From an uncultured Bacteroidota bacterium (GTDB lineage Bacteria; Bacteroidota; Bacteroidia; Flavobacteriales; Flavobacteriaceae): a stretch of DNA of 64,000 nt. Below, one piece after another: positions 1-64,000 of the stretch (position 1 is its first letter; each line of letters opens with the position of its first letter). The stretch spans positions 62,001 to 126,000 of the forward strand of contig CACNIG010000002.1 of assembly GCA_902620455.1 (NCBI GenBank), read 5' to 3'. A model generated the notes under the pieces. That model saw nothing but the letters and a program-made list of their open reading frames with translations, made no database searches and had not been told where the DNA came from. The position numbers were made by a program, and so were the translations under genes.

Positions 1-275
1 TAGTTGCATGGCATCCAAAATCTTCCAGCAAGAATGAAAGAACTACTGTCGTAATTAAAAACAAAAAATTTGGAGAAGTAATGTACAGACAGATAGCTGG
101 AGCAGTTGCAAGGAGGATTGTAAACTATGCAAAAGTCAGTTCTAGCGTAGAACAAGGAGATGATTCTGGATTTATTAAGTTTGGTTCTAGAGTTGATCTT
201 TTTCTATCTAAAGATTTAAATTTAAAAATAAAGGTTGGAGATAAAGTTAAAGGGGGACTTAGTATTATTGCCTAA
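1..275 (+). CDS. psd: phosphatidylserine decarboxylase, C-terminal part (5' end outside window)
   Basis: This is the tail of phosphatidylserine decarboxylase, which makes phosphatidylethanolamine from phosphatidylserine at the inner membrane. The reading frame is open from base 3, so the gene begins before the window; the ATG at 81 is internal. The segment contains the family C-terminal signature, including NERT, YRQIAG, ARRIV and GFIKFGSR. The Gly-Ser in FGSR is where the proenzyme normally cleaves itself to form the pyruvoyl group. Its stop codon directly abuts the stop codon of convergent valS with no spacer. Identification rests on about 90 visible residues but the signature is distinctive. 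Confidence 0.9.
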   Translation, partial: VAWHPKSSSKNERTTVVIKNKKFGEVMYRQIAGAVARRIVNYAKVSSSVEQGDDSGFIKFGSRVDLFLSKDLNLKIKVGDKVKGGLSIIA

Positions 276-2903
276 TTAAGTAAGTTCATCAATTGACTTA
301 ATTATAGACTCAATTTTTTGTTTTGAATCTTTAATTTTTTGTTTTTCTTTTTCAATTATATTTTTGGGAGCATTTTTCACAAAATTTTCATTTTTTAATT
401 TTATTTCAACAGATTTTAGAAAACTTCTATAATAATCTAACTCTTTCGTCAGCTTATTTATTTCTTTATCCTTGTCAAAACCTTCTTCTAGTGGAATAAA
501 AAATTCAAACTTTTTAATTAAAAAAGAGGTAACAACGTCAAATTTTTCTTTAGTTGATTCCTCAAGCTTATCAATTATAGCAATCTTTTTAATTATCTCA
601 ATATTACTCAAATTATTACCATTTGGTAAATAATATAAATCTAAGGATGTCTTAAATGAAATATTTTTTTCTTTTCTATAGTTTCTTATATTGGAAATTA
701 TCTCTTTGGTAATCTCAAACTCATCTACAATTGAAGAAAAATATTTTTCATTTGCTGGCCACGAAGAAATAGTTAATGCATCTGAGGTGTTTGTGTGGGG
801 AATATTGTGGTAAATTTCTTCTGTAAGAAAAGGCATGAATGGATGAAGAATCTTAAGATTTTTTTCTAATAACTTAATTAATTCAGTCTTTGACTCTTTA
901 TCAATTTTTTCTCCATAGTTAGGTTTTAATATTTCTAATAACCATGAACAAAAATCATCCCATATTAACCTGTATGAGGACATTAGCACATCAGATATTC
1001 TATAGTTATTGAAGTTCTTATCAATTAGATCAAGGGTTTTATTAAATTTATTGTTATACCAATTAATTGCTAATTTATTTTCAACTGGCTGAGATTTTTT
1101 TTCGTCAACTTCCCAACCATTAATAAGTTTTAGGGCATTCCATAGTTTATTAGTAAAGTTCTTACCTTGTTGACATAAAGATTCATCAAATAATAAGTCA
1201 TTGCCTGCTGCAGAGCTTAGCATTAAACCAACTCTAACAGAATCTGCACCATATTCCTCAATAAGTTTAATTGCATCAGGAGAATTACCAAGTTGTTTGG
1301 ACATTTTTCTACGTAGTTTATCCCTAACAATCCCTGTGAAATATACATTAGAAAATGGTTTTTCATTTCTAAACTCATATCCTGAAATAATCATTCTTGC
1401 TACCCAAAAAAATATGATATCTGGTCCTGTAACTAAGTCTTGTGTTGGATAATAATAATTTATTTCATCATTATTTGGATTTCTTATTCCATCAAATACT
1501 GAAATAGGCCACAGCCAGGATGAAAACCAAGTATCTAGGACATCGTTGTCCTGAGTTAAATCATCTTCACTGTATTTATTTTCCGAATTATAATTTATTT
1601 TTTTTAGTGCCTCTTTTTTATTAATAGCAACTACATAATCATCATTATTGCCATAATAAAAGACAGGTATTTGATGGCCCCAAGATAATTGTCTCGATAT
1701 ATTCCAATCTTTTATATTCTCAAGCCAATGTTTATATGTAGATTTAAACTTACCAGGAAAGAACTTTATATTATCTTTTTTTAACACATTTTCAATTGCA
1801 GGTTTTGTAATATCATCCATTTTTAAAAACCACTGTTTAGACAATCTAGGTTCAATAACTGCATTTGTTCTTTCAGATCTACCAACATTATGTAAATAGT
1901 TCTCTTTTTTTATTAAAAGATCATTCTTTTTAAGCTCAGCTTCAATTTCTTTTCTTACTATAAATCTGTCTTTACCCTCATAGTGCAAGCCATTAGAGTT
2001 TAGTTCTGCATCCTCATTAAAAATATCAATTGTGTCAAGATTATGTTTAATACCTAAATTATAGTCATTGATATCATGCGCAGGGGTAACTTTTAAACAT
2101 CCAGTTCCAAATTCAAGATCTACATATGGATCAGAAATTATTGGTACTCTTCTATTACATATTGGAACAATTGCATTTTTGCCTATAATTTTTTTATACC
2201 TATCATCATTGGGATTAACACAAATAGCAGTATCACCAAATAATGTTTCAGGTCTTGTAGTGGCTATTTTTAAATCAATGTCTGAATCCTCTATGAGATA
2301 TTTTATGTAGTATAGACTTGAATCTTCCTCAACATAATTAACCTCTTCATCGGAGACAGTAGTTTTTGCCTCAGGATCCCAATTTATCATTCTATTACCT
2401 CTATATATTAAGCCTTTTTCATGAAGAGTTTCAAAAGCAATAATAACAGATTCATACATATCATCATCAAGAGTAAATTTAGTTCGATCCCAATCGCAGG
2501 AACATCCCAACTTTTTTAGTTGATCTAGAATTCCACCACCATATTTATCGGTCCAGTCCCAGGCGTATTTCAAAAATTCATCTCTTGAAATATCATCTTT
2601 ACTAATTCCCTTTTTTTTCAAATTTTCTACAACTTTAGCCTCAGTAGCAATAGATGCATGATCAGTTCCAGGAACCCAACATGCATTTTTACCTAACATT
2701 CGTGCCCTTCTTACTAAAATATCTTGAAGAGTATTATTTAGCATATGCCCCATGTGAAGTAATCCAGTAACATTAGGAGGAGGGATTACAATTGTGAAGG
2801 GTTCTTTATCATTAGGAATTGACTTAAACAGTTCATTTTTCATCCAATATGAATACCATTTTTTCTCAATCTCAATGTGGTTATACTTAGGAGAAATTTG
2901 CAT
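276..2903 (-). CDS. valS: valyl-tRNA synthetase
   Basis: Charges tRNA-Val with valine in the cytoplasm. With an additional TTG codon in front the protein is 876 residues, and in that numbering the class Ia motifs are HMGH at 51-54 (HIGH box) and KMSKQ at 534-538 (KMSKS box). ATTRPET at 215-221 belongs to the editing domain that clears mischarged threonine. The C-terminal 60 or so residues form the usual lysine-rich tRNA-binding coiled-coil arm. The ATG at 2903 is preferred over the in-frame TTG at 2906. A tRNA-Val gene lies elsewhere in this window (63118-63192), which is probably coincidence. Length and motifs are normal for the family. Confidence 0.98.
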   Translation of the reverse strand: MQISPKYNHIEIEKKWYSYWMKNELFKSIPNDKEPFTIVIPPPNVTGLLHMGHMLNNTLQDILVRRARMLGKNACWVPGTDHASIATEAKVVENLKKKGISKDDISRDEFLKYAWDWTDKYGGGILDQLKKLGCSCDWDRTKFTLDDDMYESVIIAFETLHEKGLIYRGNRMINWDPEAKTTVSDEEVNYVEEDSSLYYIKYLIEDSDIDLKIATTRPETLFGDTAICVNPNDDRYKKIIGKNAIVPICNRRVPIISDPYVDLEFGTGCLKVTPAHDINDYNLGIKHNLDTIDIFNEDAELNSNGLHYEGKDRFIVRKEIEAELKKNDLLIKKENYLHNVGRSERTNAVIEPRLSKQWFLKMDDITKPAIENVLKKDNIKFFPGKFKSTYKHWLENIKDWNISRQLSWGHQIPVFYYGNNDDYVVAINKKEALKKINYNSENKYSEDDLTQDNDVLDTWFSSWLWPISVFDGIRNPNNDEINYYYPTQDLVTGPDIIFFWVARMIISGYEFRNEKPFSNVYFTGIVRDKLRRKMSKQLGNSPDAIKLIEEYGADSVRVGLMLSSAAGNDLLFDESLCQQGKNFTNKLWNALKLINGWEVDEKKSQPVENKLAINWYNNKFNKTLDLIDKNFNNYRISDVLMSSYRLIWDDFCSWLLEILKPNYGEKIDKESKTELIKLLEKNLKILHPFMPFLTEEIYHNIPHTNTSDALTISSWPANEKYFSSIVDEFEITKEIISNIRNYRKEKNISFKTSLDLYYLPNGNNLSNIEIIKKIAIIDKLEESTKEKFDVVTSFLIKKFEFFIPLEEGFDKDKEINKLTKELDYYRSFLKSVEIKLKNENFVKNAPKNIIEKEKQKIKDSKQKIESIIKSIDELT

Positions 2904-2929
2904 CAATTCATAAATATTTTAATCTAAAA

Positions 2930-2962
2930 CAAAAATAACATACCTTGAAGTATATTTACAAA
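2930..2962 (-). promoter_or_regulatory. predicted Bacteroidota promoter of valS
   Basis: On the minus strand a perfect -7 box TATTTTTG (2937-2930, consensus TAnnTTTG) is preceded by TTTG (2962-2959) with a 21-nt spacer. This is the arrangement known for the primary sigma factor of Bacteroidota. It would start transcription about 20 nt before the valS ATG. Confidence 0.6.
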
Positions 2963-2976
2963 ATTAAGTTAAATAA

Positions 2977-4167
2977 ATGCCAACAATATCAAAAAAAGGT
3001 CTCAATATACCTTCATCACCAATAAGGAAATTAGTCCCATATGCTGATAAAGCAAAGAAAAATGGAATAGATATACTTCATTTGAATATTGGTCAACCAG
3101 ATATCAAATCTCCAATTGAATCTATTGATGCAATAAAAAATATTGATATAGAGTTACTGAAATATGAGTATTCCCAAGGATCTCATAAATTTAGAAAAAA
3201 TTTATGTTCTTACTATTCTGGTCATAATATTAATGTATCACCTGATGATATAATTACAACTGTGGGTGCAAGTGAAGCCTTATCCTTTACAATGAATTCG
3301 ATATGTGATCCGGGAGATGAGGTAATTATACCAGAACCTTTTTATGCAAATTATAATGGATTTGCCCAAGCATCAGATGTAAAAGTAATACCAGTTACAT
3401 CCAAAATTGAAGATAACTTTGCACTACCATCTATAGAGTTATTTGAAAAGAAAATTAATAATAGAACTAAAGCTATTCTAATTTGTAACCCCTGTAATCC
3501 TACTGGATATGTTTATTCTAAAGAGGAAATTATAAATATTGCAAACCTTGCAAAGAAAAATGATTTATTTATTATAGTTGATGAAGTATACAGAGAGTTC
3601 ATTTATTCTGATTTGAAGCACTTCTCCATTTTAGAGGATGAAACATTTTTTGATAATGCTATTTTGATTGATTCTACATCAAAAAGATATAGTTTATGTG
3701 GAGCAAGAATTGGTTTTATAGTATCAAAAAATTCTAAATTTATTGAAACATGTATGAAGTTTGCACTTGCAAGATTATCTCCACCGACAGTTGCATTGAT
3801 AGCAGCAAACAATGCATTAAAATCAGATAATAAATATATAGATAATGTTATTAAAGAATACTCTATGAGAAGAAAAGTGCTTATTGGTGAACTATCTAAA
3901 ATAAATAATATAGAATTTTCAGATCCAATGGGTGCATTTTATTCCATTATTAAACTTCCAGTTAAAAATGCTGAAGAATTTGCTAAGTTTTTACTTACAG
4001 ATTTTTCAATCAATAATGAAAGTGTAATGCTTGCTCCAGCAGCAGGATTTTACAGCTCGAATGATAATGGTAAAGATGAAGTAAGAATTGCATTTGTTCT
4101 TAACTCAGAAAAAATTAAAAGAGCAATTAATATTATAAATATTGGATTGAAAGAATATATTGGATAA
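2977..4167 (+). CDS. PLP-dependent class I/II aminotransferase
   Basis: A fold-type I, pyridoxal-phosphate aminotransferase of the aspartate aminotransferase superfamily, 396 residues. The visible landmarks are NPCNPTG at 171-177, the VDEVYREF segment near 201-208 that contacts the cofactor ring, and SKRYSLCGARIG around 235-246 in which Lys236 should carry PLP. The substrate cannot be read from sequence; aspartate, alanine or an aromatic or branched 2-oxo acid are all possible. It is distinct from the second aminotransferase at 20046-21227. It is followed 3 nt later by murB on the same strand, so the two are probably cotranscribed. Confidence 0.88.
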   Translation: MPTISKKGLNIPSSPIRKLVPYADKAKKNGIDILHLNIGQPDIKSPIESIDAIKNIDIELLKYEYSQGSHKFRKNLCSYYSGHNINVSPDDIITTVGASEALSFTMNSICDPGDEVIIPEPFYANYNGFAQASDVKVIPVTSKIEDNFALPSIELFEKKINNRTKAILICNPCNPTGYVYSKEEIINIANLAKKNDLFIIVDEVYREFIYSDLKHFSILEDETFFDNAILIDSTSKRYSLCGARIGFIVSKNSKFIETCMKFALARLSPPTVALIAANNALKSDNKYIDNVIKEYSMRRKVLIGELSKINNIEFSDPMGAFYSIIKLPVKNAEEFAKFLLTDFSINNESVMLAPAAGFYSSNDNGKDEVRIAFVLNSEKIKRAINIINIGLKEYIG

Positions 4168-4170
4168 TTT

Positions 4171-5169
4171 ATGAGGATCAGTAGACAAGCTTCGCTAAAA
4201 AAGTTCAATACATTTAATGTAACTGAAAATGCAGATGTTATTTATGAGGTTGAAGATATAAGTATGCTTAAAAATATTGTATCTGATAATAATCAAATTC
4301 TAATTTTAGGTGGTGGAAGCAATATACTCTTTACAAAAAGTTATAATGGAGCGATTATAAATTTAAAAAATAAAGGGATAAGAGTATTAGAAGAAGACAA
4401 AGACTCGGTACTAGTTGATGTTTGCTCCGGTGAAAATTGGAATGATTTTGTTCTCTGGGCTATTGACAATAATTATGGAGGAATTGAAAACTTATCCTTA
4501 ATACCTGGGAATGTTGGTGCTGCACCTATTCAAAATATAGGTGCATATGGCGTAGAATTAAAAGATGTTTTTTACAGTGCTTCAGGAATTATGTTGGATT
4601 CACTAAAGGATTTTGAACTAAAAACATCAGAATGTAAGTTTAGCTACAGAAATTCCATTTTTAAGAATGAGCTTAAAGACAAAGTAATTATTACATCAAT
4701 TAAATTAAAGCTTACAAAGGGGAATCATAATTATAACATTGATTATAAAGGTTTAAAAGAGAAACTGTCGAAATCAGAGCTTTCATTAAAAAAGATTTCT
4801 GATGAAGTGATAAAAATTAGACAATCTAAACTACCTGATCATAAATTAATTGGAAATTGTGGTAGCTTTTTTAAAAACCCTATAATTAATTTGTCTAAAC
4901 TTAAAACTATTAAATCAAACTTTCCAGATTTACCTTCATTTAAAATTGATTCAAATAATTACAAAATTCCAGCAGCTTGGTTAATTGAAAAATCTGGATT
5001 TAAAGAAAAAAGAAACAAAAATGTAGGTGTATACAAAAATCAACCTCTTGTTATTATTAATCTTGGTGAGGCAACAGGAAAAGAAATTCTTGATTTTGCA
5101 AATGAAATTAAAGAGACAATAAACAATAATTTTAATATTCAATTAAAAGAAGAAGTTCTTGTTATTTAA
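4171..5169 (+). CDS. murB: UDP-N-acetylenolpyruvoylglucosamine reductase
   Basis: Reduces UDP-GlcNAc-enolpyruvate to UDP-MurNAc with NADPH and FAD in peptidoglycan precursor synthesis. The 332-residue protein opens with the typical NTFNV stretch. It has the FAD-binding LGGGSN at 46-51, the LSLIPGNVGAAPIQNIGAYG region, a YRNSIFK segment, and GNCGSFFKNP, in which the serine after CG acts as proton donor in characterised MurB. The PAAWLIEKSGFK segment near the C terminus is also typical. It follows the aminotransferase by 3 nt and abuts convergent dtd with no spacer. Confidence 0.96.
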   Translation: MRISRQASLKKFNTFNVTENADVIYEVEDISMLKNIVSDNNQILILGGGSNILFTKSYNGAIINLKNKGIRVLEEDKDSVLVDVCSGENWNDFVLWAIDNNYGGIENLSLIPGNVGAAPIQNIGAYGVELKDVFYSASGIMLDSLKDFELKTSECKFSYRNSIFKNELKDKVIITSIKLKLTKGNHNYNIDYKGLKEKLSKSELSLKKISDEVIKIRQSKLPDHKLIGNCGSFFKNPIINLSKLKTIKSNFPDLPSFKIDSNNYKIPAAWLIEKSGFKEKRNKNVGVYKNQPLVIINLGEATGKEILDFANEIKETINNNFNIQLKEEVLVI

Positions 5170-5622
5170 TTATTCTTTATTCTTAGAGTCAATTATTATT
5201 GTTACGGGACCATCATTTATTAAGCTTACTTTCATATCAGCACCAAAAACACCGCTTTTTATTCCATTTTTTATTTTTGATTCAAGTAACTCAATAAAAT
5301 AATCATACAATGGAATTGCAATTTCATGGGAAGCTGATTTAATATAGGATGGTCTATTACCCTTTTTAGTTAATGCCATTAATGTAAACTGAGAAATAAT
5401 TAAAATCTCTCCTTGAATATCAACTATAGACTTATTCATAATACCCCCTGAATCATTAAAGATTCTTATGTTTAGAACCTTATTAACTAGCCACTCTGCA
5501 TCTTTCTCAGTATCGTCTTTGCTTATTCCAATCAATATTAAAAGACCTTTTCCAATTTCAGCTTTAATCTTATTATCAATTTTTACATTTGATTCTTTAA
5601 CTCTCTGTATTACTAACTTCAT
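5170..5622 (-). CDS. dtd: D-aminoacyl-tRNA deacylase
   Basis: Hydrolyses D-aminoacyl-tRNA (and glycyl-tRNA-Ala), protecting translation from mischarging. The 150-residue protein has the family normal length and both hallmark motifs: SQFTL at 77-81 and NDGPVT at 136-141, which holds the Gly-cisPro pair used for chiral proofreading. The 5' end overlaps the 3' end of rsgA by 26 nt in another frame, so translation of the two is probably coupled. Confidence 0.95.
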   Translation of the reverse strand: MKLVIQRVKESNVKIDNKIKAEIGKGLLILIGISKDDTEKDAEWLVNKVLNIRIFNDSGGIMNKSIVDIQGEILIISQFTLMALTKKGNRPSYIKSASHEIAIPLYDYFIELLESKIKNGIKSGVFGADMKVSLINDGPVTIIIDSKNKE

Positions 5623-6544
5623 CTGACTTTCTGTATATATTTTGATCTTTTAACATATCTAAATATGTATTATATCTACTTTCAAAGATTTTACCTTGTT
5701 TTATCTTATTTTTTACATTACAATCAGGTTCATCTAGGTGTAAACAATTTTTAAATTTACATTTTTGCTTTGCCTCAAAAAATTCTGGAAAAAAATCACC
5801 CAATTCATATTTTGTAATTTCAACAAGTCCAAAGCCTCTTATGCCAGGAGTATCAATAATTTTAATATCAGAATCCAAGTCATACATCTCAGCATATGTT
5901 GTAGTATGTTTTCCTTGCTTGTGAGATGAAGAAATTTCTTTTGTTTTAAGCTTCAAATTTGGAGAAATCGAATTAATTAGTGTTGACTTTCCAACACCAC
6001 TATGACCAGATATTATACAAGTTTTATTTTTTATCAATCTAATTATTTCATCCACTCCATCACCATATTTAGCAGAAATTAATTCACATTTGTAACCTAT
6101 TAGCTTATACATATCAATTAATTTTTTTATTTCAATAGATTCTTTGTCTATGTATGTGTCTTTTTTATTAAATGCAATTATTACTGGTATATCATATGCC
6201 TGGCAACTAACTAAAAATCTATCAATAAAATTCGTAGATGTAACAGGATTGTTAAGTGTCACTACTAAAACAGAAATATCAATATTAGAGGCTATTATAT
6301 GATATTGTTTTGAGAGATTGACTGATTTCCTGATTATATAGTTTTCTCTTGGTAAAATATCTGAAATGATTCCTTTGCCATCAATTTCAAGTTCAAATTT
6401 AACTTGATCCCCAACTGCTATTGGATTAGTAGTAGATATATCTTTAAGTCTTATCTTTCCTTTTATCCTACATTCAAAAAATTTATTTTCAGATTTTACT
6501 AAATACCAACTTCCAGTTGATTTATATACAATTCCCTCTAGCAT
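5597..6544 (-). CDS. rsgA: ribosome small subunit-dependent GTPase A
   Basis: A late 30S-subunit assembly GTPase. The G motifs appear in the circularly permuted order that defines the family: NKKD at 126-129 (G4), then GHSGVGKST at 180-188 (Walker A), then DTPG at 231-234 (G3). An N-terminal OB fold precedes them. The C-terminal zinc site is present as Cys262, Cys267, His269 and Cys275. Length is 315 residues. The ATG at 6544 is divergent from gpmI across about 50 bases. It is followed by dtd with a 26-nt overlap. Confidence 0.96.
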   Translation of the reverse strand: MLEGIVYKSTGSWYLVKSENKFFECRIKGKIRLKDISTTNPIAVGDQVKFELEIDGKGIISDILPRENYIIRKSVNLSKQYHIIASNIDISVLVVTLNNPVTSTNFIDRFLVSCQAYDIPVIIAFNKKDTYIDKESIEIKKLIDMYKLIGYKCELISAKYGDGVDEIIRLIKNKTCIISGHSGVGKSTLINSISPNLKLKTKEISSSHKQGKHTTTYAEMYDLDSDIKIIDTPGIRGFGLVEITKYELGDFFPEFFEAKQKCKFKNCLHLDEPDCNVKNKIKQGKIFESRYNTYLDMLKDQNIYRKSDEVSNTES

Positions 6545-6593
6545 AATTAATTAACAATATATTTTTTCCTAATCATATTAACAAATCTACTTG

Positions 6594-8138
6594 ATGATAT
6601 TTGTATCTTTAAATAAAAAATTGAGTAATAAAGTTTTATTATTAATTCTTGATGGTTGGGGTTTAGCTTCTGACAAGAAAGCCTCTGCTCCTGATATTGC
6701 AAAAACTCCAAATTACAACTCTCTAAAAGATAAAAATCCATTCAATTATTTAATTACTCATGGCGAGAAAGTAGGACTCCCACCTGGACAAATGGGTAAT
6801 AGTGAGGTCGGACATATGAATATTGGTTCTGGAAGAATAGTTCCACAAGATCTACTTCGAATTGATAAGTCAATCAAGAATGGTAAATTTCTTGAAATGA
6901 AAGAACTAAAAGAAATTATTTCACACTCAAAAAATAAATCATCTAATATCCATTTAATTGGCCTTATATCAGATGGAGGAGTCCACTCTCATATTGATCA
7001 CCTGAAAGAGATTATAATTTCTTTAAAAGAAGTAAAAGAAAAAATTTTTATTCATGGGTTTACAGACGGAAGAGATGTTGATCCAAGATCAGGAATTAAG
7101 TTTATTGATTCATTAGAAAAATTCTGTAAAAAAAATGGTGCGAGATTAGCAACAATTGTAGGCAGGTACTTTTCAATGGATAGAGATAACCGGTGGGAAA
7201 GAATAAAAAAAGCATATGATTTAATCTATAATGGAGTTGGAAAAAAAACAAATAACATTTGTGATGAAATCAGAGAATCATATAAAAATAATATCACAGA
7301 TGAATTTATCAATCCTATCATTAAAACTGATATTAAAGGAGAAAATATACATAAATTTAATAATGATGATATAGTCATTTTCTTTAATTATAGGTCAGAC
7401 AGGGGGAGGCAACTTACATCAGCTATGTGTGAAAAGGATCTTACTGATTTTGGAATGAAATCAGTAACTAAAAACTTTTATACACTAACAAATTATGATG
7501 ATACGTTTAAAGTTGTTAAGCCTATTTTTAAAAAAAATATTTTAAAAAATACTTTAGGTGAGATACTGTCTAAAAATGAAATTCTTCAATTAAGAATTGC
7601 TGAAACTGAAAAGTATCCACATGTTACATATTTTTTTAATGGCGGAATAGAGGAATCATTCTTGGGTGAAGAACGAATTCTGTGTCCTTCTCCAAAAGTT
7701 GCAACATACGATTTAAAACCTGAGATGAGTGCTAAGGAAGTTACCCAAAACGTAATAACTGAAATTAAAAAAAATAAATTTGGATTTATATGTTTAAACT
7801 TTGCAAACCCTGATATGGTTGGACATACAGGTAACTTAAAGGCAGCAGTTGAAGCATGTGAGTCAGTTGATAAATCACTTGGAAAAATAGTTGATGTAGC
7901 AAATTTGAATGACTATGTAACTATTATAATTGCTGACCATGGTAATTGCGAAATAATGATAAATAATGATGGAACTGAAAATACTTCGCATACAGTTAAC
8001 CCTGTTCCAATAATTATTGTAAACTCAAATAGCAATAAGATAAATAATGGAATATTAGCTGATATTGCACCTACAGTTCTGGATATAATGGGTGTTCAAA
8101 AACCAGATGAGATGACTGGAAAATCTTTAATAAATTGA
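6594..8138 (+). CDS. gpmI: 2,3-bisphosphoglycerate-independent phosphoglycerate mutase
   Basis: Interconverts 3- and 2-phosphoglycerate in glycolysis and gluconeogenesis using two Mn ions and a phosphoserine. The N-terminal LILDGWG gives metal ligands. GNSEVGHMNIGSGRIV contains the catalytic serine (about residue 70). GRYFSMDRDNRW and the late ADHGNCE metal motif are also present. The start is uncertain: the ATG at 6594 gives 514 residues, while an in-frame TTG at 6621 would give a shorter N terminus (MSNKVLLL) more like relatives. The stop codon overlaps the TTG start of the next gene (TTGA). Confidence 0.96.
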   Translation: MIFVSLNKKLSNKVLLLILDGWGLASDKKASAPDIAKTPNYNSLKDKNPFNYLITHGEKVGLPPGQMGNSEVGHMNIGSGRIVPQDLLRIDKSIKNGKFLEMKELKEIISHSKNKSSNIHLIGLISDGGVHSHIDHLKEIIISLKEVKEKIFIHGFTDGRDVDPRSGIKFIDSLEKFCKKNGARLATIVGRYFSMDRDNRWERIKKAYDLIYNGVGKKTNNICDEIRESYKNNITDEFINPIIKTDIKGENIHKFNNDDIVIFFNYRSDRGRQLTSAMCEKDLTDFGMKSVTKNFYTLTNYDDTFKVVKPIFKKNILKNTLGEILSKNEILQLRIAETEKYPHVTYFFNGGIEESFLGEERILCPSPKVATYDLKPEMSAKEVTQNVITEIKKNKFGFICLNFANPDMVGHTGNLKAAVEACESVDKSLGKIVDVANLNDYVTIIIADHGNCEIMINNDGTENTSHTVNPVPIIIVNSNSNKINNGILADIAPTVLDIMGVQKPDEMTGKSLIN

Positions 8139-8638
8139 AAAATATAATTTATTTTCTTGCTATTTCAATTTTAGCTTGTACCTCTAATAATTACTACCAA
8201 TCAGTTGAGGGAGAGATTGATACTGATTACTTATTTAACTCTCCAAATACTGCCTGGTTTCAAAAAAATTATGAATCATATATATTAGATGATATTACTC
8301 TAAATAAAGATTTCTCAAAATTAAATGAATTTAATATCGAAATTTTTATGAATACTAAATGCCATGATAGTGAGAGAGAAGTTCCAAGATTTTTAAAAAT
8401 TTTAAATTCATTAAATTTTTCTAAAGAAAATCTCAGGATAATTTTATTAAATTCTGACAAGAAAACCTCAGATGGACTTGAAATAGGCAAAAACATAACA
8501 AATACTCCAACTATTATCTTTCTCAAAAATTCAAATGAAGAAAATAGAATAGTTGAATTTCCTTATGAAAATTTAGAGAAGGATATCTATAAAATAATAA
8601 ATGATATGGGGTATAAAAACGTATATTATTCAGAATGA
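8135..8638 (+). CDS. thioredoxin-fold lipoprotein with a single-cysteine (CxxS-type) site
   Basis: A 167-residue protein read from a TTG start that overlaps the gpmI stop. The N terminus is a lipoprotein signal with the lipobox ILAC at 12-15, so it should be tethered in the periplasm or outer membrane. The rest resembles a thioredoxin fold: IEIFMNTKCHDSEREVP places a CHDS sequence where thioredoxins have CxxC, and NTPTIIF supplies the cis-proline loop. With only one active-site cysteine it is more likely a mixed-disulfide or holdase protein than a classical oxidoreductase. Its start codon choice is forced, because no ATG is available near the signal sequence. It overlaps map by ATGA. Confidence 0.75.
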   Translation: MKNIIYFLAISILACTSNNYYQSVEGEIDTDYLFNSPNTAWFQKNYESYILDDITLNKDFSKLNEFNIEIFMNTKCHDSEREVPRFLKILNSLNFSKENLRIILLNSDKKTSDGLEIGKNITNTPTIIFLKNSNEENRIVEFPYENLEKDIYKIINDMGYKNVYYSE

Positions 8639-9447
8639 TATTAAAACAAATCGAAGAAATAAATAAAATTCGAGATAGTGCTCAATTAGTTTCTAAAACC
8701 TTGGGTTTAATGGCAAGAGAAATTAAACCAGGGGTAGATTCATTATATCTTGATAAAATTGCAGAAGAATTTATTCTTGATAATAATGCAAAACCCGGAT
8801 TTAAAGGTTATAACAACTTTCCCAATACATTATGTGTAAGTGTAAACAACCAGGTTGTTCATGGGATTCCATGTAGTAAACCACTTAATAATGGTGATAT
8901 AATATCAGTAGACTGTGGAGTAATTAAAGATGGATACTATGGTGACCATGCTTATACATTCAAGGTTGGAGATGTTTCAGAAAAAATTGAAAAATTGTTG
9001 AATGTTACTAAAGATTCACTCTATATAGGCATAGAAAAAATGCAGGTTAATAATAGAGTTGGTGATATTGGCAGTGCCATTCAAAATTATGTTAATCAAT
9101 ATGGTTATGGAATAGTTAGAGAATTAGTTGGTCATGGTTTAGGAAAAAACTTACATGAAGAACCTGAAATTCCAAATTATGGTAAATCTGGAACAGGTAA
9201 AATTTTAAAAGATGGATTAGTATTAGCAATTGAACCTATGATAAATATGGGTACAGAAAAGATAAGATTAGAAGATGATGGTTGGACTTTTGTAACCCAA
9301 GATGGATTAGTAAGTGCTCATTTTGAGCATAATATTGCTATAATAAATGGAGAGCCTGAAATTCTATCTACATTTGATTTTATTTATGATGAGCTTGGAA
9401 TTGATTCCAACGAAGAAATAAAGTTTAAAAAATTTTTTAATTCATGA
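8635..9447 (+). CDS. map: type I methionine aminopeptidase
   Basis: Removes the initiator methionine from nascent proteins. The five metal ligands of the pita-bread fold are in place: Asp93, Asp104, His167, Glu200 and Glu231, with substrate-contacting His76 and His174. The visible motifs include NNQVVHGIP and ELVGHGLG. The 270-residue length is normal for the type without an N-terminal zinc extension. It overlaps both neighbours by ATGA, placing it in a translationally coupled gpmI-trx-map-methyltransferase run. Confidence 0.96.
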   Translation: MILKQIEEINKIRDSAQLVSKTLGLMAREIKPGVDSLYLDKIAEEFILDNNAKPGFKGYNNFPNTLCVSVNNQVVHGIPCSKPLNNGDIISVDCGVIKDGYYGDHAYTFKVGDVSEKIEKLLNVTKDSLYIGIEKMQVNNRVGDIGSAIQNYVNQYGYGIVRELVGHGLGKNLHEEPEIPNYGKSGTGKILKDGLVLAIEPMINMGTEKIRLEDDGWTFVTQDGLVSAHFEHNIAIINGEPEILSTFDFIYDELGIDSNEEIKFKKFFNS

Positions 9448-10208
9448 AGTATATTTTGAAATTCCTACCAAGGAAATTTTTAATAAAATATAGCTTTCTA
9501 ATAACACCAATACTTAGGATAATATTTCGCGGAAAAAAATATACCGATCCGATTGATGATAGTAATTATTCAAAATTTCTATCATATGGGTATAAAACAG
9601 TTAGGAAAAATGCTTTATGTCCTGGCACTTTATCACTTGAAAGACATAGGCTTCTCTGGTTATATTTAGATAGAGAAACGAATTTTTTAAGTTCAAATTT
9701 AAAGGTCTTACATGTTGCTCCTGAACAAGTTTTTTATAAAAAATTTAAAAAATTAAAAAATTGGGAATACTTTACTTTTGACTTAAATTCTCCAATTGCA
9801 GATATTAAAGGAGATTTAATATCTACAAACTTTAAAGATGAATATTTTGATTTAATAATTTGCAATCATGTACTGGAACATATAGAAGATGACAAATCAG
9901 CATTAGATGAGATGTATAGAATTTTAAAGTATAACGGTATATCTATTTTACAAGTGCCAATAAATGTAGAAAGAGAAAATACATTTGAAGATTTATCAAT
10001 AAAGTCAAAAATTCAAAGAGAGAAATATTTTGGACAATATGACCATGTCAGAGAGTATGGATTAGATTTTAAAGATAGAGTTGAACAGGCAGGATTTAAA
10101 GTTGAAATGATTAACTATTCAAAGAAAATTTCACAAGATTTAGTTATAAAATATGGTCTAATGAAAGATGATTTAATACCAATTGGAAAAAAGTTACCTA
10201 GTAATTAA
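9444..10208 (+). CDS. class I SAM-dependent methyltransferase
   Basis: A 254-residue protein with a Methyltransferase_11-type core. LKVLHVAPEQ stands where the SAM-binding motif I is expected, but without the usual glycine-rich loop. DLIICNHVLEHIED is a clear motif of the 'VLEHI' type, followed by a region ending ILKYNGISILQVP (motif with post-loop strand). The basic, hydrophobic N terminus (about 30 residues) could associate with the membrane. The substrate is unknown; relatives often sit in polysaccharide or lipid gene sets. It is the last gene of the gpmI run, and its 3' end overlaps convergent apbE by 15 nt. Confidence 0.75.
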   Translation: MKYILKFLPRKFLIKYSFLITPILRIIFRGKKYTDPIDDSNYSKFLSYGYKTVRKNALCPGTLSLERHRLLWLYLDRETNFLSSNLKVLHVAPEQVFYKKFKKLKNWEYFTFDLNSPIADIKGDLISTNFKDEYFDLIICNHVLEHIEDDKSALDEMYRILKYNGISILQVPINVERENTFEDLSIKSKIQREKYFGQYDHVREYGLDFKDRVEQAGFKVEMINYSKKISQDLVIKYGLMKDDLIPIGKKLPSN

Positions 10209-11192
10209 ATCCCAGTCATCAGATTTGATAGGTATAATCTGATCATTTATTGCAGTCAATATTAAAACTTCAATATCTGCAATATTATTTATTATTTCTA
10301 TGGCATCCATTGGATCCATTAACATTAAGCTGGTTGCCCATGCGTCAGCTTCAATACAAGAATTAGCAATTACAGAAGCACTTAGTATATTATTTGACAT
10401 TGACTGACCATTAATTGGGTTAACAATGTGTGCATATCTTACGCCAGTCTCTGAATCAATCCTAAATTTTCTATAGTTGCCAGAGGTAGCTAATGACATT
10501 CCATCAAGTGTAATTTCCGAATAATAACTATTCAAATCAACAGGATTTTGGATTGCAACTTTCCATTTTTTGTTTTTTTCATTCACACCCATAGTGATCA
10601 ATTCTCCCCCGACCTCAATTAGAAAATTATTTGAGTTTATGTTAATTAATAAATCTTTAACTAAATCTACAGAATAACCTTTAGCAATTGCATTAAAATC
10701 AATATAAACATTTTCATCAGTTTTCACTATAAAATTTTGTTGGTTTAGGTATACTTTGTCTAGACCTACATATTGCATAACACTATCAATTTTATATTTA
10801 TTAATTGACTGTAATTTATTATTTGGGCCCATTCCATATAAATTAACAATAGAACCAGCTGTAGGATCGAAATATCCATTTGAGAGTTTCCATATATCTT
10901 TTGATTTTTTAAAAACTTCAATAAAATGGCTATCAACTTTAACTGGATTTTGAGATTGATTAACTTTTGATATTATTGAATTAGATCTGTATGTTGACAT
11001 TGAATTATTTACAACCTCAAAAATAGAATCAATACTCTGTTTAATTTTACTTGAATTAGACTCAGATTGAACTATTACTTGGTAAGTAGTGCCAAAAGCA
11101 TCGCCCTGAATCCTTTTATAATTTGATGAATCAACATTACAACTAATAAGTAATAATGATAGAAAAGAAATTATTTTAACTAAAATATTCAT
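10194..11192 (-). CDS. apbE: FAD:protein FMN transferase lipoprotein
   Basis: Attaches FMN covalently to a threonine of target proteins, here most plausibly NqrB and NqrC. The 332-residue protein has a lipoprotein signal ending LLISC (Cys18), so it works on the periplasmic side. Recognisable ApbE segments are MSTYRSNS, DPTAGSIVNL, YIDFNAIAKGYSVD, LIEVGGE, LATSGNYR, AHIVNP and ADAWATSLM, the last near the Mg-binding Asp/Thr site. It is the distal gene of the nqr operon, sharing one base with the nqrF stop (TAATG). That position fits the known requirement of NQR for flavinylation. Confidence 0.95.
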   Translation of the reverse strand: MNILVKIISFLSLLLISCNVDSSNYKRIQGDAFGTTYQVIVQSESNSSKIKQSIDSIFEVVNNSMSTYRSNSIISKVNQSQNPVKVDSHFIEVFKKSKDIWKLSNGYFDPTAGSIVNLYGMGPNNKLQSINKYKIDSVMQYVGLDKVYLNQQNFIVKTDENVYIDFNAIAKGYSVDLVKDLLININSNNFLIEVGGELITMGVNEKNKKWKVAIQNPVDLNSYYSEITLDGMSLATSGNYRKFRIDSETGVRYAHIVNPINGQSMSNNILSASVIANSCIEADAWATSLMLMDPMDAIEIINNIADIEVLILTAINDQIIPIKSDDWDLITR

Positions 11193-12487
11193 TAACCACC
11201 AAAGTCATCAAACCTTACATTCTCAGGTGGGACACCAAAATCTTCAGCCATTTTATCAACTGCTTGATTCATTAAAGGAGGCCCACAGAAATAAACTTCA
11301 ATGTCCTCTGGTGAATCATGCTTAGAAAGATAATTATCAATTACTACTTGATGAATAAACCCTACAAAACCATCACCGTCTCCCTCAAGGGAATCTTTAA
11401 CTTTCCAATTATCCTCTTCAAGAGGTTCAGATAAAGCGATATAAAATTTAAAATTTGGGAAATCCTTTTCTAAAGCCCTAAAATGTTCAACGTAGAAAAG
11501 TTCTCTTTTAGATCTACCTCCATACCAGAAAGTAACTTTTCTACCTGTCTTGATAGTTCTAAATAATTCATATAAATGAGATCTCATTGGAGCCATTCCA
11601 GCACCTCCACCAACATAGAGCATTTCTGCATCTGAATCATTAATAAAGAATTCACCGTAAGGGCCTGAAATTGTAACAGTATCTCCCGGTTTTTTTGAAA
11701 AAATATAGGAGGATGCAATACCAGGATTTACAGACATCCAATCATTTTTTTTACTATCCCATGGTGGGGTTGCAATTCTTACGTTTAACATTATTTCCCT
11801 TCCTTCAGCTGGATAAGATGCCATTGAATAAGCTCTTTCAACAGTTTCATTATTCTTCATATTAAGTGGCCAGAGATTAAAGTTGTCCCATTCATGTTTA
11901 AATTTTTGTGGATCATCTGGATGTTCTTCAGGATGAGATGTTATATCTATATCCTGATAATTGATATCACACTCTGGTATTTCAATTTGAATATATCCAC
12001 CTGCTTTATAATCCATTTCCTCAGGAATTTCAATAACAAACTCTTTGATAAACGATGCAACATTATAATTACTTTTGACCTTAGCTTGCCATTTTTTTAT
12101 ACCAAAGACTTCTTCAGGTACTTCGATTTTCATATCCTGTTTTACTTTAACTTGGCATCCAAGCCTCCAACCATCAGAAATTTCTTTTCTAGTGAAATGA
12201 GGTTCCTCTGTAGGTAATATTTCACCACCTCCTTCTAATACTTGACATCTACATTGAACACATGTTCCACCCCCACCACATGCTGATGGAAGAAATATTT
12301 TATTATTACCTAGAGTAGTTAGCAATGTATCACCTGAGCTAACTTCAACATTCTTTTCACCATTTATTATAAGTTTTACAGGACCAGATGGTAAAAGTTT
12401 CTCTTTTGCAACTAATAACATAGTAACTAAAAGAAGAGTTATTACAAAAAGACCAACTGTGCTAGCAATTATTACATTTATATCCAT
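11192..12487 (-). CDS. nqrF: Na+-translocating NADH:quinone reductase subunit F
   Basis: The NADH-oxidising entry subunit of Na+-NQR. An N-terminal transmembrane helix (about residues 6-26) is followed by a 2Fe-2S ferredoxin domain with Cys70, Cys76, Cys79 and Cys111. Next comes an FAD domain with RAYSMASYP at 218-226. The NADH domain has [12 protein letters not shown] at 293-304 and ends with YFCGPP and a C-terminal aromatic FDDFGG. The 431-residue length is slightly longer than the roughly 408 of Vibrio. nqrE lies 4 nt upstream and apbE overlaps the stop. Confidence 0.97.
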
Positions 12488-12491
12488 TATT

Positions 12492-13109
12492 TTAAATTTT
12501 AATACCCATAAAACTCATAAAACCAAGAGCCATTAAACCAGTGATAATAAAGGTTATTCCAAGACCTCTTAATGGATCTGGAATATTAGAGTATGTAATT
12601 TTTTCCCTAATCGCAGCTATTGCAACTATTGCCAAATACCAGCCAATCCCAGAACCAAAACCATAAACAGCAGACTCAAAAGTATTAACAAAATCTTTTT
12701 GTTGCATAAATAAGGATCCTCCAAGTATTGCACAGTTAACAGCAATAAGTGGAAGAAATATTCCTAAACTTCCATATAACGTTGGTGATACTTTTTCAAC
12801 AATCATTTCAACTAATTGAACCATTGATGCTATAACAGCAATAAACATTATGAATGTTAAAAAAGATAAATTTACATCTTGAAATTGAGGTCCTATCCAT
12901 GTTAGTGCTCCAGGAGCTAACAAATACTGATCAATTAAATAATTAATAGGAACAGAGATTGTCAAAACAAATATTACAGCTTTACCTAATCCATCAGCTG
13001 TTTTAACTGTTTTTGAAACTGCAAGATAGGAGCACATCCCAAGGAAATATGCAAATACCATATTCTCAATAAAAATACTTTTGACAAATAAATTAACTAG
13101 GTCTTCCAT
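12492..13109 (-). CDS. nqrE: Na+-NQR subunit E
   Basis: An integral membrane subunit with six predicted helices, 205 residues. Together with NqrD it holds the intramembrane iron-sulfur centre. The cysteines expected to bind it are visible as Cys26 in GMCSYLAVS and Cys126 in NCAILGG. The sequence [18 protein letters not shown] is typical. It starts immediately after nqrD with no spacer and is followed by nqrF after 4 nt. Confidence 0.97.
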
Positions 13110-13757
13110 TTAATCGTTCTCTATTAGTTTCCTATTATAATATCTCTGAATCCATATATATATACCAACAACAATTAATGCCATAGGTGAGAGAAGCATA
13201 AGCCCATTATCTTCATAACCTAAATCATAAACAAATTGAGGTATAACAGGGACTCCCCATAGCTCTCCTGAGCCAAATAGTTCTCTTACAAAGGCAACTA
13301 CAATTAAAATCCATCCATATCCAGCAGCATTTCCAACTCCATCTAGAAAAGATTTCCATACTCCATTTCCAAGTGCAAAAGCCTCAAACCTTCCCATTAT
13401 TATACAATTAGTAATTATCAGTCCTATAAAAATTGCCAACTGTTTACTCACATCGTAGGCATATGCTTTTAAAAATTGATCTACAAGAGCAACTAATGTT
13501 GCTACAACTAAAAGCTGAACAATAATTCTAATTCTTGTTGGTATTACATTTCTTAAAACGGAGACAATTACATTTCCCGCCGCCATCACAAAAATTACAG
13601 AAAGTGTCATAACTACTGCAGGTTCAAGCTTAACAGTAATTGCTAAGGCAGAACATATACCTAAGACCTGAACTGTAATAGGATTATCGTCATCGAGTGG
13701 ATCAGTAAGTAATGCTCTATTCTTTTTTGAAAATAAAGGTTCTTTTTCTTTACTCAT
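13110..13757 (-). CDS. nqrD: Na+-NQR subunit D
   Basis: The membrane partner of NqrE, 215 residues with six predicted helices and inverted topology relative to NqrE. Its iron-sulfur ligands are Cys35 (GICSALAI) and Cys118 (NCIIMGR). The signature NAAGYGWILI is also present. The start overlaps the end of nqrC by 8 nt, indicating coupled translation. Confidence 0.97.
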   Translation of the reverse strand: MSKEKEPLFSKKNRALLTDPLDDDNPITVQVLGICSALAITVKLEPAVVMTLSVIFVMAAGNVIVSVLRNVIPTRIRIIVQLLVVATLVALVDQFLKAYAYDVSKQLAIFIGLIITNCIIMGRFEAFALGNGVWKSFLDGVGNAAGYGWILIVVAFVRELFGSGELWGVPVIPQFVYDLGYEDNGLMLLSPMALIVVGIYIWIQRYYNRKLIEND

Positions 13758-14466
13758 TATTTAAGCTGTTAAAGTATGGCAGATAATTTTCAACTCTTTC
13801 AATGATCATATCAGACACACCATCACCAGTAATTGTTGCTCCAGAAATTGCATCAATTTCATTATCCGTTTTGTCAGAGTTACCAGGGTCATTATTAGTT
13901 TTTGTAAGGTATACTCCTACAAAATTTCCTTCTGAATCTTTAATTTTTTCATCAATAAAACTATCGATAAACCAATCCTCAGTTATTTCTGCACCAAGTC
14001 CTGCAGTTTCTGACTTATGATCAAAGGAGACTCCTTTTATAGTATTGATGTCGTCTTTAAGAGCAATATACCCCCAAATTTCTGCCCATAAACCTGCTCC
14101 TCTGAGAGGAATAACATAAAACCTTTGATCTTCAACATTGGCAATGTAAAGTGGAAATCTTTGATCATCTTGATCTTTTTTTATTTCTAATGCAAGATTA
14201 ATATTAAATGCATTTACTTGTTCATCAACGGATCCATCTGATTTTAAGGAGAGTTCCTCTTTTACATAATCACCATATAAAGATTCTGATTCATCTCTAC
14301 TAACATTGACTCCAACTGATGATAAAATATTTTGCATCTTCTCTTTCTTTATATTTGAATTCTGCAGATCTTTTAATGACTCAGATGTGAAAGATAATAC
14401 TGATGCAACAGATATAACCATAATTACGGCAAAAATATAGGTATGTTTATTTGACTCTCTATTCAT
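13750..14466 (-). CDS. nqrC: Na+-NQR subunit C
   Basis: An electron-transfer subunit with one N-terminal membrane helix (about residues 9-26) and a periplasmic FMN-binding domain, 238 residues. The covalent FMN attachment motif SGAT is at 208-211, with Thr211 as the expected acceptor. GLWAEIWGYIAL and ETAGLGAEI are further family signatures. It overlaps nqrB by one base and nqrD by 8. Confidence 0.97.
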   Translation of the reverse strand: MNRESNKHTYIFAVIMVISVASVLSFTSESLKDLQNSNIKKEKMQNILSSVGVNVSRDESESLYGDYVKEELSLKSDGSVDEQVNAFNINLALEIKKDQDDQRFPLYIANVEDQRFYVIPLRGAGLWAEIWGYIALKDDINTIKGVSFDHKSETAGLGAEITEDWFIDSFIDEKIKDSEGNFVGVYLTKTNNDPGNSDKTDNEIDAISGATITGDGVSDMIIERVENYLPYFNSLNNE

Positions 14467-15623
14467 TATGAAGCTTGAAGTTTAATGCTTTGCCATCTTT
14501 TTCTTCTCATACTCATGTTAGATTCAATTACGTAGTGGTCTATCAGTGGAGCAAAAACATTCATCAATAAAATTGCAAGCATTACTCCTTCTGGATAGGC
14601 AGGATTAAAAACTCTAATGAGTATACAGAATACTCCAACTAGAAATCCATATATCCATTTTCCCTTTGTTGTTTGAGCAGCTGAAACCGGATCAGTAGCC
14701 ATAAAAACAATACCAAATGCAAAACCTCCAACTAATAAGTGATTGTACCATTCAAAGCTCATGAGAGAATTTGCCCCCCAAAGATTAAATAAAATTCCAA
14801 CTACAGAAGCTCCAATTACTCCACTTAGCATAATTCTCCAACTACCAACTCCAGTAACTATTAGAAGTAAAGCTCCAATCAAAACAAAGAAAACAGAAGT
14901 CTCAGCAACAGACCCAGGTATTGAACCCATAAACATGCTAGCTGATGAATATGCAACTTCTCCATTAGCAGCTAAAGTTCCTAAAATGGTTTCACCAGAA
15001 ATTCCATCGACATTACTTGCTTCAGAAACCCATACTTTATCACCTGACATAAAAGTAGGATAAGCAAAGAATGCAAAAGCACGAGCAGTTAATGCAGGAT
15101 TTAAAATGTTCATTCCAGTTCCGCCAAAAGCTTCTTTTGCTATTAATACCGCAAATACAACAGATATTGCAAGCATCCAAAGAGGCATATCGATCGGCAT
15201 TATCATTGGAATAAGAAGTCCTGTAACTAAATACCCCTCATTAACTGGGTGATTTCTGTAAACTGCAAATGCAAATTCAATTGCTAAACCAACAGCGTAA
15301 GAAACAGCAATCATTGGAAAAATTTTATATGCACCATGCAAGACAGCATCAATAAAAGTAAACTGAATGTCAGTTTGAATATAATATTGATATCCTGTAT
15401 TATACATACCATAAAAAAGAGCAGGAACAAGAGCTATTATGACTGTTATCATTGTTCTTTTTAAATCAACGCCATCACGAATATGAGAGCCTTTTGAGGT
15501 TGTGTGATCAGGTACAAAAAGCATAGTCTCAAATGCGTTAAATGCCGGATACAATTTCTCTAGTTTACCTCCCTTTGTGAAAGGCTTTTTTAATACATCA
15601 ACTTGTTTTCTTATAAAATCCAT
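14466..15623 (-). CDS. nqrB: Na+-NQR subunit B
   Basis: The large membrane subunit (385 residues, about ten helices) that carries covalent FMN and riboflavin and forms part of the Na+ channel. Family segments seen include SHIRDGVDLKRTM, GGTGMNILNPAL and ATDPVSAAQT. The site where covalent FMN is expected reads DGISGETILG, giving S-G-E-T at 209-212. Thr212 would be the acceptor, with glutamate in place of the alanine of the classical SGAT. One base is shared with nqrC and one with nqrA. Confidence 0.97.
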   Translation of the reverse strand: MDFIRKQVDVLKKPFTKGGKLEKLYPAFNAFETMLFVPDHTTSKGSHIRDGVDLKRTMITVIIALVPALFYGMYNTGYQYYIQTDIQFTFIDAVLHGAYKIFPMIAVSYAVGLAIEFAFAVYRNHPVNEGYLVTGLLIPMIMPIDMPLWMLAISVVFAVLIAKEAFGGTGMNILNPALTARAFAFFAYPTFMSGDKVWVSEASNVDGISGETILGTLAANGEVAYSSASMFMGSIPGSVAETSVFFVLIGALLLIVTGVGSWRIMLSGVIGASVVGILFNLWGANSLMSFEWYNHLLVGGFAFGIVFMATDPVSAAQTTKGKWIYGFLVGVFCILIRVFNPAYPEGVMLAILLMNVFAPLIDHYVIESNMSMRRKRWQSIKLQAS

Positions 15624-16975
15624 TAGCCTACTTCTTTTAACATTAATTTAATTCCGCTTTTAACTATTTCCTGAGCTTCAATTTTTGAAGTACAAGAGAA
15701 ATCAACTAAACCAAAATCTTCTGGAACAACTTCATAAATACCCAAAGATTCCATTTTTTCTATATCTCCTCTCATACACGCTTTGATTAATTGCATTGGA
15801 AATATATCCATCGGAAAATATTTTTCCATTTCTCCAGTTACAACAATTGCTCTTTCCTCTCCATTAAGATTTGTATTGACTTTCTTTTCACCACCTAGCA
15901 ACCATGATAAAGAGGTTCTAGAAAAACTTGGAATATTGTTGTACATGAAAGGAAGCCATCCTAACATTCTAAACTGATTACCTTCACTGATAACGCTCAA
16001 AATATTATTATAAAATCCTAGAAAATCTGAATATTCAACTTTAGATCCTGAAAGAGGATCACCATTTATAAATCTGTAATTTTTTATGTTAGGTAATTCT
16101 TTTGAATCAACTAAAGAAGAAATAGAGGATCCTATAATGGTGTCATAGTACTTAGGTGATCTCAGAGAGTCACCCGACACAGCAACAGTTCTTTTTGGAC
16201 AAAAAACTCCTGTCTCAAAAAAAGATCCAATATTTGCGAGGTCCTCTGGTTTAATTACCCATACTATTTCACCGGAATTGAGGGGATCAATTCTATTGAT
16301 TTGAAAGCTTTCATTTCCAGAGGGATGTACACCTTTAATTTTATATATTTCAACATTCTTCAGTTTAGCATTTTCAATTTCACAACTCTGAGAAATTGAG
16401 AGATTTATTGGCTTATCTATCAATCTACTCATCATATCAATACCAATTTGGAACTCATTCAATCTTTTTCTCAGAATAAAATCATAATCAGCCGCATAAG
16501 GCGCTGTAGAGTGAGTTGATACAAAAATAGATTTGGGAAGTTTACTAGGTCTTGCAACTATATTGTATGGCCTCTGTCTTATAAAAGCAAGTGATCCTGA
16601 TTCTACAAGAAGTTGAAGAATGACATCCTTGCCAATATTTGAAAGACTTGGTATTTTAAAATTTATACTGTTATCACCTTCTTTCTTGATTATGATATTT
16701 AATATTTTTCTTTTGGCACCTCTTACAATTTCAATAACTTTTCCACTAACAGGTGAAACTATTTTGATAGATTCTTCATTTTTATCGTGAAAAATTGGTT
16801 GGCCAAGAGAAACTTTGTCTCCTTCTTTTACGAGCATGCGAGGATTTAAGCCAAAGAAGTCATCGGGGTTAAGAGCATAATTTAGGCTAGTTTTTGCGAC
16901 CCCAAGTTCAGTTACTGCAAGTCCTTTAAGATTTAGGCTAGCACCATCTTTAATGCTTATTTCTTTAGAGATCAA
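15623..16975 (-). CDS. nqrA: Na+-NQR subunit A
   Basis: The soluble cytoplasmic subunit, first gene of the nqr operon, 450 residues. It has the biotinyl-like lead region (KEGDKVSLGQPIF) and HPSGNE typical of NqrA. The start must be the TTG at 16975, because a TGA stop lies immediately upstream in frame and no ATG is near. A -7 box is found 21 nt upstream. The operon order A-B-C-D-E-F-apbE is intact and every junction is a short overlap or a gap of at most 4 nt. Confidence 0.96.
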   Translation of the reverse strand: MISKEISIKDGASLNLKGLAVTELGVAKTSLNYALNPDDFFGLNPRMLVKEGDKVSLGQPIFHDKNEESIKIVSPVSGKVIEIVRGAKRKILNIIIKKEGDNSINFKIPSLSNIGKDVILQLLVESGSLAFIRQRPYNIVARPSKLPKSIFVSTHSTAPYAADYDFILRKRLNEFQIGIDMMSRLIDKPINLSISQSCEIENAKLKNVEIYKIKGVHPSGNESFQINRIDPLNSGEIVWVIKPEDLANIGSFFETGVFCPKRTVAVSGDSLRSPKYYDTIIGSSISSLVDSKELPNIKNYRFINGDPLSGSKVEYSDFLGFYNNILSVISEGNQFRMLGWLPFMYNNIPSFSRTSLSWLLGGEKKVNTNLNGEERAIVVTGEMEKYFPMDIFPMQLIKACMRGDIEKMESLGIYEVVPEDFGLVDFSCTSKIEAQEIVKSGIKLMLKEVG

Positions 16976-16995
16976 TCAATAATAATTTTATGTCG

Positions 16996-17003
16996 CAAAT
17001 TTA
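16996..17003 (-). promoter_or_regulatory. predicted -7 promoter element of the nqr operon
   Basis: The minus-strand sequence TAAATTTG (17003-16996) is a perfect Bacteroidota -7 box. It would place the transcription start some 15-17 nt before the nqrA TTG. The -33 region is T-rich but has no exact TTTG, so only the -7 element is claimed. Confidence 0.5.
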
Positions 17004-17085
17004 ATAATAACACACTAAGAAAAAAAAGTATTTTTATTAAAATTATTATCAATTTAAACTAATTTAGATAATCAAAAATTATGTT

Positions 17086-18711
17086 ATGAATAACTCTATA
17101 GTTAATGTTCCAGAACCAGTAAATGAACCTATTAAAGATTACAAGCCAAATAGTCCTGAGAAAGATTCAGTTTTAGCAACTTATAAAAATCTTAAAGATT
17201 CAAAAACTGACATTAAAATGTGGATCGGAGGAAAGTTTATTGAAAGTTCAAAGACATCAAACATGTCTCCTCCACATGATCATAAACATATACTTGGCAA
17301 ATATTATTTAGCAGAGAAAAAACATGTAGAAATGGCTATAAAATCTGCTTTAGATGCAAAAGAAAAATGGGCTGAAATGAGATGGGAAGAAAGAGCAGCA
17401 ATATTTCTGAAAGCTGCAGAACTTGTGGCGGGTCCCTACAGAGATAGAATTAACGCGGCAACTATGCTAGCTCAATCAAAAACTATATTTCAAGCTGAGA
17501 TTGACGCTGCATGTGAATTAGTTGACTTTCTCAAATTTAACGTTTTTAGCATGCAACACATATACAGTCAACAGCCAAAATCTGACTCAGGTGTATGGAA
17601 CAGATTAGGATATAGACCACTTGAAGGATTTGTGTATGCAGTGACTCCTTTTAATTTTACTGCTATCTCAGGAAATCTTCCAGGTAGTGCTGCAATGATG
17701 GGAAATACGGTTGTTTGGAAACCAAGTGATCACCAAATATTTTCAGCTAAGATTGTTATTGATATATTTAGAGAAGCTGGACTTCCAGATGGAGTAATTA
17801 ATGCTGTTTATGGTGATCCCGAAATGATAACAAACACAATTCTTGAGTCAAAACATTTTGCGGGTATTCATTTTACAGGATCTACATCAGTTTTTAAAGG
17901 TTTATGGAAAAAGATAGGTGGCAATATTGAAAATTATAATTCTTATCCTAGAATTGTTGGAGAAACCGGAGGTAAAGATTTTATTATTGGCCATAAATCT
18001 GCAGATGTAGATGAATTTGTTACTGCAGTCATCAGAGGAGCTTTTGAATTTCAAGGTCAAAAGTGTTCAGCTGCATCAAGAGTATATGTGCCCAACTCAT
18101 TGTCAAAAAAATTTTTTAGCAAATTAGAATCAGAAATTGCAAAAATTAAAATGGGTAGCCCTGAAGATTTTAAAAATTTTATGACTGCTGTAATCCATGA
18201 GGCATCTTTTGATAAACTTGTTAATGCGATTGAAAATGCAAAAACTGACAAAGATGCTGAAGTAGTTATTGGAGGTGGTTATGACAAATCAAAAGGTTAT
18301 TTCATAGAACCCACAGTAATTAAAACATCAAATCCAAAATACTATTCTATGGAGACAGAATTATTTGGACCAGTGGTTACAATCTATGAATATGATGATA
18401 ATAAATGGGATGAGACGTTAAAGATTGTTGATGAAACTTCTGAATATGCACTAACTGGTGCAGTTTTTTGTGAAGACAGATACATACTAAGTGATGCGGT
18501 TAATAAATTAAAAAATTGCGCTGGTAATTTCTATATAAATGATAAATGTACTGGAGCAGTTGTTGGACAACAACCATTTGGTGGAGCTAGAGGATCAGGG
18601 ACAAATGATAAAGCAGGATCATATCTAAATCTATTGAGGTGGGTTTCTCCAAGGTTAATTAAAGAGGTTTTTGTCCCACCAAAAGACTTCAAATATCCTT
18701 TTATGGGTTAA
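17086..18711 (+). CDS. pruA: 1-pyrroline-5-carboxylate (glutamate semialdehyde) dehydrogenase
   Basis: Oxidises glutamate semialdehyde to glutamate with NAD+ in proline degradation. The 541-residue length and the N-terminal VPEPVNEP stretch match the stand-alone PruA of Bacteroidota. The aldehyde dehydrogenase core shows TPFNFTAISGN, WKPSD, FTGS, VGETGGKDF with catalytic Glu293, and GQKCSAASR with nucleophile Cys327. No proline dehydrogenase partner is visible nearby. The stop codon overlaps the convergent cyclophilin stop in a shared TTAA. Confidence 0.95.
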   Translation: MNNSIVNVPEPVNEPIKDYKPNSPEKDSVLATYKNLKDSKTDIKMWIGGKFIESSKTSNMSPPHDHKHILGKYYLAEKKHVEMAIKSALDAKEKWAEMRWEERAAIFLKAAELVAGPYRDRINAATMLAQSKTIFQAEIDAACELVDFLKFNVFSMQHIYSQQPKSDSGVWNRLGYRPLEGFVYAVTPFNFTAISGNLPGSAAMMGNTVVWKPSDHQIFSAKIVIDIFREAGLPDGVINAVYGDPEMITNTILESKHFAGIHFTGSTSVFKGLWKKIGGNIENYNSYPRIVGETGGKDFIIGHKSADVDEFVTAVIRGAFEFQGQKCSAASRVYVPNSLSKKFFSKLESEIAKIKMGSPEDFKNFMTAVIHEASFDKLVNAIENAKTDKDAEVVIGGGYDKSKGYFIEPTVIKTSNPKYYSMETELFGPVVTIYEYDDNKWDETLKIVDETSEYALTGAVFCEDRYILSDAVNKLKNCAGNFYINDKCTGAVVGQQPFGGARGSGTNDKAGSYLNLLRWVSPRLIKEVFVPPKDFKYPFMG

Positions 18712-19418
18712 TTGACTATTTCGATTTTATTGATGTAAACATTATTTAGAGGCCAATCTCTTTCATCTGTTGGTAAATTTGCAATAATATCAACAACTTC
18801 CATTCCATTAATAACAGTTCCAAAAATTGTATAGTTTCCATCTAAGTGATGGGCTCCATCTTTTTTCTGAACTATAAAAAATTCATAAGGTGAAGCCATT
18901 TTATAGGGATTATCAATTGAGCTGCTTGGCATACTGACCATTCCCCTTTTATGAGTGTGTCCCTTGTTAAAATCATTTGGTAAAAGGTACTTTCCAATTC
19001 TTTGTCTTTTTGATGAAATTTTTCTATTATCACTATTCCCAGCTTGAATGACAAAATTATTTACCACTCTATAAAATTGTGTCCCATCAAAATAATTTTT
19101 CTTTGTCAAGTAAATAAAATTTGATCTATGATAAGGTGTGTTTGAGAATAATAATATGTCAATATTACCGAAGTTGGTGTATATCCTCACTTTATTCTCC
19201 TTGTTATTTTTTTCGTATTCAAAAAGAAAGTTTATTACATTTTCATCTGTTAATTTAAATTCTTCCTCAATATTTTGATTTGGGAGTATTTTTTCATCTT
19301 TTATATTAACGTCTACATCCTCAATAATTTTTAATTTTTCATTAGAATTCTCAACTAGATTTTTACATCCTGTAATAATCAGTATTAACGAAGCGAGAAA
19401 AAAATTACTGTAATTCAC
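18708..19418 (-). CDS. cyclophilin-type peptidyl-prolyl isomerase lipoprotein
   Basis: A peptidyl-prolyl cis-trans isomerase anchored as a lipoprotein: the signal ends IITGC with Cys18. After a low-complexity linker of about 60 residues the cyclophilin domain begins at KVRIYTNFGNIDILL. It contains YFDGTQFYRVV, FVIQAG and the GRV-like ends of the family. The active-site RVVNNFVIQAG is conserved. Translation must start at GTG (19418), because a TAA lies two codons upstream. It is the last gene of the pheA operon, 7 nt after rsmG, though it has no obvious role in aromatic synthesis. Confidence 0.88.
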   Translation of the reverse strand: MNYSNFFLASLILIITGCKNLVENSNEKLKIIEDVDVNIKDEKILPNQNIEEEFKLTDENVINFLFEYEKNNKENKVRIYTNFGNIDILLFSNTPYHRSNFIYLTKKNYFDGTQFYRVVNNFVIQAGNSDNRKISSKRQRIGKYLLPNDFNKGHTHKRGMVSMPSSSIDNPYKMASPYEFFIVQKKDGAHHLDGNYTIFGTVINGMEVVDIIANLPTDERDWPLNNVYINKIEIVN

Positions 19419-19425
19419 TATTTAT

Positions 19426-20049
19426 TTAATTTGGAAAAGGTATATATACGATCTTTTTAGTTTGGAAAAAATGATCTGAGAAAAATTTTGATATTTCAAA
19501 AACTTTAAAATTATTAAAATGTTTAAGTTCAGATTCAAGGTCTCCACCCTTAAGTGATATTATACCATTAGGAATACTATTTTTTGATTTTGACTTGATA
19601 TTATTTTTTACCAACGAATAAAATTTATCCATTTTAGACACAGCTCTTGAAATAACAAAATCATATTTTAAATGATGATTTTCTGCTCTATCATTGATCG
19701 TAATTACATTTGACATATTTAATTTTTTTCTAATATCCTCTACAACTTTGATTTTTTTTGAGATACTATCTAATAGTGTAAAATTTACTTTAGGGAAAAG
19801 AATTGCTAGTGGAATCCCTGGAAATCCACCTCCAGTTCCAACATCCAGAACATCTGTTCCATCAATAAATTCATGAATTTTAGCAATTGATAAAGAATGA
19901 AGAATATGATTTACATAAAGGTTATCAATATCTTTTCTTGAAATGAGATTGACTTTTGAATTCCAAAATCTATGTAGTTCAATTAAACTATTGAATTTTT
20001 TAAGCTGATCAATAGATAACTCTGAAAAATGTTTGTCTAAGTCATTCAA
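19426..20049 (-). CDS. rsmG: 16S rRNA (guanine-527 N7) methyltransferase
   Basis: Methylates G527 of 16S rRNA. The 207-residue protein has the SAM-binding DVGTGGGFPGIPLAIL motif and the downstream FVISRAVSKMDKF and ISLKGG segments typical of RsmG/GidB. The start is TTG, and the sequence TTGA merges it with the aspC-like stop. It is cotranscribed with the aromatic operon by position only. Confidence 0.94.
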   Translation of the reverse strand: MNDLDKHFSELSIDQLKKFNSLIELHRFWNSKVNLISRKDIDNLYVNHILHSLSIAKIHEFIDGTDVLDVGTGGGFPGIPLAILFPKVNFTLLDSISKKIKVVEDIRKKLNMSNVITINDRAENHHLKYDFVISRAVSKMDKFYSLVKNNIKSKSKNSIPNGIISLKGGDLESELKHFNNFKVFEISKFFSDHFFQTKKIVYIPFPN

Positions 20050-21227
20050 GATAATAAATCTTTAATCCTAATGATTGCTTCTTTTATCTGTTCTCTTGAT
20101 GCAGAATATGAAATTCTTATACATTCAGGATATCCAAAGGCATCTCCAGGGACAGTAGCAACATAAGCTTTTTCAAGAATTAACATTGACAAATCATTTG
20201 CATTATTTATTAATTGGCCTCCAAATGTCTTACCAAATAGTTCAGAAACCTCTGGAAAAATATAAAAGGCGCCTGATGGTGGCTGGCTAACCTTAAAACC
20301 GTTAATTTGATTTACAAGATCTATGATCAAATTACGTCTTATTTTAAATTCGTCAACCATGTATTTTATTCTTTCTGGTGACTCCTCTAATGCGGTAATA
20401 GCAGCTCTTTGAGCAATACAATTTGCTCCGCTTGTTATTTGACCTTGCATTTTATTACATGCTTTAGCTAAAATCTTAGGAGCTCCTATGTAACCAATTC
20501 TCCAACCTGTCATTGCAAATGCTTTTGAAATACCATTTACTGTGACTGTTCTTTCATACATTCCTGGTAAAGAGGCAAAACTTACACTTTCAACTCCATA
20601 ATTTATATGCTCATAAATTTCATCTGAAACAACTATTACTTTTGGGTATTTAATTAACACTTTGGAAAGCTCGAGATACTCTTCTTTTGTAAAAACTGAT
20701 CCACTAGGGTTATTAGGAGAGTTGAGCATAACCATTTTTGTTTTATCCGTAATTGCAGATTCAAGCTGTTTAGCAGTCACCTTATAATTTGTGTTTTTAT
20801 TGGGGTGTACAAAGACAGGAATTCCATCAGCAAGAGAAACCATTGCACTGTAACTTACCCAGTATGGAGTTGGTATTACAACCTCATCACCCTTATTTAT
20901 TAAAGACATACAAACATTGGCAATGGATTGTTTGGCCCCTGTGGAAACTACAATTTGATCTGTATCATAATCTAAATTATTATCTCTTTTAAACTTTTTA
21001 CATATAGCTTTTTTGAGATCTAGGTATCCATCAACTGGAGAATATTTATGGTAGTTTTTGTTAATAGCGTCCACTGCTGCATCTTTAATATAATCTGGAA
21101 TATCAAAATCAGGTTCTCCAGCACTTAAAGTAATAACATCAATACCTTGATTTTTTAGATCATGAGCTTTAGCTGTCATAGCAACTGTTTGAGAGATTGG
21201 CAAAGAATTAATTTTATCTGATAACAT
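20046..21227 (-). CDS. aspartate/aromatic aminotransferase, class I
   Basis: A PLP aminotransferase of the bacterial Ib aspartate aminotransferase type (393 residues). Landmarks are SAGEPDFDIP at 35-44, PNNPSG at 171-176, SDEIYEHI near 201-208 and NGISKAFAMTGWRIGY at 231-246 with Lys235 as the PLP lysine. It lies 11 nt after the DAHP synthase/chorismate mutase gene in the pheA-tyrA operon. That position suggests it performs the final transamination of phenylpyruvate and 4-hydroxyphenylpyruvate, or of prephenate. That specificity is inferred from context. Confidence 0.92.
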   Translation of the reverse strand: MLSDKINSLPISQTVAMTAKAHDLKNQGIDVITLSAGEPDFDIPDYIKDAAVDAINKNYHKYSPVDGYLDLKKAICKKFKRDNNLDYDTDQIVVSTGAKQSIANVCMSLINKGDEVVIPTPYWVSYSAMVSLADGIPVFVHPNKNTNYKVTAKQLESAITDKTKMVMLNSPNNPSGSVFTKEEYLELSKVLIKYPKVIVVSDEIYEHINYGVESVSFASLPGMYERTVTVNGISKAFAMTGWRIGYIGAPKILAKACNKMQGQITSGANCIAQRAAITALEESPERIKYMVDEFKIRRNLIIDLVNQINGFKVSQPPSGAFYIFPEVSELFGKTFGGQLINNANDLSMLILEKAYVATVPGDAFGYPECIRISYSASREQIKEAIIRIKDLLS

Positions 21228-21238
21228 TTTTTGGGTTT

Positions 21239-22321
21239 TTATTTATTTAATATTTTTTTTTGATTGTTAATTGATTCTTGATGAATTGCTTTAAAAATTC
21301 TCAAAATAAATTCTTCACTTAAGCCGTGGTCTTCACCATCTAAAATCATCTTACCCAATATTTCATTCCACCTTTTGTTCTGAAGAATTGCCACATTATT
21401 TTCTGATTTAAGTTTTCCAATTCCTTTGGCAACTTCCATTCTCTTTCCAAGAGTTGTCAATAAATTTTGATCAGCTGCATCTATTTGTGATCTTAGATTA
21501 TTGAGTTTATTTTGGTAATCCTCTCCTTGGGAGGTTTTATCTCTAATCTTAAGGTCTTTCATTATCTCAATTAAACGATCGGGAGTAACTTGTTGAGCTG
21601 CATCGCTCCATGCATTATCAGGATCCCAATGAGATTCAATCATTAGTCCGTCATAGTTTAAGTCTAGCGAAGTTTGACTCAAGTCAAAAATTAAATCCCT
21701 CCTTCCAGCAATATGAGAAGGGTCACATATTAACGGTATGTCTGGAAAATTATTTTGAAATTCAACGGCAATTTGCCATTCTGGGTTATTTCTATACTTT
21801 GATTTATCATAAGATGAAAATCCTCTATGGATTACTCCAATATTTTTTATGTCAGCAGAGTGAATTCTCTCTAGCCCACCCATCCATAGAGATAAATCTG
21901 GGTTTACAGGATTTTTAATTAAAACTATTTTATCTGTTCCTTTAAGTGCATCTGCAATTTCTTGGACTATAAATGGACTGACCGTAGATCTGGCCCCTAT
22001 CCATAATATGTCTACATTATGTTCTAGGGCAAGATCAACATGAACAGAATTAGCTACTTCAGTAGCAATCATAAGCCCAGTTTCCTCTTTAACTCTCTGC
22101 AACCACTTTAATCCAATAGCCCCCACCCCTTCAAACATTCCTGGTCTAGTCCTGGGTTTCCATATTCCAGCTCTATAAGCAGTTACATCACTTTCTTTTA
22201 ATTGATTAGCAATTTTTAGAACCTGTTCCTCTGTCTCAGCGCTACATGGACCAGCTATAACTAGTGGATGTTCGAGATTCATTTGATTTAACCAGTTTCT
22301 ATATTCTTTTTTATTTTCCAT
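21239..22321 (-). CDS. bifunctional DAHP synthase / chorismate mutase
   Basis: Residues 1 to about 255 form a type I-beta 3-deoxy-7-phosphoheptulonate synthase: AGPCSAET (metal-binding Cys26), KPRTRPG at 55-61, IGARSTVSPF and DPSHIAGRR. After a short linker, residues from about 268 to 350 form an AroQ-type chorismate mutase (LRSQIDAADQNLL, LGKRMEVAKGIGKLK). The fusion thus joins the first step of the shikimate pathway with the first step of the Phe/Tyr branch. In related fusions the mutase domain also helps feedback control of the synthase. It lies 6 nt downstream of tyrA. Confidence 0.95.
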   Translation of the reverse strand: MENKKEYRNWLNQMNLEHPLVIAGPCSAETEEQVLKIANQLKESDVTAYRAGIWKPRTRPGMFEGVGAIGLKWLQRVKEETGLMIATEVANSVHVDLALEHNVDILWIGARSTVSPFIVQEIADALKGTDKIVLIKNPVNPDLSLWMGGLERIHSADIKNIGVIHRGFSSYDKSKYRNNPEWQIAVEFQNNFPDIPLICDPSHIAGRRDLIFDLSQTSLDLNYDGLMIESHWDPDNAWSDAAQQVTPDRLIEIMKDLKIRDKTSQGEDYQNKLNNLRSQIDAADQNLLTTLGKRMEVAKGIGKLKSENNVAILQNKRWNEILGKMILDGEDHGLSEEFILRIFKAIHQESINNQKKILNK

Positions 22322-22327
22322 AATTAT

Positions 22328-23176
22328 TTATTTTATTCCTTTTAATATTTCCTTAATTCCATTAATTCTCCTCATCTCGTAACTTAAAGTTTCTTGATCG
22401 CTCTTTTCAATTAATTTTTTAAAATTATCAATATTTGAAATGTATTCATCAAGAGACTCAATAATATTTTTTTTATTCTCAACAAAGATTGAAGACCACA
22501 TTTCAGGTGAACTCTTTGCTAATCTAACCGTTGATTCAAATCCACTACCAGCCATGTCATAAATTGCATGTTCACCATCTTCTTTATCCATTACTGTTTT
22601 ACCTAACATGAAGGATGAAATATGAGATAAGTGAGACACATATGCTATGTGTCTATCATGTTCTTTTGAATCCATAATTTTAATAATCATGCCAATTGAT
22701 TGAATAATTTTTTTGGCATTTGATAACAAATTACTATCTGTTTTATCAGTATCACATAGAATCATAACTTTATTATTAAATAAGTCCTTTGTGGCTGAAC
22801 CAGGTCCTGAAAATTCTGTACCTGCAATAGGATGGGCGGCCAGATAATTCTTTCTTTTTTTGTGATCCTTAACTGAATTACATATCTGAAACTTTGTTGA
22901 ACCAAGGTCAATTATCAAAGTTTTTTCTGAAATCTTATCTAAGTAATTTTGAAGTTGATTCTTTATTGATTCTACAGGTATAGCTAGAAATATATAATCT
23001 AATTCATTTAGTAAATCTTCATCATATTTTGCATCAATAATTTTATTTTTAATTGAATAGCTAATTGAATCATGATCAATATCATATCCATATATGGTAA
23101 GATTATCAAATAAATCTTTCATTTTAAGTGCTATGGAACCTCCTATTAACCCTAAACCAATTATACCAACTTTCAT
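22328..23176 (-). CDS. tyrA: prephenate dehydrogenase
   Basis: Oxidatively decarboxylates prephenate to 4-hydroxyphenylpyruvate with NAD(P)+, committing to tyrosine. The 282-residue protein starts with the Rossmann motif GLGLIGGSIA. It has the LAAHPIAGTE motif with the active-site histidine, and SHLSHISSFML and GSGFESTVRLAKSSP segments. It has no C-terminal ACT domain. Its start overlaps the pheA stop by ATGA. Expression should depend on the attenuator in front of pheA. Confidence 0.95.
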   Translation of the reverse strand: MKVGIIGLGLIGGSIALKMKDLFDNLTIYGYDIDHDSISYSIKNKIIDAKYDEDLLNELDYIFLAIPVESIKNQLQNYLDKISEKTLIIDLGSTKFQICNSVKDHKKRKNYLAAHPIAGTEFSGPGSATKDLFNNKVMILCDTDKTDSNLLSNAKKIIQSIGMIIKIMDSKEHDRHIAYVSHLSHISSFMLGKTVMDKEDGEHAIYDMAGSGFESTVRLAKSSPEMWSSIFVENKKNIIESLDEYISNIDNFKKLIEKSDQETLSYEMRRINGIKEILKGIK

Positions 23177-23985
23177 AATTTTTGATCTTTATATTCTCCA
23201 AGTATTTTAAACTCCTGAGCCATAAGCTCAATAATCTTAATCGCTTTTTGATAATTGTCAATTGAATCAAAAGTAATATCTACAAAGAAAGCATACTTAC
23301 CGGGTGTTTTAATAACCGGCAGCGATTGAATTTTCGTAAGATTCAATTTACAGTCACTCATCATATTCAGAATAGATGCTAGACTTCCTCTTTTATGATC
23401 AAGTATAAATTTAAGAGCAGCTTTATTAAAATTCGATATATGTTTTTTATTCTTTTCAACTATAACGAATCTTGTCATATTGTTTTTGATTGTCTGTATT
23501 GAAGAGTTTAAAATTTCTAAATTATATATGTCTGCTGCTTCTTTACTAGCTATTGCTCCTACTCCATTAATTTTATTTTCACTAATTTTTTTTGCAAATA
23601 AGGCTGTATCCTCACTCTCAATTAGCTTTATCTTAGGATATTTAGTAAAAAATTTTGTGCACTGAAGTAATGCCATTGGGTGAGAATGGACTTCATCAAT
23701 TTCATCAATACTTTGTCCAGGGAGACACATTAAATTATGATCAATACTAAGACTGTATTCTCCAGTAATTGACAAATTATATTCATCAATTAAAGCATAA
23801 TTAGGTAGTATAGATCCAGCTATAGAGTTTTCAATAGCCATTACCCCATATTCAGAATCTTTCTCAATTATTGACTTTACAAGCTTATCAAAAGTTGAAC
23901 ATTCATTTAGTTCGTATGAACTAAAATAGTTAGCAGCCACCAGATGATGGAATGATCCTTTTACTCCTTGAATAGATACTTTCAT
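23173..23985 (-). CDS. pheA: prephenate dehydratase
   Basis: Converts prephenate to phenylpyruvate, the phenylalanine branch. The 270-residue protein has the dehydratase domain with GVMAIENSIAGS (about 47-58) and the catalytic TRF at 171-173, followed by an ACT domain from about residue 188. In the ACT domain the classical GALV and ESRP phenylalanine-binding motifs read GSLA and QSLP, so feedback by Phe may differ from the enterobacterial type. It is the first structural gene of the operon; an intrinsic terminator ends 2 nt before its ATG. Confidence 0.95.
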   Translation of the reverse strand: MKVSIQGVKGSFHHLVAANYFSSYELNECSTFDKLVKSIIEKDSEYGVMAIENSIAGSILPNYALIDEYNLSITGEYSLSIDHNLMCLPGQSIDEIDEVHSHPMALLQCTKFFTKYPKIKLIESEDTALFAKKISENKINGVGAIASKEAADIYNLEILNSSIQTIKNNMTRFVIVEKNKKHISNFNKAALKFILDHKRGSLASILNMMSDCKLNLTKIQSLPVIKTPGKYAFFVDITFDSIDNYQKAIKIIELMAQEFKILGEYKDQKL

Positions 23986-23987
23986 AT

Positions 23988-24053
23988 AAAAAAAAAGTCC
24001 TGATTTGACAGGACTATAATATTTTAATTTTTAATTACATAATTATCCTGTCT
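23988..24053 (-). terminator. transcription attenuator of the pheA operon (terminator with competing antiterminator)
   Basis: On the minus strand AGTCCTG (24015-24009), a 6-nt loop and CAGGACT (24002-23996) form a perfect 7-bp hairpin followed by a run of eight T residues: an intrinsic terminator just before the pheA ATG. Upstream, GACAGGA (24052-24046), which overlaps the last codons of the leader ORF, is perfectly complementary to TCCTGTC (24013-24007). The second segment can therefore pair either with the first (antiterminator) or with the third (terminator). This is the segment logic of a ribosome-controlled attenuator. It is seen directly in the sequence; the function is inferred. Confidence 0.85.
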
Positions 24054-24105
24054 TCCTATTAAGAAAGTAGAAATAATTGTTGAAATAAAAGTTAAAATTA
24101 TTCAT
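24043..24105 (-). CDS. Phe/Tyr-rich leader peptide of the pheA operon
   Basis: A 20-codon ORF, MNNFNFYFNNYFYFLNRKTG, beginning with ATG (24105) and ending with TAA (24043-24045). Residues 4-14 contain five Phe and three Tyr. The stop codon lies just past antiterminator segment 1. A ribosome that finishes translation would cover that segment and allow the terminator, whereas a ribosome stalled at Phe or Tyr codons would leave it free to pair. The ORF begins only about 10 nt after a predicted -7 box, so the mRNA is nearly leaderless. Gene prediction would miss it because of its size. Confidence 0.85.
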   Translation of the reverse strand: MNNFNFYFNNYFYFLNRKTG

Positions 24106-24114
24106 AACAGTTAA

Positions 24115-24145
24115 CAAAAGTATAATAGGTATCAACAAAAACAAA
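24115..24145 (-). promoter_or_regulatory. predicted promoter of the pheA operon
   Basis: On the minus strand TTTG (24145-24142) and TACTTTTG (24122-24115) are separated by 19 nt, matching both elements of the Bacteroidota promoter (TTTG, TAnnTTTG). The expected transcription start is a few nt downstream, about 4-6 nt before the leader peptide ATG. Confidence 0.7.
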
Positions 24146-24154
24146 CTTTTTTGC

Positions 24155-24583
24155 CTATTTTTTAATTAAGGAACCATTGAGATAAATTGAATGCTCAATT
24201 AAAGTTGACTTCTCAAGGTTCTTTGAAACTGAACAATATTTATCAAAACTCAAAGCTGCGGCACGAACAATTTTATCACTTGGAATATTACCCTCAATAT
24301 ATAATTTGACATGTATTCTTTTCCATGGTTTACCTGGTGTAGACTCTCTTTCCCCTTCAACCTCCATTTTATATGAATCTGGGTCAAGCTTTTGTTTTTC
24401 TAATATTGATATAACATCAATACTACTACAACCAGCCACTCCCATTAGTAGAAGCTCCATAGGACTTGCACCTTGTACATTATAATCTGGAGAATATTTT
24501 CGATCTAGTAAAACTTTATGTCCATTTTCATTTGAAAGTTCAAACAAATACTTGTCATTAATTCTGTCTAAATAAATTGCCAT
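24155..24583 (-). CDS. OsmC family protein
   Basis: A 142-residue OsmC/Ohr-superfamily protein, a group of thiol-dependent hydroperoxide reductases. The two conserved cysteines are in LMGVAGCSSIDV and FDKYCSVSKNL, matching the family positions. It is the last gene of the methionine operon, sharing one base with the metX stop (TAATG). Association of an OsmC protein with acetylhomoserine sulfhydrylation suggests a sulfide or persulfide-related role, but that is inference. Confidence 0.88.
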   Translation of the reverse strand: MAIYLDRINDKYLFELSNENGHKVLLDRKYSPDYNVQGASPMELLLMGVAGCSSIDVISILEKQKLDPDSYKMEVEGERESTPGKPWKRIHVKLYIEGNIPSDKIVRAAALSFDKYCSVSKNLEKSTLIEHSIYLNGSLIKK

Positions 24584-25548
24584 TATGTTAAAATTTTAGT
24601 AAAGATATCTGAAATTTGTTTTGTTTCAATTAAAAATGCGTCATGACCATGAATTGATTCTATAACATGATTTTTAATTTTTACTTTTTGTTTTTTAAGC
24701 CTTTGAGTAGTAATTCTATCTTCATCAGGCAAGAAAAAAATATCTGAATCAACTGAAATTATGTGAATCTCTGATTTTGAAGGCATAATTTTTGACTCTA
24801 ATCTTGAATCGTCTCTTGTAATATTAGCAGATCTTAAAAGTTTGTTTAAAAATTTATAGGAGCTTAGGTTAAACCTTTGATTAAGTTTAATTGCATGGTG
24901 ATCTAGCCATGATTCAACATTAAAAATTCCTTTTTCAATATTCTTAGATCTTAAGAATCTTTGATTAAGAGACTCAGGTGTTCTGTAGAATGTCATTGCA
25001 TGAATTCTTGCATCTCCAATGGGGTCTTTTGAGTTTTCTAGAATTCTATCTTGTAAAAAAGTGTTAGCTATTAACCAATCATTTGCTTTCCAATCTGAAG
25101 CTACAGGAATAATCTTTTCTGCAATATCATTTTTAATTGCAGCCATCTCCCATGTTAAACATCCTCCAATTGATCCTCCAATTATAGCATATAATTTTGA
25201 AATTTTTAATTTATCTAAAACCTTAATAAAAATATGTGCTACATCTCCTAAGTCTAATTCAACACTGAAATTAAAGTTTTCTTCATTAAACCCATTTCCT
25301 GGAATGTTAATACAAAGCACTGTGAATTTATTTAGATCAATTGCCCTACTTATTCCAACAATTTCACTCCACCATCCATCCTTTCCAGATACAATTGAAT
25401 TTCCAGTTAATGCATGATTAATAAGAATAACTGGAGCAGTTCCTAATCTTTTCCCAAAAAATTGATAGCTTAATTGAAAATTTTGAAGTTTATTACCAGA
25501 TGAGGATTCAAAATTTTCAATTACTATCTTTTTTAAATCATCTTTCAA
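24583..25548 (-). CDS. metX: homoserine O-acetyltransferase
   Basis: Activates homoserine for sulfhydrylation in methionine synthesis. An alpha/beta hydrolase of 321 residues with the oxyanion segment NHALTGNS at 44-51 and the nucleophile elbow GGSIGG at 124-129 (Ser126). The late VDSDIFFLP and HGHDAFL carry the Asp and His of the triad. A few residues after metY (3-nt gap) it continues the metK-metY operon. It is shorter than the Haemophilus enzyme but of normal length for this lineage. Confidence 0.93.
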   Translation of the reverse strand: MKDDLKKIVIENFESSSGNKLQNFQLSYQFFGKRLGTAPVILINHALTGNSIVSGKDGWWSEIVGISRAIDLNKFTVLCINIPGNGFNEENFNFSVELDLGDVAHIFIKVLDKLKISKLYAIIGGSIGGCLTWEMAAIKNDIAEKIIPVASDWKANDWLIANTFLQDRILENSKDPIGDARIHAMTFYRTPESLNQRFLRSKNIEKGIFNVESWLDHHAIKLNQRFNLSSYKFLNKLLRSANITRDDSRLESKIMPSKSEIHIISVDSDIFFLPDEDRITTQRLKKQKVKIKNHVIESIHGHDAFLIETKQISDIFTKILT

Positions 25549-25551
25549 ATT

Positions 25552-26823
25552 TTACAATGATTTTATAGCATTCTTTAAGTCCTCAATTAAGTCAGCTGGA
25601 TCTTCAAGGCCAATGCTTAATCTAACCAAATCAGACGTCACACCTGTTGACTTTTGTTGTTCCTCATTTAATTGTTGGTGAGTAGTACTTGAAGGGTGTA
25701 TAATTAAAGACTTGGAATCTCCAAAATTAGCCAATAAAGAGAATATTTTAGTACTATCAGTTAATTTTTTTGCTGAATCAAATCCACCTTTTAAACCAAA
25801 TGTTACAATACCACTTTGACCATTTTTTAAATATTTCTGTGACAATTTATAATATTTCGAGGATTTAAGACCAGGATAATTAACCCATGCAACTTGAGAT
25901 TGTTTTTCTAACCATTCTGCAACCTTTAATGCATTTTCAGAATGTTTTTTTATTCTAACAGATAAGGTCTCGAGTCCTTGAATTGTTTGAAAACAGTTAA
26001 AAGGACTTGGAGCACTTCCAAGGTCTCTAAGACCTTCAATCCTAACTTTAGCAATGAATGCAGCTGGACCCAATACATCATGATAAACTAAACCATGATA
26101 TCCTGGGGATGGTTCTGTAAATTCATCAAATAATCCACTACTCCAATCAAAATTACCTGCATCTATTATTGCCCCCCCAATCGAGGTTCCATTACCTGTA
26201 ATGTATTTAGTTGTTGAGTGAATTACAATATCAGCACCATAGTTGATTGGTTTTAACAAATATGGAGTTGCAACTGTATTATCCACAATTAGTGGGAGCT
26301 TTGCTTTTTTTGCAATTTTTGAAATTGCTTCTATGTCAAGAACGTCCAACTTTGGATTTCCCATACTCTCAATGTAAATAGCCCTAGTATCTTTATTAAT
26401 TGCTTTAGAGAAATTGTCAACTTTATTTGGATCAACAAAAGTTGTTGTGATTCCATACCTAGGAAGTGTTACATTTAATAAATTATATGTTCCACCATAA
26501 AGGCTATTTGAGGAAACAATATGATCCCCTGTCTTTAAGAGTGTCAACAATGTTGTTGCCAAAGCTGCAGAACCAGATGAAGTTGCAACGGCAGCAATAC
26601 CTCCTTCAATAGATGCTAACCTTTGCTCTAGTACATCTGCTGTAGGATTATTAAGTCTTGTATAAATATACCCAGGTTCAGCAAGTGAAAATAATTTTGC
26701 TGCATGGTCAGTATCATCAAATACATACGATGTTGTTTGATAGATTGGGACTGCTCTAGTTCCCTCTGTTTTTGTAGTGTTATGCCCAGCATGTAATGCC
26801 AGGGTTTGATCATTTTGACTCAT
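25552..26823 (-). CDS. metY: O-acetylhomoserine sulfhydrylase (aminocarboxypropyltransferase)
   Basis: Forms homocysteine from O-acetylhomoserine and sulfide. A Cys/Met metabolism PLP enzyme of 423 residues with YTRLNNPT at 54-61, SSGSAAL near 82, the insert GYHGLVYHDVLG typical of acetylhomoserine-type enzymes, and HSTTKYITGNG with PLP Lys206. Genetic context (metX next to it, SAM-II riboswitch upstream) supports the sulfhydrylase over a gamma-lyase. It overlaps metK by ATGA. Confidence 0.95.
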   Translation of the reverse strand: MSQNDQTLALHAGHNTTKTEGTRAVPIYQTTSYVFDDTDHAAKLFSLAEPGYIYTRLNNPTADVLEQRLASIEGGIAAVATSSGSAALATTLLTLLKTGDHIVSSNSLYGGTYNLLNVTLPRYGITTTFVDPNKVDNFSKAINKDTRAIYIESMGNPKLDVLDIEAISKIAKKAKLPLIVDNTVATPYLLKPINYGADIVIHSTTKYITGNGTSIGGAIIDAGNFDWSSGLFDEFTEPSPGYHGLVYHDVLGPAAFIAKVRIEGLRDLGSAPSPFNCFQTIQGLETLSVRIKKHSENALKVAEWLEKQSQVAWVNYPGLKSSKYYKLSQKYLKNGQSGIVTFGLKGGFDSAKKLTDSTKIFSLLANFGDSKSLIIHPSSTTHQQLNEEQQKSTGVTSDLVRLSIGLEDPADLIEDLKNAIKSL

Positions 26824-28073
26824 AATTTAAGTGTTTTAATTAAAAGATTTTTATACTCTAATTTTTCCCAAGGGAAAAGCTCAACTTCAATTTTTTTAAC
26901 TCCCGAGTATTTAGAGTTAAATGTTTTAGTTTTTTTTTCAGATTTTCTACCCATATGACCATATGACGCTGTTTCAAGATAAATAGGATCTCTAAGTTTG
27001 AATCTTGATTCTATCGAATGTGGTTTTAAATCAAAAATTTCATTTACTATTTTAGATAGTTCAGAATCTGAAACTTTAATTTTGGACTTTCCGCAAGTAT
27101 CTATATTTAGTGATACTGGTTCAGCAACTCCAATAGCATAGCTAAGCTGGATCAATATTTCATCGGATACTCCAGCCTTAACTAAATTTTTTGCAATGTG
27201 TCTTGCCGCATATGCTGCACTTCTGTCAACTTTACTTGGATCTTTCCCACTAAAAGCTCCTCCACCATGAGCTCCTCTACCTCCATATGTGTCAATTATA
27301 ATTTTTCGACCAGTTAAGCCAGTATCACCATGCGGCCCGCCAATAACAAATTTTCCTGTTGGATTAACGTAGATTTTAATATTATCATTAAATAGTTTTT
27401 GAATTTCAGGGTCATAAGAATCTTTTACAATTGGAATAAGAATTTTAACCATATCTTTTCTTATTTGATTCAACATTTTTTCATCATCATTGTCGAATTC
27501 ATCATGTTGAGTTGAAATAACAATTGTATCTATCCTTAATGGGACATCATTATCATCGTACTCTATAGTCACCTGAGATTTTGAATCTGGTCTTAAATAT
27601 GGAATTTCTTTAGATCTTCTGAGTTTTGATAGCTTTATTAAAAGTCTATTTGCAATGTCTAAAGTTAGAGGGATTGAATTTTCAGTTTCATTACATGCAT
27701 AACCAAACATTATTCCTTGATCACCAGCTCCTTGATCTTCTTTTACACTTCTTTCTAATCCTCTTAAAATATCCTCTGATTGTTCGTGAATTAATGACAT
27801 AACTGCACATGATTCTCCAGAAAACTTATACAAATCATTGTTATATCCAATATCTTTTATAATATCTCTTGCAATCTCTTGAACATCTAAATAAGTATTA
27901 CTTGATACTTCTCCAGAGAGTATAACCTGACCTGTGGTTACCAGAGTTTCACAAGCAACTTTGCTATTAGGATCAAAAGCTAAGAAGTTATCCAATATTC
28001 CATCACTTATTTGATCTGAAACTTTATCAGGGTGTCCCTCACTAACAGATTCGGAAGTAAATAAATACGACAT
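26820..28073 (-). CDS. metK: S-adenosylmethionine synthetase
   Basis: Makes SAM from methionine and ATP. The 417-residue protein has GHPDKVSDQISD near the N terminus, GAGDQGIMFGYA, GGPHGDTGLTGRK and GGGAFSGKDPSKVDRSAAY, all core MetK signatures. It is the first gene of metK-metY-metX-osmC. About 49 nt separate its ATG from the 3' edge of a SAM-II aptamer, so the enzyme product is probably the ligand that controls its own operon. Confidence 0.97.
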   Translation of the reverse strand: MSYLFTSESVSEGHPDKVSDQISDGILDNFLAFDPNSKVACETLVTTGQVILSGEVSSNTYLDVQEIARDIIKDIGYNNDLYKFSGESCAVMSLIHEQSEDILRGLERSVKEDQGAGDQGIMFGYACNETENSIPLTLDIANRLLIKLSKLRRSKEIPYLRPDSKSQVTIEYDDNDVPLRIDTIVISTQHDEFDNDDEKMLNQIRKDMVKILIPIVKDSYDPEIQKLFNDNIKIYVNPTGKFVIGGPHGDTGLTGRKIIIDTYGGRGAHGGGAFSGKDPSKVDRSAAYAARHIAKNLVKAGVSDEILIQLSYAIGVAEPVSLNIDTCGKSKIKVSDSELSKIVNEIFDLKPHSIESRFKLRDPIYLETASYGHMGRKSEKKTKTFNSKYSGVKKIEVELFPWEKLEYKNLLIKTLKL

Positions 28074-28121
28074 AAAATAAATTTGTAAGAAAAAAAGTGA
28101 ATGATTGCGGGTAAAAGAATT

Positions 28122-28172
28122 ACTGCTTTAGCAATTTTTTTAAGAGGTTGCAATCAGTCAAATCCTTCCTCT
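28122..28172 (-). ncRNA. SAM-II riboswitch in the leader of the methionine operon
   Basis: The minus strand matches the SAM-II consensus. Stem P1 is AGAGG (28172-28168) with CCTCT (28147-28143). The conserved loop GATTTGACTGATTGCAA follows, and then an A-rich linker and TTGCTAAAGCAG downstream. A pseudoknot can form between ACTG (28158-28155) and CAGT (28125-28122). SAM-II is known from Alphaproteobacteria and some Bacteroidota, upstream of methionine genes, which is the context here. There is no visible Shine-Dalgarno sequence to sequester, so the regulatory output is unclear. Confidence 0.85.
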
Positions 28173-28258
28173 GTTTGAGGCTAAATTAAACAAAAAAAAT
28201 TTATTTCAAATTATTCTACTTTTTTCTTTTAAAAAAACCTGTTATTTTGGCTAAAATT

Positions 28259-28861
28259 ATGAGAATAGCAATTGCCGGAAATATTGGTGCTGGGAAAACA
28301 AGCCTGACTAAGCAACTTTCCAAAAGTTTAAAATATAAAGCCTATTATGAGGATGTCATTGCTAATCCTTACTTAGATGATTTTTATAATCACATGGAGA
28401 GGTGGTCATTTAATCTCCAAATTTATTTCTTAAATAGTAGATTCAAGCAACTAGTTTCAATTGACAATTCCAAAGAAAATGTGATTCAAGACAGAACTAT
28501 ATATGAAGATGCCTTCATATTTGCTCCAAATTTAAATTCAATGGGCCTAATGCCTCAAAGGGATTATGAAAATTACTTATCCCTTTTTGATACAATGCTT
28601 AATTTAGTTAAACCCCCCGACTTATTAGTTTACTTACAAAGTAGTATCCCTAACCTTGTAAACAAAATACACAAAAGGGGTAGAGATTATGAAAAAACCA
28701 TTAGTATTGAATATTTAAGTAGACTTAATGAAAGATATGAAGCGTGGATCACAAATTATGATAGTGGAAAACTTTTAAAAATTAATGTTGATGATCTAGA
28801 TTTTGTTGAAAACAAATCAGATTACGATACAGTCCTAAAATTAATTAAAGAGGAACTTTAA
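28259..28861 (+). CDS. deoxynucleoside kinase
   Basis: A dNK-family kinase that phosphorylates deoxynucleosides (probably purine) for salvage, 200 residues. The P-loop GNIGAGKTS lies at 7-15, an acidic ED follows at about 31-32, and QDRTIYEDA is the DRS-like substrate/base region. HKRGRDYE near residue 143 corresponds to the lid arginines. The ATG at 28259 is chosen; an in-frame TTG at 28247 would add four residues but relatives start right before the P-loop. Confidence 0.92.
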   Translation: MRIAIAGNIGAGKTSLTKQLSKSLKYKAYYEDVIANPYLDDFYNHMERWSFNLQIYFLNSRFKQLVSIDNSKENVIQDRTIYEDAFIFAPNLNSMGLMPQRDYENYLSLFDTMLNLVKPPDLLVYLQSSIPNLVNKIHKRGRDYEKTISIEYLSRLNERYEAWITNYDSGKLLKINVDDLDFVENKSDYDTVLKLIKEEL

Positions 28862-28880
28862 TTATATCTTTCTCCATATT

Positions 28881-28914
28881 TTTGCATTCCATTTTTAGCA
28901 TTGTATTATATTTG
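28881..28914 (+). promoter_or_regulatory. predicted promoter of hppA
   Basis: TTTG (28881-28884) and a perfect -7 box TATATTTG (28907-28914) are 22 nt apart on the plus strand, 15 nt before the hppA ATG. Spacing is at the long end of the usual range. Confidence 0.6.
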
Positions 28915-28929
28915 AAAAAAATTTAAAAA

Positions 28930-31053
28930 ATGGACTACATAAATCTTATCCCTTTAGCTGGTGTTATAGCGTTAATATTTGTTTTTATTAAAAATTCATC
29001 AGTTTCTAAGAAAGAAGTTGGAAATGCAAAAATGGCTAAAATTGCGAAGAATATCGCAGATGGTGCTATGGCATTTTTAAAGGCTGAATATAAAATTTTA
29101 TCAGTTTTTGTAATTATTACCTCTGTGTTGCTAGCATTTAAAGGAATTAATGAAGGAAGTAGCTGGTTGGTTGCTGTATCTTTTGTCGTTGGCGCATTAT
29201 GTTCTGGTCTAGCAGGTTTTATCGGTATGCAAGTTGCAACAAAGGCTAATGTAAGGACTACTAATGCTGCTCAAGATTCTCTTGGAAAAGCACTTGAAAT
29301 TGCATTTTCTGGTGGTTCTGTGATGGGAATGGGTGTAGTTGGATTAGGTGTCCTAGGAGTTGGTTCTCTGTTTATTATTTACAGACCTATGTTTACAGAC
29401 ATAAATACTGTAATACAAGTTTTATCTGGATTCTCCCTAGGTGCTTCGTCTATTGCATTATTTGCTAGAGTTGGTGGTGGAATATATACCAAAGCTGCAG
29501 ATGTTGGTGCTGATTTAGTTGGAAAAGTTGAAGCTGGTATCCCTGAAGACCATCCTCTAAATCCTGCAACAATTGCTGATAATGTTGGAGATAATGTTGG
29601 AGATGTTGCTGGAATGGGAGCAGATTTATTTGAGTCATTTGTTGGATCAATTATTGGGGCAATGGTTTTAGGTGCTGCTTTCGTTAGTTTAAGCGAATTT
29701 TCTGGAATTGAAATCAATGCAGTATTACTTCCATTATTTATAGCTGCCTCTGGAATAATTATGTCCATAATAGGGACTTTCTTCGTTAAAGTCAAAGAAG
29801 GTGGTGATCCTCACAAGGCCCTAAATTTGGGTGAATTCATTTCAGCTGGATTAATGATTGCTATAACTTGGTTCTTGATACAATATTTACTTCCTGAGTC
29901 ATGGGTTTTTAATGATACCGAATACACTTCAGTGGGAGTTTTCATTGCTACAATCAGTGGTTTAATAGCAGGTCTTTTAGTCGGTAAAGTAACAGAATAT
30001 TACACTGCAACTGGAAAAAAACCTGTTCTATCAATTGTTGAACAATCTGAGACTGGACCTGCAACTACAATTATAAGCGGTCTTGGTGTTGGAATGATTT
30101 CCACAGCTCTACCAATAATATTCATATGTGCTGCAATATTATTTTCATATGAATTTGCAGGCCTTTATGGAATAGCGATTGCTGCTGTTGGTATGCTCGC
30201 TAATACTGGTATTCAGTTAGCAGTTGATGCCTATGGACCTATTTCTGATAATGCTGGAGGTATTGCAGAAATGGCAGAGTTAGATCCAAAAGTAAGAGAA
30301 AGAACAGATAAGCTTGATGCAGTTGGAAATACAACTGCTGCAATAGGTAAAGGTTTTGCTATTGCATCAGCTGCTCTAACAGCTCTTGCTTTATTTGCAG
30401 CGTATATGCAAACTGCTCAGATTACTGCAATTGATATCTCGAAACCAGTTGTTATGGCTGGACTTTTACTTGGTGCAATGTTACCATTTGTTTTTTCAGC
30501 TCTCTCGATGAAGGCAGTTGGTAAAGCAGCAATGAGTATGATAGAAGAAGTAAGAAGACAATTTACAGATTTACCAAAATTGAAAGCTGCACTTGAAATA
30601 ATGAGAAAGTATGATTCAGATTTGTCAAAGGCGTCTAAAGAAGACTTAAAGATCTTTAATGATGCTGACGGTGTTGCAGAGTATAGTAAATGTGTTGAAA
30701 TTTCTACACAAGCAGCATTAAGAGAGATGGTACTTCCAGGCTTAATGGCAATATCAGTTCCAGTTATTATTGGATTTGCTGGTGGTGCTGAGATGCTTGG
30801 TGGGCTATTAGCTGGAGTTACATCATGTGGTGTTTTAATGGCAATTTTTCAGTCAAATGCTGGTGGTGCATGGGATAATGCAAAAAAAATGATTGAAGAA
30901 GATGGTAGGAAGGGTTCTGAAGCTCATAAAGCAGCAGTTGTTGGTGATACTGTTGGTGATCCCTTTAAAGACACTTCTGGTCCATCACTAAACATTCTTC
31001 TTAAATTAATAGCTGTTGTTGCCCTTGTTATTGCACCACTACTTGTTGGTTAA
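28930..31053 (+). CDS. hppA: membrane-bound ion-pumping pyrophosphatase (K+-dependent type)
   Basis: Couples pyrophosphate hydrolysis to Na+ and/or H+ export across the inner membrane. The 707-residue, roughly 16-helix protein contains [20 protein letters not shown] at 182-201 and [12 protein letters not shown] at 217-228, which bind Mg-pyrophosphate. [10 protein letters not shown] at 466-475 has alanine after GNTT, the hallmark of the K+-stimulated subfamily (the K+-independent enzymes have lysine there). Na+ transport is plausible next to a Na+-NQR in the same genome but cannot be read with certainty. Its stop codon shares TTAA with convergent pdhB. Confidence 0.96.
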
Positions 31054-32027
31054 ATATATAGAACTTTTTTAACAGCCTTGATCACCTGGTCACTATTTGG
31101 GAGCCACTCCTCTAATAACACGGGAGAATATGGAGTTGGAGTGTCTGCATTATTTACTTTTTCAACTGGCGCATCTAGAAAATCAAAAATCTCATTTTGT
31201 ACTTTGTGGGATATGTCTGTTGAAATATTTCCAAAAGGCCAGGCCTCTTCTAGTACAACAAGTCTGTTAGTTTTTTTAACTGACTCTAAAACTGTGTCAT
31301 AATCAATTGGTCTTAGTGTTCTTAGATCAATAATTTCACATTCAATTCCTTCTTTTTCAAGTTCATCAGCAGCCTTAAATGCCTCTTTTATTATTTTTCC
31401 AAATGAAACTACTGTCACATCTTTACCTTTTCTTTTAATGTCTGCAACACCAATTGGTAGTGTATATTCTCCTTCAGGAATTTCACCTTTATCACCATAC
31501 ATTTGTTCTGATTCCATGAAAATTACAGGATCATCATCTCTAATTGCAGATTTTAACAAACCTTTAGCATCATAAGGATTTGATGGCACGATTACTTTTA
31601 AACCAGGACAGTTTGCAAACCAGCTTTCAAAAGCCTGAGAATGAGTCGCTCCAAGCTGCCCAGCAGATGCAGTTGGACCTCTAAATACTATTGGACATGG
31701 AAATTGACCTCCAGACATTTGTCTGATCTTTGCAGCATTGTTGATTATTTGATCAATTCCTACTAAAGAAAAATTAAATGTCATAAATTCAATAATAGGT
31801 CTTGCTCCAACCATGGTAGAGCCAACGCCTACTCCTGAAAACCCAGCTTCAGAAATCGGTGTATCAATTACTCTCAATTCACCAAACTCATCAAGCATTC
31901 CCTTTGAAGCTTTGTATGCACCATTATATTCTGCTACTTCCTCTCCCATCAAGTAGACTCTTTCGTCTCTTCTCATTTCTTCCGACATAGCCTCGCATAT
32001 TGCTTCTCTAAACTGAACCGTTTTCAT
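31050..32027 (-). CDS. pdhB: pyruvate dehydrogenase E1 component, beta subunit
   Basis: Thiamine-diphosphate-dependent E1-beta of the pyruvate dehydrogenase complex (325 residues). Segments [51 protein letters not shown] and [11 protein letters not shown] are typical. The alpha subunit is not adjacent, so E1 genes are split in this genome or sit beyond the window. lipA at 44076 provides the lipoyl cofactor for the same complex. The upstream region has an imperfect -7 box (TAAATTCG). Confidence 0.94.
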
Positions 32028-32130
32028 ATAGAATAATTTTATGCGAATTTAATCATAAAAAAAATATTTCCTATAGTGCTCTAATGAGATTTAAATTTTA
32101 TTTAATTAATTTGTGTCATTATAATTTTGC

Positions 32131-32748
32131 ATGGAAATAGTAGAGCTAAAAATTCAAGGAATTTCTTACAGTGATAATACTTCAGGTGCATTTGCTCTTA
32201 TACTTCAAGAAACAAACGGTTCAAGAAAATTACCAATTGTAATAGGAGGCTTTGAAGCTCAAGCAATTGCAATTGGTCTGGAAAAAAAAATAAAAACATC
32301 AAGACCACTTACTCATGAACTTTTTAAAAGTTTTGCTGACAAATTTGGCATCAAACTCAATCATATAATTATCAGTAAACTTAAAGATGGAGTATTTTTT
32401 TCAAATATTGTTTGTGAGAATAATGATGATATAATTAAAATTGACTCTAGGACATCAGATGCAATTGCATTATCAATTAGATTTAATATACCAATTTTTG
32501 TTAAAAAAGATATTTTGGATGAAGCTGGATTTGATGATGATGAAAAGTATTCTGAGGAAATTAATTTTGCTGATAACAATTTCTTTAAAGATGAGAATTC
32601 AGATAAAAGCTATAAAAAGTCTAAAGACATAAAAAAAATTTCAACTAATAATATCAAAAAGATGCTTGAAAATAGTTTACAAAATGAAGACTATGAAATG
32701 GCAGCAAAACTAAGGGATGAACTTAATTCAAGAAAAAGTATAAAATGA
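32131..32748 (+). CDS. DUF151 bifunctional nuclease-like protein with UVR motif
   Basis: Residues 1 to about 130 form a BFN/DUF151 domain ([50 protein letters not shown]). This family has been linked to DNase/RNase activity in plants and is widespread in bacteria without a firm role. The last 40 residues carry a UvrB/UvrC-like helical motif ([20 protein letters not shown]). A lysine- and acid-rich linker joins them. It overlaps thyA by ATGA, suggesting a link with thymidylate supply. Confidence 0.88.
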
Positions 32749-33569
32749 AACAATACCTTGATTTACTTAGACATATAAAAGAGAACGGTGTCGAGAAGAA
32801 GGATAGAACAGGAACTGGAACAATAAGTATTTTTGGCCATCAAATGAGATTTAATCTTCAAGATGGATTTCCTTTGGTTACAACAAAGAAATTACATTTA
32901 AGGTCAATCATACATGAATTAATTTGGTTTATTAATGGTGATACAAATATTAAATATTTGAAGGATAACGGAGTGACTATTTGGGATGAATGGGCAGATA
33001 AAAATGGAGATCTTGGCCCTATATATGGGTACCAATGGAGAAATTGGAATAGTGATGGAGTTGATCAACTTAATGATGTTATAAAATCATTAAAAAAAAA
33101 TCCCTCAAGCAGAAGAATGATTGTAACTGCATGGAACCCTAATATTATTCCTGATAGTTCAAAATCTTTTGATGAAAATGTTAAAAATGGTAAAGCGGCA
33201 TTACCTCCTTGTCATGCTTTTTTTCAATTCTATGTTTCTGAAAATAAACTTTCTTGCCAAATGTACCAGAGAAGTGCTGATGTTTTTTTAGGTGTTCCTT
33301 TTAACATTGCATCATATTCTCTATTAACTCACATGGTAGCTCAGGTATGTGATTATGAGGTAGGTGATTTCATACATACTTTTGGTGATACTCATATATA
33401 TTTAAATCATATTGAGCAAGTAGAGCTCCAATTAAGTAGAGATCCCATGCCACTTCCTACCTTAAAATTAAACGAAGAGGTTAAGAATATTGAAGATTTT
33501 AAATTTGAGGATATCGATATACTTAATTATAATTCTCATCCTCCAATTAAAGGTAAAATTTCAGTATGA
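32745..33569 (+). CDS. thyA: thymidylate synthase
   Basis: Methylates dUMP to dTMP using methylenetetrahydrofolate. A 274-residue ThyA-type enzyme with [28 protein letters not shown] with the catalytic cysteine, and [18 protein letters not shown]. It lies between the DUF151 gene (4-nt overlap) and folA (3-nt gap); the thyA-folA pairing fits the regeneration of dihydrofolate produced by ThyA. Confidence 0.97.
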
Positions 33570-33572
33570 TTC

Positions 33573-34064
33573 ATGACTAACGAACTTACAATTATTGCTG
33601 CAGCCTCAATTAATAATGTTATTGGGAATAATAACAAACTTATATGGCATATACCCAAAGATTTAATAAGGTTTAAAGAACTTACTTCAAATCATGCGGT
33701 AATAATGGGAAGAAAAACTTTTGAGTCTCTTCCATACCCATTACCTAATAGATTAAATATAGTAGTAACCCGAAATGCTAGTTATAATAATGATGGAATT
33801 ATTGTTTGTAAAAGTATTGAAGAGGCACTTTCCCATTGTAAGAATGATTCTCAACCGTTTATTATTGGAGGAGGAGAGATCTACACACAAACAATAGATA
33901 TAGCAGATAAAATTGAATTAACCAGGGTATACAAAAATTATGATGGAGATGCATATTTTCCAGAGATTCCCGAGGAGAAATTTAATCTTATTAAAGAAGA
34001 AACTAATGAAATAAATGGTGATGAAAAGATTAAGTATTCATTTCTAACCTACAAAAGAAAATAA
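33573..34064 (+). CDS. folA: dihydrofolate reductase
   Basis: Reduces dihydrofolate to tetrahydrofolate with NADPH. 163 residues with VIGNNNKLIWHIPKDL (the Met20-loop region), HAVIMGRKTFESLP and FIIGGGEIYTQ, all in the normal order. It follows thyA by 3 nt and precedes fabD by 1 nt. Confidence 0.97.
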   Translation: MTNELTIIAAASINNVIGNNNKLIWHIPKDLIRFKELTSNHAVIMGRKTFESLPYPLPNRLNIVVTRNASYNNDGIIVCKSIEEALSHCKNDSQPFIIGGGEIYTQTIDIADKIELTRVYKNYDGDAYFPEIPEEKFNLIKEETNEINGDEKIKYSFLTYKRK

Positions 34065-34065
34065 T

Positions 34066-34938
34066 ATGAAAGCATATGTATTCCCTGGACAAGGATCTCA
34101 AAAACCAGGAATGGGGCAAAATTTGTATAATGAGGTTTTAGAGTCTAGAGCTCTTTTTAAAAAAGCTAATAAAATTTTAAATTTTAATATTACAGAATTA
34201 ATGTTTGAAGGAACAGATGAAGACTTACTTCAGACAAAGGTCACTCAGCCAGCGATTTTTATTCACTCAGCTATTTTAGCTCTAACTTCAAAGACATTTG
34301 CTCCTGATGTATGCGCAGGGCATTCGTTAGGAGAGTTTTCAGCACTAGTTGCATCTAATGCAATAAGTTTTGAAGATGGACTTAAATTAGTTTCAATTAG
34401 AGCTAATGCAATGCAAAAAGCTTGTCAAGACACAAATGGAACGATGGCTGCAATTATAGGCTTATCAGATGAAATTATAGAGTCATCATGCAGTGAGATA
34501 AATGGAATAGTTAAACCAGCAAACTATAATTGTCCTGGTCAGTTAGTAATTTCAGGTGAAATTAAATCAGTTGAGAAAGCCTGTCAACTACTAAAAGAAA
34601 AAGGTGCGAGAAGAGCATTAGTTCTTCCTGTTAGTGGTGCATTCCACTCCGAGTTAATGAGTTCAGCCGTTAATGATCTAAAAAAAGGTATTGAAGAAAC
34701 TGATTTTACAAAACCTTCATGTCCAATATATCAAAATTTCACAGGATGCCCTGAGCAAGAACCTGCAAAAATTAAAACAAATCTTTTAAGTCAGCTAACA
34801 GGTGCTGTTCTTTGGAATCAAAGTATTAATAAGATGATTGAAGATGGGGTTAAAGAGTTTTATGAAGTAGGACCTGGCAATACACTTCAAGGATTAATTA
34901 GAAAAACAAATAGAGAAGTAATTGTAGACAGGATCTAG
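34066..34938 (+). CDS. fabD: malonyl-CoA:ACP transacylase
   Basis: Loads malonyl groups onto acyl carrier protein for fatty acid synthesis. The 290-residue protein has VFPGQGSQ at the N terminus, GHSLGE at 85-90 with nucleophile Ser87, and SGAFHSELM with the catalytic histidine. It is 1 nt after folA. The 56-base gap to the next gene, which is convergent, has no recognisable terminator. Confidence 0.95.
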   Translation: MKAYVFPGQGSQKPGMGQNLYNEVLESRALFKKANKILNFNITELMFEGTDEDLLQTKVTQPAIFIHSAILALTSKTFAPDVCAGHSLGEFSALVASNAISFEDGLKLVSIRANAMQKACQDTNGTMAAIIGLSDEIIESSCSEINGIVKPANYNCPGQLVISGEIKSVEKACQLLKEKGARRALVLPVSGAFHSELMSSAVNDLKKGIEETDFTKPSCPIYQNFTGCPEQEPAKIKTNLLSQLTGAVLWNQSINKMIEDGVKEFYEVGPGNTLQGLIRKTNREVIVDRI

Positions 34939-34994
34939 ACTATTTCTTGTAAACTTTTCCACCTTTTTTTAACTAAAGTAAATTAATTGATCAA

Positions 34995-36125
34995 TTATTC
35001 GAAAAAACTAATGATAGTATTAGTTATATGATTTATCTGTTTCCTAGATAATTCCGTATGCATTGGTAAAGAGATTACCTGATCTTTAATCTTATTTGTT
35101 ACAGGAAAATCCTTATCAGAAAAAAACTCTTGTTTGTATGCTTTTTGTTCATGGAAACCCAATGGGTAATATATTCCAAATGGAATATTGTTTTTAGATA
35201 GGTGTTCAGCAAGACTATCTCTAAATTCAGATGGAACTTTGAGTGTGTATTGATGATAAACATGAGAGTCAATATCCGACTCAACAAATGGGGTTTGAAT
35301 CTTTTCAACTTTTTCAAATGCTTGATTGTATAGGTGTGCAGATTGCTGCCTACTTTTATTATACTTATCTAGATATTTTAATTTGACATTAAGTATAGCA
35401 GCTTGCATAGAGTCAAGCCTTGAGTTTACTCCAATTTCATCATGATAATATCTCTCATACATCCCATGATTAACAATTCCTCTCATTTTATATGCTAAAT
35501 TATCTGAATTAGTAAATATTGCGCCTCCATCTCCATAACAGCCTAAGTTTTTTGACGGGAAAAAAGATGTAGTACCTATATCCCCAATTGTACCTGTCAT
35601 CTGTTTTTCTGAATTTGAAAACTTATATTGAGAGCCTAGTGCTTGAGCATTATCCTCTATAACCTGTAAATTATTTTTATTTGCAATTTCAATTATTTCC
35701 TCTATTCTACAGGACTGACCAAAAAGGTGAACTGGTATTATGACTTTAGACCTTTCAGTTATTTTATTATTAATTAAACTTGGGTCTATGTTAAAAGTTC
35801 TTGGATCTATATCCACAATGACCGGTTTTAGGCCAAGCAAAAGAATAACTTCAATGGTTGAGGCAAATGAAAAGTTTGTAGTTATAATCTCATCTCCTTT
35901 TTTTAAGTCTAGTGCCATAAGTGCAATTTGAAGAGCATCTGTACCATTAGCACATGGTATTACATGCCTAACATTCAAATATTCTTGTAAATTTTTCTGA
36001 AATTCTTTGACAATGGGACCGTTTATAAAAGAAGAGGACTTAATTACTTTTTTTATCTCTCTGTTTACTTGCCACCTAATTTTTCTGTATTGACCATTGA
36101 GGTCAACCATATTAATTTTTTTCAT
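34995..36125 (-). CDS. DegT/DnrJ/EryC1-type sugar aminotransferase
   Basis: A PLP aminotransferase that transaminates nucleotide-linked keto sugars for surface polysaccharides. With ATG at 36125 it has 376 residues (MKKINMVDL, matching relatives; a TTG at 36134 is also in frame). Landmarks: ANGTDALQIAL near 59-69, IEDNAQALGS at about 156-165, and FFPSKNLGCYGDGGA with PLP Lys192, as in WbpE/WecE-like enzymes. It is divergent from waaA, consistent with an envelope role. The exact sugar is not determinable. Confidence 0.9.
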   Translation of the reverse strand: MKKINMVDLNGQYRKIRWQVNREIKKVIKSSSFINGPIVKEFQKNLQEYLNVRHVIPCANGTDALQIALMALDLKKGDEIITTNFSFASTIEVILLLGLKPVIVDIDPRTFNIDPSLINNKITERSKVIIPVHLFGQSCRIEEIIEIANKNNLQVIEDNAQALGSQYKFSNSEKQMTGTIGDIGTTSFFPSKNLGCYGDGGAIFTNSDNLAYKMRGIVNHGMYERYYHDEIGVNSRLDSMQAAILNVKLKYLDKYNKSRQQSAHLYNQAFEKVEKIQTPFVESDIDSHVYHQYTLKVPSEFRDSLAEHLSKNNIPFGIYYPLGFHEQKAYKQEFFSDKDFPVTNKIKDQVISLPMHTELSRKQINHITNTIISFFE

Positions 36126-36131
36126 TAAAAA

Positions 36132-36153
36132 CAAAATTAAAAAAGTATTTTTG
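36132..36153. promoter_or_regulatory. divergent promoter elements for the DegT gene (-) and waaA (+)
   Basis: The 41-base region between the two starts has two -7 boxes: TAATTTTG on the minus strand (36139-36132), 6 nt before the DegT ATG, and TATTTTTG on the plus strand (36146-36153), 13 nt before the waaA GTG. Neither has a perfect TTTG at -33. The two promoters would overlap each other's upstream regions. Confidence 0.45.
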
Positions 36154-36166
36154 GAAAAAGGATTAA

Positions 36167-37405
36167 GTGAAATTTATTTATGATTTTTTTATTATTCTTG
36201 CATTCATAATATGCCAACCCCTTAGGCTTTTGTCTAGTAAAATTAATTTATCTTATGAAGGCAGGAGGAAATCATTTAAAATTTTAAAGAAAGAAGTTGA
36301 CCCAAATGAAAAAAATATCTGGTTTCATGTTTCTTCTTTAGGTGAATTTGAAATAGCCAAACCAATTATTGAGACTTTAAAAAAGAGTTTTGATAATATT
36401 AAAATTATAGTAACATTCTTTTCACCATCAGGATATGAAAATTCAAAAGAATACAGATTTGCAGATACAAAACTATATCTACCACTAGATACATCTTTTA
36501 ATGCAAAAAGATTTGTAAGTGCTGTGAATCCTAAGATTGTAATTTTTATTAAAAATGATATTTGGTCTAATTACATTCACTATTTAAGGGAGAATGACTC
36601 TGTAATTTATTCTTTATCCTCCAAGTTTAATATATCTCAGTTTTATTTTAAATTTTATGGATATTGGTTTCTCAAACAACTTAAGAAAATTGACTTTTTT
36701 TATGTTCAGGATAATAATTCAAAAAAAATACTTGAAAAATACTCATTTGAAAATGTACATATTTCTGGTGATTCAAGATACACTTCTGTTATCAATACAT
36801 TAAACAAAAATAAACGAGTAACTAGTATTGAAAAATTCATAAATAATAAAAGGTGTTTTATAGCTGGAAGTATCTGGGAAAACGATATTAAATTAATTGA
36901 TAGAGTCCTGATGAGTAACATTAAATCAATTATAGTTCCTCATGACATATCCATAAATTTTGTAAATAATCTAAATAAAAAATATGGAGACAACTGTATT
37001 AAATTTTCAGATCTAAATAATGAAAATGATTTCAAAAAAAACATTTTAATAATTGATTCAATAGGTATTTTAAAGTATTTATATAGATATGCAGATATTG
37101 CTTATGTTGGAGGTGGAATGGGGAATAAAGGTCTTCATAATATTCTAGAACCTGCTGTTTTTTCTGTTCCAATTCTAATTGGTAAAAATTTTCAAGGTTT
37201 TTCAGAAGCTGAAGATTTAACTTCATTGGGTGGAGTATTTTCAGTTAAAAATTCTGATGAGTTTTACAAATGTTTTATTGAGTTATATGATTCAGAAGAG
37301 CTTAGAAATAAATCTGGAAAAGCTAATTCAAAATACATTATTGATAATATTGAGAAAAATAAAAAGTTTATTGATTCCTTAACAGGAAAAATACATTATT
37401 TATAA
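36167..37405 (+). CDS. waaA: 3-deoxy-D-manno-octulosonic acid (Kdo) transferase
   Basis: Adds Kdo to lipid A in lipopolysaccharide synthesis at the inner membrane. A GT30 enzyme of 412 residues with an N-terminal membrane anchor (about 5-22), HVSSLGEFE with the catalytic base Glu60, and a C-terminal nucleotide-binding domain with YVGGGMGNKGLHNILEPA and FQGFSEA. The start is GTG. The later steps are represented by lpxK at 44990-46015. Confidence 0.94.
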   Translation: MKFIYDFFIILAFIICQPLRLLSSKINLSYEGRRKSFKILKKEVDPNEKNIWFHVSSLGEFEIAKPIIETLKKSFDNIKIIVTFFSPSGYENSKEYRFADTKLYLPLDTSFNAKRFVSAVNPKIVIFIKNDIWSNYIHYLRENDSVIYSLSSKFNISQFYFKFYGYWFLKQLKKIDFFYVQDNNSKKILEKYSFENVHISGDSRYTSVINTLNKNKRVTSIEKFINNKRCFIAGSIWENDIKLIDRVLMSNIKSIIVPHDISINFVNNLNKKYGDNCIKFSDLNNENDFKKNILIIDSIGILKYLYRYADIAYVGGGMGNKGLHNILEPAVFSVPILIGKNFQGFSEAEDLTSLGGVFSVKNSDEFYKCFIELYDSEELRNKSGKANSKYIIDNIEKNKKFIDSLTGKIHYL

Positions 37406-37415
37406 ATTAAAAAAT

Positions 37416-37423
37416 TAAATTTG
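37416..37423 (+). promoter_or_regulatory. predicted -7 element before the alkaline phosphatase gene
   Basis: TAAATTTG fits TAnnTTTG exactly and lies 4 nt before the ATG at 37428, within the 22-nt gap after waaA. It implies an almost leaderless mRNA. There is no clear -33 TTTG. Confidence 0.4.
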
Positions 37424-37427
37424 GAGC

Positions 37428-38480
37428 ATGTTTAAAAAATCTGTCTTAGTAATATTAATTTTATCAGTATTAAATTCTTGCGATAATCAATCTGAATCTC
37501 CAAATATCATAATGATGATAGGTGATGGTATGGGTATATCTCAAGTTTCAACCAGTATGTATTCAAATGATAATTATACTCCACTTGAAAGGTCAGAATA
37601 TATAGGTTTAAGTAAGACTCATGCTATTGATGATCTTATAACTGATTCAGCAGCAAGTGGAACTGCATTATCTAGTGGTGTAAAAACTTACAATGGTGTA
37701 TTAGGACTGGATAAAGACTTCAATCCTGTTAAATCTATTTTAGAGATTTGTAGAGATAAAGGTTACATGACTGCAATTTTGGTAACTTCTACCATAGTGC
37801 ATGCTACTCCTGCAGCTTATTATTCAAAGTCAAAAAGCAGATACGAATATGATAATATTGCTGTTGAACTATCGAAAAGTAATATTAATTTATTTGTTGG
37901 AGGTGGAGAAAGATACTTTAATGATAGGGAGGATAATAGGAATTTAGTGGAAGAGATGAAAAGCTATGTGTTTGTAAATAATTTAGAAGAATATAAAAAT
38001 ACTGATTCAAAAAATATTGGATTTTTTACAGCCTATGATGATCCTAGTGAAAAGTATCTTGGTAGAGAACCATCCCTTGATGATATTATTAATATTACTC
38101 TTCAAAAACTTAAAAGTTATAATAAGCCTTTCTTCCTTTTAGTTGAGGGTTCTCAAATTGACTGGGCTGAACACGATAATGATCCTGAATATTTACTAAG
38201 CGAGATGCTAGAGTTTGACAGAGCAATTAAAAGTTCTTATGACTTTGTTGATAATAATAAAAATACGCTAGTTGTTGTAACAGCTGATCATGAAACAGGT
38301 GGCGCTTCAATAATTGATGGTGATGTAGAAAAATCCATTGTAAAAACCGAATACTCATCTGAGAATCACACTGCTGAAATGGTTCCTGTTTATAGTTATG
38401 GATATAATTCTTCAAACTTCACTGGTGTTTATGATAATACTGAAATTTTTGATAAATTGAAATCAATCATAGAAAAATGA
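37428..38480 (+). CDS. alkaline phosphatase lipoprotein
   Basis: A PhoA-superfamily phosphomonoesterase (350 residues), exported as a lipoprotein (VLNSC, Cys18). MIGDGMG gives a metal-binding Asp, TDSAASGTALSSG the nucleophile serine, EGSQIDWAEHDND, TADHETGG and HTAEMVPVY the remaining Zn/Mg ligands. It would release phosphate from organic esters in the periplasm or at the surface. It overlaps the following amidohydrolase gene by ATGA. Confidence 0.93.
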   Translation: MFKKSVLVILILSVLNSCDNQSESPNIIMMIGDGMGISQVSTSMYSNDNYTPLERSEYIGLSKTHAIDDLITDSAASGTALSSGVKTYNGVLGLDKDFNPVKSILEICRDKGYMTAILVTSTIVHATPAAYYSKSKSRYEYDNIAVELSKSNINLFVGGGERYFNDREDNRNLVEEMKSYVFVNNLEEYKNTDSKNIGFFTAYDDPSEKYLGREPSLDDIINITLQKLKSYNKPFFLLVEGSQIDWAEHDNDPEYLLSEMLEFDRAIKSSYDFVDNNKNTLVVVTADHETGGASIIDGDVEKSIVKTEYSSENHTAEMVPVYSYGYNSSNFTGVYDNTEIFDKLKSIIEK

Positions 38481-40087
38481 AAAAATTACTTCTACTATTT
38501 GTGCTATTTACATTTTCATGTGAAAATGAACCTACTGATGTTGATGTCTTAATTAGTGGGGGAATGATTCATGATGGTTCAGGAATGAATGGATATATTG
38601 GTAATGTTGCTATCAATAATGATACAATTTTCTATGTAGGTAAAAAAAATAATTTTATTGCTAAGAAAACAATAGATGCTTCAGGGAAAATAGTTTCTCC
38701 AGGCTTTATAAATATGCTTAGTTGGGGATATAACACCTTAATGCAGGATGGTAGATCATTAAGTGACTTAAAACAAGGAGTTACATTAGAAGTATTTGGG
38801 GAAGGGACATCTCCTGGCCCAAGAGGCTCGATAAACACAAATAATTATGTTTCTTTTGGTGAAGCAATGGAAAATTTAGAATCAAGTGGAGTCTCAACTA
38901 ATATTGCCTCTTACCTAGGTGCTGCAACTGTTAGAATTCAAGAAATTGGATATGCAAATAGAAAAGCTTCACCAAGTGAAATGGAATCAATGAGAAACAT
39001 TGTTAAGCTCGCTATGATGCAAGGTGCAATAGGCATAGGATCTTCTTTAATATATGCTCCAGGTGACTATGCCGATACTGATGAATTGGTGGAGTTGTCA
39101 AAGGTTGCTTCATCATATGGCGGTAGATATATTTCTCACATGAGGAACGAAGACTCAAAGGTTCTTGAAGCACTTGATGAATTACTTGAAATTGCTGAAA
39201 GAGCTAACATACCTGCTCAAATATATCATCTCAAAACTTCAAGAAAACCTAATTGGCATCTATTGGACACCGTTATTAATAAAGTTGAAAAAGCAAGAGC
39301 AAACGGTTTAAAAATTACTGCTGATATGTATACTTATCCTGCTTCCTCAACTGGTCTAACTGGTGTTATTCCAACTTGGGTTCAAGAGGGCGGTAGACAG
39401 GCTTGGATTAATCGAATGAAAAAACCTGATGTAAGAGAGAGGCTTTTTGAAGATATTAGGAAAGAACTATCAGAACAACCACCAGAAGATATTTTAATGG
39501 TTGGTTTTAACAAACAGTCTATGTCAAATAAATATAGAGGTATGACAATCGCTGAGGCTGCAATATTAAGAAATGAATCTCCTGAAGAAGCAATAGTTAA
39601 TCTAATTATCGAAGACGGCAGTAGAATTCAATGTATATATTTTAGTATGTCAGAAGAAAATGTAAGAAAAAAAATTAAGTTACCATGGGTTGCTTTTGAT
39701 TCAGATGCTGGATCTTATTCTGATATTTCAAAAGATTTTATAACACATCCCAGAGCTTTTGGTAGTTTTGCAAGAGTTCTTGGCAAATATGTAAGGGATG
39801 AAAAATTAATATCAATGGAGGAGGCCATTAGAAGGTTAACTGGCTTTCCTGCTGATAATCTTGGAATTAAAAATAGAGGTTATTTAAAACCTGGCTTTTT
39901 TGCAGATATTGTTGTTTTTGATCCCGAGCTTATTGAAGATAAAGCAACTTTTGAGGAACCACTTCAATTTGCAGTTGGTGTCGAGGATGTTTTTGTGAAT
40001 GGTATTCAGGTTTTATCTGAAAGTAATCATACAGGTAAATTTCCTGGTAGATTTGTTAAAGGAGCTGGATATAGCCCCTCTAACTAA
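38477..40087 (+). CDS. D-aminoacylase/amidohydrolase-family lipoprotein lacking the HxH motif
   Basis: A 536-residue amidohydrolase-fold protein with a lipoprotein signal (FTFSC, Cys15). An N-terminal beta segment (DVLISGGMIHDGSG) and a C-terminal composite domain (GYLKPGFFADIVVFDP) are those of the N-acyl-D-amino-acid deacylase group. However, the motif normally reading PGFIDxHxH is PGFINMLSWG here (75-84). The metal-site cysteine region after QGVT reads EVFGEG. Later histidines YISHMRNE and QIYHLKTS and the aspartate in AFDSDAG are kept. Substrate unknown; it may be a related hydrolase with an altered metal site. Confidence 0.78.
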   Translation: MKKLLLLFVLFTFSCENEPTDVDVLISGGMIHDGSGMNGYIGNVAINNDTIFYVGKKNNFIAKKTIDASGKIVSPGFINMLSWGYNTLMQDGRSLSDLKQGVTLEVFGEGTSPGPRGSINTNNYVSFGEAMENLESSGVSTNIASYLGAATVRIQEIGYANRKASPSEMESMRNIVKLAMMQGAIGIGSSLIYAPGDYADTDELVELSKVASSYGGRYISHMRNEDSKVLEALDELLEIAERANIPAQIYHLKTSRKPNWHLLDTVINKVEKARANGLKITADMYTYPASSTGLTGVIPTWVQEGGRQAWINRMKKPDVRERLFEDIRKELSEQPPEDILMVGFNKQSMSNKYRGMTIAEAAILRNESPEEAIVNLIIEDGSRIQCIYFSMSEENVRKKIKLPWVAFDSDAGSYSDISKDFITHPRAFGSFARVLGKYVRDEKLISMEEAIRRLTGFPADNLGIKNRGYLKPGFFADIVVFDPELIEDKATFEEPLQFAVGVEDVFVNGIQVLSESNHTGKFPGRFVKGAGYSPSN

Positions 40088-40092
40088 AGTAG

Positions 40093-40174
40093 TGCGGGTG
40101 AAGGGACTCGAACCCCCATGCTGTTAGGCACTAGATCCTAAGTCTAGCGTGTCTACCAATTTCACCACACCCGC
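40093..40174 (-). tRNA. tRNA-Leu (anticodon UAG)
   Basis: An 82-nt class II tRNA on the minus strand. Acceptor GCGGGTG pairs with CACCCGC, the D-loop contains TTGGTAGAC, the anticodon arm CTAGA-CTTAGGA-TCTAG reads UAG, and the T-arm has GGTTCGAGTCC. A variable arm sits between. The discriminator is A and the CCA end is not encoded. It sits 5 bases past the amidohydrolase stop codon, in the opposite orientation. Confidence 0.96.
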
Positions 40175-40184
40175 AAAAGGTGAA

Positions 40185-40192
40185 CAAATATA
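40185..40192 (-). promoter_or_regulatory. predicted -7 element of the tRNA-Leu gene
   Basis: Minus-strand TATATTTG (40192-40185), a perfect -7 box, ends 10 nt before the 5' base of the tRNA. Confidence 0.5.
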
Positions 40193-40210
40193 AATAAGTT
40201 TTTAAAAAAT

Positions 40211-41593
40211 ATGTCAACTATAAGTACATTATCTGAGGAGGAAAAAAGCAAATACTTGGAAGAGCTTTTTGAATTTTTGAGGCTACCATCTGTGAGCGCA
40301 GACTCAAAATTTTCAAAATATATGAACTCAACAGCAAATTGGCTGTCAAATGAGCTTTTAAAGTCTGGTTGTGACTCAACAAAAGTTTATGAAACCAATG
40401 GACATCCAATAGTTTATGGTGAAAAAATAATTAACCCATCATTTCCGACGATTCTTGTTTACGGTCACTATGATGTTCAACCACCTGATCCATTAGAGCT
40501 CTGGAACAGCCCCCCTTTTGAACCAACAATTAAGAAAACTGATATTCATCCAGAGGGGGCAATTTTTGCAAGAGGTGCATGTGATGACAAAGGTCAAGTG
40601 TTTATGCATGTCAAGGCGTTTGAACAGCTGATAAAGAAAAAAAAACTTAATTGTAACGTAAAGTTTATGATTGAAGGTGAAGAAGAGGTTGGAAGTGAAA
40701 ATTTAGAGAAGTTTCTTGTTGATAATAAGTCCAAACTCGGTGCTGATGTCATTCTTATCTCAGATACAGGTTTGAGTAGTCTGGATAATCCAACTCTTAC
40801 AGTCGGACTTAGAGGTTTATCATATATGGAAATTAAATTAACTGGCCCTAATAGAGATCTTCACTCTGGCACTTATGGTGGGACACTTGCTAATCCAATC
40901 AATACATTATCAGAAATTATTAGTTCACTAATAGATGGGAAAGGTAAAATTGTTATACCAGGATTTTATGAAGATGTGGTTGAAATCGAAAAATCTAAAA
41001 GAGATATAATTGAACAAAAATCAAAATTTAACGATCAGAAATTTAAAGATTCATTGGGTCTATCTGAGGTAAAAGGTGAAGAAGGATATTCTACATTAGA
41101 GAGAAAGTCTATACGCCCAACACTTGATGTTAATGGAATTTGGGGTGGATATATTGGTGAGGGATCTAAAACAGTTATACCAAGTGAAGCTCATGCAAAG
41201 ATTTCAATGAGGTTAGTTCCAAATCAAAATTGGGAAAAAATAAGTGAGCTGTTTAAAAATCATATTCTTAGTATTGCTCCTGACACAGTCTCAGTTGAAG
41301 TTTCAACTCATCACGGAGGAAATCCTTATGTTACTCCAGAAAACTTTAAGGGTTATGAAGCAGCTATAAATGCCTATAAAGATAGCTTTGGAAAAGAGCC
41401 TATTCCACAAAAAGATGGTGGTAGTATTCCAATAGTTCCTATGTTTGAAAGCATTTTGGGGATTAAGACTGTTTTAATGGGATTTGGACTTGATAGTGAT
41501 GCAATTCATTCTCCTAACGAGAATTTTGGTGTAAAGAACTTCTTCATAGGCATTGAAACAATTCAAAATTTCTATAAGCATTTTGGCAATTAA
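40211..41593 (+). CDS. M20-family dipeptidase
   Basis: A dinuclear zinc peptidase of the CNDP/M20 type, 460 residues, cytoplasmic. LVYGHYDVQPPDP carries the first metal ligand, ARGACDDKGQ the bridging Asp, EGEEEVGS the catalytic Glu pair and DAIHSPNENF the late His. The dimerisation or lid domain (about 190-370) contains RDLHSGTYGG. It probably cleaves dipeptides or similar amides. The stop codon is shared with convergent ruvC in a TTAA. Confidence 0.92.
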   Translation: MSTISTLSEEEKSKYLEELFEFLRLPSVSADSKFSKYMNSTANWLSNELLKSGCDSTKVYETNGHPIVYGEKIINPSFPTILVYGHYDVQPPDPLELWNSPPFEPTIKKTDIHPEGAIFARGACDDKGQVFMHVKAFEQLIKKKKLNCNVKFMIEGEEEVGSENLEKFLVDNKSKLGADVILISDTGLSSLDNPTLTVGLRGLSYMEIKLTGPNRDLHSGTYGGTLANPINTLSEIISSLIDGKGKIVIPGFYEDVVEIEKSKRDIIEQKSKFNDQKFKDSLGLSEVKGEEGYSTLERKSIRPTLDVNGIWGGYIGEGSKTVIPSEAHAKISMRLVPNQNWEKISELFKNHILSIAPDTVSVEVSTHHGGNPYVTPENFKGYEAAINAYKDSFGKEPIPQKDGGSIPIVPMFESILGIKTVLMGFGLDSDAIHSPNENFGVKNFFIGIETIQNFYKHFGN

Positions 41594-42153
41594 ATTATTT
41601 TGTCTGGATTTTTATCAATAAAACTGGACCAACCTGAGTATTTTTTTTTCTGTTTTTCATTTTGAAAATTAAAAAAATGACATACTGCGGCAGCTAAGCC
41701 ATCAGTTGAATCAAGATTTTTAGGGAGTTCTTTTATTTTTAGCATACTTTTCAACATTTTAGCAACTTGCTCTTTACTTGAATTACCATTTCCAGTAATT
41801 GCCATTTTTATTTTTTTGGGTGAATATTCAGTAATAGGAATTTTAGAATTTAACGCAGCAGCAATTGATACTCCTTGAGCTCTTCCTAATTTCAACATAG
41901 ACTGGACATTTTTTCCAAAAAAAGGTGACTCAATGGAAATATAATTTGGTCTATAAATTTTAATTAACTCGGTTGTTTTTTTAAAAATTTTGGAAAGCTT
42001 TATATTGTGATCATCTGATTTTGGGAGTTTATATTCTATCATATCAATCAATCTCATTTCTTTTTTCTCAACTTTAATTATTCCAAAACCCATAATATTT
42101 GTACCAGGGTCAATTCCCATGATTATAGAAGTATCGTCTAATTTATTATTCAT
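41590..42153 (-). CDS. ruvC: Holliday junction endonuclease RuvC
   Basis: Resolves Holliday junctions in recombinational repair. The 187-residue protein has GIDPGTNIMGFGI with the first catalytic Asp, SIESPFFGKNVQSMLKLGRAQG with catalytic Glu, and LDSTDGLAAAVCH with the last acidic pair. An 8-nt overlap with the upstream lipoprotein gene and a 4-nt stop overlap with the M20 gene leave no non-coding space on either side. Confidence 0.94.
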   Translation of the reverse strand: MNNKLDDTSIIMGIDPGTNIMGFGIIKVEKKEMRLIDMIEYKLPKSDDHNIKLSKIFKKTTELIKIYRPNYISIESPFFGKNVQSMLKLGRAQGVSIAAALNSKIPITEYSPKKIKMAITGNGNSSKEQVAKMLKSMLKIKELPKNLDSTDGLAAAVCHFFNFQNEKQKKKYSGWSSFIDKNPDKII

Positions 42154-42601
42154 AATTAAATTTAAATGGTAAGTTAAAAGTTACTTCAACAAACTCTCCA
42201 ACATTTGTTTTTATTGCAGGTAATGCATTCGGAATATTTTCTACGGCATTTTTTATCATATCTTTTGATGTAGAATTTAATTTTCCTAAAGCACTAAGAT
42301 CATCTAAAGAAAATCTACCTATTGTATCAACTTTTAATGTTAATATAAACTCAGATGTATCAGCAGGAAAAACCTTATCATTAAGGAAACTGTTTATTTC
42401 AACTTCGATTATATTTTTAAAACAATCCAAGTGCTCATTATTTTTTAAATTTTCACATTGAGGAAATGTGGGAGGCTGATCGTTAATACTCCAGGCAGAA
42501 GCTGATTCAATTTCAGAATCAGAAACCCTAACATTATTAGTGTCACAAGAGACAGTTGCAAATATTATTAACAACCAAACTAAATAAAACTTAATATTCA
42601 T
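42146..42601 (-). CDS. lipoprotein with a TonB C-terminal-like domain
   Basis: With ATG at 42601 the protein has 151 residues (a GTG at 42616 is also in frame). The N terminus is a lipoprotein signal with VSC at 17-19. After a short linker it reads PPTFPQCEN, then a CFKN segment, then LTLKVDTIGRFS and a final strand (VEVTFNLPFKFN). This pattern matches the C-terminal domain of Bacteroidota energy-transducer TonB proteins, but the usual membrane anchor and proline-rich spacer are missing. It might bind the periplasmic side of TonB-dependent receptors or act independently. Function unknown. Confidence 0.65.
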   Translation of the reverse strand: MNIKFYLVWLLIIFATVSCDTNNVRVSDSEIESASAWSINDQPPTFPQCENLKNNEHLDCFKNIIEVEINSFLNDKVFPADTSEFILTLKVDTIGRFSLDDLSALGKLNSTSKDMIKNAVENIPNALPAIKTNVGEFVEVTFNLPFKFNYE

Positions 42602-42638
42602 AATTAAGTTAAGCACAACTAAAATTACGATTTTTTTA

Positions 42639-42646
42639 TAGCTTTG
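42639..42646 (+). promoter_or_regulatory. predicted -7 element before the small Cys-rich membrane protein gene
   Basis: TAGCTTTG fits TAnnTTTG and is followed by a pyrimidine, 4 nt before the ATG at 42651. No -33 TTTG was found at the right spacing. Confidence 0.4.
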
Positions 42647-42650
42647 TCCA

Positions 42651-42845
42651 ATGGAGATATTTCTAATATCTGTTGGACTAATTGCTATTGCTTTTTCTGG
42701 TATTGCAATAAAGCTGATTTTTAAAAAAAATGGAGAGTTTTCTGGTACATGTGCAAGTCAGAGTCCTTTTCTAAATAAATCAGATGAACCTTGTGGTATA
42801 TGTGGAAAGATTCCTTCAGGCTCAGAATGTGCTAATGATATTTAA
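42651..42845 (+). CDS. small membrane protein with four cysteines (NqrM-like by architecture)
   Basis: A 64-residue protein with one hydrophobic N-terminal helix (about 3-24), a basic stretch, then FSGTCASQ and EPCGICGK. The cysteines are 34, 48, 51 and 60. The layout of one helix followed by GTC/GSC and a CxxC resembles NqrM (DUF539), which helps assemble the iron centre of Na+-NQR in gammaproteobacteria. No such gene was found in the nqr operon of this window. It could instead be a metal-binding companion of the transporter gene whose ATG overlaps its stop by one base (TAATG). The gene itself looks real; the NqrM role is only an inference. Confidence 0.7.
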   Translation: MEIFLISVGLIAIAFSGIAIKLIFKKNGEFSGTCASQSPFLNKSDEPCGICGKIPSGSECANDI

Positions 42846-44059
42846 TGATCAAATTAATTTCTAAACTTGGACCTGGTTTACTTTTTGCAGGAGCTGCCAT
42901 TGGAGTTTCGCATTTGGTTCAATCTACACGAGCCGGTGCTGATTTTGGGTGGGGTTTGATTTGGGCTCTTTTGTTAGTAAATATTTTTAAGTATCCATTT
43001 TTTCAGTATGGTCCAAGATATGCAATGGCAACTGGAGAAAGTTTATTGGATGGTTATCACAAAGTTGGCAAAATATTTTTGATAATTTACTTTGTATTAA
43101 ATCTTGCTACAATGTTTACTATTCAAACAGCAGTTACTATCGTTACTGCAGGTTTAGCATCTAGTCTTTTTGGAATAACTGACAATATGGTTGTATGGAG
43201 CCTAATTATCACAATTGGATGTTATGTAATTCTTTTATTTGGTAGATATCAGCTTTTAGATAAAATGATTAAAATAATAATTTTAGTTTTAGCTGTAAGT
43301 ACAATTTTTTCCACCGGAGTTGCATCTTTTAATTCAAATGAAGTCTACAGCTTTAACCAGGTATTCCCTAATGGTGCTGGTCTTGTTTTTTTAGTTGCTT
43401 TTATGGGTTGGATGCCTGCGCCACTTGATATTTCAATATGGCATTCAATCTGGGCTATTGAAAAAAATAAAAATCAAAAAATAACGAATAAAGAAAGTTT
43501 ATTTGATTTTAATGTTGGATATATTTCTACCGTTATTTTGGGAATTTGTTTTGTAAGTTTAGGTGCCTTAGTTATGTATAATTCAGGAGTTAGTTTTTCA
43601 AATAGTGGTAGCGTGTTTGCTGGACAATTAATAGAATTATATACATCTAATCTGGGAGATAGTTTTTATTTAATAATTTCAATTTGTGCATTTACAACAA
43701 TGCTCAGTACAACAATTACTTGCTTAGATGCTTCGCCTAGAACAATGTCAAGAGCAACTCAATTATTAACAAACCAGATTAATAAAAACTATTATTTTCA
43801 TTGGATTTCAGTTTTATCATTAGGTACAATGTTAATATTTTATTTTCTACTATCTGAAATGGGAGCATTAGTTGAAATAGCTACTGTATTATCCTTTGTT
43901 ACTGCACCCTTTTACGCAATTTTAAATTATAAACTAGTTGTAAGTAAAAACATGCCTAAGCCCCATAGACCCTCTAAATCAATGAGAATACTTAGTATTA
44001 CAGGAATTTTGTTTCTTACCCTTTTTGCATTAGGGTATATTTTGACTAGGCTTATTTAG
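42845..44059 (+). CDS. Nramp-family divalent metal transporter (divergent)
   Basis: An integral membrane protein of 404 residues with about 11 helices. [20 protein letters not shown] at the N terminus corresponds to TM1 of the Nramp fold. The DPGN metal-binding motif is replaced: the expected stretch reads GVSHLVQS. The TM6 segment is [10 protein letters not shown], partly matching the MPH motif. The metal, and whether it is coupled to H+ or Na+, are unknown. The gene is coupled to the preceding four-cysteine protein gene. No regulatory element is seen between them. Confidence 0.8.
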
Positions 44060-44071
44060 TTTGTATATTTG
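44041..44071 (+). promoter_or_regulatory. predicted promoter of lipA
   Basis: TTTG (44041-44044) and TATATTTG (44064-44071) are 19 nt apart, both perfect matches to the Bacteroidota promoter. The ATG begins 5 nt after the -7 box, so the transcript should be leaderless or nearly so. The promoter lies inside the end of the preceding gene. Confidence 0.65.
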
Positions 44072-44075
44072 CAAG

Positions 44076-44993
44076 ATGTCAATTTCTAAAACAGTAAATA
44101 AAGGATGGGTAAAGCTTAGCTTGCCTAAGAAGACATCTGAAAATAAGGTCAGGACTAAAAAGCCAAGCTGGATTCGTGTTAAACTTCCAATTGGTAAAAA
44201 ATATACTGAGCTTAGATCAACCGTAGAGAAGAATAATCTTCACACAATCTGTGTCTCTGGAAATTGTCCTAATATGGGGGAATGTTGGACAGAAGGAACA
44301 GCTACATTTATGATTCTTGGAAATATTTGTACAAGATCATGTGGCTTTTGTAATGTTCAAACTGGTAGTCCTCTTCCAGCGGATGAATTTGAACCATTCA
44401 AAGTTGCTAGATCAATCAATATAATGGGGGTTAAACATGCGGTTTTGACATCAGTGGATAGAGATGACTTGAAAGATGGAGGTTCTATAATATGGGCTGA
44501 AACTGTCAAAGCTGTTCGAGATTTGAATCCAACAACAACAATTGAAACACTTATACCTGATTTTAAAGGCGAAACTGAAAATATTGATAGAATTATTGAA
44601 GTTTCACCTGAAGTAGTTTCACACAATCTTGAAACTGTTAGGAGGCTTACAAGGGAGGTTAGAGTTCAAGCAAAATATGACAGGAGCTTAGATGTATTGA
44701 AATATTTAAAAGATAATGGAATAAACAGAACAAAGTCAGGAATCATGTTGGGACTTGGAGAAGAAAAACATGAGGTATTGGAGACTCTTAATGATCTTAT
44801 AAATGTTGGAGTAGATGTTGTAACACTAGGTCAGTATCTTCAGCCTTCAAAAAAACATCTTCCAGTTAAAAGTTTTATTACTCCTGAAAAATTTAAAGAA
44901 TACGAAATTATTGCAAAAGAGATGGGGTTCAGACACGTTGAAAGTGGACCTCTTGTTAGATCTTCATACAAGGCTCACAAACATGTTCTTTAG
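44076..44993 (+). CDS. lipA: lipoyl synthase
   Basis: A radical SAM enzyme that inserts two sulfur atoms into octanoylated carrier proteins. The auxiliary 4Fe-4S cluster cysteines appear in [12 protein letters not shown]. The radical SAM CxxxCxxC is CTRSCGFC. The C-terminal RSSY motif is present in [12 protein letters not shown]. The ATG at 44076 (305 residues) is preferred over the upstream TTG at 44061 because a promoter -7 box lies between them. It overlaps convergent lpxK by 4 nt at the stop. Confidence 0.97.
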
Positions 44994-46015
44994 TTTTGAT
45001 TTATATATTCAGAGATTGTCTTATCAAAATTATGTTCATTTACTTCAGAATTAAATTGCATTGATACTTCAATGTAATAAATATCTCTATCGCTAATCTT
45101 TGGTTTAAGTCTTCCAAAATCTTTTTCCGTAGTAAGTATTTTTTTGCCACTAGAAAGGCTCCTGATTTTATCTATTGAAAGCTTATTAAAATTGTAATGG
45201 TCAGAATATTTCAAATGCTTGAAGTTAAATGCTTTACTTTTTAGAAATTTAACTAGGTATGAAGAATCGGATATTCCAGTAACTAAAATAAAATCACTTT
45301 CAGCTAAAGAGTCAATATTAATTTGATCAACATTAGATTTAATTTTTTGTTTGTAAGTTAATGAGCTAAAAAAAACTTTCTGATTAGCAAGCGGATTTAG
45401 AGACTCAATAATGCTTTTTTTATCATTAATATGCATATCAATTGGACATTTTGTAACAACAATTATATCAGCCCTTTTTGAAGAATCTTTATTCTCTCTT
45501 AAATTTCCGATTGGAAGAATCTCATCCTTATAAAAAGGATATTGGAATGTAGTTGATAATATCATTAAACCTGGTTTTACAAATCTATGTTGAAACACAT
45601 CATCCCAAATACATAATTCTGTATCAGATAAGTTTTTAAGTATAATATTCATACCCTTTCTTCTATCCTCAGACACAACTACATTAATTTCAGGATGCTT
45701 AGAAAAGAATTGAAAAGGCTCATCACCTATCTCATAGGCGTCTGAACTTTCAGATGCATGAACAAATCCCTTTGTTTTTCTGTTATATCCTCTACTCAGT
45801 GTTGTAATTTTTTTATTTTTTTTAAATTTCTCAATTAGATAATCAACAATTATTGATTTCCCTGTCCCTCCTGTCGATAAATTACCAATGCCAATTGTTG
45901 GAATTTTATATTCAATTGAGTCGATTAATCCAAGATCAAATAATAAATTTCGAAAAGATGAGTATATGCTATATAATACCGATAGGGGATACAATAAAAA
46001 TTTCAAATTTTTCAC
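44990..46015 (-). CDS. lpxK: tetraacyldisaccharide 4'-kinase
   Basis: Phosphorylates the lipid A precursor at the inner-membrane surface. The 341-residue protein has an N-terminal hydrophobic anchor and an atypical P-loop [11 protein letters not shown] at 44-54, [12 protein letters not shown], and the DDVFQHR motif with catalytic Asp. Start is GTG. The gene lies in the same region as waaA but is transcribed separately, from the divergent gap with the Nif3-like gene. Confidence 0.93.
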
Positions 46016-46032
46016 CTTGGGAAAGATAATAT

Positions 46033-46040
46033 TATATTTG
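46033..46040 (+). promoter_or_regulatory. predicted -7 element of the Nif3-like gene
   Basis: TATATTTG, a perfect -7 box, lies 18 nt before the ATG at 46059. Between them is a tiny ATG-initiated ORF (46043-46069) that overlaps the start; it is likely fortuitous. Confidence 0.5.
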
Positions 46041-46058
46041 CAATGAAACTACACTTAT

Positions 46059-46853
46059 ATGAAAGTTAGTGAAGTTAGTAAAATTTTAAATAATTGGATG
46101 CCAACATCTATTGCAGAAGACTTCGATAATGTTGGATTAATTGTAGGTAATCCTGAATCTTTGGTTACAAATATTTTAGTCACCTTGGACACAACTAATG
46201 ATGTGATAGATGAGGCCATTAAAAAAAATTGTAATCTAATAATAAGCTATCATCCTATAATATTCAATGGTTTGAAGAAAATAACATCTGACTCTGGATA
46301 TGTTCAAAAATCAATAATAAATGCTGTTAAGAATAACATATCTATATATGCAATTCATACATCATTAGATAATCACCCAGAGGGAATATCCTATTTTTTG
46401 GCAAAAAAAATTGGTTTGAAAAATCTTTCAACACTTATTCCAAAAACAAATGAGTTAGAGAGAATTAAAACTGGGATGGGTATAATTGGAAAATTAGATA
46501 AGCCAAAAGATGAGCATGGTTTTTTTGATTTGCTCAAGGATAAACTTAATCTCAAATACATTAGACATTCAAAAAAAATAAATAAGACTATATCTAAAGT
46601 CTCTATTGTTGTTGGCTCAGGCAGCTTTGCAATAAAAAAATCATTAGATTCAGAAGTAGACGCATTTATTACATCAGATTTAAAGTATCATAATTTTTTT
46701 GAGGCAGATAATAAAGCTATTTTAGTTGATATTGGTCATTATGAGAGTGAAAACCACATAAAATTGATAATAAAAGAATTTCTTAATAAAAAATTACCTA
46801 ATTTTACGCTCCTTTTATCCGAAGAAAATATTAACCCTGTAAAATATTATTAA
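46059..46853 (+). CDS. Nif3-like dinuclear metal-binding protein
   Basis: A NIF3/YqfO-family protein of 264 residues, likely a hexameric metal-binding enzyme (often annotated GTP cyclohydrolase I type 2-like, though the activity is unsettled). The visible metal site elements are AEDFDNVGLIVG, SYHPIIF (usually HHP), IHTSLDNHPEG and the late IGHYESE. The second half carries an extra domain as in longer family members but shorter. It is followed by the coiled-coil protein after 1 nt, a pairing known in Bacteroidota. Confidence 0.9.
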   Translation: MKVSEVSKILNNWMPTSIAEDFDNVGLIVGNPESLVTNILVTLDTTNDVIDEAIKKNCNLIISYHPIIFNGLKKITSDSGYVQKSIINAVKNNISIYAIHTSLDNHPEGISYFLAKKIGLKNLSTLIPKTNELERIKTGMGIIGKLDKPKDEHGFFDLLKDKLNLKYIRHSKKINKTISKVSIVVGSGSFAIKKSLDSEVDAFITSDLKYHNFFEADNKAILVDIGHYESENHIKLIIKEFLNKKLPNFTLLLSEENINPVKYY

Positions 46854-46854
46854 A

Positions 46855-47628
46855 ATGGCAAAAAAAGTTGAAACATCAGTTGAAGAAAAGCTAAGAGCAC
46901 TTTTTGATCTTCAGTTAATTGATTCAAGAATTGATCAAATAAGAAGTATTAGAGGTGAGCTTCCTCTAGAAGTAGAAGATCTTGAAAATGAGATCGAAGG
47001 ATTAAACAAGAGACTTGAAGGTTTTGAAAATGAAATAACAGAAAGCCAAGATGGGATTAAGTTTGAGGAAAATTCAATTAAAACTTCTAAAGAAAATCAC
47101 AAAAAATATGAAGGAGATTTAAAAAAAGTCCGTAATAATAGAGAGTACAATGCCATTGTAAAAGAACAGGAATATCAAGAACTTGAGATCAAGCTCTCGG
47201 AAAAAAAGATTGCTCAATATAAAGAAACAATTGATAACAAGACTTTAGTTATAGACGAACTAAAAGATAAGATTAAAGATAGAACTTCTCACCTTAAAAG
47301 CAAGAACTCAGAATTAGGTGAAATTTTAAAAGAGACTGAGAAAGAGGAAAAAGCATTAATAGAAAAGTCCAAGGAATTTGAAAAAAAAATTGAAGATAAT
47401 CTAATTGCTGCATACAAGAGAATAAGATCTAATGTTAGAAATGGTCTTGCAATAGTACCTATAGAAAGAAATGCATCAGGGGGCTCATACTTTACAATTC
47501 CTCCTCAAGTTCAAATGGAAATTGCTTCAAGACAAAAAATTATAACTGATGAATATAGTGGGAGAATTTTAGTAGATCCAAAATTAGCCGAAGAGGAAAT
47601 GGATAAGATGAAGTCTATATTTTCTTAA
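46855..47628 (+). CDS. coiled-coil protein of the C4 zinc-ribbon family without the cysteines
   Basis: Residues about 12-185 form a long, charged coiled coil (YNAIVKEQEYQELE is the family signature). The C terminus aligns with the zf-RING_7 zinc ribbon: NASGGSYFTIPPQ and TDEYSGRILVDP stand where relatives have CxxC knuckles. The four metal-ligand positions are Ser208, Ser211, Asp232 and Ser235, so no zinc site is possible. The rest of the domain is well conserved. The family has no firmly assigned function; roles in RNA or nucleic acid metabolism have been proposed. It is coupled to the Nif3-like gene. Confidence 0.85.
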   Translation: MAKKVETSVEEKLRALFDLQLIDSRIDQIRSIRGELPLEVEDLENEIEGLNKRLEGFENEITESQDGIKFEENSIKTSKENHKKYEGDLKKVRNNREYNAIVKEQEYQELEIKLSEKKIAQYKETIDNKTLVIDELKDKIKDRTSHLKSKNSELGEILKETEKEEKALIEKSKEFEKKIEDNLIAAYKRIRSNVRNGLAIVPIERNASGGSYFTIPPQVQMEIASRQKIITDEYSGRILVDPKLAEEEMDKMKSIFS

Positions 47629-48585
47629 CTAAAAAGCAGACTCAGTAATCTTTTCTTTATTTTCACCATTGAAATAATCCATATATGTAAATCCAGGTTC
47701 AACACTATATGAGCCTACATCTCCTTCTTTATTCATAGCTATGTAAGCAACTTGAAATTTATTTTTCTGAGAATTTGATGAAACTATTCTTTTAACTGCT
47801 GATTCACATGCTTCTTGTGGTGACATACCTTGTCTCATTAACTCAACTACTAAAAAAGATCCAACAGTTTTTAAAACTTCTTCTCCAAGACCAGTTGCAA
47901 CAGCTCCACCTATATTATTATCTATAAATAGACCAGAACCAATTATTGGTGAGTCTCCAACTCTCCCCTTCATTTTATAAGCTAAACCGCTAGTTGTACA
48001 GGCCCCTGAAATATTATTATTCTTGTCAAGGCATAACATACCAATAGTATCGTGATTTTCAATATTAATTATAGGCTTATATTCTTCATTTTCTAGCCAT
48101 TTTTTCCAATCCTCTTTTGACTTTTCTGTTAGTAGATCTTTCTTTTCATAACCCAGCGAAATAGCAAATTCTTCAGCACCTTTACCAGCTAGCATAACGT
48201 GAGGTGTTTTTTCCATTACATCCTTTGCAAGTCTGGCGACATTAACAATATTTTCTACAGCTAAAACAGAACCACAATCTCCAAGATGATTCATAACACA
48301 TGCATCAAGGGTTACACTTCCTGATCTATCAGGAGCTCCCCCAAATCCAACAGTTGTATTCTTAGGATTTTCTTCTTCAATAGCTACACCAGCTACAGCT
48401 GCACTAAGTCCATCAATTCCTTTATCTAGCATTAAACCAGCTTTAAGATTTGCTTCAGTTGTTTTCCATGTTGAAATTGATCTAACCATATTATTAATTT
48501 TAAAGTTTTTTGCCTTAACTCTTGGAGTTATGGAGGAAATTAATCCAACACTAAATATATCAAAAATAAAATTTCGCCTTTTCAT
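47629..48585 (-). CDS. aspartylglucosaminidase/isoaspartyl-peptidase-type Ntn hydrolase
   Basis: A 318-residue N-terminal-nucleophile hydrolase with an export signal starting MKRRNFIF (twin-arginine-like). Autocleavage is expected before Thr180 in NHDTIGMLCLD. The following TTSGLAYKMKGRVGDSPI and GAVATGLGEE are characteristic of the N4-glycosylasparaginase/asparaginase II superfamily. The substrate could be glycosylated or isomerised asparagine. It starts 8 nt before the M48 protease gene on the same strand and abuts the upstream convergent coiled-coil gene. Confidence 0.9.
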   Translation of the reverse strand: MKRRNFIFDIFSVGLISSITPRVKAKNFKINNMVRSISTWKTTEANLKAGLMLDKGIDGLSAAVAGVAIEEENPKNTTVGFGGAPDRSGSVTLDACVMNHLGDCGSVLAVENIVNVARLAKDVMEKTPHVMLAGKGAEEFAISLGYEKKDLLTEKSKEDWKKWLENEEYKPIINIENHDTIGMLCLDKNNNISGACTTSGLAYKMKGRVGDSPIIGSGLFIDNNIGGAVATGLGEEVLKTVGSFLVVELMRQGMSPQEACESAVKRIVSSNSQKNKFQVAYIAMNKEGDVGSYSVEPGFTYMDYFNGENKEKITESAF

Positions 48586-48592
48586 ATTTTTT

Positions 48593-49849
48593 TTAATTTA
48601 ATGCTCTTAATCTTTGAATAAGAGGCGGATGTGAATAATGGAAAAATACATAAAGTGGATGTGGGTATATATTAGATAAACTATCGACAGATAATTTTTT
48701 TAATGCTAAAGATAGATCCTCTCCATTAAATGTTTCTTTTGCATAGGCATCTGCTTCAAATTCATTTTTTCTGCTTTTGTAATTCATAATAATACCTGAC
48801 AATATTGAGATAGGTGAAAAAATAATACTAAAACCTACTATACCTAAATGAAAACTAGACTCTAAACCACCAAGAGCAATTGAAATCTCAGGGAGCTTGA
48901 GACATAATTCAAAGAAAAAAGACATTATTCCAATCTGAATAATCGACATAATTAATCCAGAGAAAATATGCTTTTTCTTAAAATGACCTACTTCATGAGC
49001 AAGTACCGCTACGAGTTCGTTCTCTGTATGTTTTTCAATTAAAGTATCATAAAGTGCAATAGTCTTTCTTGGCCCTAAACCACTAAAAAAAGCATTTGCT
49101 TTTGTAGATCTCTTTGACCCATCAATAACATATATATTCTTTAGAAGATATCCAACATCTTTAGAATACTTTTCAATTTTATTTCTCAACTCCCCATCAT
49201 CTAAAGGAGTAAGTTTATTAAAAATTGGAACGATTAAATCAGCGTAAAACATATTAATGAGAATCATCAATAATGAAAGCCCAATCCACAACCATAACCA
49301 GAATCCATCATTTAAATTTTCATAGAGGTATAAGGCTAGAAAAAGAAGAATACCCCCAATAAAAAAGGATAATAAAGTTGACTTAATAATATCAATGAAA
49401 AATGTCAGCTTAGTTGTTTTGTTAAAACCAAATTTTTCCTCAATTACAAACGTGTTATAATATGAGAAAGGTATTGATATAAAAGAATTCAGAATAAATA
49501 GAATTAGAAAGAAAATTCCTGATTGGATAAAATTTGAACTAATTTGAAGTGACGCAAAGAATCTAGAAATACTAGAGCTAACAAATTGATCAATAATTCC
49601 GTAACCATTGAAAACAATTAGTGAAATTACAAGTAAAAAACTTAATGAACTTGAAAAGAGACTAATCTTATTTTTACTTAATGCGTAATTTTTTGCCTTC
49701 TTATATTTCTCTTTATCATAAAAATCTTTTAACTCGTTTGGAATTTCATCTTTCCAATTTCTATGATTTATATAATCTAAAAGATTTGAAAATAAATAGT
49801 TAAAAATTACTAATGAAATAATTATAAAAAACCATAATTGAGCTGTCAT
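48593..49849 (-). CDS. M48 family membrane metalloprotease (Ste24/CAAX-like)
   Basis: A zinc metalloprotease of 418 residues with six or seven membrane helices. The zinc motif HEVGH is at 285-289 and EFEADAYA gives the third ligand. The N-terminal arrangement with a soluble FSYYNTFVIEEKFGFN segment is that of Ste24-type CAAX proteases. Bacterial members are thought to act in membrane-protein quality control. The target is unknown here. Confidence 0.92.
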   Translation of the reverse strand: MTAQLWFFIIISLVIFNYLFSNLLDYINHRNWKDEIPNELKDFYDKEKYKKAKNYALSKNKISLFSSSLSFLLVISLIVFNGYGIIDQFVSSSISRFFASLQISSNFIQSGIFFLILFILNSFISIPFSYYNTFVIEEKFGFNKTTKLTFFIDIIKSTLLSFFIGGILLFLALYLYENLNDGFWLWLWIGLSLLMILINMFYADLIVPIFNKLTPLDDGELRNKIEKYSKDVGYLLKNIYVIDGSKRSTKANAFFSGLGPRKTIALYDTLIEKHTENELVAVLAHEVGHFKKKHIFSGLIMSIIQIGIMSFFFELCLKLPEISIALGGLESSFHLGIVGFSIIFSPISILSGIIMNYKSRKNEFEADAYAKETFNGEDLSLALKKLSVDSLSNIYPHPLYVFFHYSHPPLIQRLRALN

Positions 49850-49889
49850 AAATCGAATTTAATTAATTTAGTTTTAAATGTAATGAAAG

Positions 49890-50078
49890 ATGATTAATAA
49901 GTATACAATTATAGGAACTTTAGGCATTTTAATTTTTAGCTCAGGACTATGCATATTTGGTGAAGCAATTATTAGAAAATATCAAAATTTAGATTTTTTT
50001 ACAATAGGAACAATCTCTCTTATTCTAATTAATGCTGGAATATGTATAATGATAAAATCGAAAGAGTTATCTAATTAG
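49890..50078 (+). CDS. small two-helix membrane protein of unknown function
   Basis: A 62-residue ORF with two hydrophobic segments (about 5-25 and 36-55) separated by a short charged loop (IRKYQNLDFF). It stands alone on the plus strand between two minus-strand genes and overlaps DUF2834 by 8 nt. Coding is supported by the balanced composition and the helical pattern, not by any family recognised here. It could be a spurious ORF. Confidence 0.5.
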   Translation: MINKYTIIGTLGILIFSSGLCIFGEAIIRKYQNLDFFTIGTISLILINAGICIMIKSKELSN

Positions 50079-50373
50079 TTTTGTGAGTATCGTATAGATA
50101 AAGAGGCAATGCTAAAGAAAAACCTACTAAAAACATAGGAATTAAATATCGAATAATTTTAATTGGTTTCTTTCTAAAATTATATATTAAAAAAATTAAG
50201 AAGGATGAGGCTGCTACTGTTAAATCCATTGATATCATTGAAACAGCATAATTTTCATATAGAAGACTAAAAAAACCATCCATTGACCAGTTATTTATCT
50301 TTAAATAATTAATAAGATTATAGTAAGGCAATGCTATTCCTAGTATGCATAATATTAAATAAATTTTTCTCAT
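50071..50373 (-). CDS. DUF2834 membrane protein
   Basis: A 100-residue protein with three predicted membrane helices. The N terminus (YLILCILGIALPYYNLI) and the central MDLTVAASSFLIFLI agree with DUF2834, a small family of unknown function in marine bacteria and cyanobacteria. It starts 2 nt downstream of the metallo-beta-lactamase gene and is probably cotranscribed with it. Confidence 0.75.
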   Translation of the reverse strand: MRKIYLILCILGIALPYYNLINYLKINNWSMDGFFSLLYENYAVSMISMDLTVAASSFLIFLIYNFRKKPIKIIRYLIPMFLVGFSLALPLYLYDTHKTN

Positions 50374-50375
50374 AA

Positions 50376-51053
50376 CTAAATTATTATATGTTCTGTGGGT
50401 TTTATTATTATTAATTCTTTATTTACTTTTTTAAATTCTTCAACAGCTTTTTTTTGATCAATTTCAATTAAATCAAATGTATCAAAATGGTATCCTAATA
50501 TTCTACTACACTCAATAAAATCTGAGGCAATTATAGCATCTTTATATCCCATTGTAAAATTATCACCAATTGGAAGTATTGCTAAATCTAAATTATAATT
50601 TATTGGGATTAGTTTCATATCATATGATAATGCGGTGTCACCAGCAATATAAATAGACTTGTTATTTGAAGTTATAATAAATCCACCTGGTTGTCCACCA
50701 TTTGAACCATCAGGAAATGTAGAGGTATGAATTGCATTCACATATTTTAACTCACCAAAATCAAAATTCCACTTACCCCCATGATTCATTGGATGACCAT
50801 TTAATCCCATATTCTGAAAATGACTAACAATTTCAAAATTTGAGATTATCAGCGAGTTGTTATCCTTTGCTAATTTTTCAACATCAAGGGTGTGGTCTTG
50901 ATGTGCATGTGTAATAAGAATGAAGTCTGGCTTTAAATCATCCAAATCAACATTTGATGCCATAGGATTACCTGATATAAAGGGATCAACTAATAAATTA
51001 AATTCATTGATTTGGATTTCTAGGGTTGCATGACCTAAAAAAGTAATTTTCAT
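50376..51053 (-). CDS. metal-dependent hydrolase of the UPF0173 metallo-beta-lactamase fold
   Basis: A 225-residue cytoplasmic MBL-fold protein. LGHATLEI at the N terminus, THAHQDHTLD with the zinc-binding HxHxDH motif, AIHTSTF, AGDTALSYD with the bridging aspartate, and TEHIII form the UPF0173/YtkL-like pattern. The substrate is unknown for the family. The neighbouring DUF2834 gene follows by 2 nt. Confidence 0.9.
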   Translation of the reverse strand: MKITFLGHATLEIQINEFNLLVDPFISGNPMASNVDLDDLKPDFILITHAHQDHTLDVEKLAKDNNSLIISNFEIVSHFQNMGLNGHPMNHGGKWNFDFGELKYVNAIHTSTFPDGSNGGQPGGFIITSNNKSIYIAGDTALSYDMKLIPINYNLDLAILPIGDNFTMGYKDAIIASDFIECSRILGYHFDTFDLIEIDQKKAVEEFKKVNKELIIIKPTEHIII

Positions 51054-51118
51054 TTTTTTTATTTAATTTAATGAAAATGGTTTACAAATAGTAATTAAGA
51101 AATCAATAAATACCAACA

Positions 51119-52033
51119 ATGAGTAACTTAATATTTAGAAAAGATGGAACTGCTCAAGGAGTTGCGAAGCAGAGGCTGATTGAATCAATTGCAAAACCCA
51201 ATAAACGTGTTATATATGACCCCTATGCTAAATATTTTGTAATTGGAGCCAGTATTATAAAGCTTTTAGGACATAAGATTAGTGTTTGGTTAGGAGATAA
51301 GATTGTCCTGGGAATGCATGAACATTTAATTTGTAGAACACGATTTATTGATGATTTAATTGAAGAAAGCACTTCCGCTGGTATTGAACAATATGTTATA
51401 CTGGGTGCAGGCTATGACTCAAGAGCTCATCGTCTAAAACTTCCTCTAAAATTAAAAATATTTGAGGTTGATCAGCCTGAAGTTCAAGGAATAAAGCTAT
51501 CTAAACTTCCAAAGAATATATCAAATAGAGAAAATATAATTTATGTTAGTATTGATTTTAATTACCAATCCCTTGAAGAACAACTTTTGAAAGCTGGATT
51601 TGATAAAAGTAAATCAACCATTTATACACTTGAGGGTGTATCACAGTACATTCCAAAAGAATCTCTTGACTTAACATTAAAAGAACTAGCTAAATTAAAC
51701 CCAAATTCTAATTCAAAAATTTTTATTTCATATGTAAATAAACTTCTTTTACAAGACTCCAAAGCTTGTTTTGGCATCGGTTATTTAAAACCTGAAAAAG
51801 CAATTAAATTTATTACAAATGGAGCAGCAAAGGTAGGTGAACCTTGGATTTCATTTTATTCTGCTGAAGAAATTCAGGAATTACTATCTCAAAATGGTTT
51901 TACCTTAATTGAGAATAAAACATTAGCTGACCTAAATTCTAAATATTTTGCTCCAGTTGGGAGAATGATTCCCGAGGATCATATTTTCAAGCTTGAACAT
52001 TTTGTAATAGCTGATAGCAAGGATTTTAGCTGA
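51119..52033 (+). CDS. LCMT-like class I SAM methyltransferase
   Basis: A 304-residue protein of the leucine carboxyl methyltransferase-like family (TIGR00027 type). VILGAGYDSRAHRL is the SAM-binding motif, FEVDQPEVQ the acidic loop and LEGVSQYIPKES a catalytic-domain signature. Bacterial relatives act on small molecules or in secondary metabolism, but none is implicated by this context. A 2-base gap separates it from the convergent phosphodiesterase gene. Confidence 0.88.
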   Translation: MSNLIFRKDGTAQGVAKQRLIESIAKPNKRVIYDPYAKYFVIGASIIKLLGHKISVWLGDKIVLGMHEHLICRTRFIDDLIEESTSAGIEQYVILGAGYDSRAHRLKLPLKLKIFEVDQPEVQGIKLSKLPKNISNRENIIYVSIDFNYQSLEEQLLKAGFDKSKSTIYTLEGVSQYIPKESLDLTLKELAKLNPNSNSKIFISYVNKLLLQDSKACFGIGYLKPEKAIKFITNGAAKVGEPWISFYSAEEIQELLSQNGFTLIENKTLADLNSKYFAPVGRMIPEDHIFKLEHFVIADSKDFS

Positions 52034-52035
52034 AC

Positions 52036-52791
52036 TTATCTTTTAATTCTTTCTGGATAATCAGTTATAATTGCATCAACTCCCATAGATCGTACTCTCC
52101 TAATATTCCTTGGAGTATTTATTGTGTATGGGTAAACTTTAATGTTATTTGATTGTATATTATTAACTATCTCCTTAGTAATAAAATTTTTATTTGGGTT
52201 TAGAGCAAAAGCATTAATTTGTTTAGCTAGTTTTATTGCATCATTAATTTTATGTAATGAATCAACAAGAATTGCAATTGGAATGTCTTTATTAATACTT
52301 CTAATTTTTTTTAATTCATCCCATCTAAAACTTGAAATAATAAATTTTGATATAGGAAAATTATACGTCTTCAAATAGTTAGTGATAATTTTATTAGTCT
52401 CAAAAGAAGTATCTTGTCCTTTAAGTTCAATATTTAAAAAAATTTTTTCTGGAATTATATCTATTATTTCTGTAAGGGTAGGAATAAAATATCCTCCAAT
52501 TAGTTCAACTTTTTTTATCGAGTCTAGGGATATTTGCTCAATAAATGCATTTGAATTTGATAAACGGCTTAAAAATGGATCGTGGTATACAACTAACTCA
52601 CCAGTTTTTGATTTGAATACATCAATTTCGATTCCGTCAACATTCAATTCAACAGCTTTTTGAACTGATTCAATTGTATTTTCAAGCACATGGCCCATTG
52701 CACCTCTATGACCAACAACCAAAATATCTTTATTTGAGATACATGAGTTTAGAAGAGAAATAATTAAGATAAAAATAAAATTCCTCAACAC
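52036..52791 (-). CDS. glycerophosphodiester phosphodiesterase lipoprotein
   Basis: Hydrolyses deacylated phospholipids to sn-glycerol 3-phosphate and an alcohol. The 251-residue protein carries a lipoprotein signal (LLNSC, Cys17). The catalytic segment is present: VGHRGAMGHVLENT with the first catalytic His, EIDVFKSKTGELVVYHDP with Glu/Asp and the second His, and LNIELKG. The start is GTG, overlapping the SDR stop. It closes the glp operon, supplying G3P or glycerol to the pathway. Confidence 0.9.
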   Translation of the reverse strand: MLRNFIFILIISLLNSCISNKDILVVGHRGAMGHVLENTIESVQKAVELNVDGIEIDVFKSKTGELVVYHDPFLSRLSNSNAFIEQISLDSIKKVELIGGYFIPTLTEIIDIIPEKIFLNIELKGQDTSFETNKIITNYLKTYNFPISKFIISSFRWDELKKIRSINKDIPIAILVDSLHKINDAIKLAKQINAFALNPNKNFITKEIVNNIQSNNIKVYPYTINTPRNIRRVRSMGVDAIITDYPERIKR

Positions 52792-53546
52792 TATTTTCTA
52801 TTTAAAACTGTAGAAGAAGCTTGAGATTTTGCAAGTACTGTGATATCGCTAATATTTACGTTTTCAGGACAATTAATAACATAAGATATTACTTTAGCAA
52901 TGTCATCTCCAACTAGAGGATTTAATCCAGAGTAAACAGAGTTAGATTTTTCCTGATCATTTTTAAATCTAACCATTGAAAAGTTAGTTTCAACTAAACC
53001 TGGGTTAATTTGAGAGACTTTAATATTATGCTTATTTAGATCAATTCTCATTCCATTAGAAATTGCATCAACAGCAAACTTGGAAGCACAGTAGATGTTT
53101 CCTTTTGGATAGACTTCCTTTCCTGCGATTGAGCCTATGTTAATAATATGTCCCCTATTTTTTTCTATCATTATATCTAAGACATATTTACTAACGTATA
53201 GTAAACCTTTGACGTTGGTATCAATCATCATATCCCAATCTGAAATTTTTCCCTCATGAATAAAATCTAATCCATGAGCATTACCAGCATTATTTATTAG
53301 AATATTGATGTTTTTCCAATCATCGCTTAAACTTGATATTTTTTCTCTTACATCTTCCTTATCTCTAACATCAAATTCTAAGGTTTTTACATTCGTTTTT
53401 TTTGAAAGTTCATTAGATAGCTCATTGAGTTTATCTTTATTTCTTCCGCATATTATTAATGAAAACTGATTTGCTAATTCATATGAAGTTGATTCTCCAA
53501 TTCCAGAAGTAGCCCCTGTTATTAATGCAATTTTTTTTTCGCTCAT
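52791..53546 (-). CDS. short-chain dehydrogenase/reductase, YdfG-like
   Basis: A classical SDR of 251 residues: ITGATSGIGESTSYELA (cofactor loop), NILINNAGNA, and catalytic Ser (INIGSIAG) with YCASK. The charge pattern near the cofactor loop (ICGRNKDKL) favours NADP. YdfG relatives oxidise serine, 3-hydroxy acids or related compounds. Its position inside the glp operon suggests a related three-carbon alcohol or hydroxy acid, but this is only contextual. Confidence 0.85.
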   Translation of the reverse strand: MSEKKIALITGATSGIGESTSYELANQFSLIICGRNKDKLNELSNELSKKTNVKTLEFDVRDKEDVREKISSLSDDWKNINILINNAGNAHGLDFIHEGKISDWDMMIDTNVKGLLYVSKYVLDIMIEKNRGHIINIGSIAGKEVYPKGNIYCASKFAVDAISNGMRIDLNKHNIKVSQINPGLVETNFSMVRFKNDQEKSNSVYSGLNPLVGDDIAKVISYVINCPENVNISDITVLAKSQASSTVLNRK

Positions 53547-54284
53547 TTAGTTAAAATATAAGTATAATAGACCTGCAGCTACAGCACCAAGAGAGGGTCC
53601 TATAACCGGAACCCAACTGTAAGCCCAGTCTGAAAGTTTATTTTTTCTTGGAATTAGTTGATATACAATTCTTGGGCCTAAATCTCTAGCAGGATTAATT
53701 GCATATCCAGTCGTCCCACCTAGACTTAGTCCAATTACCCATACTAATATTCCTACTGGAAGAGCATCGAGTGAACCTATTCCAAAGTTTGCATTCATTC
53801 CTTCAATTAAAATATTTGGCTTTACTATATAGAGAATACCAAAGATTAAAATAAAAGTGGCAAGAAATTCACTAAAAAAATTATTTTTTAGGTTTCTAAT
53901 TGCAGGTGAAGTGCAAAAAGAACCCATGACTTTACTCTCATCATTTGTTGATCTATAATGGTCAATATAAAACAAGTACGTTAACCAGCTTCCTAGCATA
54001 GCACCCAGAATTTGAGCAATAATATACCCTATCATTAGTTCACTTGAGAATTTTCCAGCAATGACTAGACCAATTGTAACAGCAGGATTTAAATGAGCTC
54101 CACTAAATTGACCAGTAATAAATGCTGCAACAAACACAGCAAAACCCCATGCAGTTGTGATGGTGATTAATGGAGTCTGATCATAACCCTTTGTTTTTGA
54201 GAGGCTAACATTGGCAACAATTCCAGAACCAAGCAGAAGTAATATAGCTGTTCCAACAAATTCTGCGATATATGGACTTATCAT
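53547..54284 (-). CDS. glpF: glycerol uptake facilitator (aquaglyceroporin)
   Basis: A 245-residue aquaporin-fold channel with six helices and two re-entrant loops. The NPA motifs appear as SGAHLNPAVT and TGYAINPARDLGPR; the Asp after the second NPAR is the aquaglyceroporin signature, so glycerol rather than water alone is the likely cargo. It overlaps glpD by 4 nt and abuts the SDR. Confidence 0.95.
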   Translation of the reverse strand: MISPYIAEFVGTAILLLLGSGIVANVSLSKTKGYDQTPLITITTAWGFAVFVAAFITGQFSGAHLNPAVTIGLVIAGKFSSELMIGYIIAQILGAMLGSWLTYLFYIDHYRSTNDESKVMGSFCTSPAIRNLKNNFFSEFLATFILIFGILYIVKPNILIEGMNANFGIGSLDALPVGILVWVIGLSLGGTTGYAINPARDLGPRIVYQLIPRKNKLSDWAYSWVPVIGPSLGAVAAGLLYLYFN

Positions 54285-55828
54285 ACCGTATAATTTTTAA
54301 TTAATTTATTAAAATTTTTTAACTCGGTATCAATCCATGCTTGATCTTTCTCTAAAATTTCTGCCATCTTTTTTGCAACACCGGGTGCTATTTTTTTAGA
54401 TTCATTGGAATCTAGGAAAACACATCTAGTTCTTCTGGCTAAAACATCCTCTAAAGTAATTGCCATTTCATGAATTATTGACCATTTAATGATATTATTG
54501 GATATGTAAAATTTACTTGATAATGACTTATTGTCCTCTTTCCCCCCCAAAGATTCAACCTTTTTCTTTAGAGAACCATATACATGCATTTGATCAGACC
54601 AATCTATATTTTTTTTGTAGCCAAAGAGTTTTGTTTTTTCGGTTCTGCATTTTTTCTTTTTGAGTTTGTTTATGGAAATTGCAGCATCAATTGCATCTTC
54701 TGCAATTTTTCTGTAAGTAGTCCATTTACCCCCAAGCACACTTATTAAACCAGAGGGAGAAATATCAATTTTATGACTTCTAGAAACTTCTTTTGTTGAC
54801 TTCTTATCAGAAGTTGCTGCAAGTGGTCTTAGTCCTGCAAATACGCTTTTTATATCACCTCTCTTTGGCTTAATAGTCATGTATTTACCAGCATTCTTTA
54901 AAATAAATTCAATTTCTTCCTTTAAAGGTTTAGGTTCATCATTTGCATCTTTGATCTGAGTATCAGTTGTTCCAACAACAACATAATTTTTCCATGGAAC
55001 AGCAAATAAGACTCTCCCATCAGAAGTTTGAGGAATTAAAATTGCATGTTTACTTTTTAAGAATTTTTTTTCCAAAACAATATGTACACCTTGACTTGGC
55101 TGTATCATTTTTTCAATTTTAGGTTGATCCATCCTAATTATTTCCTCCGCAAAAACTCCAGTTGCATTGATTACAACTTTACTTTTAACTTGATATTTTT
55201 TGGAGTTTATTGAATCTGTAAAACTCAATCCAACAATTTCTTTATTTTTTTTTATTAGGCCATCTACATTACAGTAATTCAATAAAGCAGTTTTTTTAGA
55301 ATTTGCAGAAAGTGCTAGAGTGATGGCCATTCTAGAGTCATCAAATTGTCCGTCGTGATATATAACCCCACCTCTAAGTCCTTTTTTATTCACATTTGGT
55401 ATTAATTTTTCTGTTTCTTTTTTGGATATAATTACTGATTTTCCTAAACCAAGCTTTCCTGCCATCATATCATAAATTTTCATTCCAATTCCGTAGAAAG
55501 GACTAGCCCACCAATCATATGTAGGTATTACAAAGCTTAAATCTTGAACCAGATGAGGAGCATTTCTCTTAAGAATTCCTCTTTCTTTTAAGGATTCAAT
55601 TACTAGGGTAATATCACCATTTTGTAAATACCTAACCCCTCCATGAATAAGTTTCGTACTTCTTGATGAAGTACCTTTTCCAAAGTCATATTTTTCTAAT
55701 AATAGAGTCTTATAACCTCTTTTTGAAGCATCAACTGCAATTCCAAGACCAGAGGCACCTCCACCTATAATTACAATATCCCATTCAAGGACTTTGTTTA
55801 ATTTAATAATGGAGTCGTTTCTATTCAT
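54281..55828 (-). CDS. glpD: aerobic glycerol-3-phosphate dehydrogenase
   Basis: An FAD-dependent membrane-associated enzyme that oxidises G3P to dihydroxyacetone phosphate and feeds electrons to quinone. The 515-residue protein has IIGGGASGLGIAVDA (FAD Rossmann), STKLIHGGVRYLQ and GGVIYHDGQFDDSRM, and LGGKWTTYRKIAEDA near the C-terminal domain. It overlaps glpK by 8 nt and glpF by 4. Confidence 0.97.
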   Translation of the reverse strand: MNRNDSIIKLNKVLEWDIVIIGGGASGLGIAVDASKRGYKTLLLEKYDFGKGTSSRSTKLIHGGVRYLQNGDITLVIESLKERGILKRNAPHLVQDLSFVIPTYDWWASPFYGIGMKIYDMMAGKLGLGKSVIISKKETEKLIPNVNKKGLRGGVIYHDGQFDDSRMAITLALSANSKKTALLNYCNVDGLIKKNKEIVGLSFTDSINSKKYQVKSKVVINATGVFAEEIIRMDQPKIEKMIQPSQGVHIVLEKKFLKSKHAILIPQTSDGRVLFAVPWKNYVVVGTTDTQIKDANDEPKPLKEEIEFILKNAGKYMTIKPKRGDIKSVFAGLRPLAATSDKKSTKEVSRSHKIDISPSGLISVLGGKWTTYRKIAEDAIDAAISINKLKKKKCRTEKTKLFGYKKNIDWSDQMHVYGSLKKKVESLGGKEDNKSLSSKFYISNNIIKWSIIHEMAITLEDVLARRTRCVFLDSNESKKIAPGVAKKMAEILEKDQAWIDTELKNFNKLIKNYTV

Positions 55829-57311
55829 TAACCTTAAGAAGTTTATTTATTCTAATCTCCCAAAGATTAATTATATGTTTTGAATCATTTTTCAAATTTG
55901 GGTTAAAGGATTTATCCTCTTTCCATAAATCATTTAAATCTGAAATATTTTTCCAAAAACCAGAAGCTAATCCAGCCAAAAAAGCCACTCCAAGGGCTGT
56001 TGTCTCAGTAGTCTTAGGCCTTACTACATTGGTTTGTAATAAATCGGATTGTATCTGCATTAAAAGATTGTTATTACTAGCTCCACCATCTACCTTTAAA
56101 TTTGTAAATTTTATATTTGCGTCTTTTTGCATTTCAATAATTATGTCTCTAGTTCTAAGAGCAATTGATTCAAGTGCTGCTCTTGCTATATGTCCATTCT
56201 CAGTTCCTCTAGTTATACCAAATATTGTTCCCTGTGCATAAGGATCCCAATATGGGGCAGCTAAACCAGATAATGCTGGTACAAAAGTTATGCCCCCATT
56301 GTCTTTTACTGTATTTGCAAGATTTTCAACTTCAGGTGCTTCCTTTATAATACCTAATTTATCTCTAAGCCATTGAATAAGTGCACCAGCTACGAACACA
56401 CTTCCTTCAAGTGCATAAGTAAGTTCTCCATCTATTCTCCAAGCAATTGTTGAAAGCATTTTATTTTTTGATTTTACCGATGATTTTCCTGTATTCATAA
56501 CACAAAAACAACCTGTACCATATGTGTTCTTTATATCCCCAGGATTAATACATAACTGACCAAATAATGCAGCTTGTTGATCACCAGCTATTCCAGCAAT
56601 TGGTATTTTAGTACCCATAATTTCATCATCTAGATATGCTGAAATTGCAGATGAATCCACAACTTCTGGTAATATATTTCTTGGAACATCAAAAATTTCC
56701 AATAATTCATCATCCCATTTGTCATCCTTTATGTTATAGAGAAGAGTTCTACTAGCATTAGAAGGATCTGTTATATGATATTTTCCTTTAGTTAAATTCC
56801 ATATTAACCAAGTGTCTATTGTGCCAAATATTAGTTGTCCATTATCAGCTAGTTCACGAATTTCGCTTTTGCTATCAAGAATCCATTTTATTTTTGTTCC
56901 AGAGAAATAAGCATCAATAACCAATCCTGTTTTATTTTGAATAAGTTCACTTTTGTTATCCTCTTTTAGCTTATCACAATAGCTTGCAGTCCTTCTATCT
57001 TGCCACACAATTGCATTATAAACTGGTTGTCCATTATCTTTATTCCAAATAACTGTTGTCTCTCTTTGATTTGTAATTCCTATTGAGTCAATTTCATCAG
57101 GTCTAACATTTGAATTTTTAATCACATTTTTAATAGCTCTCAACTGTGTGTTCCATATCTCCAATGCATCATGTTCAACCCAACCCTCTTTGGGAAAAAA
57201 TTGTGTAAACTCATATTGCGCAATTCCAATTGATTCCGCATTTTTATTAAAAAGAATTGCTCTTGAACTAGTTGTTCCAGCATCTATCGAAAGAATATAT
57301 TTTTTGTTCAT
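55821..57311 (-). CDS. glpK: glycerol kinase
   Basis: Phosphorylates glycerol to G3P. The 496-residue FGGY kinase has IDAGTTSSRAILF, GITNQRETTVIWNK, GIAGDQQAALFGQ, NTYGTGCFCVMN and the late LKVDGGASNNNL. It is the first gene of the glp operon. Its ATG lies only 15 nt downstream of a strong rho-independent terminator belonging to the preceding gene pair, so its promoter cannot lie in the usual position between them. Confidence 0.97.
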   Translation of the reverse strand: MNKKYILSIDAGTTSSRAILFNKNAESIGIAQYEFTQFFPKEGWVEHDALEIWNTQLRAIKNVIKNSNVRPDEIDSIGITNQRETTVIWNKDNGQPVYNAIVWQDRRTASYCDKLKEDNKSELIQNKTGLVIDAYFSGTKIKWILDSKSEIRELADNGQLIFGTIDTWLIWNLTKGKYHITDPSNASRTLLYNIKDDKWDDELLEIFDVPRNILPEVVDSSAISAYLDDEIMGTKIPIAGIAGDQQAALFGQLCINPGDIKNTYGTGCFCVMNTGKSSVKSKNKMLSTIAWRIDGELTYALEGSVFVAGALIQWLRDKLGIIKEAPEVENLANTVKDNGGITFVPALSGLAAPYWDPYAQGTIFGITRGTENGHIARAALESIALRTRDIIIEMQKDANIKFTNLKVDGGASNNNLLMQIQSDLLQTNVVRPKTTETTALGVAFLAGLASGFWKNISDLNDLWKEDKSFNPNLKNDSKHIINLWEIRINKLLKVNE

Positions 57312-57326
57312 TATTATTTACAATTT

Positions 57327-57358
57327 AAAAAAAAACCCCCTTATTCAGGGGGTTTTTT
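57327..57358. terminator. rho-independent terminator between the secreted-protein pair and glpK
   Basis: A 5-bp G/C stem (CCCCC 57336-57340, GGGGG 57348-57352) with a 7-nt loop, extended by six A/T pairs (A-run 57327-57335, T-run 57353-57358). It is symmetric and would work on both strands. It follows the stop of the minus-strand secreted-protein genes by about 20 nt and is the only strong intrinsic terminator seen in the window apart from the pheA attenuator. Confidence 0.92.
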
Positions 57359-57378
57359 AATTTATTTAAAATTTAAAT

Positions 57379-58074
57379 TTAATCTTGATTATATGATTTA
57401 ATAAGGTTTAAGCCCACATTAAACATAATATCAACTGCTCCTTGAGATGATGATTGAAATTGAGCTCCTGCTCCAGAATTTAAAACTCCTTCTCTACCCT
57501 TAAGCCACTCTGCTAAATTGGTTTGTCTTGCAACTAAATAATGTGTTACTCCTTTTTGAGCACCAATTATTGCTTCATGCAATTCAAAACCTCCATTTAG
57601 ATTTTGATTAAATTCACTGAATGCATTTACAAATTTTGCAGGATCAGATACATTCATTGCCCAAACAACACTAAAATTATTCGCTAAATTTTCTGGGTTA
57701 AATACTAAAGGCGATCCTAAAATAATTTGATCAAACTCAACGTACTTATCAATAGTAACGAAGAGTGCAAGCCCCTCTATAGTTGGAGGTGGACCTGAAG
57801 TCCAATTTGCAAACGCGTCAGCTGATTGACCAATAAAACATAATTGATGAGTTGAATCGAAATCACCATTCGTAAATGATATTTCAGATAAAGTTACGGT
57901 ATAAGGCATACTTTTTCCAGCCTCCGAATTCATAAAATTATCCATTGCCTCAACAAATTGTTGCTGGCCCCAGTTGTCAACTGTAACACCCATACATGCC
58001 CAATAAGATTTCTGAGCATTCAATTGAGTAAAACTTAAAATTGAGATTGATAACAATAAAATAATTTTTTTCAT
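57379..58074 (-). CDS. secreted protein of unknown function, paralogue A
   Basis: The ATG at 58074 gives 231 residues with a signal peptide (MKKIILLLSISILSF, cleavage after LNA). An upstream ATG at 58098 would add eight residues before the basic end of the signal. It resembles its neighbour 58089-58787: both have an EAMDNFM/QTMDNFY segment after a short N-terminal strand, a central HQLCFIGQ/THYLNFAG region, a SVVWAMNVSDPAKFVNAF-like segment and a final HYLVARQ/HYIYTTY strand. Each looks like two repeats of a small ferredoxin-like (ABM-type) fold. No function is recognised. Confidence 0.75.
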   Translation of the reverse strand: MKKIILLLSISILSFTQLNAQKSYWACMGVTVDNWGQQQFVEAMDNFMNSEAGKSMPYTVTLSEISFTNGDFDSTHQLCFIGQSADAFANWTSGPPPTIEGLALFVTIDKYVEFDQIILGSPLVFNPENLANNFSVVWAMNVSDPAKFVNAFSEFNQNLNGGFELHEAIIGAQKGVTHYLVARQTNLAEWLKGREGVLNSGAGAQFQSSSQGAVDIMFNVGLNLIKSYNQD

Positions 58075-58088
58075 AGTCTTTAATTTAA

Positions 58089-58787
58089 TTAATTCCATGT
58101 TTGAACATTTATAACACTATATGTACCCTTAAAATCAGAAATTGCATCTGTATTTTTGATAAATTCTTCAAATGCTTTTTGTTCTTTGGCAGTTTTAGGA
58201 CCAAAACTTAACATTTCTTCATACGTGTTATATGTTGTGTATATATAGTGTGATTCACCTTCAATACCTTGACCTCCAAAAATTCCACCAAGAGACAAAT
58301 AGCCTTCTGGCTTCCAGACCTTTACCATTTTGTTAAATTCTTCAACAAAAGCTGCTTGATCTTCTACTCTCCACTCCCAGACTTGAGCAAAATTAGCTTC
58401 ATCATCTTCAGAACCTGGAATTCTAATAAAGGTTTTACCATGAGAATTTGAAATAGTTTCACCATATTTACTAAACTCTGAAGTATATTCATCGTAATCT
58501 GTACCAGATCTCAATTCTCTTAATTTTACAAGGCCTTCTATAGTACCCGCAAAGTTTAAGTAATGAGTAGCCTTATGATTTTCATCACTATGATAAACTG
58601 CAGTAATAGAAACTGAAACACCCTCTGGCATCTCAATATTTCCATAGAAATTATCCATTGTTTGGACAATATTGTTTGCGTATCCATCTTTAGCCACAAC
58701 TCCAACCTCATTCCAAGTTATTTGATCTTGTCCAAAAGCTATTGTTAAAGCAAAAAGTGTTATTGCAATAGTTAGATATTTTTTCAT
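58089..58787 (-). CDS. secreted protein of unknown function, paralogue B
   Basis: 232 residues with a clear signal peptide (MKKYLTIAITLFALTIAFG, cleavage before Gln). The mature part pairs with paralogue A: MDNFYGN, THYLNFAGT, AQVWEWRVEDQAAFVEEFN and HYIYTTYNTYEEML occupy the same order and spacing. Acidic residues are frequent. The 126-base upstream region contains no convincing TAnnTTTG box. The pair is followed by a strong terminator and looks like a tandem duplication. Confidence 0.78.
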   Translation of the reverse strand: MKKYLTIAITLFALTIAFGQDQITWNEVGVVAKDGYANNIVQTMDNFYGNIEMPEGVSVSITAVYHSDENHKATHYLNFAGTIEGLVKLRELRSGTDYDEYTSEFSKYGETISNSHGKTFIRIPGSEDDEANFAQVWEWRVEDQAAFVEEFNKMVKVWKPEGYLSLGGIFGGQGIEGESHYIYTTYNTYEEMLSFGPKTAKEQKAFEEFIKNTDAISDFKGTYSVINVQTWN

Positions 58788-58914
58788 TTTAATTAATTTA
58801 TAGTTATTACTAATATAAAAAAAGTTAAAAAGAATTTGCTGTTTAACTGCTCTTGTTTTAAAACTTTCAATAAACTTTTAAAATAAATTAAAAAAACCAT
58901 TATTAAATTTAGAA

Positions 58915-59664
58915 TTATCTAAGAAAACTTCCACCATTAACATCAATTGTTGAACCAGTTGAATGATCCATTTTACCAGAAACTATTAATGATACTAATG
59001 GCGATATATCTTTTGGTTCTGTGAGTCTATCTAGAGTAATCCCTTGCTTTACAACATCCTCACCATGCTTATCAATAAAACTTTGAGCCATCTCAGTTCT
59101 CACAAATCCAGGAGCTATACTTATTGCTACAATATTATCTGTCTCTCCAAATGATCTTGACATAGTTTTTGTTAATGAAATAATTCCTCCCTTAGAGCAT
59201 GCATAAGATATATAATCTTGCTGCTCTCCTCTGAATGCAGCTCTGGATGCAATATTTATGATCCTTAATCTTGAGTTAATTTTTTTCTCTCTTTTATATC
59301 TTAGAAATTCTTTAAAAATCAATGAAGGTGCTTTAAGATTTACATCAATTGTTTTATCAAACATCTTACTCCAGTCATTTATATCTAGAGAAATATCAGC
59401 TGATTCAGCAATACCAGCATTATTAATTATACAGTCAGGAAAAGATAATTTTCCAATAGTATTTTCTACCATTTTTTTTATCTCCTCTTGCTGAGAAAGG
59501 TCAGCTTGAATAGAGAATGAACCTGTCTTATCTTTTTTCAATAATGCATCTAGAGAAGATTCATTTTTATTATAATGAAGAGCAAGTTCGTGTCCTTCGG
59601 CTAAAAGATCCTTAGCTATTTTATATCCAATACCTTTAGATGATCCTGTTAAAAGTACTTTCAT
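58915..59664 (-). CDS. FabG-like short-chain dehydrogenase/reductase
   Basis: A 249-residue SDR with TGSSKGIGYKIA (cofactor loop), INNAGIAES, INIASRAAF with catalytic Ser and YISYACSKGG with Tyr-Lys. APGFVRTEMAQ is typical of FabG-like oxidoreductases. It lacks other fatty-acid genes nearby, so a role outside fatty acid elongation is possible. It overlaps the S9 peptidase gene by ATGA. Confidence 0.88.
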   Translation of the reverse strand: MKVLLTGSSKGIGYKIAKDLLAEGHELALHYNKNESSLDALLKKDKTGSFSIQADLSQQEEIKKMVENTIGKLSFPDCIINNAGIAESADISLDINDWSKMFDKTIDVNLKAPSLIFKEFLRYKREKKINSRLRIINIASRAAFRGEQQDYISYACSKGGIISLTKTMSRSFGETDNIVAISIAPGFVRTEMAQSFIDKHGEDVVKQGITLDRLTEPKDISPLVSLIVSGKMDHSTGSTIDVNGGSFLR

Positions 59665-61673
59665 TTCTTGTATTTTTCAAACCAAGCTAAGATTGCATTA
59701 ACCTTTGCGATTAAATTGCTTGGCTTTGAAGCAATTCCATGATTAGCATTTGGAATTCGTACAAGCATTGTTTCAACTTTGTTAAGCTTTAATCCAGCAT
59801 AAAATTGTTCACTTTCAGCCATGGGAGTTCTATAATCTTTTTCACCAGTAAGAACCATGGTGGGAGTTTTTACATTTCCCACATAACTTATAGGTGACCT
59901 TTTCAAATAACTCTCAGGATCATCCCACGGAAAATCTTTGAACCAGTATTTGTAAAAATATCCTATATTATCTGCATATAATACAAAACTATACCAATTA
60001 ATTACAGGTTTTGCAACAACAGCAGCTGTAAACTTATCTGTTTTTCCAACTATCCAAGATGTTAATACTCCTCCGCCACTTCCACCAGTTACAAAAAGGT
60101 TAGACTCATCTATATACCCTTTTTCAATAACAAAGTCGACTCCAGATATTAAATCATCATAATCTTGGCTCGGATAATTATGATGAATTAAATTTCCAAA
60201 TTCTTTTCCATAGCTTGTACTTCCCCTGGGATTGGTATACAGAACTACATAACCTTTAGCTGCAAAGAGTTGAACCTCTGATGAAAAATGAAATCCATAA
60301 TTTGTATGAGGACCACCATGAATCTCTAGAATTAAAGGATACTTTTTTGAACTATCAAAGTTTGGAGGTTTTACTATCCATCCATGAATCATCTTACCAT
60401 CATAAGAGGATTCAAACCATATTTCTTCAACATTTCCTAGTTTTTTATAATCAAATAAGTCCTTATTTAAATTTGTCAGTCGCTTTTTTGATCCTTTATA
60501 TCCAACAGCTAGGTCAGCTGGATTATAGGCTGTCCCATAAGTAAATGAATATCTATTATTCTTTGATAAACTAAAAAAGCCTCCACTGTATGGCCTTGAA
60601 AATGATAGGCCTCCAACTTCATTTACTTCAGTATTAAATTTTCCGTCCAATGTAGTTGAACCTATCTTAGTTATTCCTTTATCATCAAACTGAAAAAAAA
60701 TTTTCTTATTATCTCCAGACCAGTAAATGTTCGAAATATTTCTATCAATATCTAGTTCAACTTTATATTTATCTGAGCCATCTGAATTCATTATGTAAAC
60801 TGAATTTTGTTGATAACCAAGGTACTCATCATCATACCCTAAATAAGCAATCATAGAATTATCATAGGAAACTTTAGGACTGTAATCAGGACCATTTCGT
60901 GAAGTAAGTGCTTTATGCTCACCTGAATCTAAACTAAGAACATATATTTCAGAATTATTGGTATTATAATCTGAGTCTTCATTAAGATTTGCAGAAAAAA
61001 TAATTTTATCATTTCCAAGCCAAACTCCTTGTCCAGCTCTTTTTTCAGGTTTTATATTACTAATTTGTCTAGGTGTTCCTCCATTAACAGGGATAGTAAA
61101 AAATTGAACCTCACCAGGTTTTCTAAATCCTGAACTGTCATACCTGTAGTTTAAATCAGATATTTCAACCGGAGGATCGTTCCATTTAGCACCTTTAGGC
61201 TTATCTGGCATTTCAATCAAAGTATCTCTTTCACTATCAATAAATGATGAGAATAGAATATACTTGTCATTTGGTGACCATTGAATTGATTCAATTGAAT
61301 ATTGAAAGTTTGTTAATTTTTGAATTGAATTATTATTTAAATCAAATAGGAAAATTTGAGATTTTCCCTCTCTGTTTGATTTGAATAGAAATTTATCTCC
61401 TTGATTAGACCATTTTGGAGAATTATCTTTAAAATTTCCTGTAGTAATTGGTCTATTATTGTTTCCATCATAATCGATTAACCAAATATTTGAAAAACTT
61501 TGATCTGTCATTATATCATTAAAATTTCTTTGATATAATACCTTATCTCCACTGGGTGATATTTGAGGGTTAGAGATATATTCTAAATCAAATACATCAA
61601 TTGGTTCAAAAATATTTGAGGTTTGAGAAAATGCACTTAACGATGCAAGAGATATTAATAGAATTTTTTTCAT
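59661..61673 (-). CDS. secreted S9 prolyl-oligopeptidase-family peptidase
   Basis: A 670-residue exported serine peptidase. The signal peptide ends near residue 16 (LSAFSQ). Residues about 20-400 form a PD40-type beta-propeller (repeated SPSGDKVLY, WSNQGDKFLF, WSPNDKYILF). The C-terminal alpha/beta-hydrolase domain has IHGGPH, the nucleophile GGSGGG at 530-535 (Ser532), TGEKDYRTP with the acid and NANHGI with the histidine. Acylaminoacyl- or dipeptidyl-peptidase activity is likely; specificity cannot be told. Confidence 0.92.
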   Translation of the reverse strand: MKKILLISLASLSAFSQTSNIFEPIDVFDLEYISNPQISPSGDKVLYQRNFNDIMTDQSFSNIWLIDYDGNNNRPITTGNFKDNSPKWSNQGDKFLFKSNREGKSQIFLFDLNNNSIQKLTNFQYSIESIQWSPNDKYILFSSFIDSERDTLIEMPDKPKGAKWNDPPVEISDLNYRYDSSGFRKPGEVQFFTIPVNGGTPRQISNIKPEKRAGQGVWLGNDKIIFSANLNEDSDYNTNNSEIYVLSLDSGEHKALTSRNGPDYSPKVSYDNSMIAYLGYDDEYLGYQQNSVYIMNSDGSDKYKVELDIDRNISNIYWSGDNKKIFFQFDDKGITKIGSTTLDGKFNTEVNEVGGLSFSRPYSGGFFSLSKNNRYSFTYGTAYNPADLAVGYKGSKKRLTNLNKDLFDYKKLGNVEEIWFESSYDGKMIHGWIVKPPNFDSSKKYPLILEIHGGPHTNYGFHFSSEVQLFAAKGYVVLYTNPRGSTSYGKEFGNLIHHNYPSQDYDDLISGVDFVIEKGYIDESNLFVTGGSGGGVLTSWIVGKTDKFTAAVVAKPVINWYSFVLYADNIGYFYKYWFKDFPWDDPESYLKRSPISYVGNVKTPTMVLTGEKDYRTPMAESEQFYAGLKLNKVETMLVRIPNANHGIASKPSNLIAKVNAILAWFEKYKK

Positions 61674-61721
61674 AAATTAACTTAATTAGCAATATTTGAT
61701 TTTAAAGTTATTAAAATTAGT

Positions 61722-63113
61722 ATGTTAAAAAGAATTATATACTTAATAATATTACTAGTCATTTTTTCCTGTGAAAAAAACAATAATAGTCCGAATATAA
61801 TATTCATTTTAACTGACGACCTTGGATATGGTGACCTGTCCTCTTATGGATCAGAAACAATAAAGACAACTAATATTGATAAACTTGCTGAAGATGGAGT
61901 AAAATTAACATCTTATTATGCAGCTCAACCAGTTTGTTCAGCATCAAGAGCAGCTATACTTACAGGTGCATACCCAAATAGAATAGGAATTTATAATGCT
62001 TTTGGGCCTACATCAAATTCAGGAATCAATCATGATGAATATACTCTAGCTGAGATGTTAAAAGATAATGGCTACAAAACAGGTATTTTTGGTAAATGGC
62101 ATCTTGGTAGTATAAAAGAATTTTTTCCCACGAAACATGGTTTTGATGAATTCTATGGAATATTGTATTCAAATGATATGTGGCGATGGCATCCTGAATA
62201 TCCAGAGGGATATCCACAAGATTTACTTTTATATAGAAATGAAACCGCTATAAAGGAGATAGTAGATCAATCTAACTTAACAAAAGACATAACCACCGAA
62301 AGTATAAACTTTATTAAAAAAAATAAAGATCAACCTTTCTTTCTTTATATAGCTCATCCTCAGCCTCATGTTCCACTATTTGTTTCAGAGGATTTTACGA
62401 ATATAACCGGAAAAGGTCTTTATGCAGATGTTGTAACAGAAATTGACTATTCTGTAGGAAGAATTATTACATATTTAGAAGAAAATGATTTATCAGATAA
62501 TACAATTTTAGTATTTACCTCTGATAATGGGCCATGGCTCTCTTATGGAGATCATTCAGGCTCATCCGGAATTTATAGAGAAGGTAAAGGCACTACATGG
62601 GAAGGTGGAGTTAGAGTTCCAAGCATTATTAAGTTTCCCAATGGATTAAAGCCATCAATAATTGATGAGCCAGTAATGGCAATTGATTGGATGCCAACTT
62701 TTGCAAATATTACTAAATCAAAATTGTCACAAAATAAAATTGACGGTAAAGATATCTGGCCTTTATTGTCAGGTGAAGTAGATCAAACACCTCACAAAAA
62801 ATTGTACTTCTATTACCGAGTTAATGAATTACATTCAATTAGAATGAATGAATGGAAAATACAGTTTTCAAGGACTTACAGATCACTTAATGGAAGAGAA
62901 GGAGGTAAAGATGGAGTCCCTGTTAAATATGATATGAACTTGATAGAAAATAATGAATTATATAATTTATCAAGTGATCCAGAGGAAAAGATTAATGTTT
63001 ATGATAGGTTTCCTGAAATTGCAAAAAAAATGGAAAAATTAGGGGAAGAAGCGAGGATTGAACTTGGTGATAATCTACTAGGAGTTAAGGGAATTGAAAA
63101 TAGAGGAGAATAA
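61722..63113 (+). CDS. arylsulfatase-type sulfatase lipoprotein
   Basis: A 463-residue sulfatase exported as a lipoprotein (VIFSC, Cys17). TDDLGYGD gives metal-binding aspartates. The nucleophile motif is CSASR at 72-76, within AAQPVCSASRAAILTGAYPNR, in which Cys72 is converted to formylglycine. GKWHLG and SDNGPW are also typical. This C-x-A-x-R form of the CxPxR motif still predicts maturation by a formylglycine-generating enzyme, which is not in this window. Algal sulfated polysaccharides are plausible substrates. Confidence 0.93.
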   Translation: MLKRIIYLIILLVIFSCEKNNNSPNIIFILTDDLGYGDLSSYGSETIKTTNIDKLAEDGVKLTSYYAAQPVCSASRAAILTGAYPNRIGIYNAFGPTSNSGINHDEYTLAEMLKDNGYKTGIFGKWHLGSIKEFFPTKHGFDEFYGILYSNDMWRWHPEYPEGYPQDLLLYRNETAIKEIVDQSNLTKDITTESINFIKKNKDQPFFLYIAHPQPHVPLFVSEDFTNITGKGLYADVVTEIDYSVGRIITYLEENDLSDNTILVFTSDNGPWLSYGDHSGSSGIYREGKGTTWEGGVRVPSIIKFPNGLKPSIIDEPVMAIDWMPTFANITKSKLSQNKIDGKDIWPLLSGEVDQTPHKKLYFYYRVNELHSIRMNEWKIQFSRTYRSLNGREGGKDGVPVKYDMNLIENNELYNLSSDPEEKINVYDRFPEIAKKMEKLGEEARIELGDNLLGVKGIENRGE

Positions 63114-63117
63114 GATG

Positions 63118-63192
63118 TGGGCGCTGAGGGATTCGAACCCCCGACCCCCTCGGTGTAAACGAGGTGCTCTAAACCAACTGAGCTAAGCGCCC
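63118..63192 (-). tRNA. tRNA-Val (anticodon UAC)
   Basis: A 75-nt tRNA on the minus strand. Acceptor GGGCGCT (its first six bases pair with GCGCCC), D-loop with AGCTCAGTTGGT, anticodon arm CCTCG-TTTACAC-CGAGG reading UAC, and T-arm GGTTCGAATCC. Discriminator A; CCA is not encoded. It lies 4 bases past the sulfatase stop, in the opposite orientation. Confidence 0.97.
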
Positions 63193-63206
63193 TATGCAAT
63201 CGGAAG

Positions 63207-63214
63207 CAAATATA
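63207..63214 (-). promoter_or_regulatory. predicted -7 element of the tRNA-Val gene
   Basis: Minus-strand TATATTTG (63214-63207) ends 14 nt before the tRNA 5' base. It is the same octamer used before tRNA-Leu, lipA and hppA. Confidence 0.5.
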
Positions 63215-63258
63215 GTTTATTTTAGATTTCCTATCATATACTTTTTTAATTTAGTTAA

Positions 63259-64000
63259 ATGGAAAATAATATCAAACTTTTAGATGGAAGTATGTCCTAC
63301 CCGTTAGAGTTAGATGGTTATAATCTTAATAATAGACTTTGGACTGGAGATGCCTTAATAAATAATCCAGAACTCATTAAAAAAATTCATAAAGGTTATA
63401 TCAATTCTGGTGCTGATTATTTATTGACTTCTACATATCAAATTAGTTACGATATATTAAGAGAAAAAGGAATTAATTTAGAAAAAATAAAAGAAGTATT
63501 TCAAAAATCTTTAGACCTAGCTAAAAAAGCCATCATCGAGTCTAAAACAAAAAAAAGATATTAAAATAGTAGCTAGTTTAGGTCCTTTTGCGTCCTACAA
63601 GAAAAGTGCTTCTGAGTATATTGGAATTTATGATTCTACTGATGATGAAATATATAATTTTCATTCTAATAATTTAAATGTAATTAAAGAAATTGACTAC
63701 GAGATTGTCTTATATGAAACTATACCTTGTTTAAGAGAAATAAAAATACTTTCCAAAATTTTTGAAAAGCTAAATAAAGAAATATGGGTTTCTATGACAT
63801 GTAATGATGATATCAATTTTAGGGATGGTTCATCAATTTCAGAAGCTTGTAATATACTATCCAAGTTTGATCAAATAACAACTATTGGCCTTAATTGTTT
63901 TTCTCCACTATATGTTAAAGAAGCATTTGAAATGTTAAAGAGTAATACCAAGAAGAAAATTATTATTTATCCTAATTCAGGGGAAATTTATAATCCGGAA
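63259..64000 (+). pseudogene. mmuM: homocysteine S-methyltransferase, frameshifted and running off the window
   Basis: A betaine/S-methylmethionine-homocysteine methyltransferase (MmuM-like). The first frame (63259-63564) has LLDGSMSYPLEL and WTGDALINNPELI, then stops early. The second part is open from 63557 to the end of the window in the +1 frame: IKIVASLGPFASY, LYETIPCLREI and GLNCFSP, the last carrying one zinc-binding Cys. The two frames meet at a run of eight A (63549-63556). Deleting one A restores a single ORF. This may be an assembly error, a genuine mutation or transcriptional slippage on the A-run; the complete coding sequence beyond the break suggests recent or no loss. Confidence 0.8.

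Follow-up and report, generated by a model that had tools for sequence, protein, structure and literature searches.

A conserved Phe/Tyr leader peptide and a predicted transcription attenuator ahead of pheA in Flavobacteriaceae

Why does an aromatic amino-acid operon in an uncultured member of the Flavobacteriaceae begin with a tiny ORF crowded with Phe and Tyr codons? The locus lies in a stretch of 64,000 nucleotides (contig CACNIG010000002.1, positions 62,001 to 126,000; hereafter the window), for which an earlier reading of the letters alone, the original prediction, had proposed a leader peptide in front of pheA. Its coordinates and codon counts, a 20-codon ORF with five Phe and three Tyr in 11 positions, proved exact: Phe stands at codons 4, 6, 8, 12 and 14 and Tyr at codons 7, 11 and 13. 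The claim that the operon contains both pheA and tyrA was borne out by Pfam, which also places a DAHP synthase-chorismate mutase and an aminotransferase in it, the latter followed by rsmG. Upstream, osmC ends at 24155, and the promoter pair TTTG-19-TACTTTTG, the leader and the terminator sit between osmC and pheA. We take the TTTG to be the -33 element of Bacteroidota promoters. In the order of transcription, the features are:

24142..24145, minus strand: putative -33 box TTTG of a Bacteroidota-type promoter, with a 19-nt spacer to the -7 box
24115..24122, minus strand: -7 box TACTTTTG, a match to the consensus TAnnTTTG
24110, minus strand: predicted transcription start, 5 nt ahead of the leader ATG, from the box position in Flavobacterium psychrophilum
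24043..24105, minus strand: leader peptide ORF, MNNFNFYFNNYFYFLNRKTG plus stop, 20 codons, from sequence and conservation
24064..24096, minus strand: control-codon block, codons 4-14 (five Phe, three Tyr), from sequence
24041..24078, minus strand: predicted protector hairpin (1:2), from folding, which would hide region 2 in ribosome-free RNA
24046..24052, minus strand: region 2, GACAGGA, 5' arm of the antiterminator, inside the last leader codons, from sequence and pairing
24007..24013, minus strand: region 3, TCCTGTC, the antiterminator's 3' arm and also part of the terminator, from sequence and pairing
23988..24015, minus strand: intrinsic terminator (3:4), AGTCCTG-TCAAAT-CAGGACT, with T run, stem -10.4 kcal/mol
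23173..23985, minus strand: pheA, prephenate dehydratase (Pfam PDT, 1.1e-54)
22328..23176, minus strand: tyrA, prephenate dehydrogenase (Pfam PDH_N and PDH_C)
21239..22321, minus strand: DAHP synthase-chorismate mutase (Pfam DAHP_synth_1 and CM_2)
20046..21227, minus strand: class I/II aminotransferase (Pfam Aminotran_1_2)

Further upstream, a SAM-II riboswitch (window 28118-28177, minus strand, 80.3 bits) heads the minus-strand gene run that ends with osmC before the pheA promoter; the genes behind it are presumably metK and methionine genes.

Aromatic composition by itself is weak evidence in this AT-rich window. Among its 981 ATG-initiated ORFs of 9-45 amino acids (nested starts counted separately), eight have at least six aromatic codons in 11, and eight in 11 is reached by two, the leader and another ORF at +656-712; of those eight aromatic-rich ORFs, the leader alone has a terminator behind it. 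Because aromatic density alone is not rare in such DNA, conservation carries the case.

Of 25 genus genomes, 23 yielded a pheA, as did 226 of 249 sampled from the family, 99 of 196 in an order sample (family members included) and 215 of 247 in a phylum sample. The upstream analysis took in 209 of those loci, all with 150 nt or more of upstream sequence (L079, cut short, was dropped; L124, L133, L137 and L171 were duplicates). A script found a leader followed by a terminator ahead of pheA in all 23 genus loci (1 of 920 shuffles) and, for the rest of the family, in 118 of 121 loci (1 of 4,840 shuffles). Outside the family, where loci came from the top of the match list and are thus a non-random sample, the pair occurs in 5 of 21 loci from other families of the order (leader alone 10, one doubtful), in 15 of 24 from other orders of the class (leader alone 20) and in 4 of 20 from other classes. 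Dinucleotide-shuffled upstream regions yielded a leader in 265 of 8,360 cases and a leader with a downstream terminator in two of 8,360. Relatives do keep a short Phe/Tyr-rich ORF followed by hairpins, as the original prediction expected, and neither the genus nor the family proved to lack the ORF or to carry its aromatic codons at random.

Since the script keeps only the strongest hairpin, the counts of leader plus terminator are probably lower bounds. The misses in the family are L057, L078 and L095, the last with a terminator visible at the edge of the examined sequence. Leaders can be seen by eye in other loci scored as misses, started by GTG in L193 and shorter, with five aromatics, in L149, L151 and L152; L164, scored as a leader, looks like part of the upstream gene. 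Among named genomes, 77 of the 80 loci kept carry a leader by the script's criterion, Winogradskyella, Tenacibaculum, Flavobacterium, Arenibacter and Gelidibacter being among the genera, and the misses have four aromatics (L222), a GTG start (L241) or repeats with no leader seen (L253); in L250 and L279 the hairpin given by the script is located ahead of the leader. In L253, short repeated units containing GAGTTCGAAGAACGAAATAAAAT occupy the leader's place before pheA. The closest named loci belong to uncultured marine Bacteroidetes (94%) and to Cryomorphaceae bacterium MED-G11 (78%), which makes that marine genus the probable origin of the window. The gene order pheA-aminotransferase-tyrA-aroG is found in 62 of the 80 named-genome loci, and the window's own order, including rsmG, in three.

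Where the leader is absent, the loci fall into several kinds. None of the four loci read from 0.6-Mb genomes of the order (family f16, L156-L159) has it, with PheA of the same type; we take the size of these genomes to be as in Blattabacterium, and regulation was possibly lost there upon genome reduction. No leader precedes pheA in L172-L174, in which the gene lies directly behind another that is aroA-like in appearance, or in two loci with a distant PheA (L169 and L170, family f5). In other classes, four loci (L196-L199) whose PheA is 44-47% identical to that of the window have a leader, and the 16 with PheA 33-41% identical have none. Other genomes in the families of those four carry a distant PheA, whereas the four themselves combine a flavobacterial-type PheA with a Phe/Tyr leader. 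Because the leader tracks the more similar PheA, the pattern suggests that the operon may have moved into other classes together with its switch.

Codon changes among the 23 genus loci were read from one FastTree tree and one Fitch solution. The eight aromatic columns show eight synonymous changes, nine Phe-Tyr exchanges and one change from an aromatic to another residue, against 50 amino-acid and 19 synonymous changes in the non-aromatic leader columns. Judged by these substitutions, aromatic character is under selection and Phe and Tyr interchange, and composition and codon selection together mark the ORF as a likely control-codon ORF of a ribosome-mediated attenuator.

An intrinsic terminator lies between the leader ORF and the first gene, and a second helix excludes it: GACAGGA (24052-24046) pairs at 7 of 7 positions with TCCTGTC (24013-24007), a stretch that accounts for most of the terminator's 5' side. 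The original prediction had the ORF ending next to a segment that can form an antiterminator; such a segment exists, but its arm sits inside the last codons of the ORF, where a ribosome at the stop codon would mask it. In computed folds with a ribosome stalled at codon 14, the RNA still free favours the antiterminator (-12.2); with the ribosome at the stop codon, what remains free folds into the terminator (-10.4). Naked leader RNA forms protector plus terminator (-23.3, compared with -16.1 when the antiterminator is forced). The region as a whole folds only modestly better than its shuffles (z -1.87, with 5 of 200 as good).

These pairings recur in the 168 loci that have a terminator after the leader. 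A region 2:3 helix of at least 6 bp is present in 158 of them, and its core varies by lineage with both sides changing together (CGAGAC/GTCTCG, GGCAGGAT/GTCCTGTC, CGGGACT/AGTCCCG and CCGGGTT/AACCCGG). Taken singly, the antiterminators are weak, a mean of 5% of shuffled segments being as good; at most 10% of shuffles match them in 148 loci and more than 10% in the other 20. Pairs from the same locus have a mean pairing score of 18.4 versus 13.3 for cross-locus pairs, 14% of which reach the own-pair median. The control codons stand at stalling distance from region 2: from the first base of the last control codon it is 13-15 nt in 98 of the 168 loci and 9-18 nt in 157, and in the window 14 nt. 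Such spacings are close to the reach of a stalled ribosome. The region 2 segment ends by the stop codon in 152 loci and at most 13 nt past it in 16, in a search that reached 15 nt past the stop, so that larger values could not appear.

The ORF, the terminator, the mutually exclusive pairings, their spacing, the conservation and the selection on aromatic codons can all be read from the DNA, and on this basis we consider it very likely that the element controls the pheA-tyrA-aroG/CM-aminotransferase operon as a ribosome-mediated transcription attenuator. From the same features we infer that the leader is translated, that ribosomes stall in it and that readthrough responds. RNA polymerase would start a few bases ahead of the leader ORF, with a ribosome following. 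When charged tRNA-Phe and tRNA-Tyr are present, the ribosome would reach the stop codon and cover region 2, and the 3:4 terminator would form; when either is short, it would stall in codons 4-14 and leave region 2 free to pair with region 3, so that no terminator forms and transcription continues into the operon. In RNA free of ribosomes, the 1:2 hairpin would hide region 2, making termination the default.

Which amino acids are sensed we infer from the codons. The same attenuator might sense tRNA-Phe only, or tRNA-Tyr only, with the other residue as filler: the enterobacterial pheL leader is Phe-only, and one leader here, L168 from outside the family, has no Tyr. However, both residues occur in 174 of 175 leaders and in 77 of 77 in the named set, Phe-Tyr exchanges make up nine of the ten replacements in aromatic columns compared with roughly 1 in 6 to 8 among the single-base changes open to a Phe or Tyr codon, and the operon makes both amino acids, all of which leaves single sensing unlikely. 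The proposal that charged tRNA-Phe and tRNA-Tyr are both sensed thus has support at the level of sequence, and the mixed codons predict that a shortage of either amino acid induces the operon. Trp codons are found in 85 of the 175 leaders, none of them in this genus, and His, Ile and Pro codons are rare. In family loci outside the genus (for example L071, L077 and L102) Trp lies inside the Phe/Tyr block, and it may let the leader sense Trp as well, given the shared DAHP synthase; because about half of the leaders outside the genus carry Trp, the system as a whole may respond to three amino acids.

The hairpins could, besides or instead of terminating transcription, act on pheA translation by blocking initiation, an option suggested by the terminator stem ending 10 nt before the pheA ATG, which lies 2 nt behind the T run, and by a distance that is constant in the genus (stem start at -30 in 23 of 23). 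Even so, a G+C stem immediately followed by a T run is what termination calls for, and because the hairpin is far from pheA in many other genera, for example at -79 to -130, an initiation block cannot be the common function; we rate this somewhat below single sensing. Still less probable, and by a clear step, is that the peptide itself acts, as a small protein or as an arrest peptide binding the free amino acid: a leader peptide functional in trans, peTrpL, is known (PMC7298713), but residue order is not kept here, Phe and Tyr swap, and length and C-terminal part drift. A chance ORF before an ordinary terminator of osmC can be set aside almost entirely despite the aromatic-rich small ORFs common in the window (8 of 981 with at least six in 11), given the conservation and codon selection, the promoter between osmC and the ORF, and the persistence of the leader in relatives with other upstream genes.

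The leader ORF would begin very close to the 5' end of its RNA. In F. psychrophilum the -7 box has the consensus TAnnTTTG at -12 to -5, and leaderless mRNAs make up only 5.5% (PMC9723704, from the part available). All 23 genus loci have such a box, its end lying 6, 7 or 9 nt upstream of the leader ATG, which predicts 5' untranslated stretches of 2, 3 or 5 nt; in groups beyond the genus, box and ATG are 15-20 nt apart in 73 of 120 loci with a box. A scan for promoters of the E. coli type, which is uninformative in this phylum, gave no site at the leader. In the same genus, trpE was found in 18 of 25 genomes (a single trpE-type gene in the source genome), and in all 18 loci (L296, L297-L313) trpE is preceded by a Trp leader, in which two or three Trp codons stand side by side, and by a terminator; the peptide of the source genome (L296) is MKILNTYWWNYEI. 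Here 4-5 nt separate the end of the promoter box from the leader ATG in 16 of 17 readable loci, for a predicted RNA start at the ATG or 1 nt before it. Hence the pheA and trpE leader ORFs of the genus are predicted to start 0-5 nt from the transcript end, which makes leaderless initiation in a coupled attenuator testable. No hisG, sought as a second attenuator candidate, was found in this assembly.

More broadly, the pheA leader may represent a class-wide attenuator of the aromatic pool, in which Phe and Tyr codons (in many lineages also Trp) form an OR gate within one leader, the phylum being one that lacks Shine-Dalgarno initiation. On this view much of the class inherited it from a common ancestor, a few other classes acquired it along with the operon, and the order's 0.6-Mb genomes lost it; in the streamlined marine genus studied here, the pheA and trpE attenuators would both act on nearly or fully leaderless RNA. 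We hold this wider picture, taken whole, to be about evenly balanced between right and wrong. If the pheA leader is the attenuator proposed here, an old textbook switch controls aromatic amino-acid synthesis across a large group of environmental bacteria.

How does this leader relate to known systems? Rfam gave no match at gathering score for it, T-box and other riboswitch aptamers included; a search of five loci assigned no family, with no gathering-score match at four related pheA loci. No Phe/Tyr leader before a Bacteroidota pheA is described in the literature searched, which lay outside subscription papers. A 2004 work by Vitreschak reportedly names some Bacteroidetes attenuators. The available portions of PMC7366714, PMC2864571, PMC6429828, PMC7298713, PMC2965389, PMC4833913 and PMC1183508 likewise describe none.

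The original prediction presented the leader as a Bacteroidota case; it is indeed found before pheA, but attenuation in the phylum is not itself new, as far as the available parts of the sources go (RF01692, PMC9723704). Bacteroid-trp (RF01692), the Bacteroidete tryptophan peptide leader RNA (Weinberg 2010, PMC2864571, available in part), is also a leader-peptide RNA of this phylum, with another gene and other control codons; it is absent from the Rfam matches listed for the pheA leader, and the Trp leader L296 scores below its threshold (29.1 of 49 bits, on the trpE strand). A 2021 transcriptome study of F. psychrophilum reports a structured, expressed 5' element ahead of pheA that is conserved across other genera and has no Rfam match; separately from this element, the study proposes leader-peptide attenuation for amino-acid operons in general (PMC9723704). 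Gene and family are the same as here, and the available part of that study gives no sequence, codons or mechanism for pheA; we think that the two are probably the same element, in which case the proposed attenuator offers a concrete, conserved mechanism for what the study left unexplained. In the Sinorhizobium meliloti trpL attenuator, which is leaderless, the RNA likewise begins at or near the leader ATG, as measured there and predicted here, in another phylum and with Trp codons (PMC7298713, available in part).

The closest parallel in design is the enterobacterial pheL/pheA system (Rfam RF01859, Phe_leader), in which a control-codon ORF, an antiterminator and a terminator likewise precede pheA. 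The two are unrelated in sequence (17.4 bits, where the gathering score is 55), and the leader here carries Phe and Tyr, elsewhere Trp too, before an operon with tyrA and a DAHP synthase. The element would appear to work like pheL/pheA attenuation, yet from outside the Phe_leader family.
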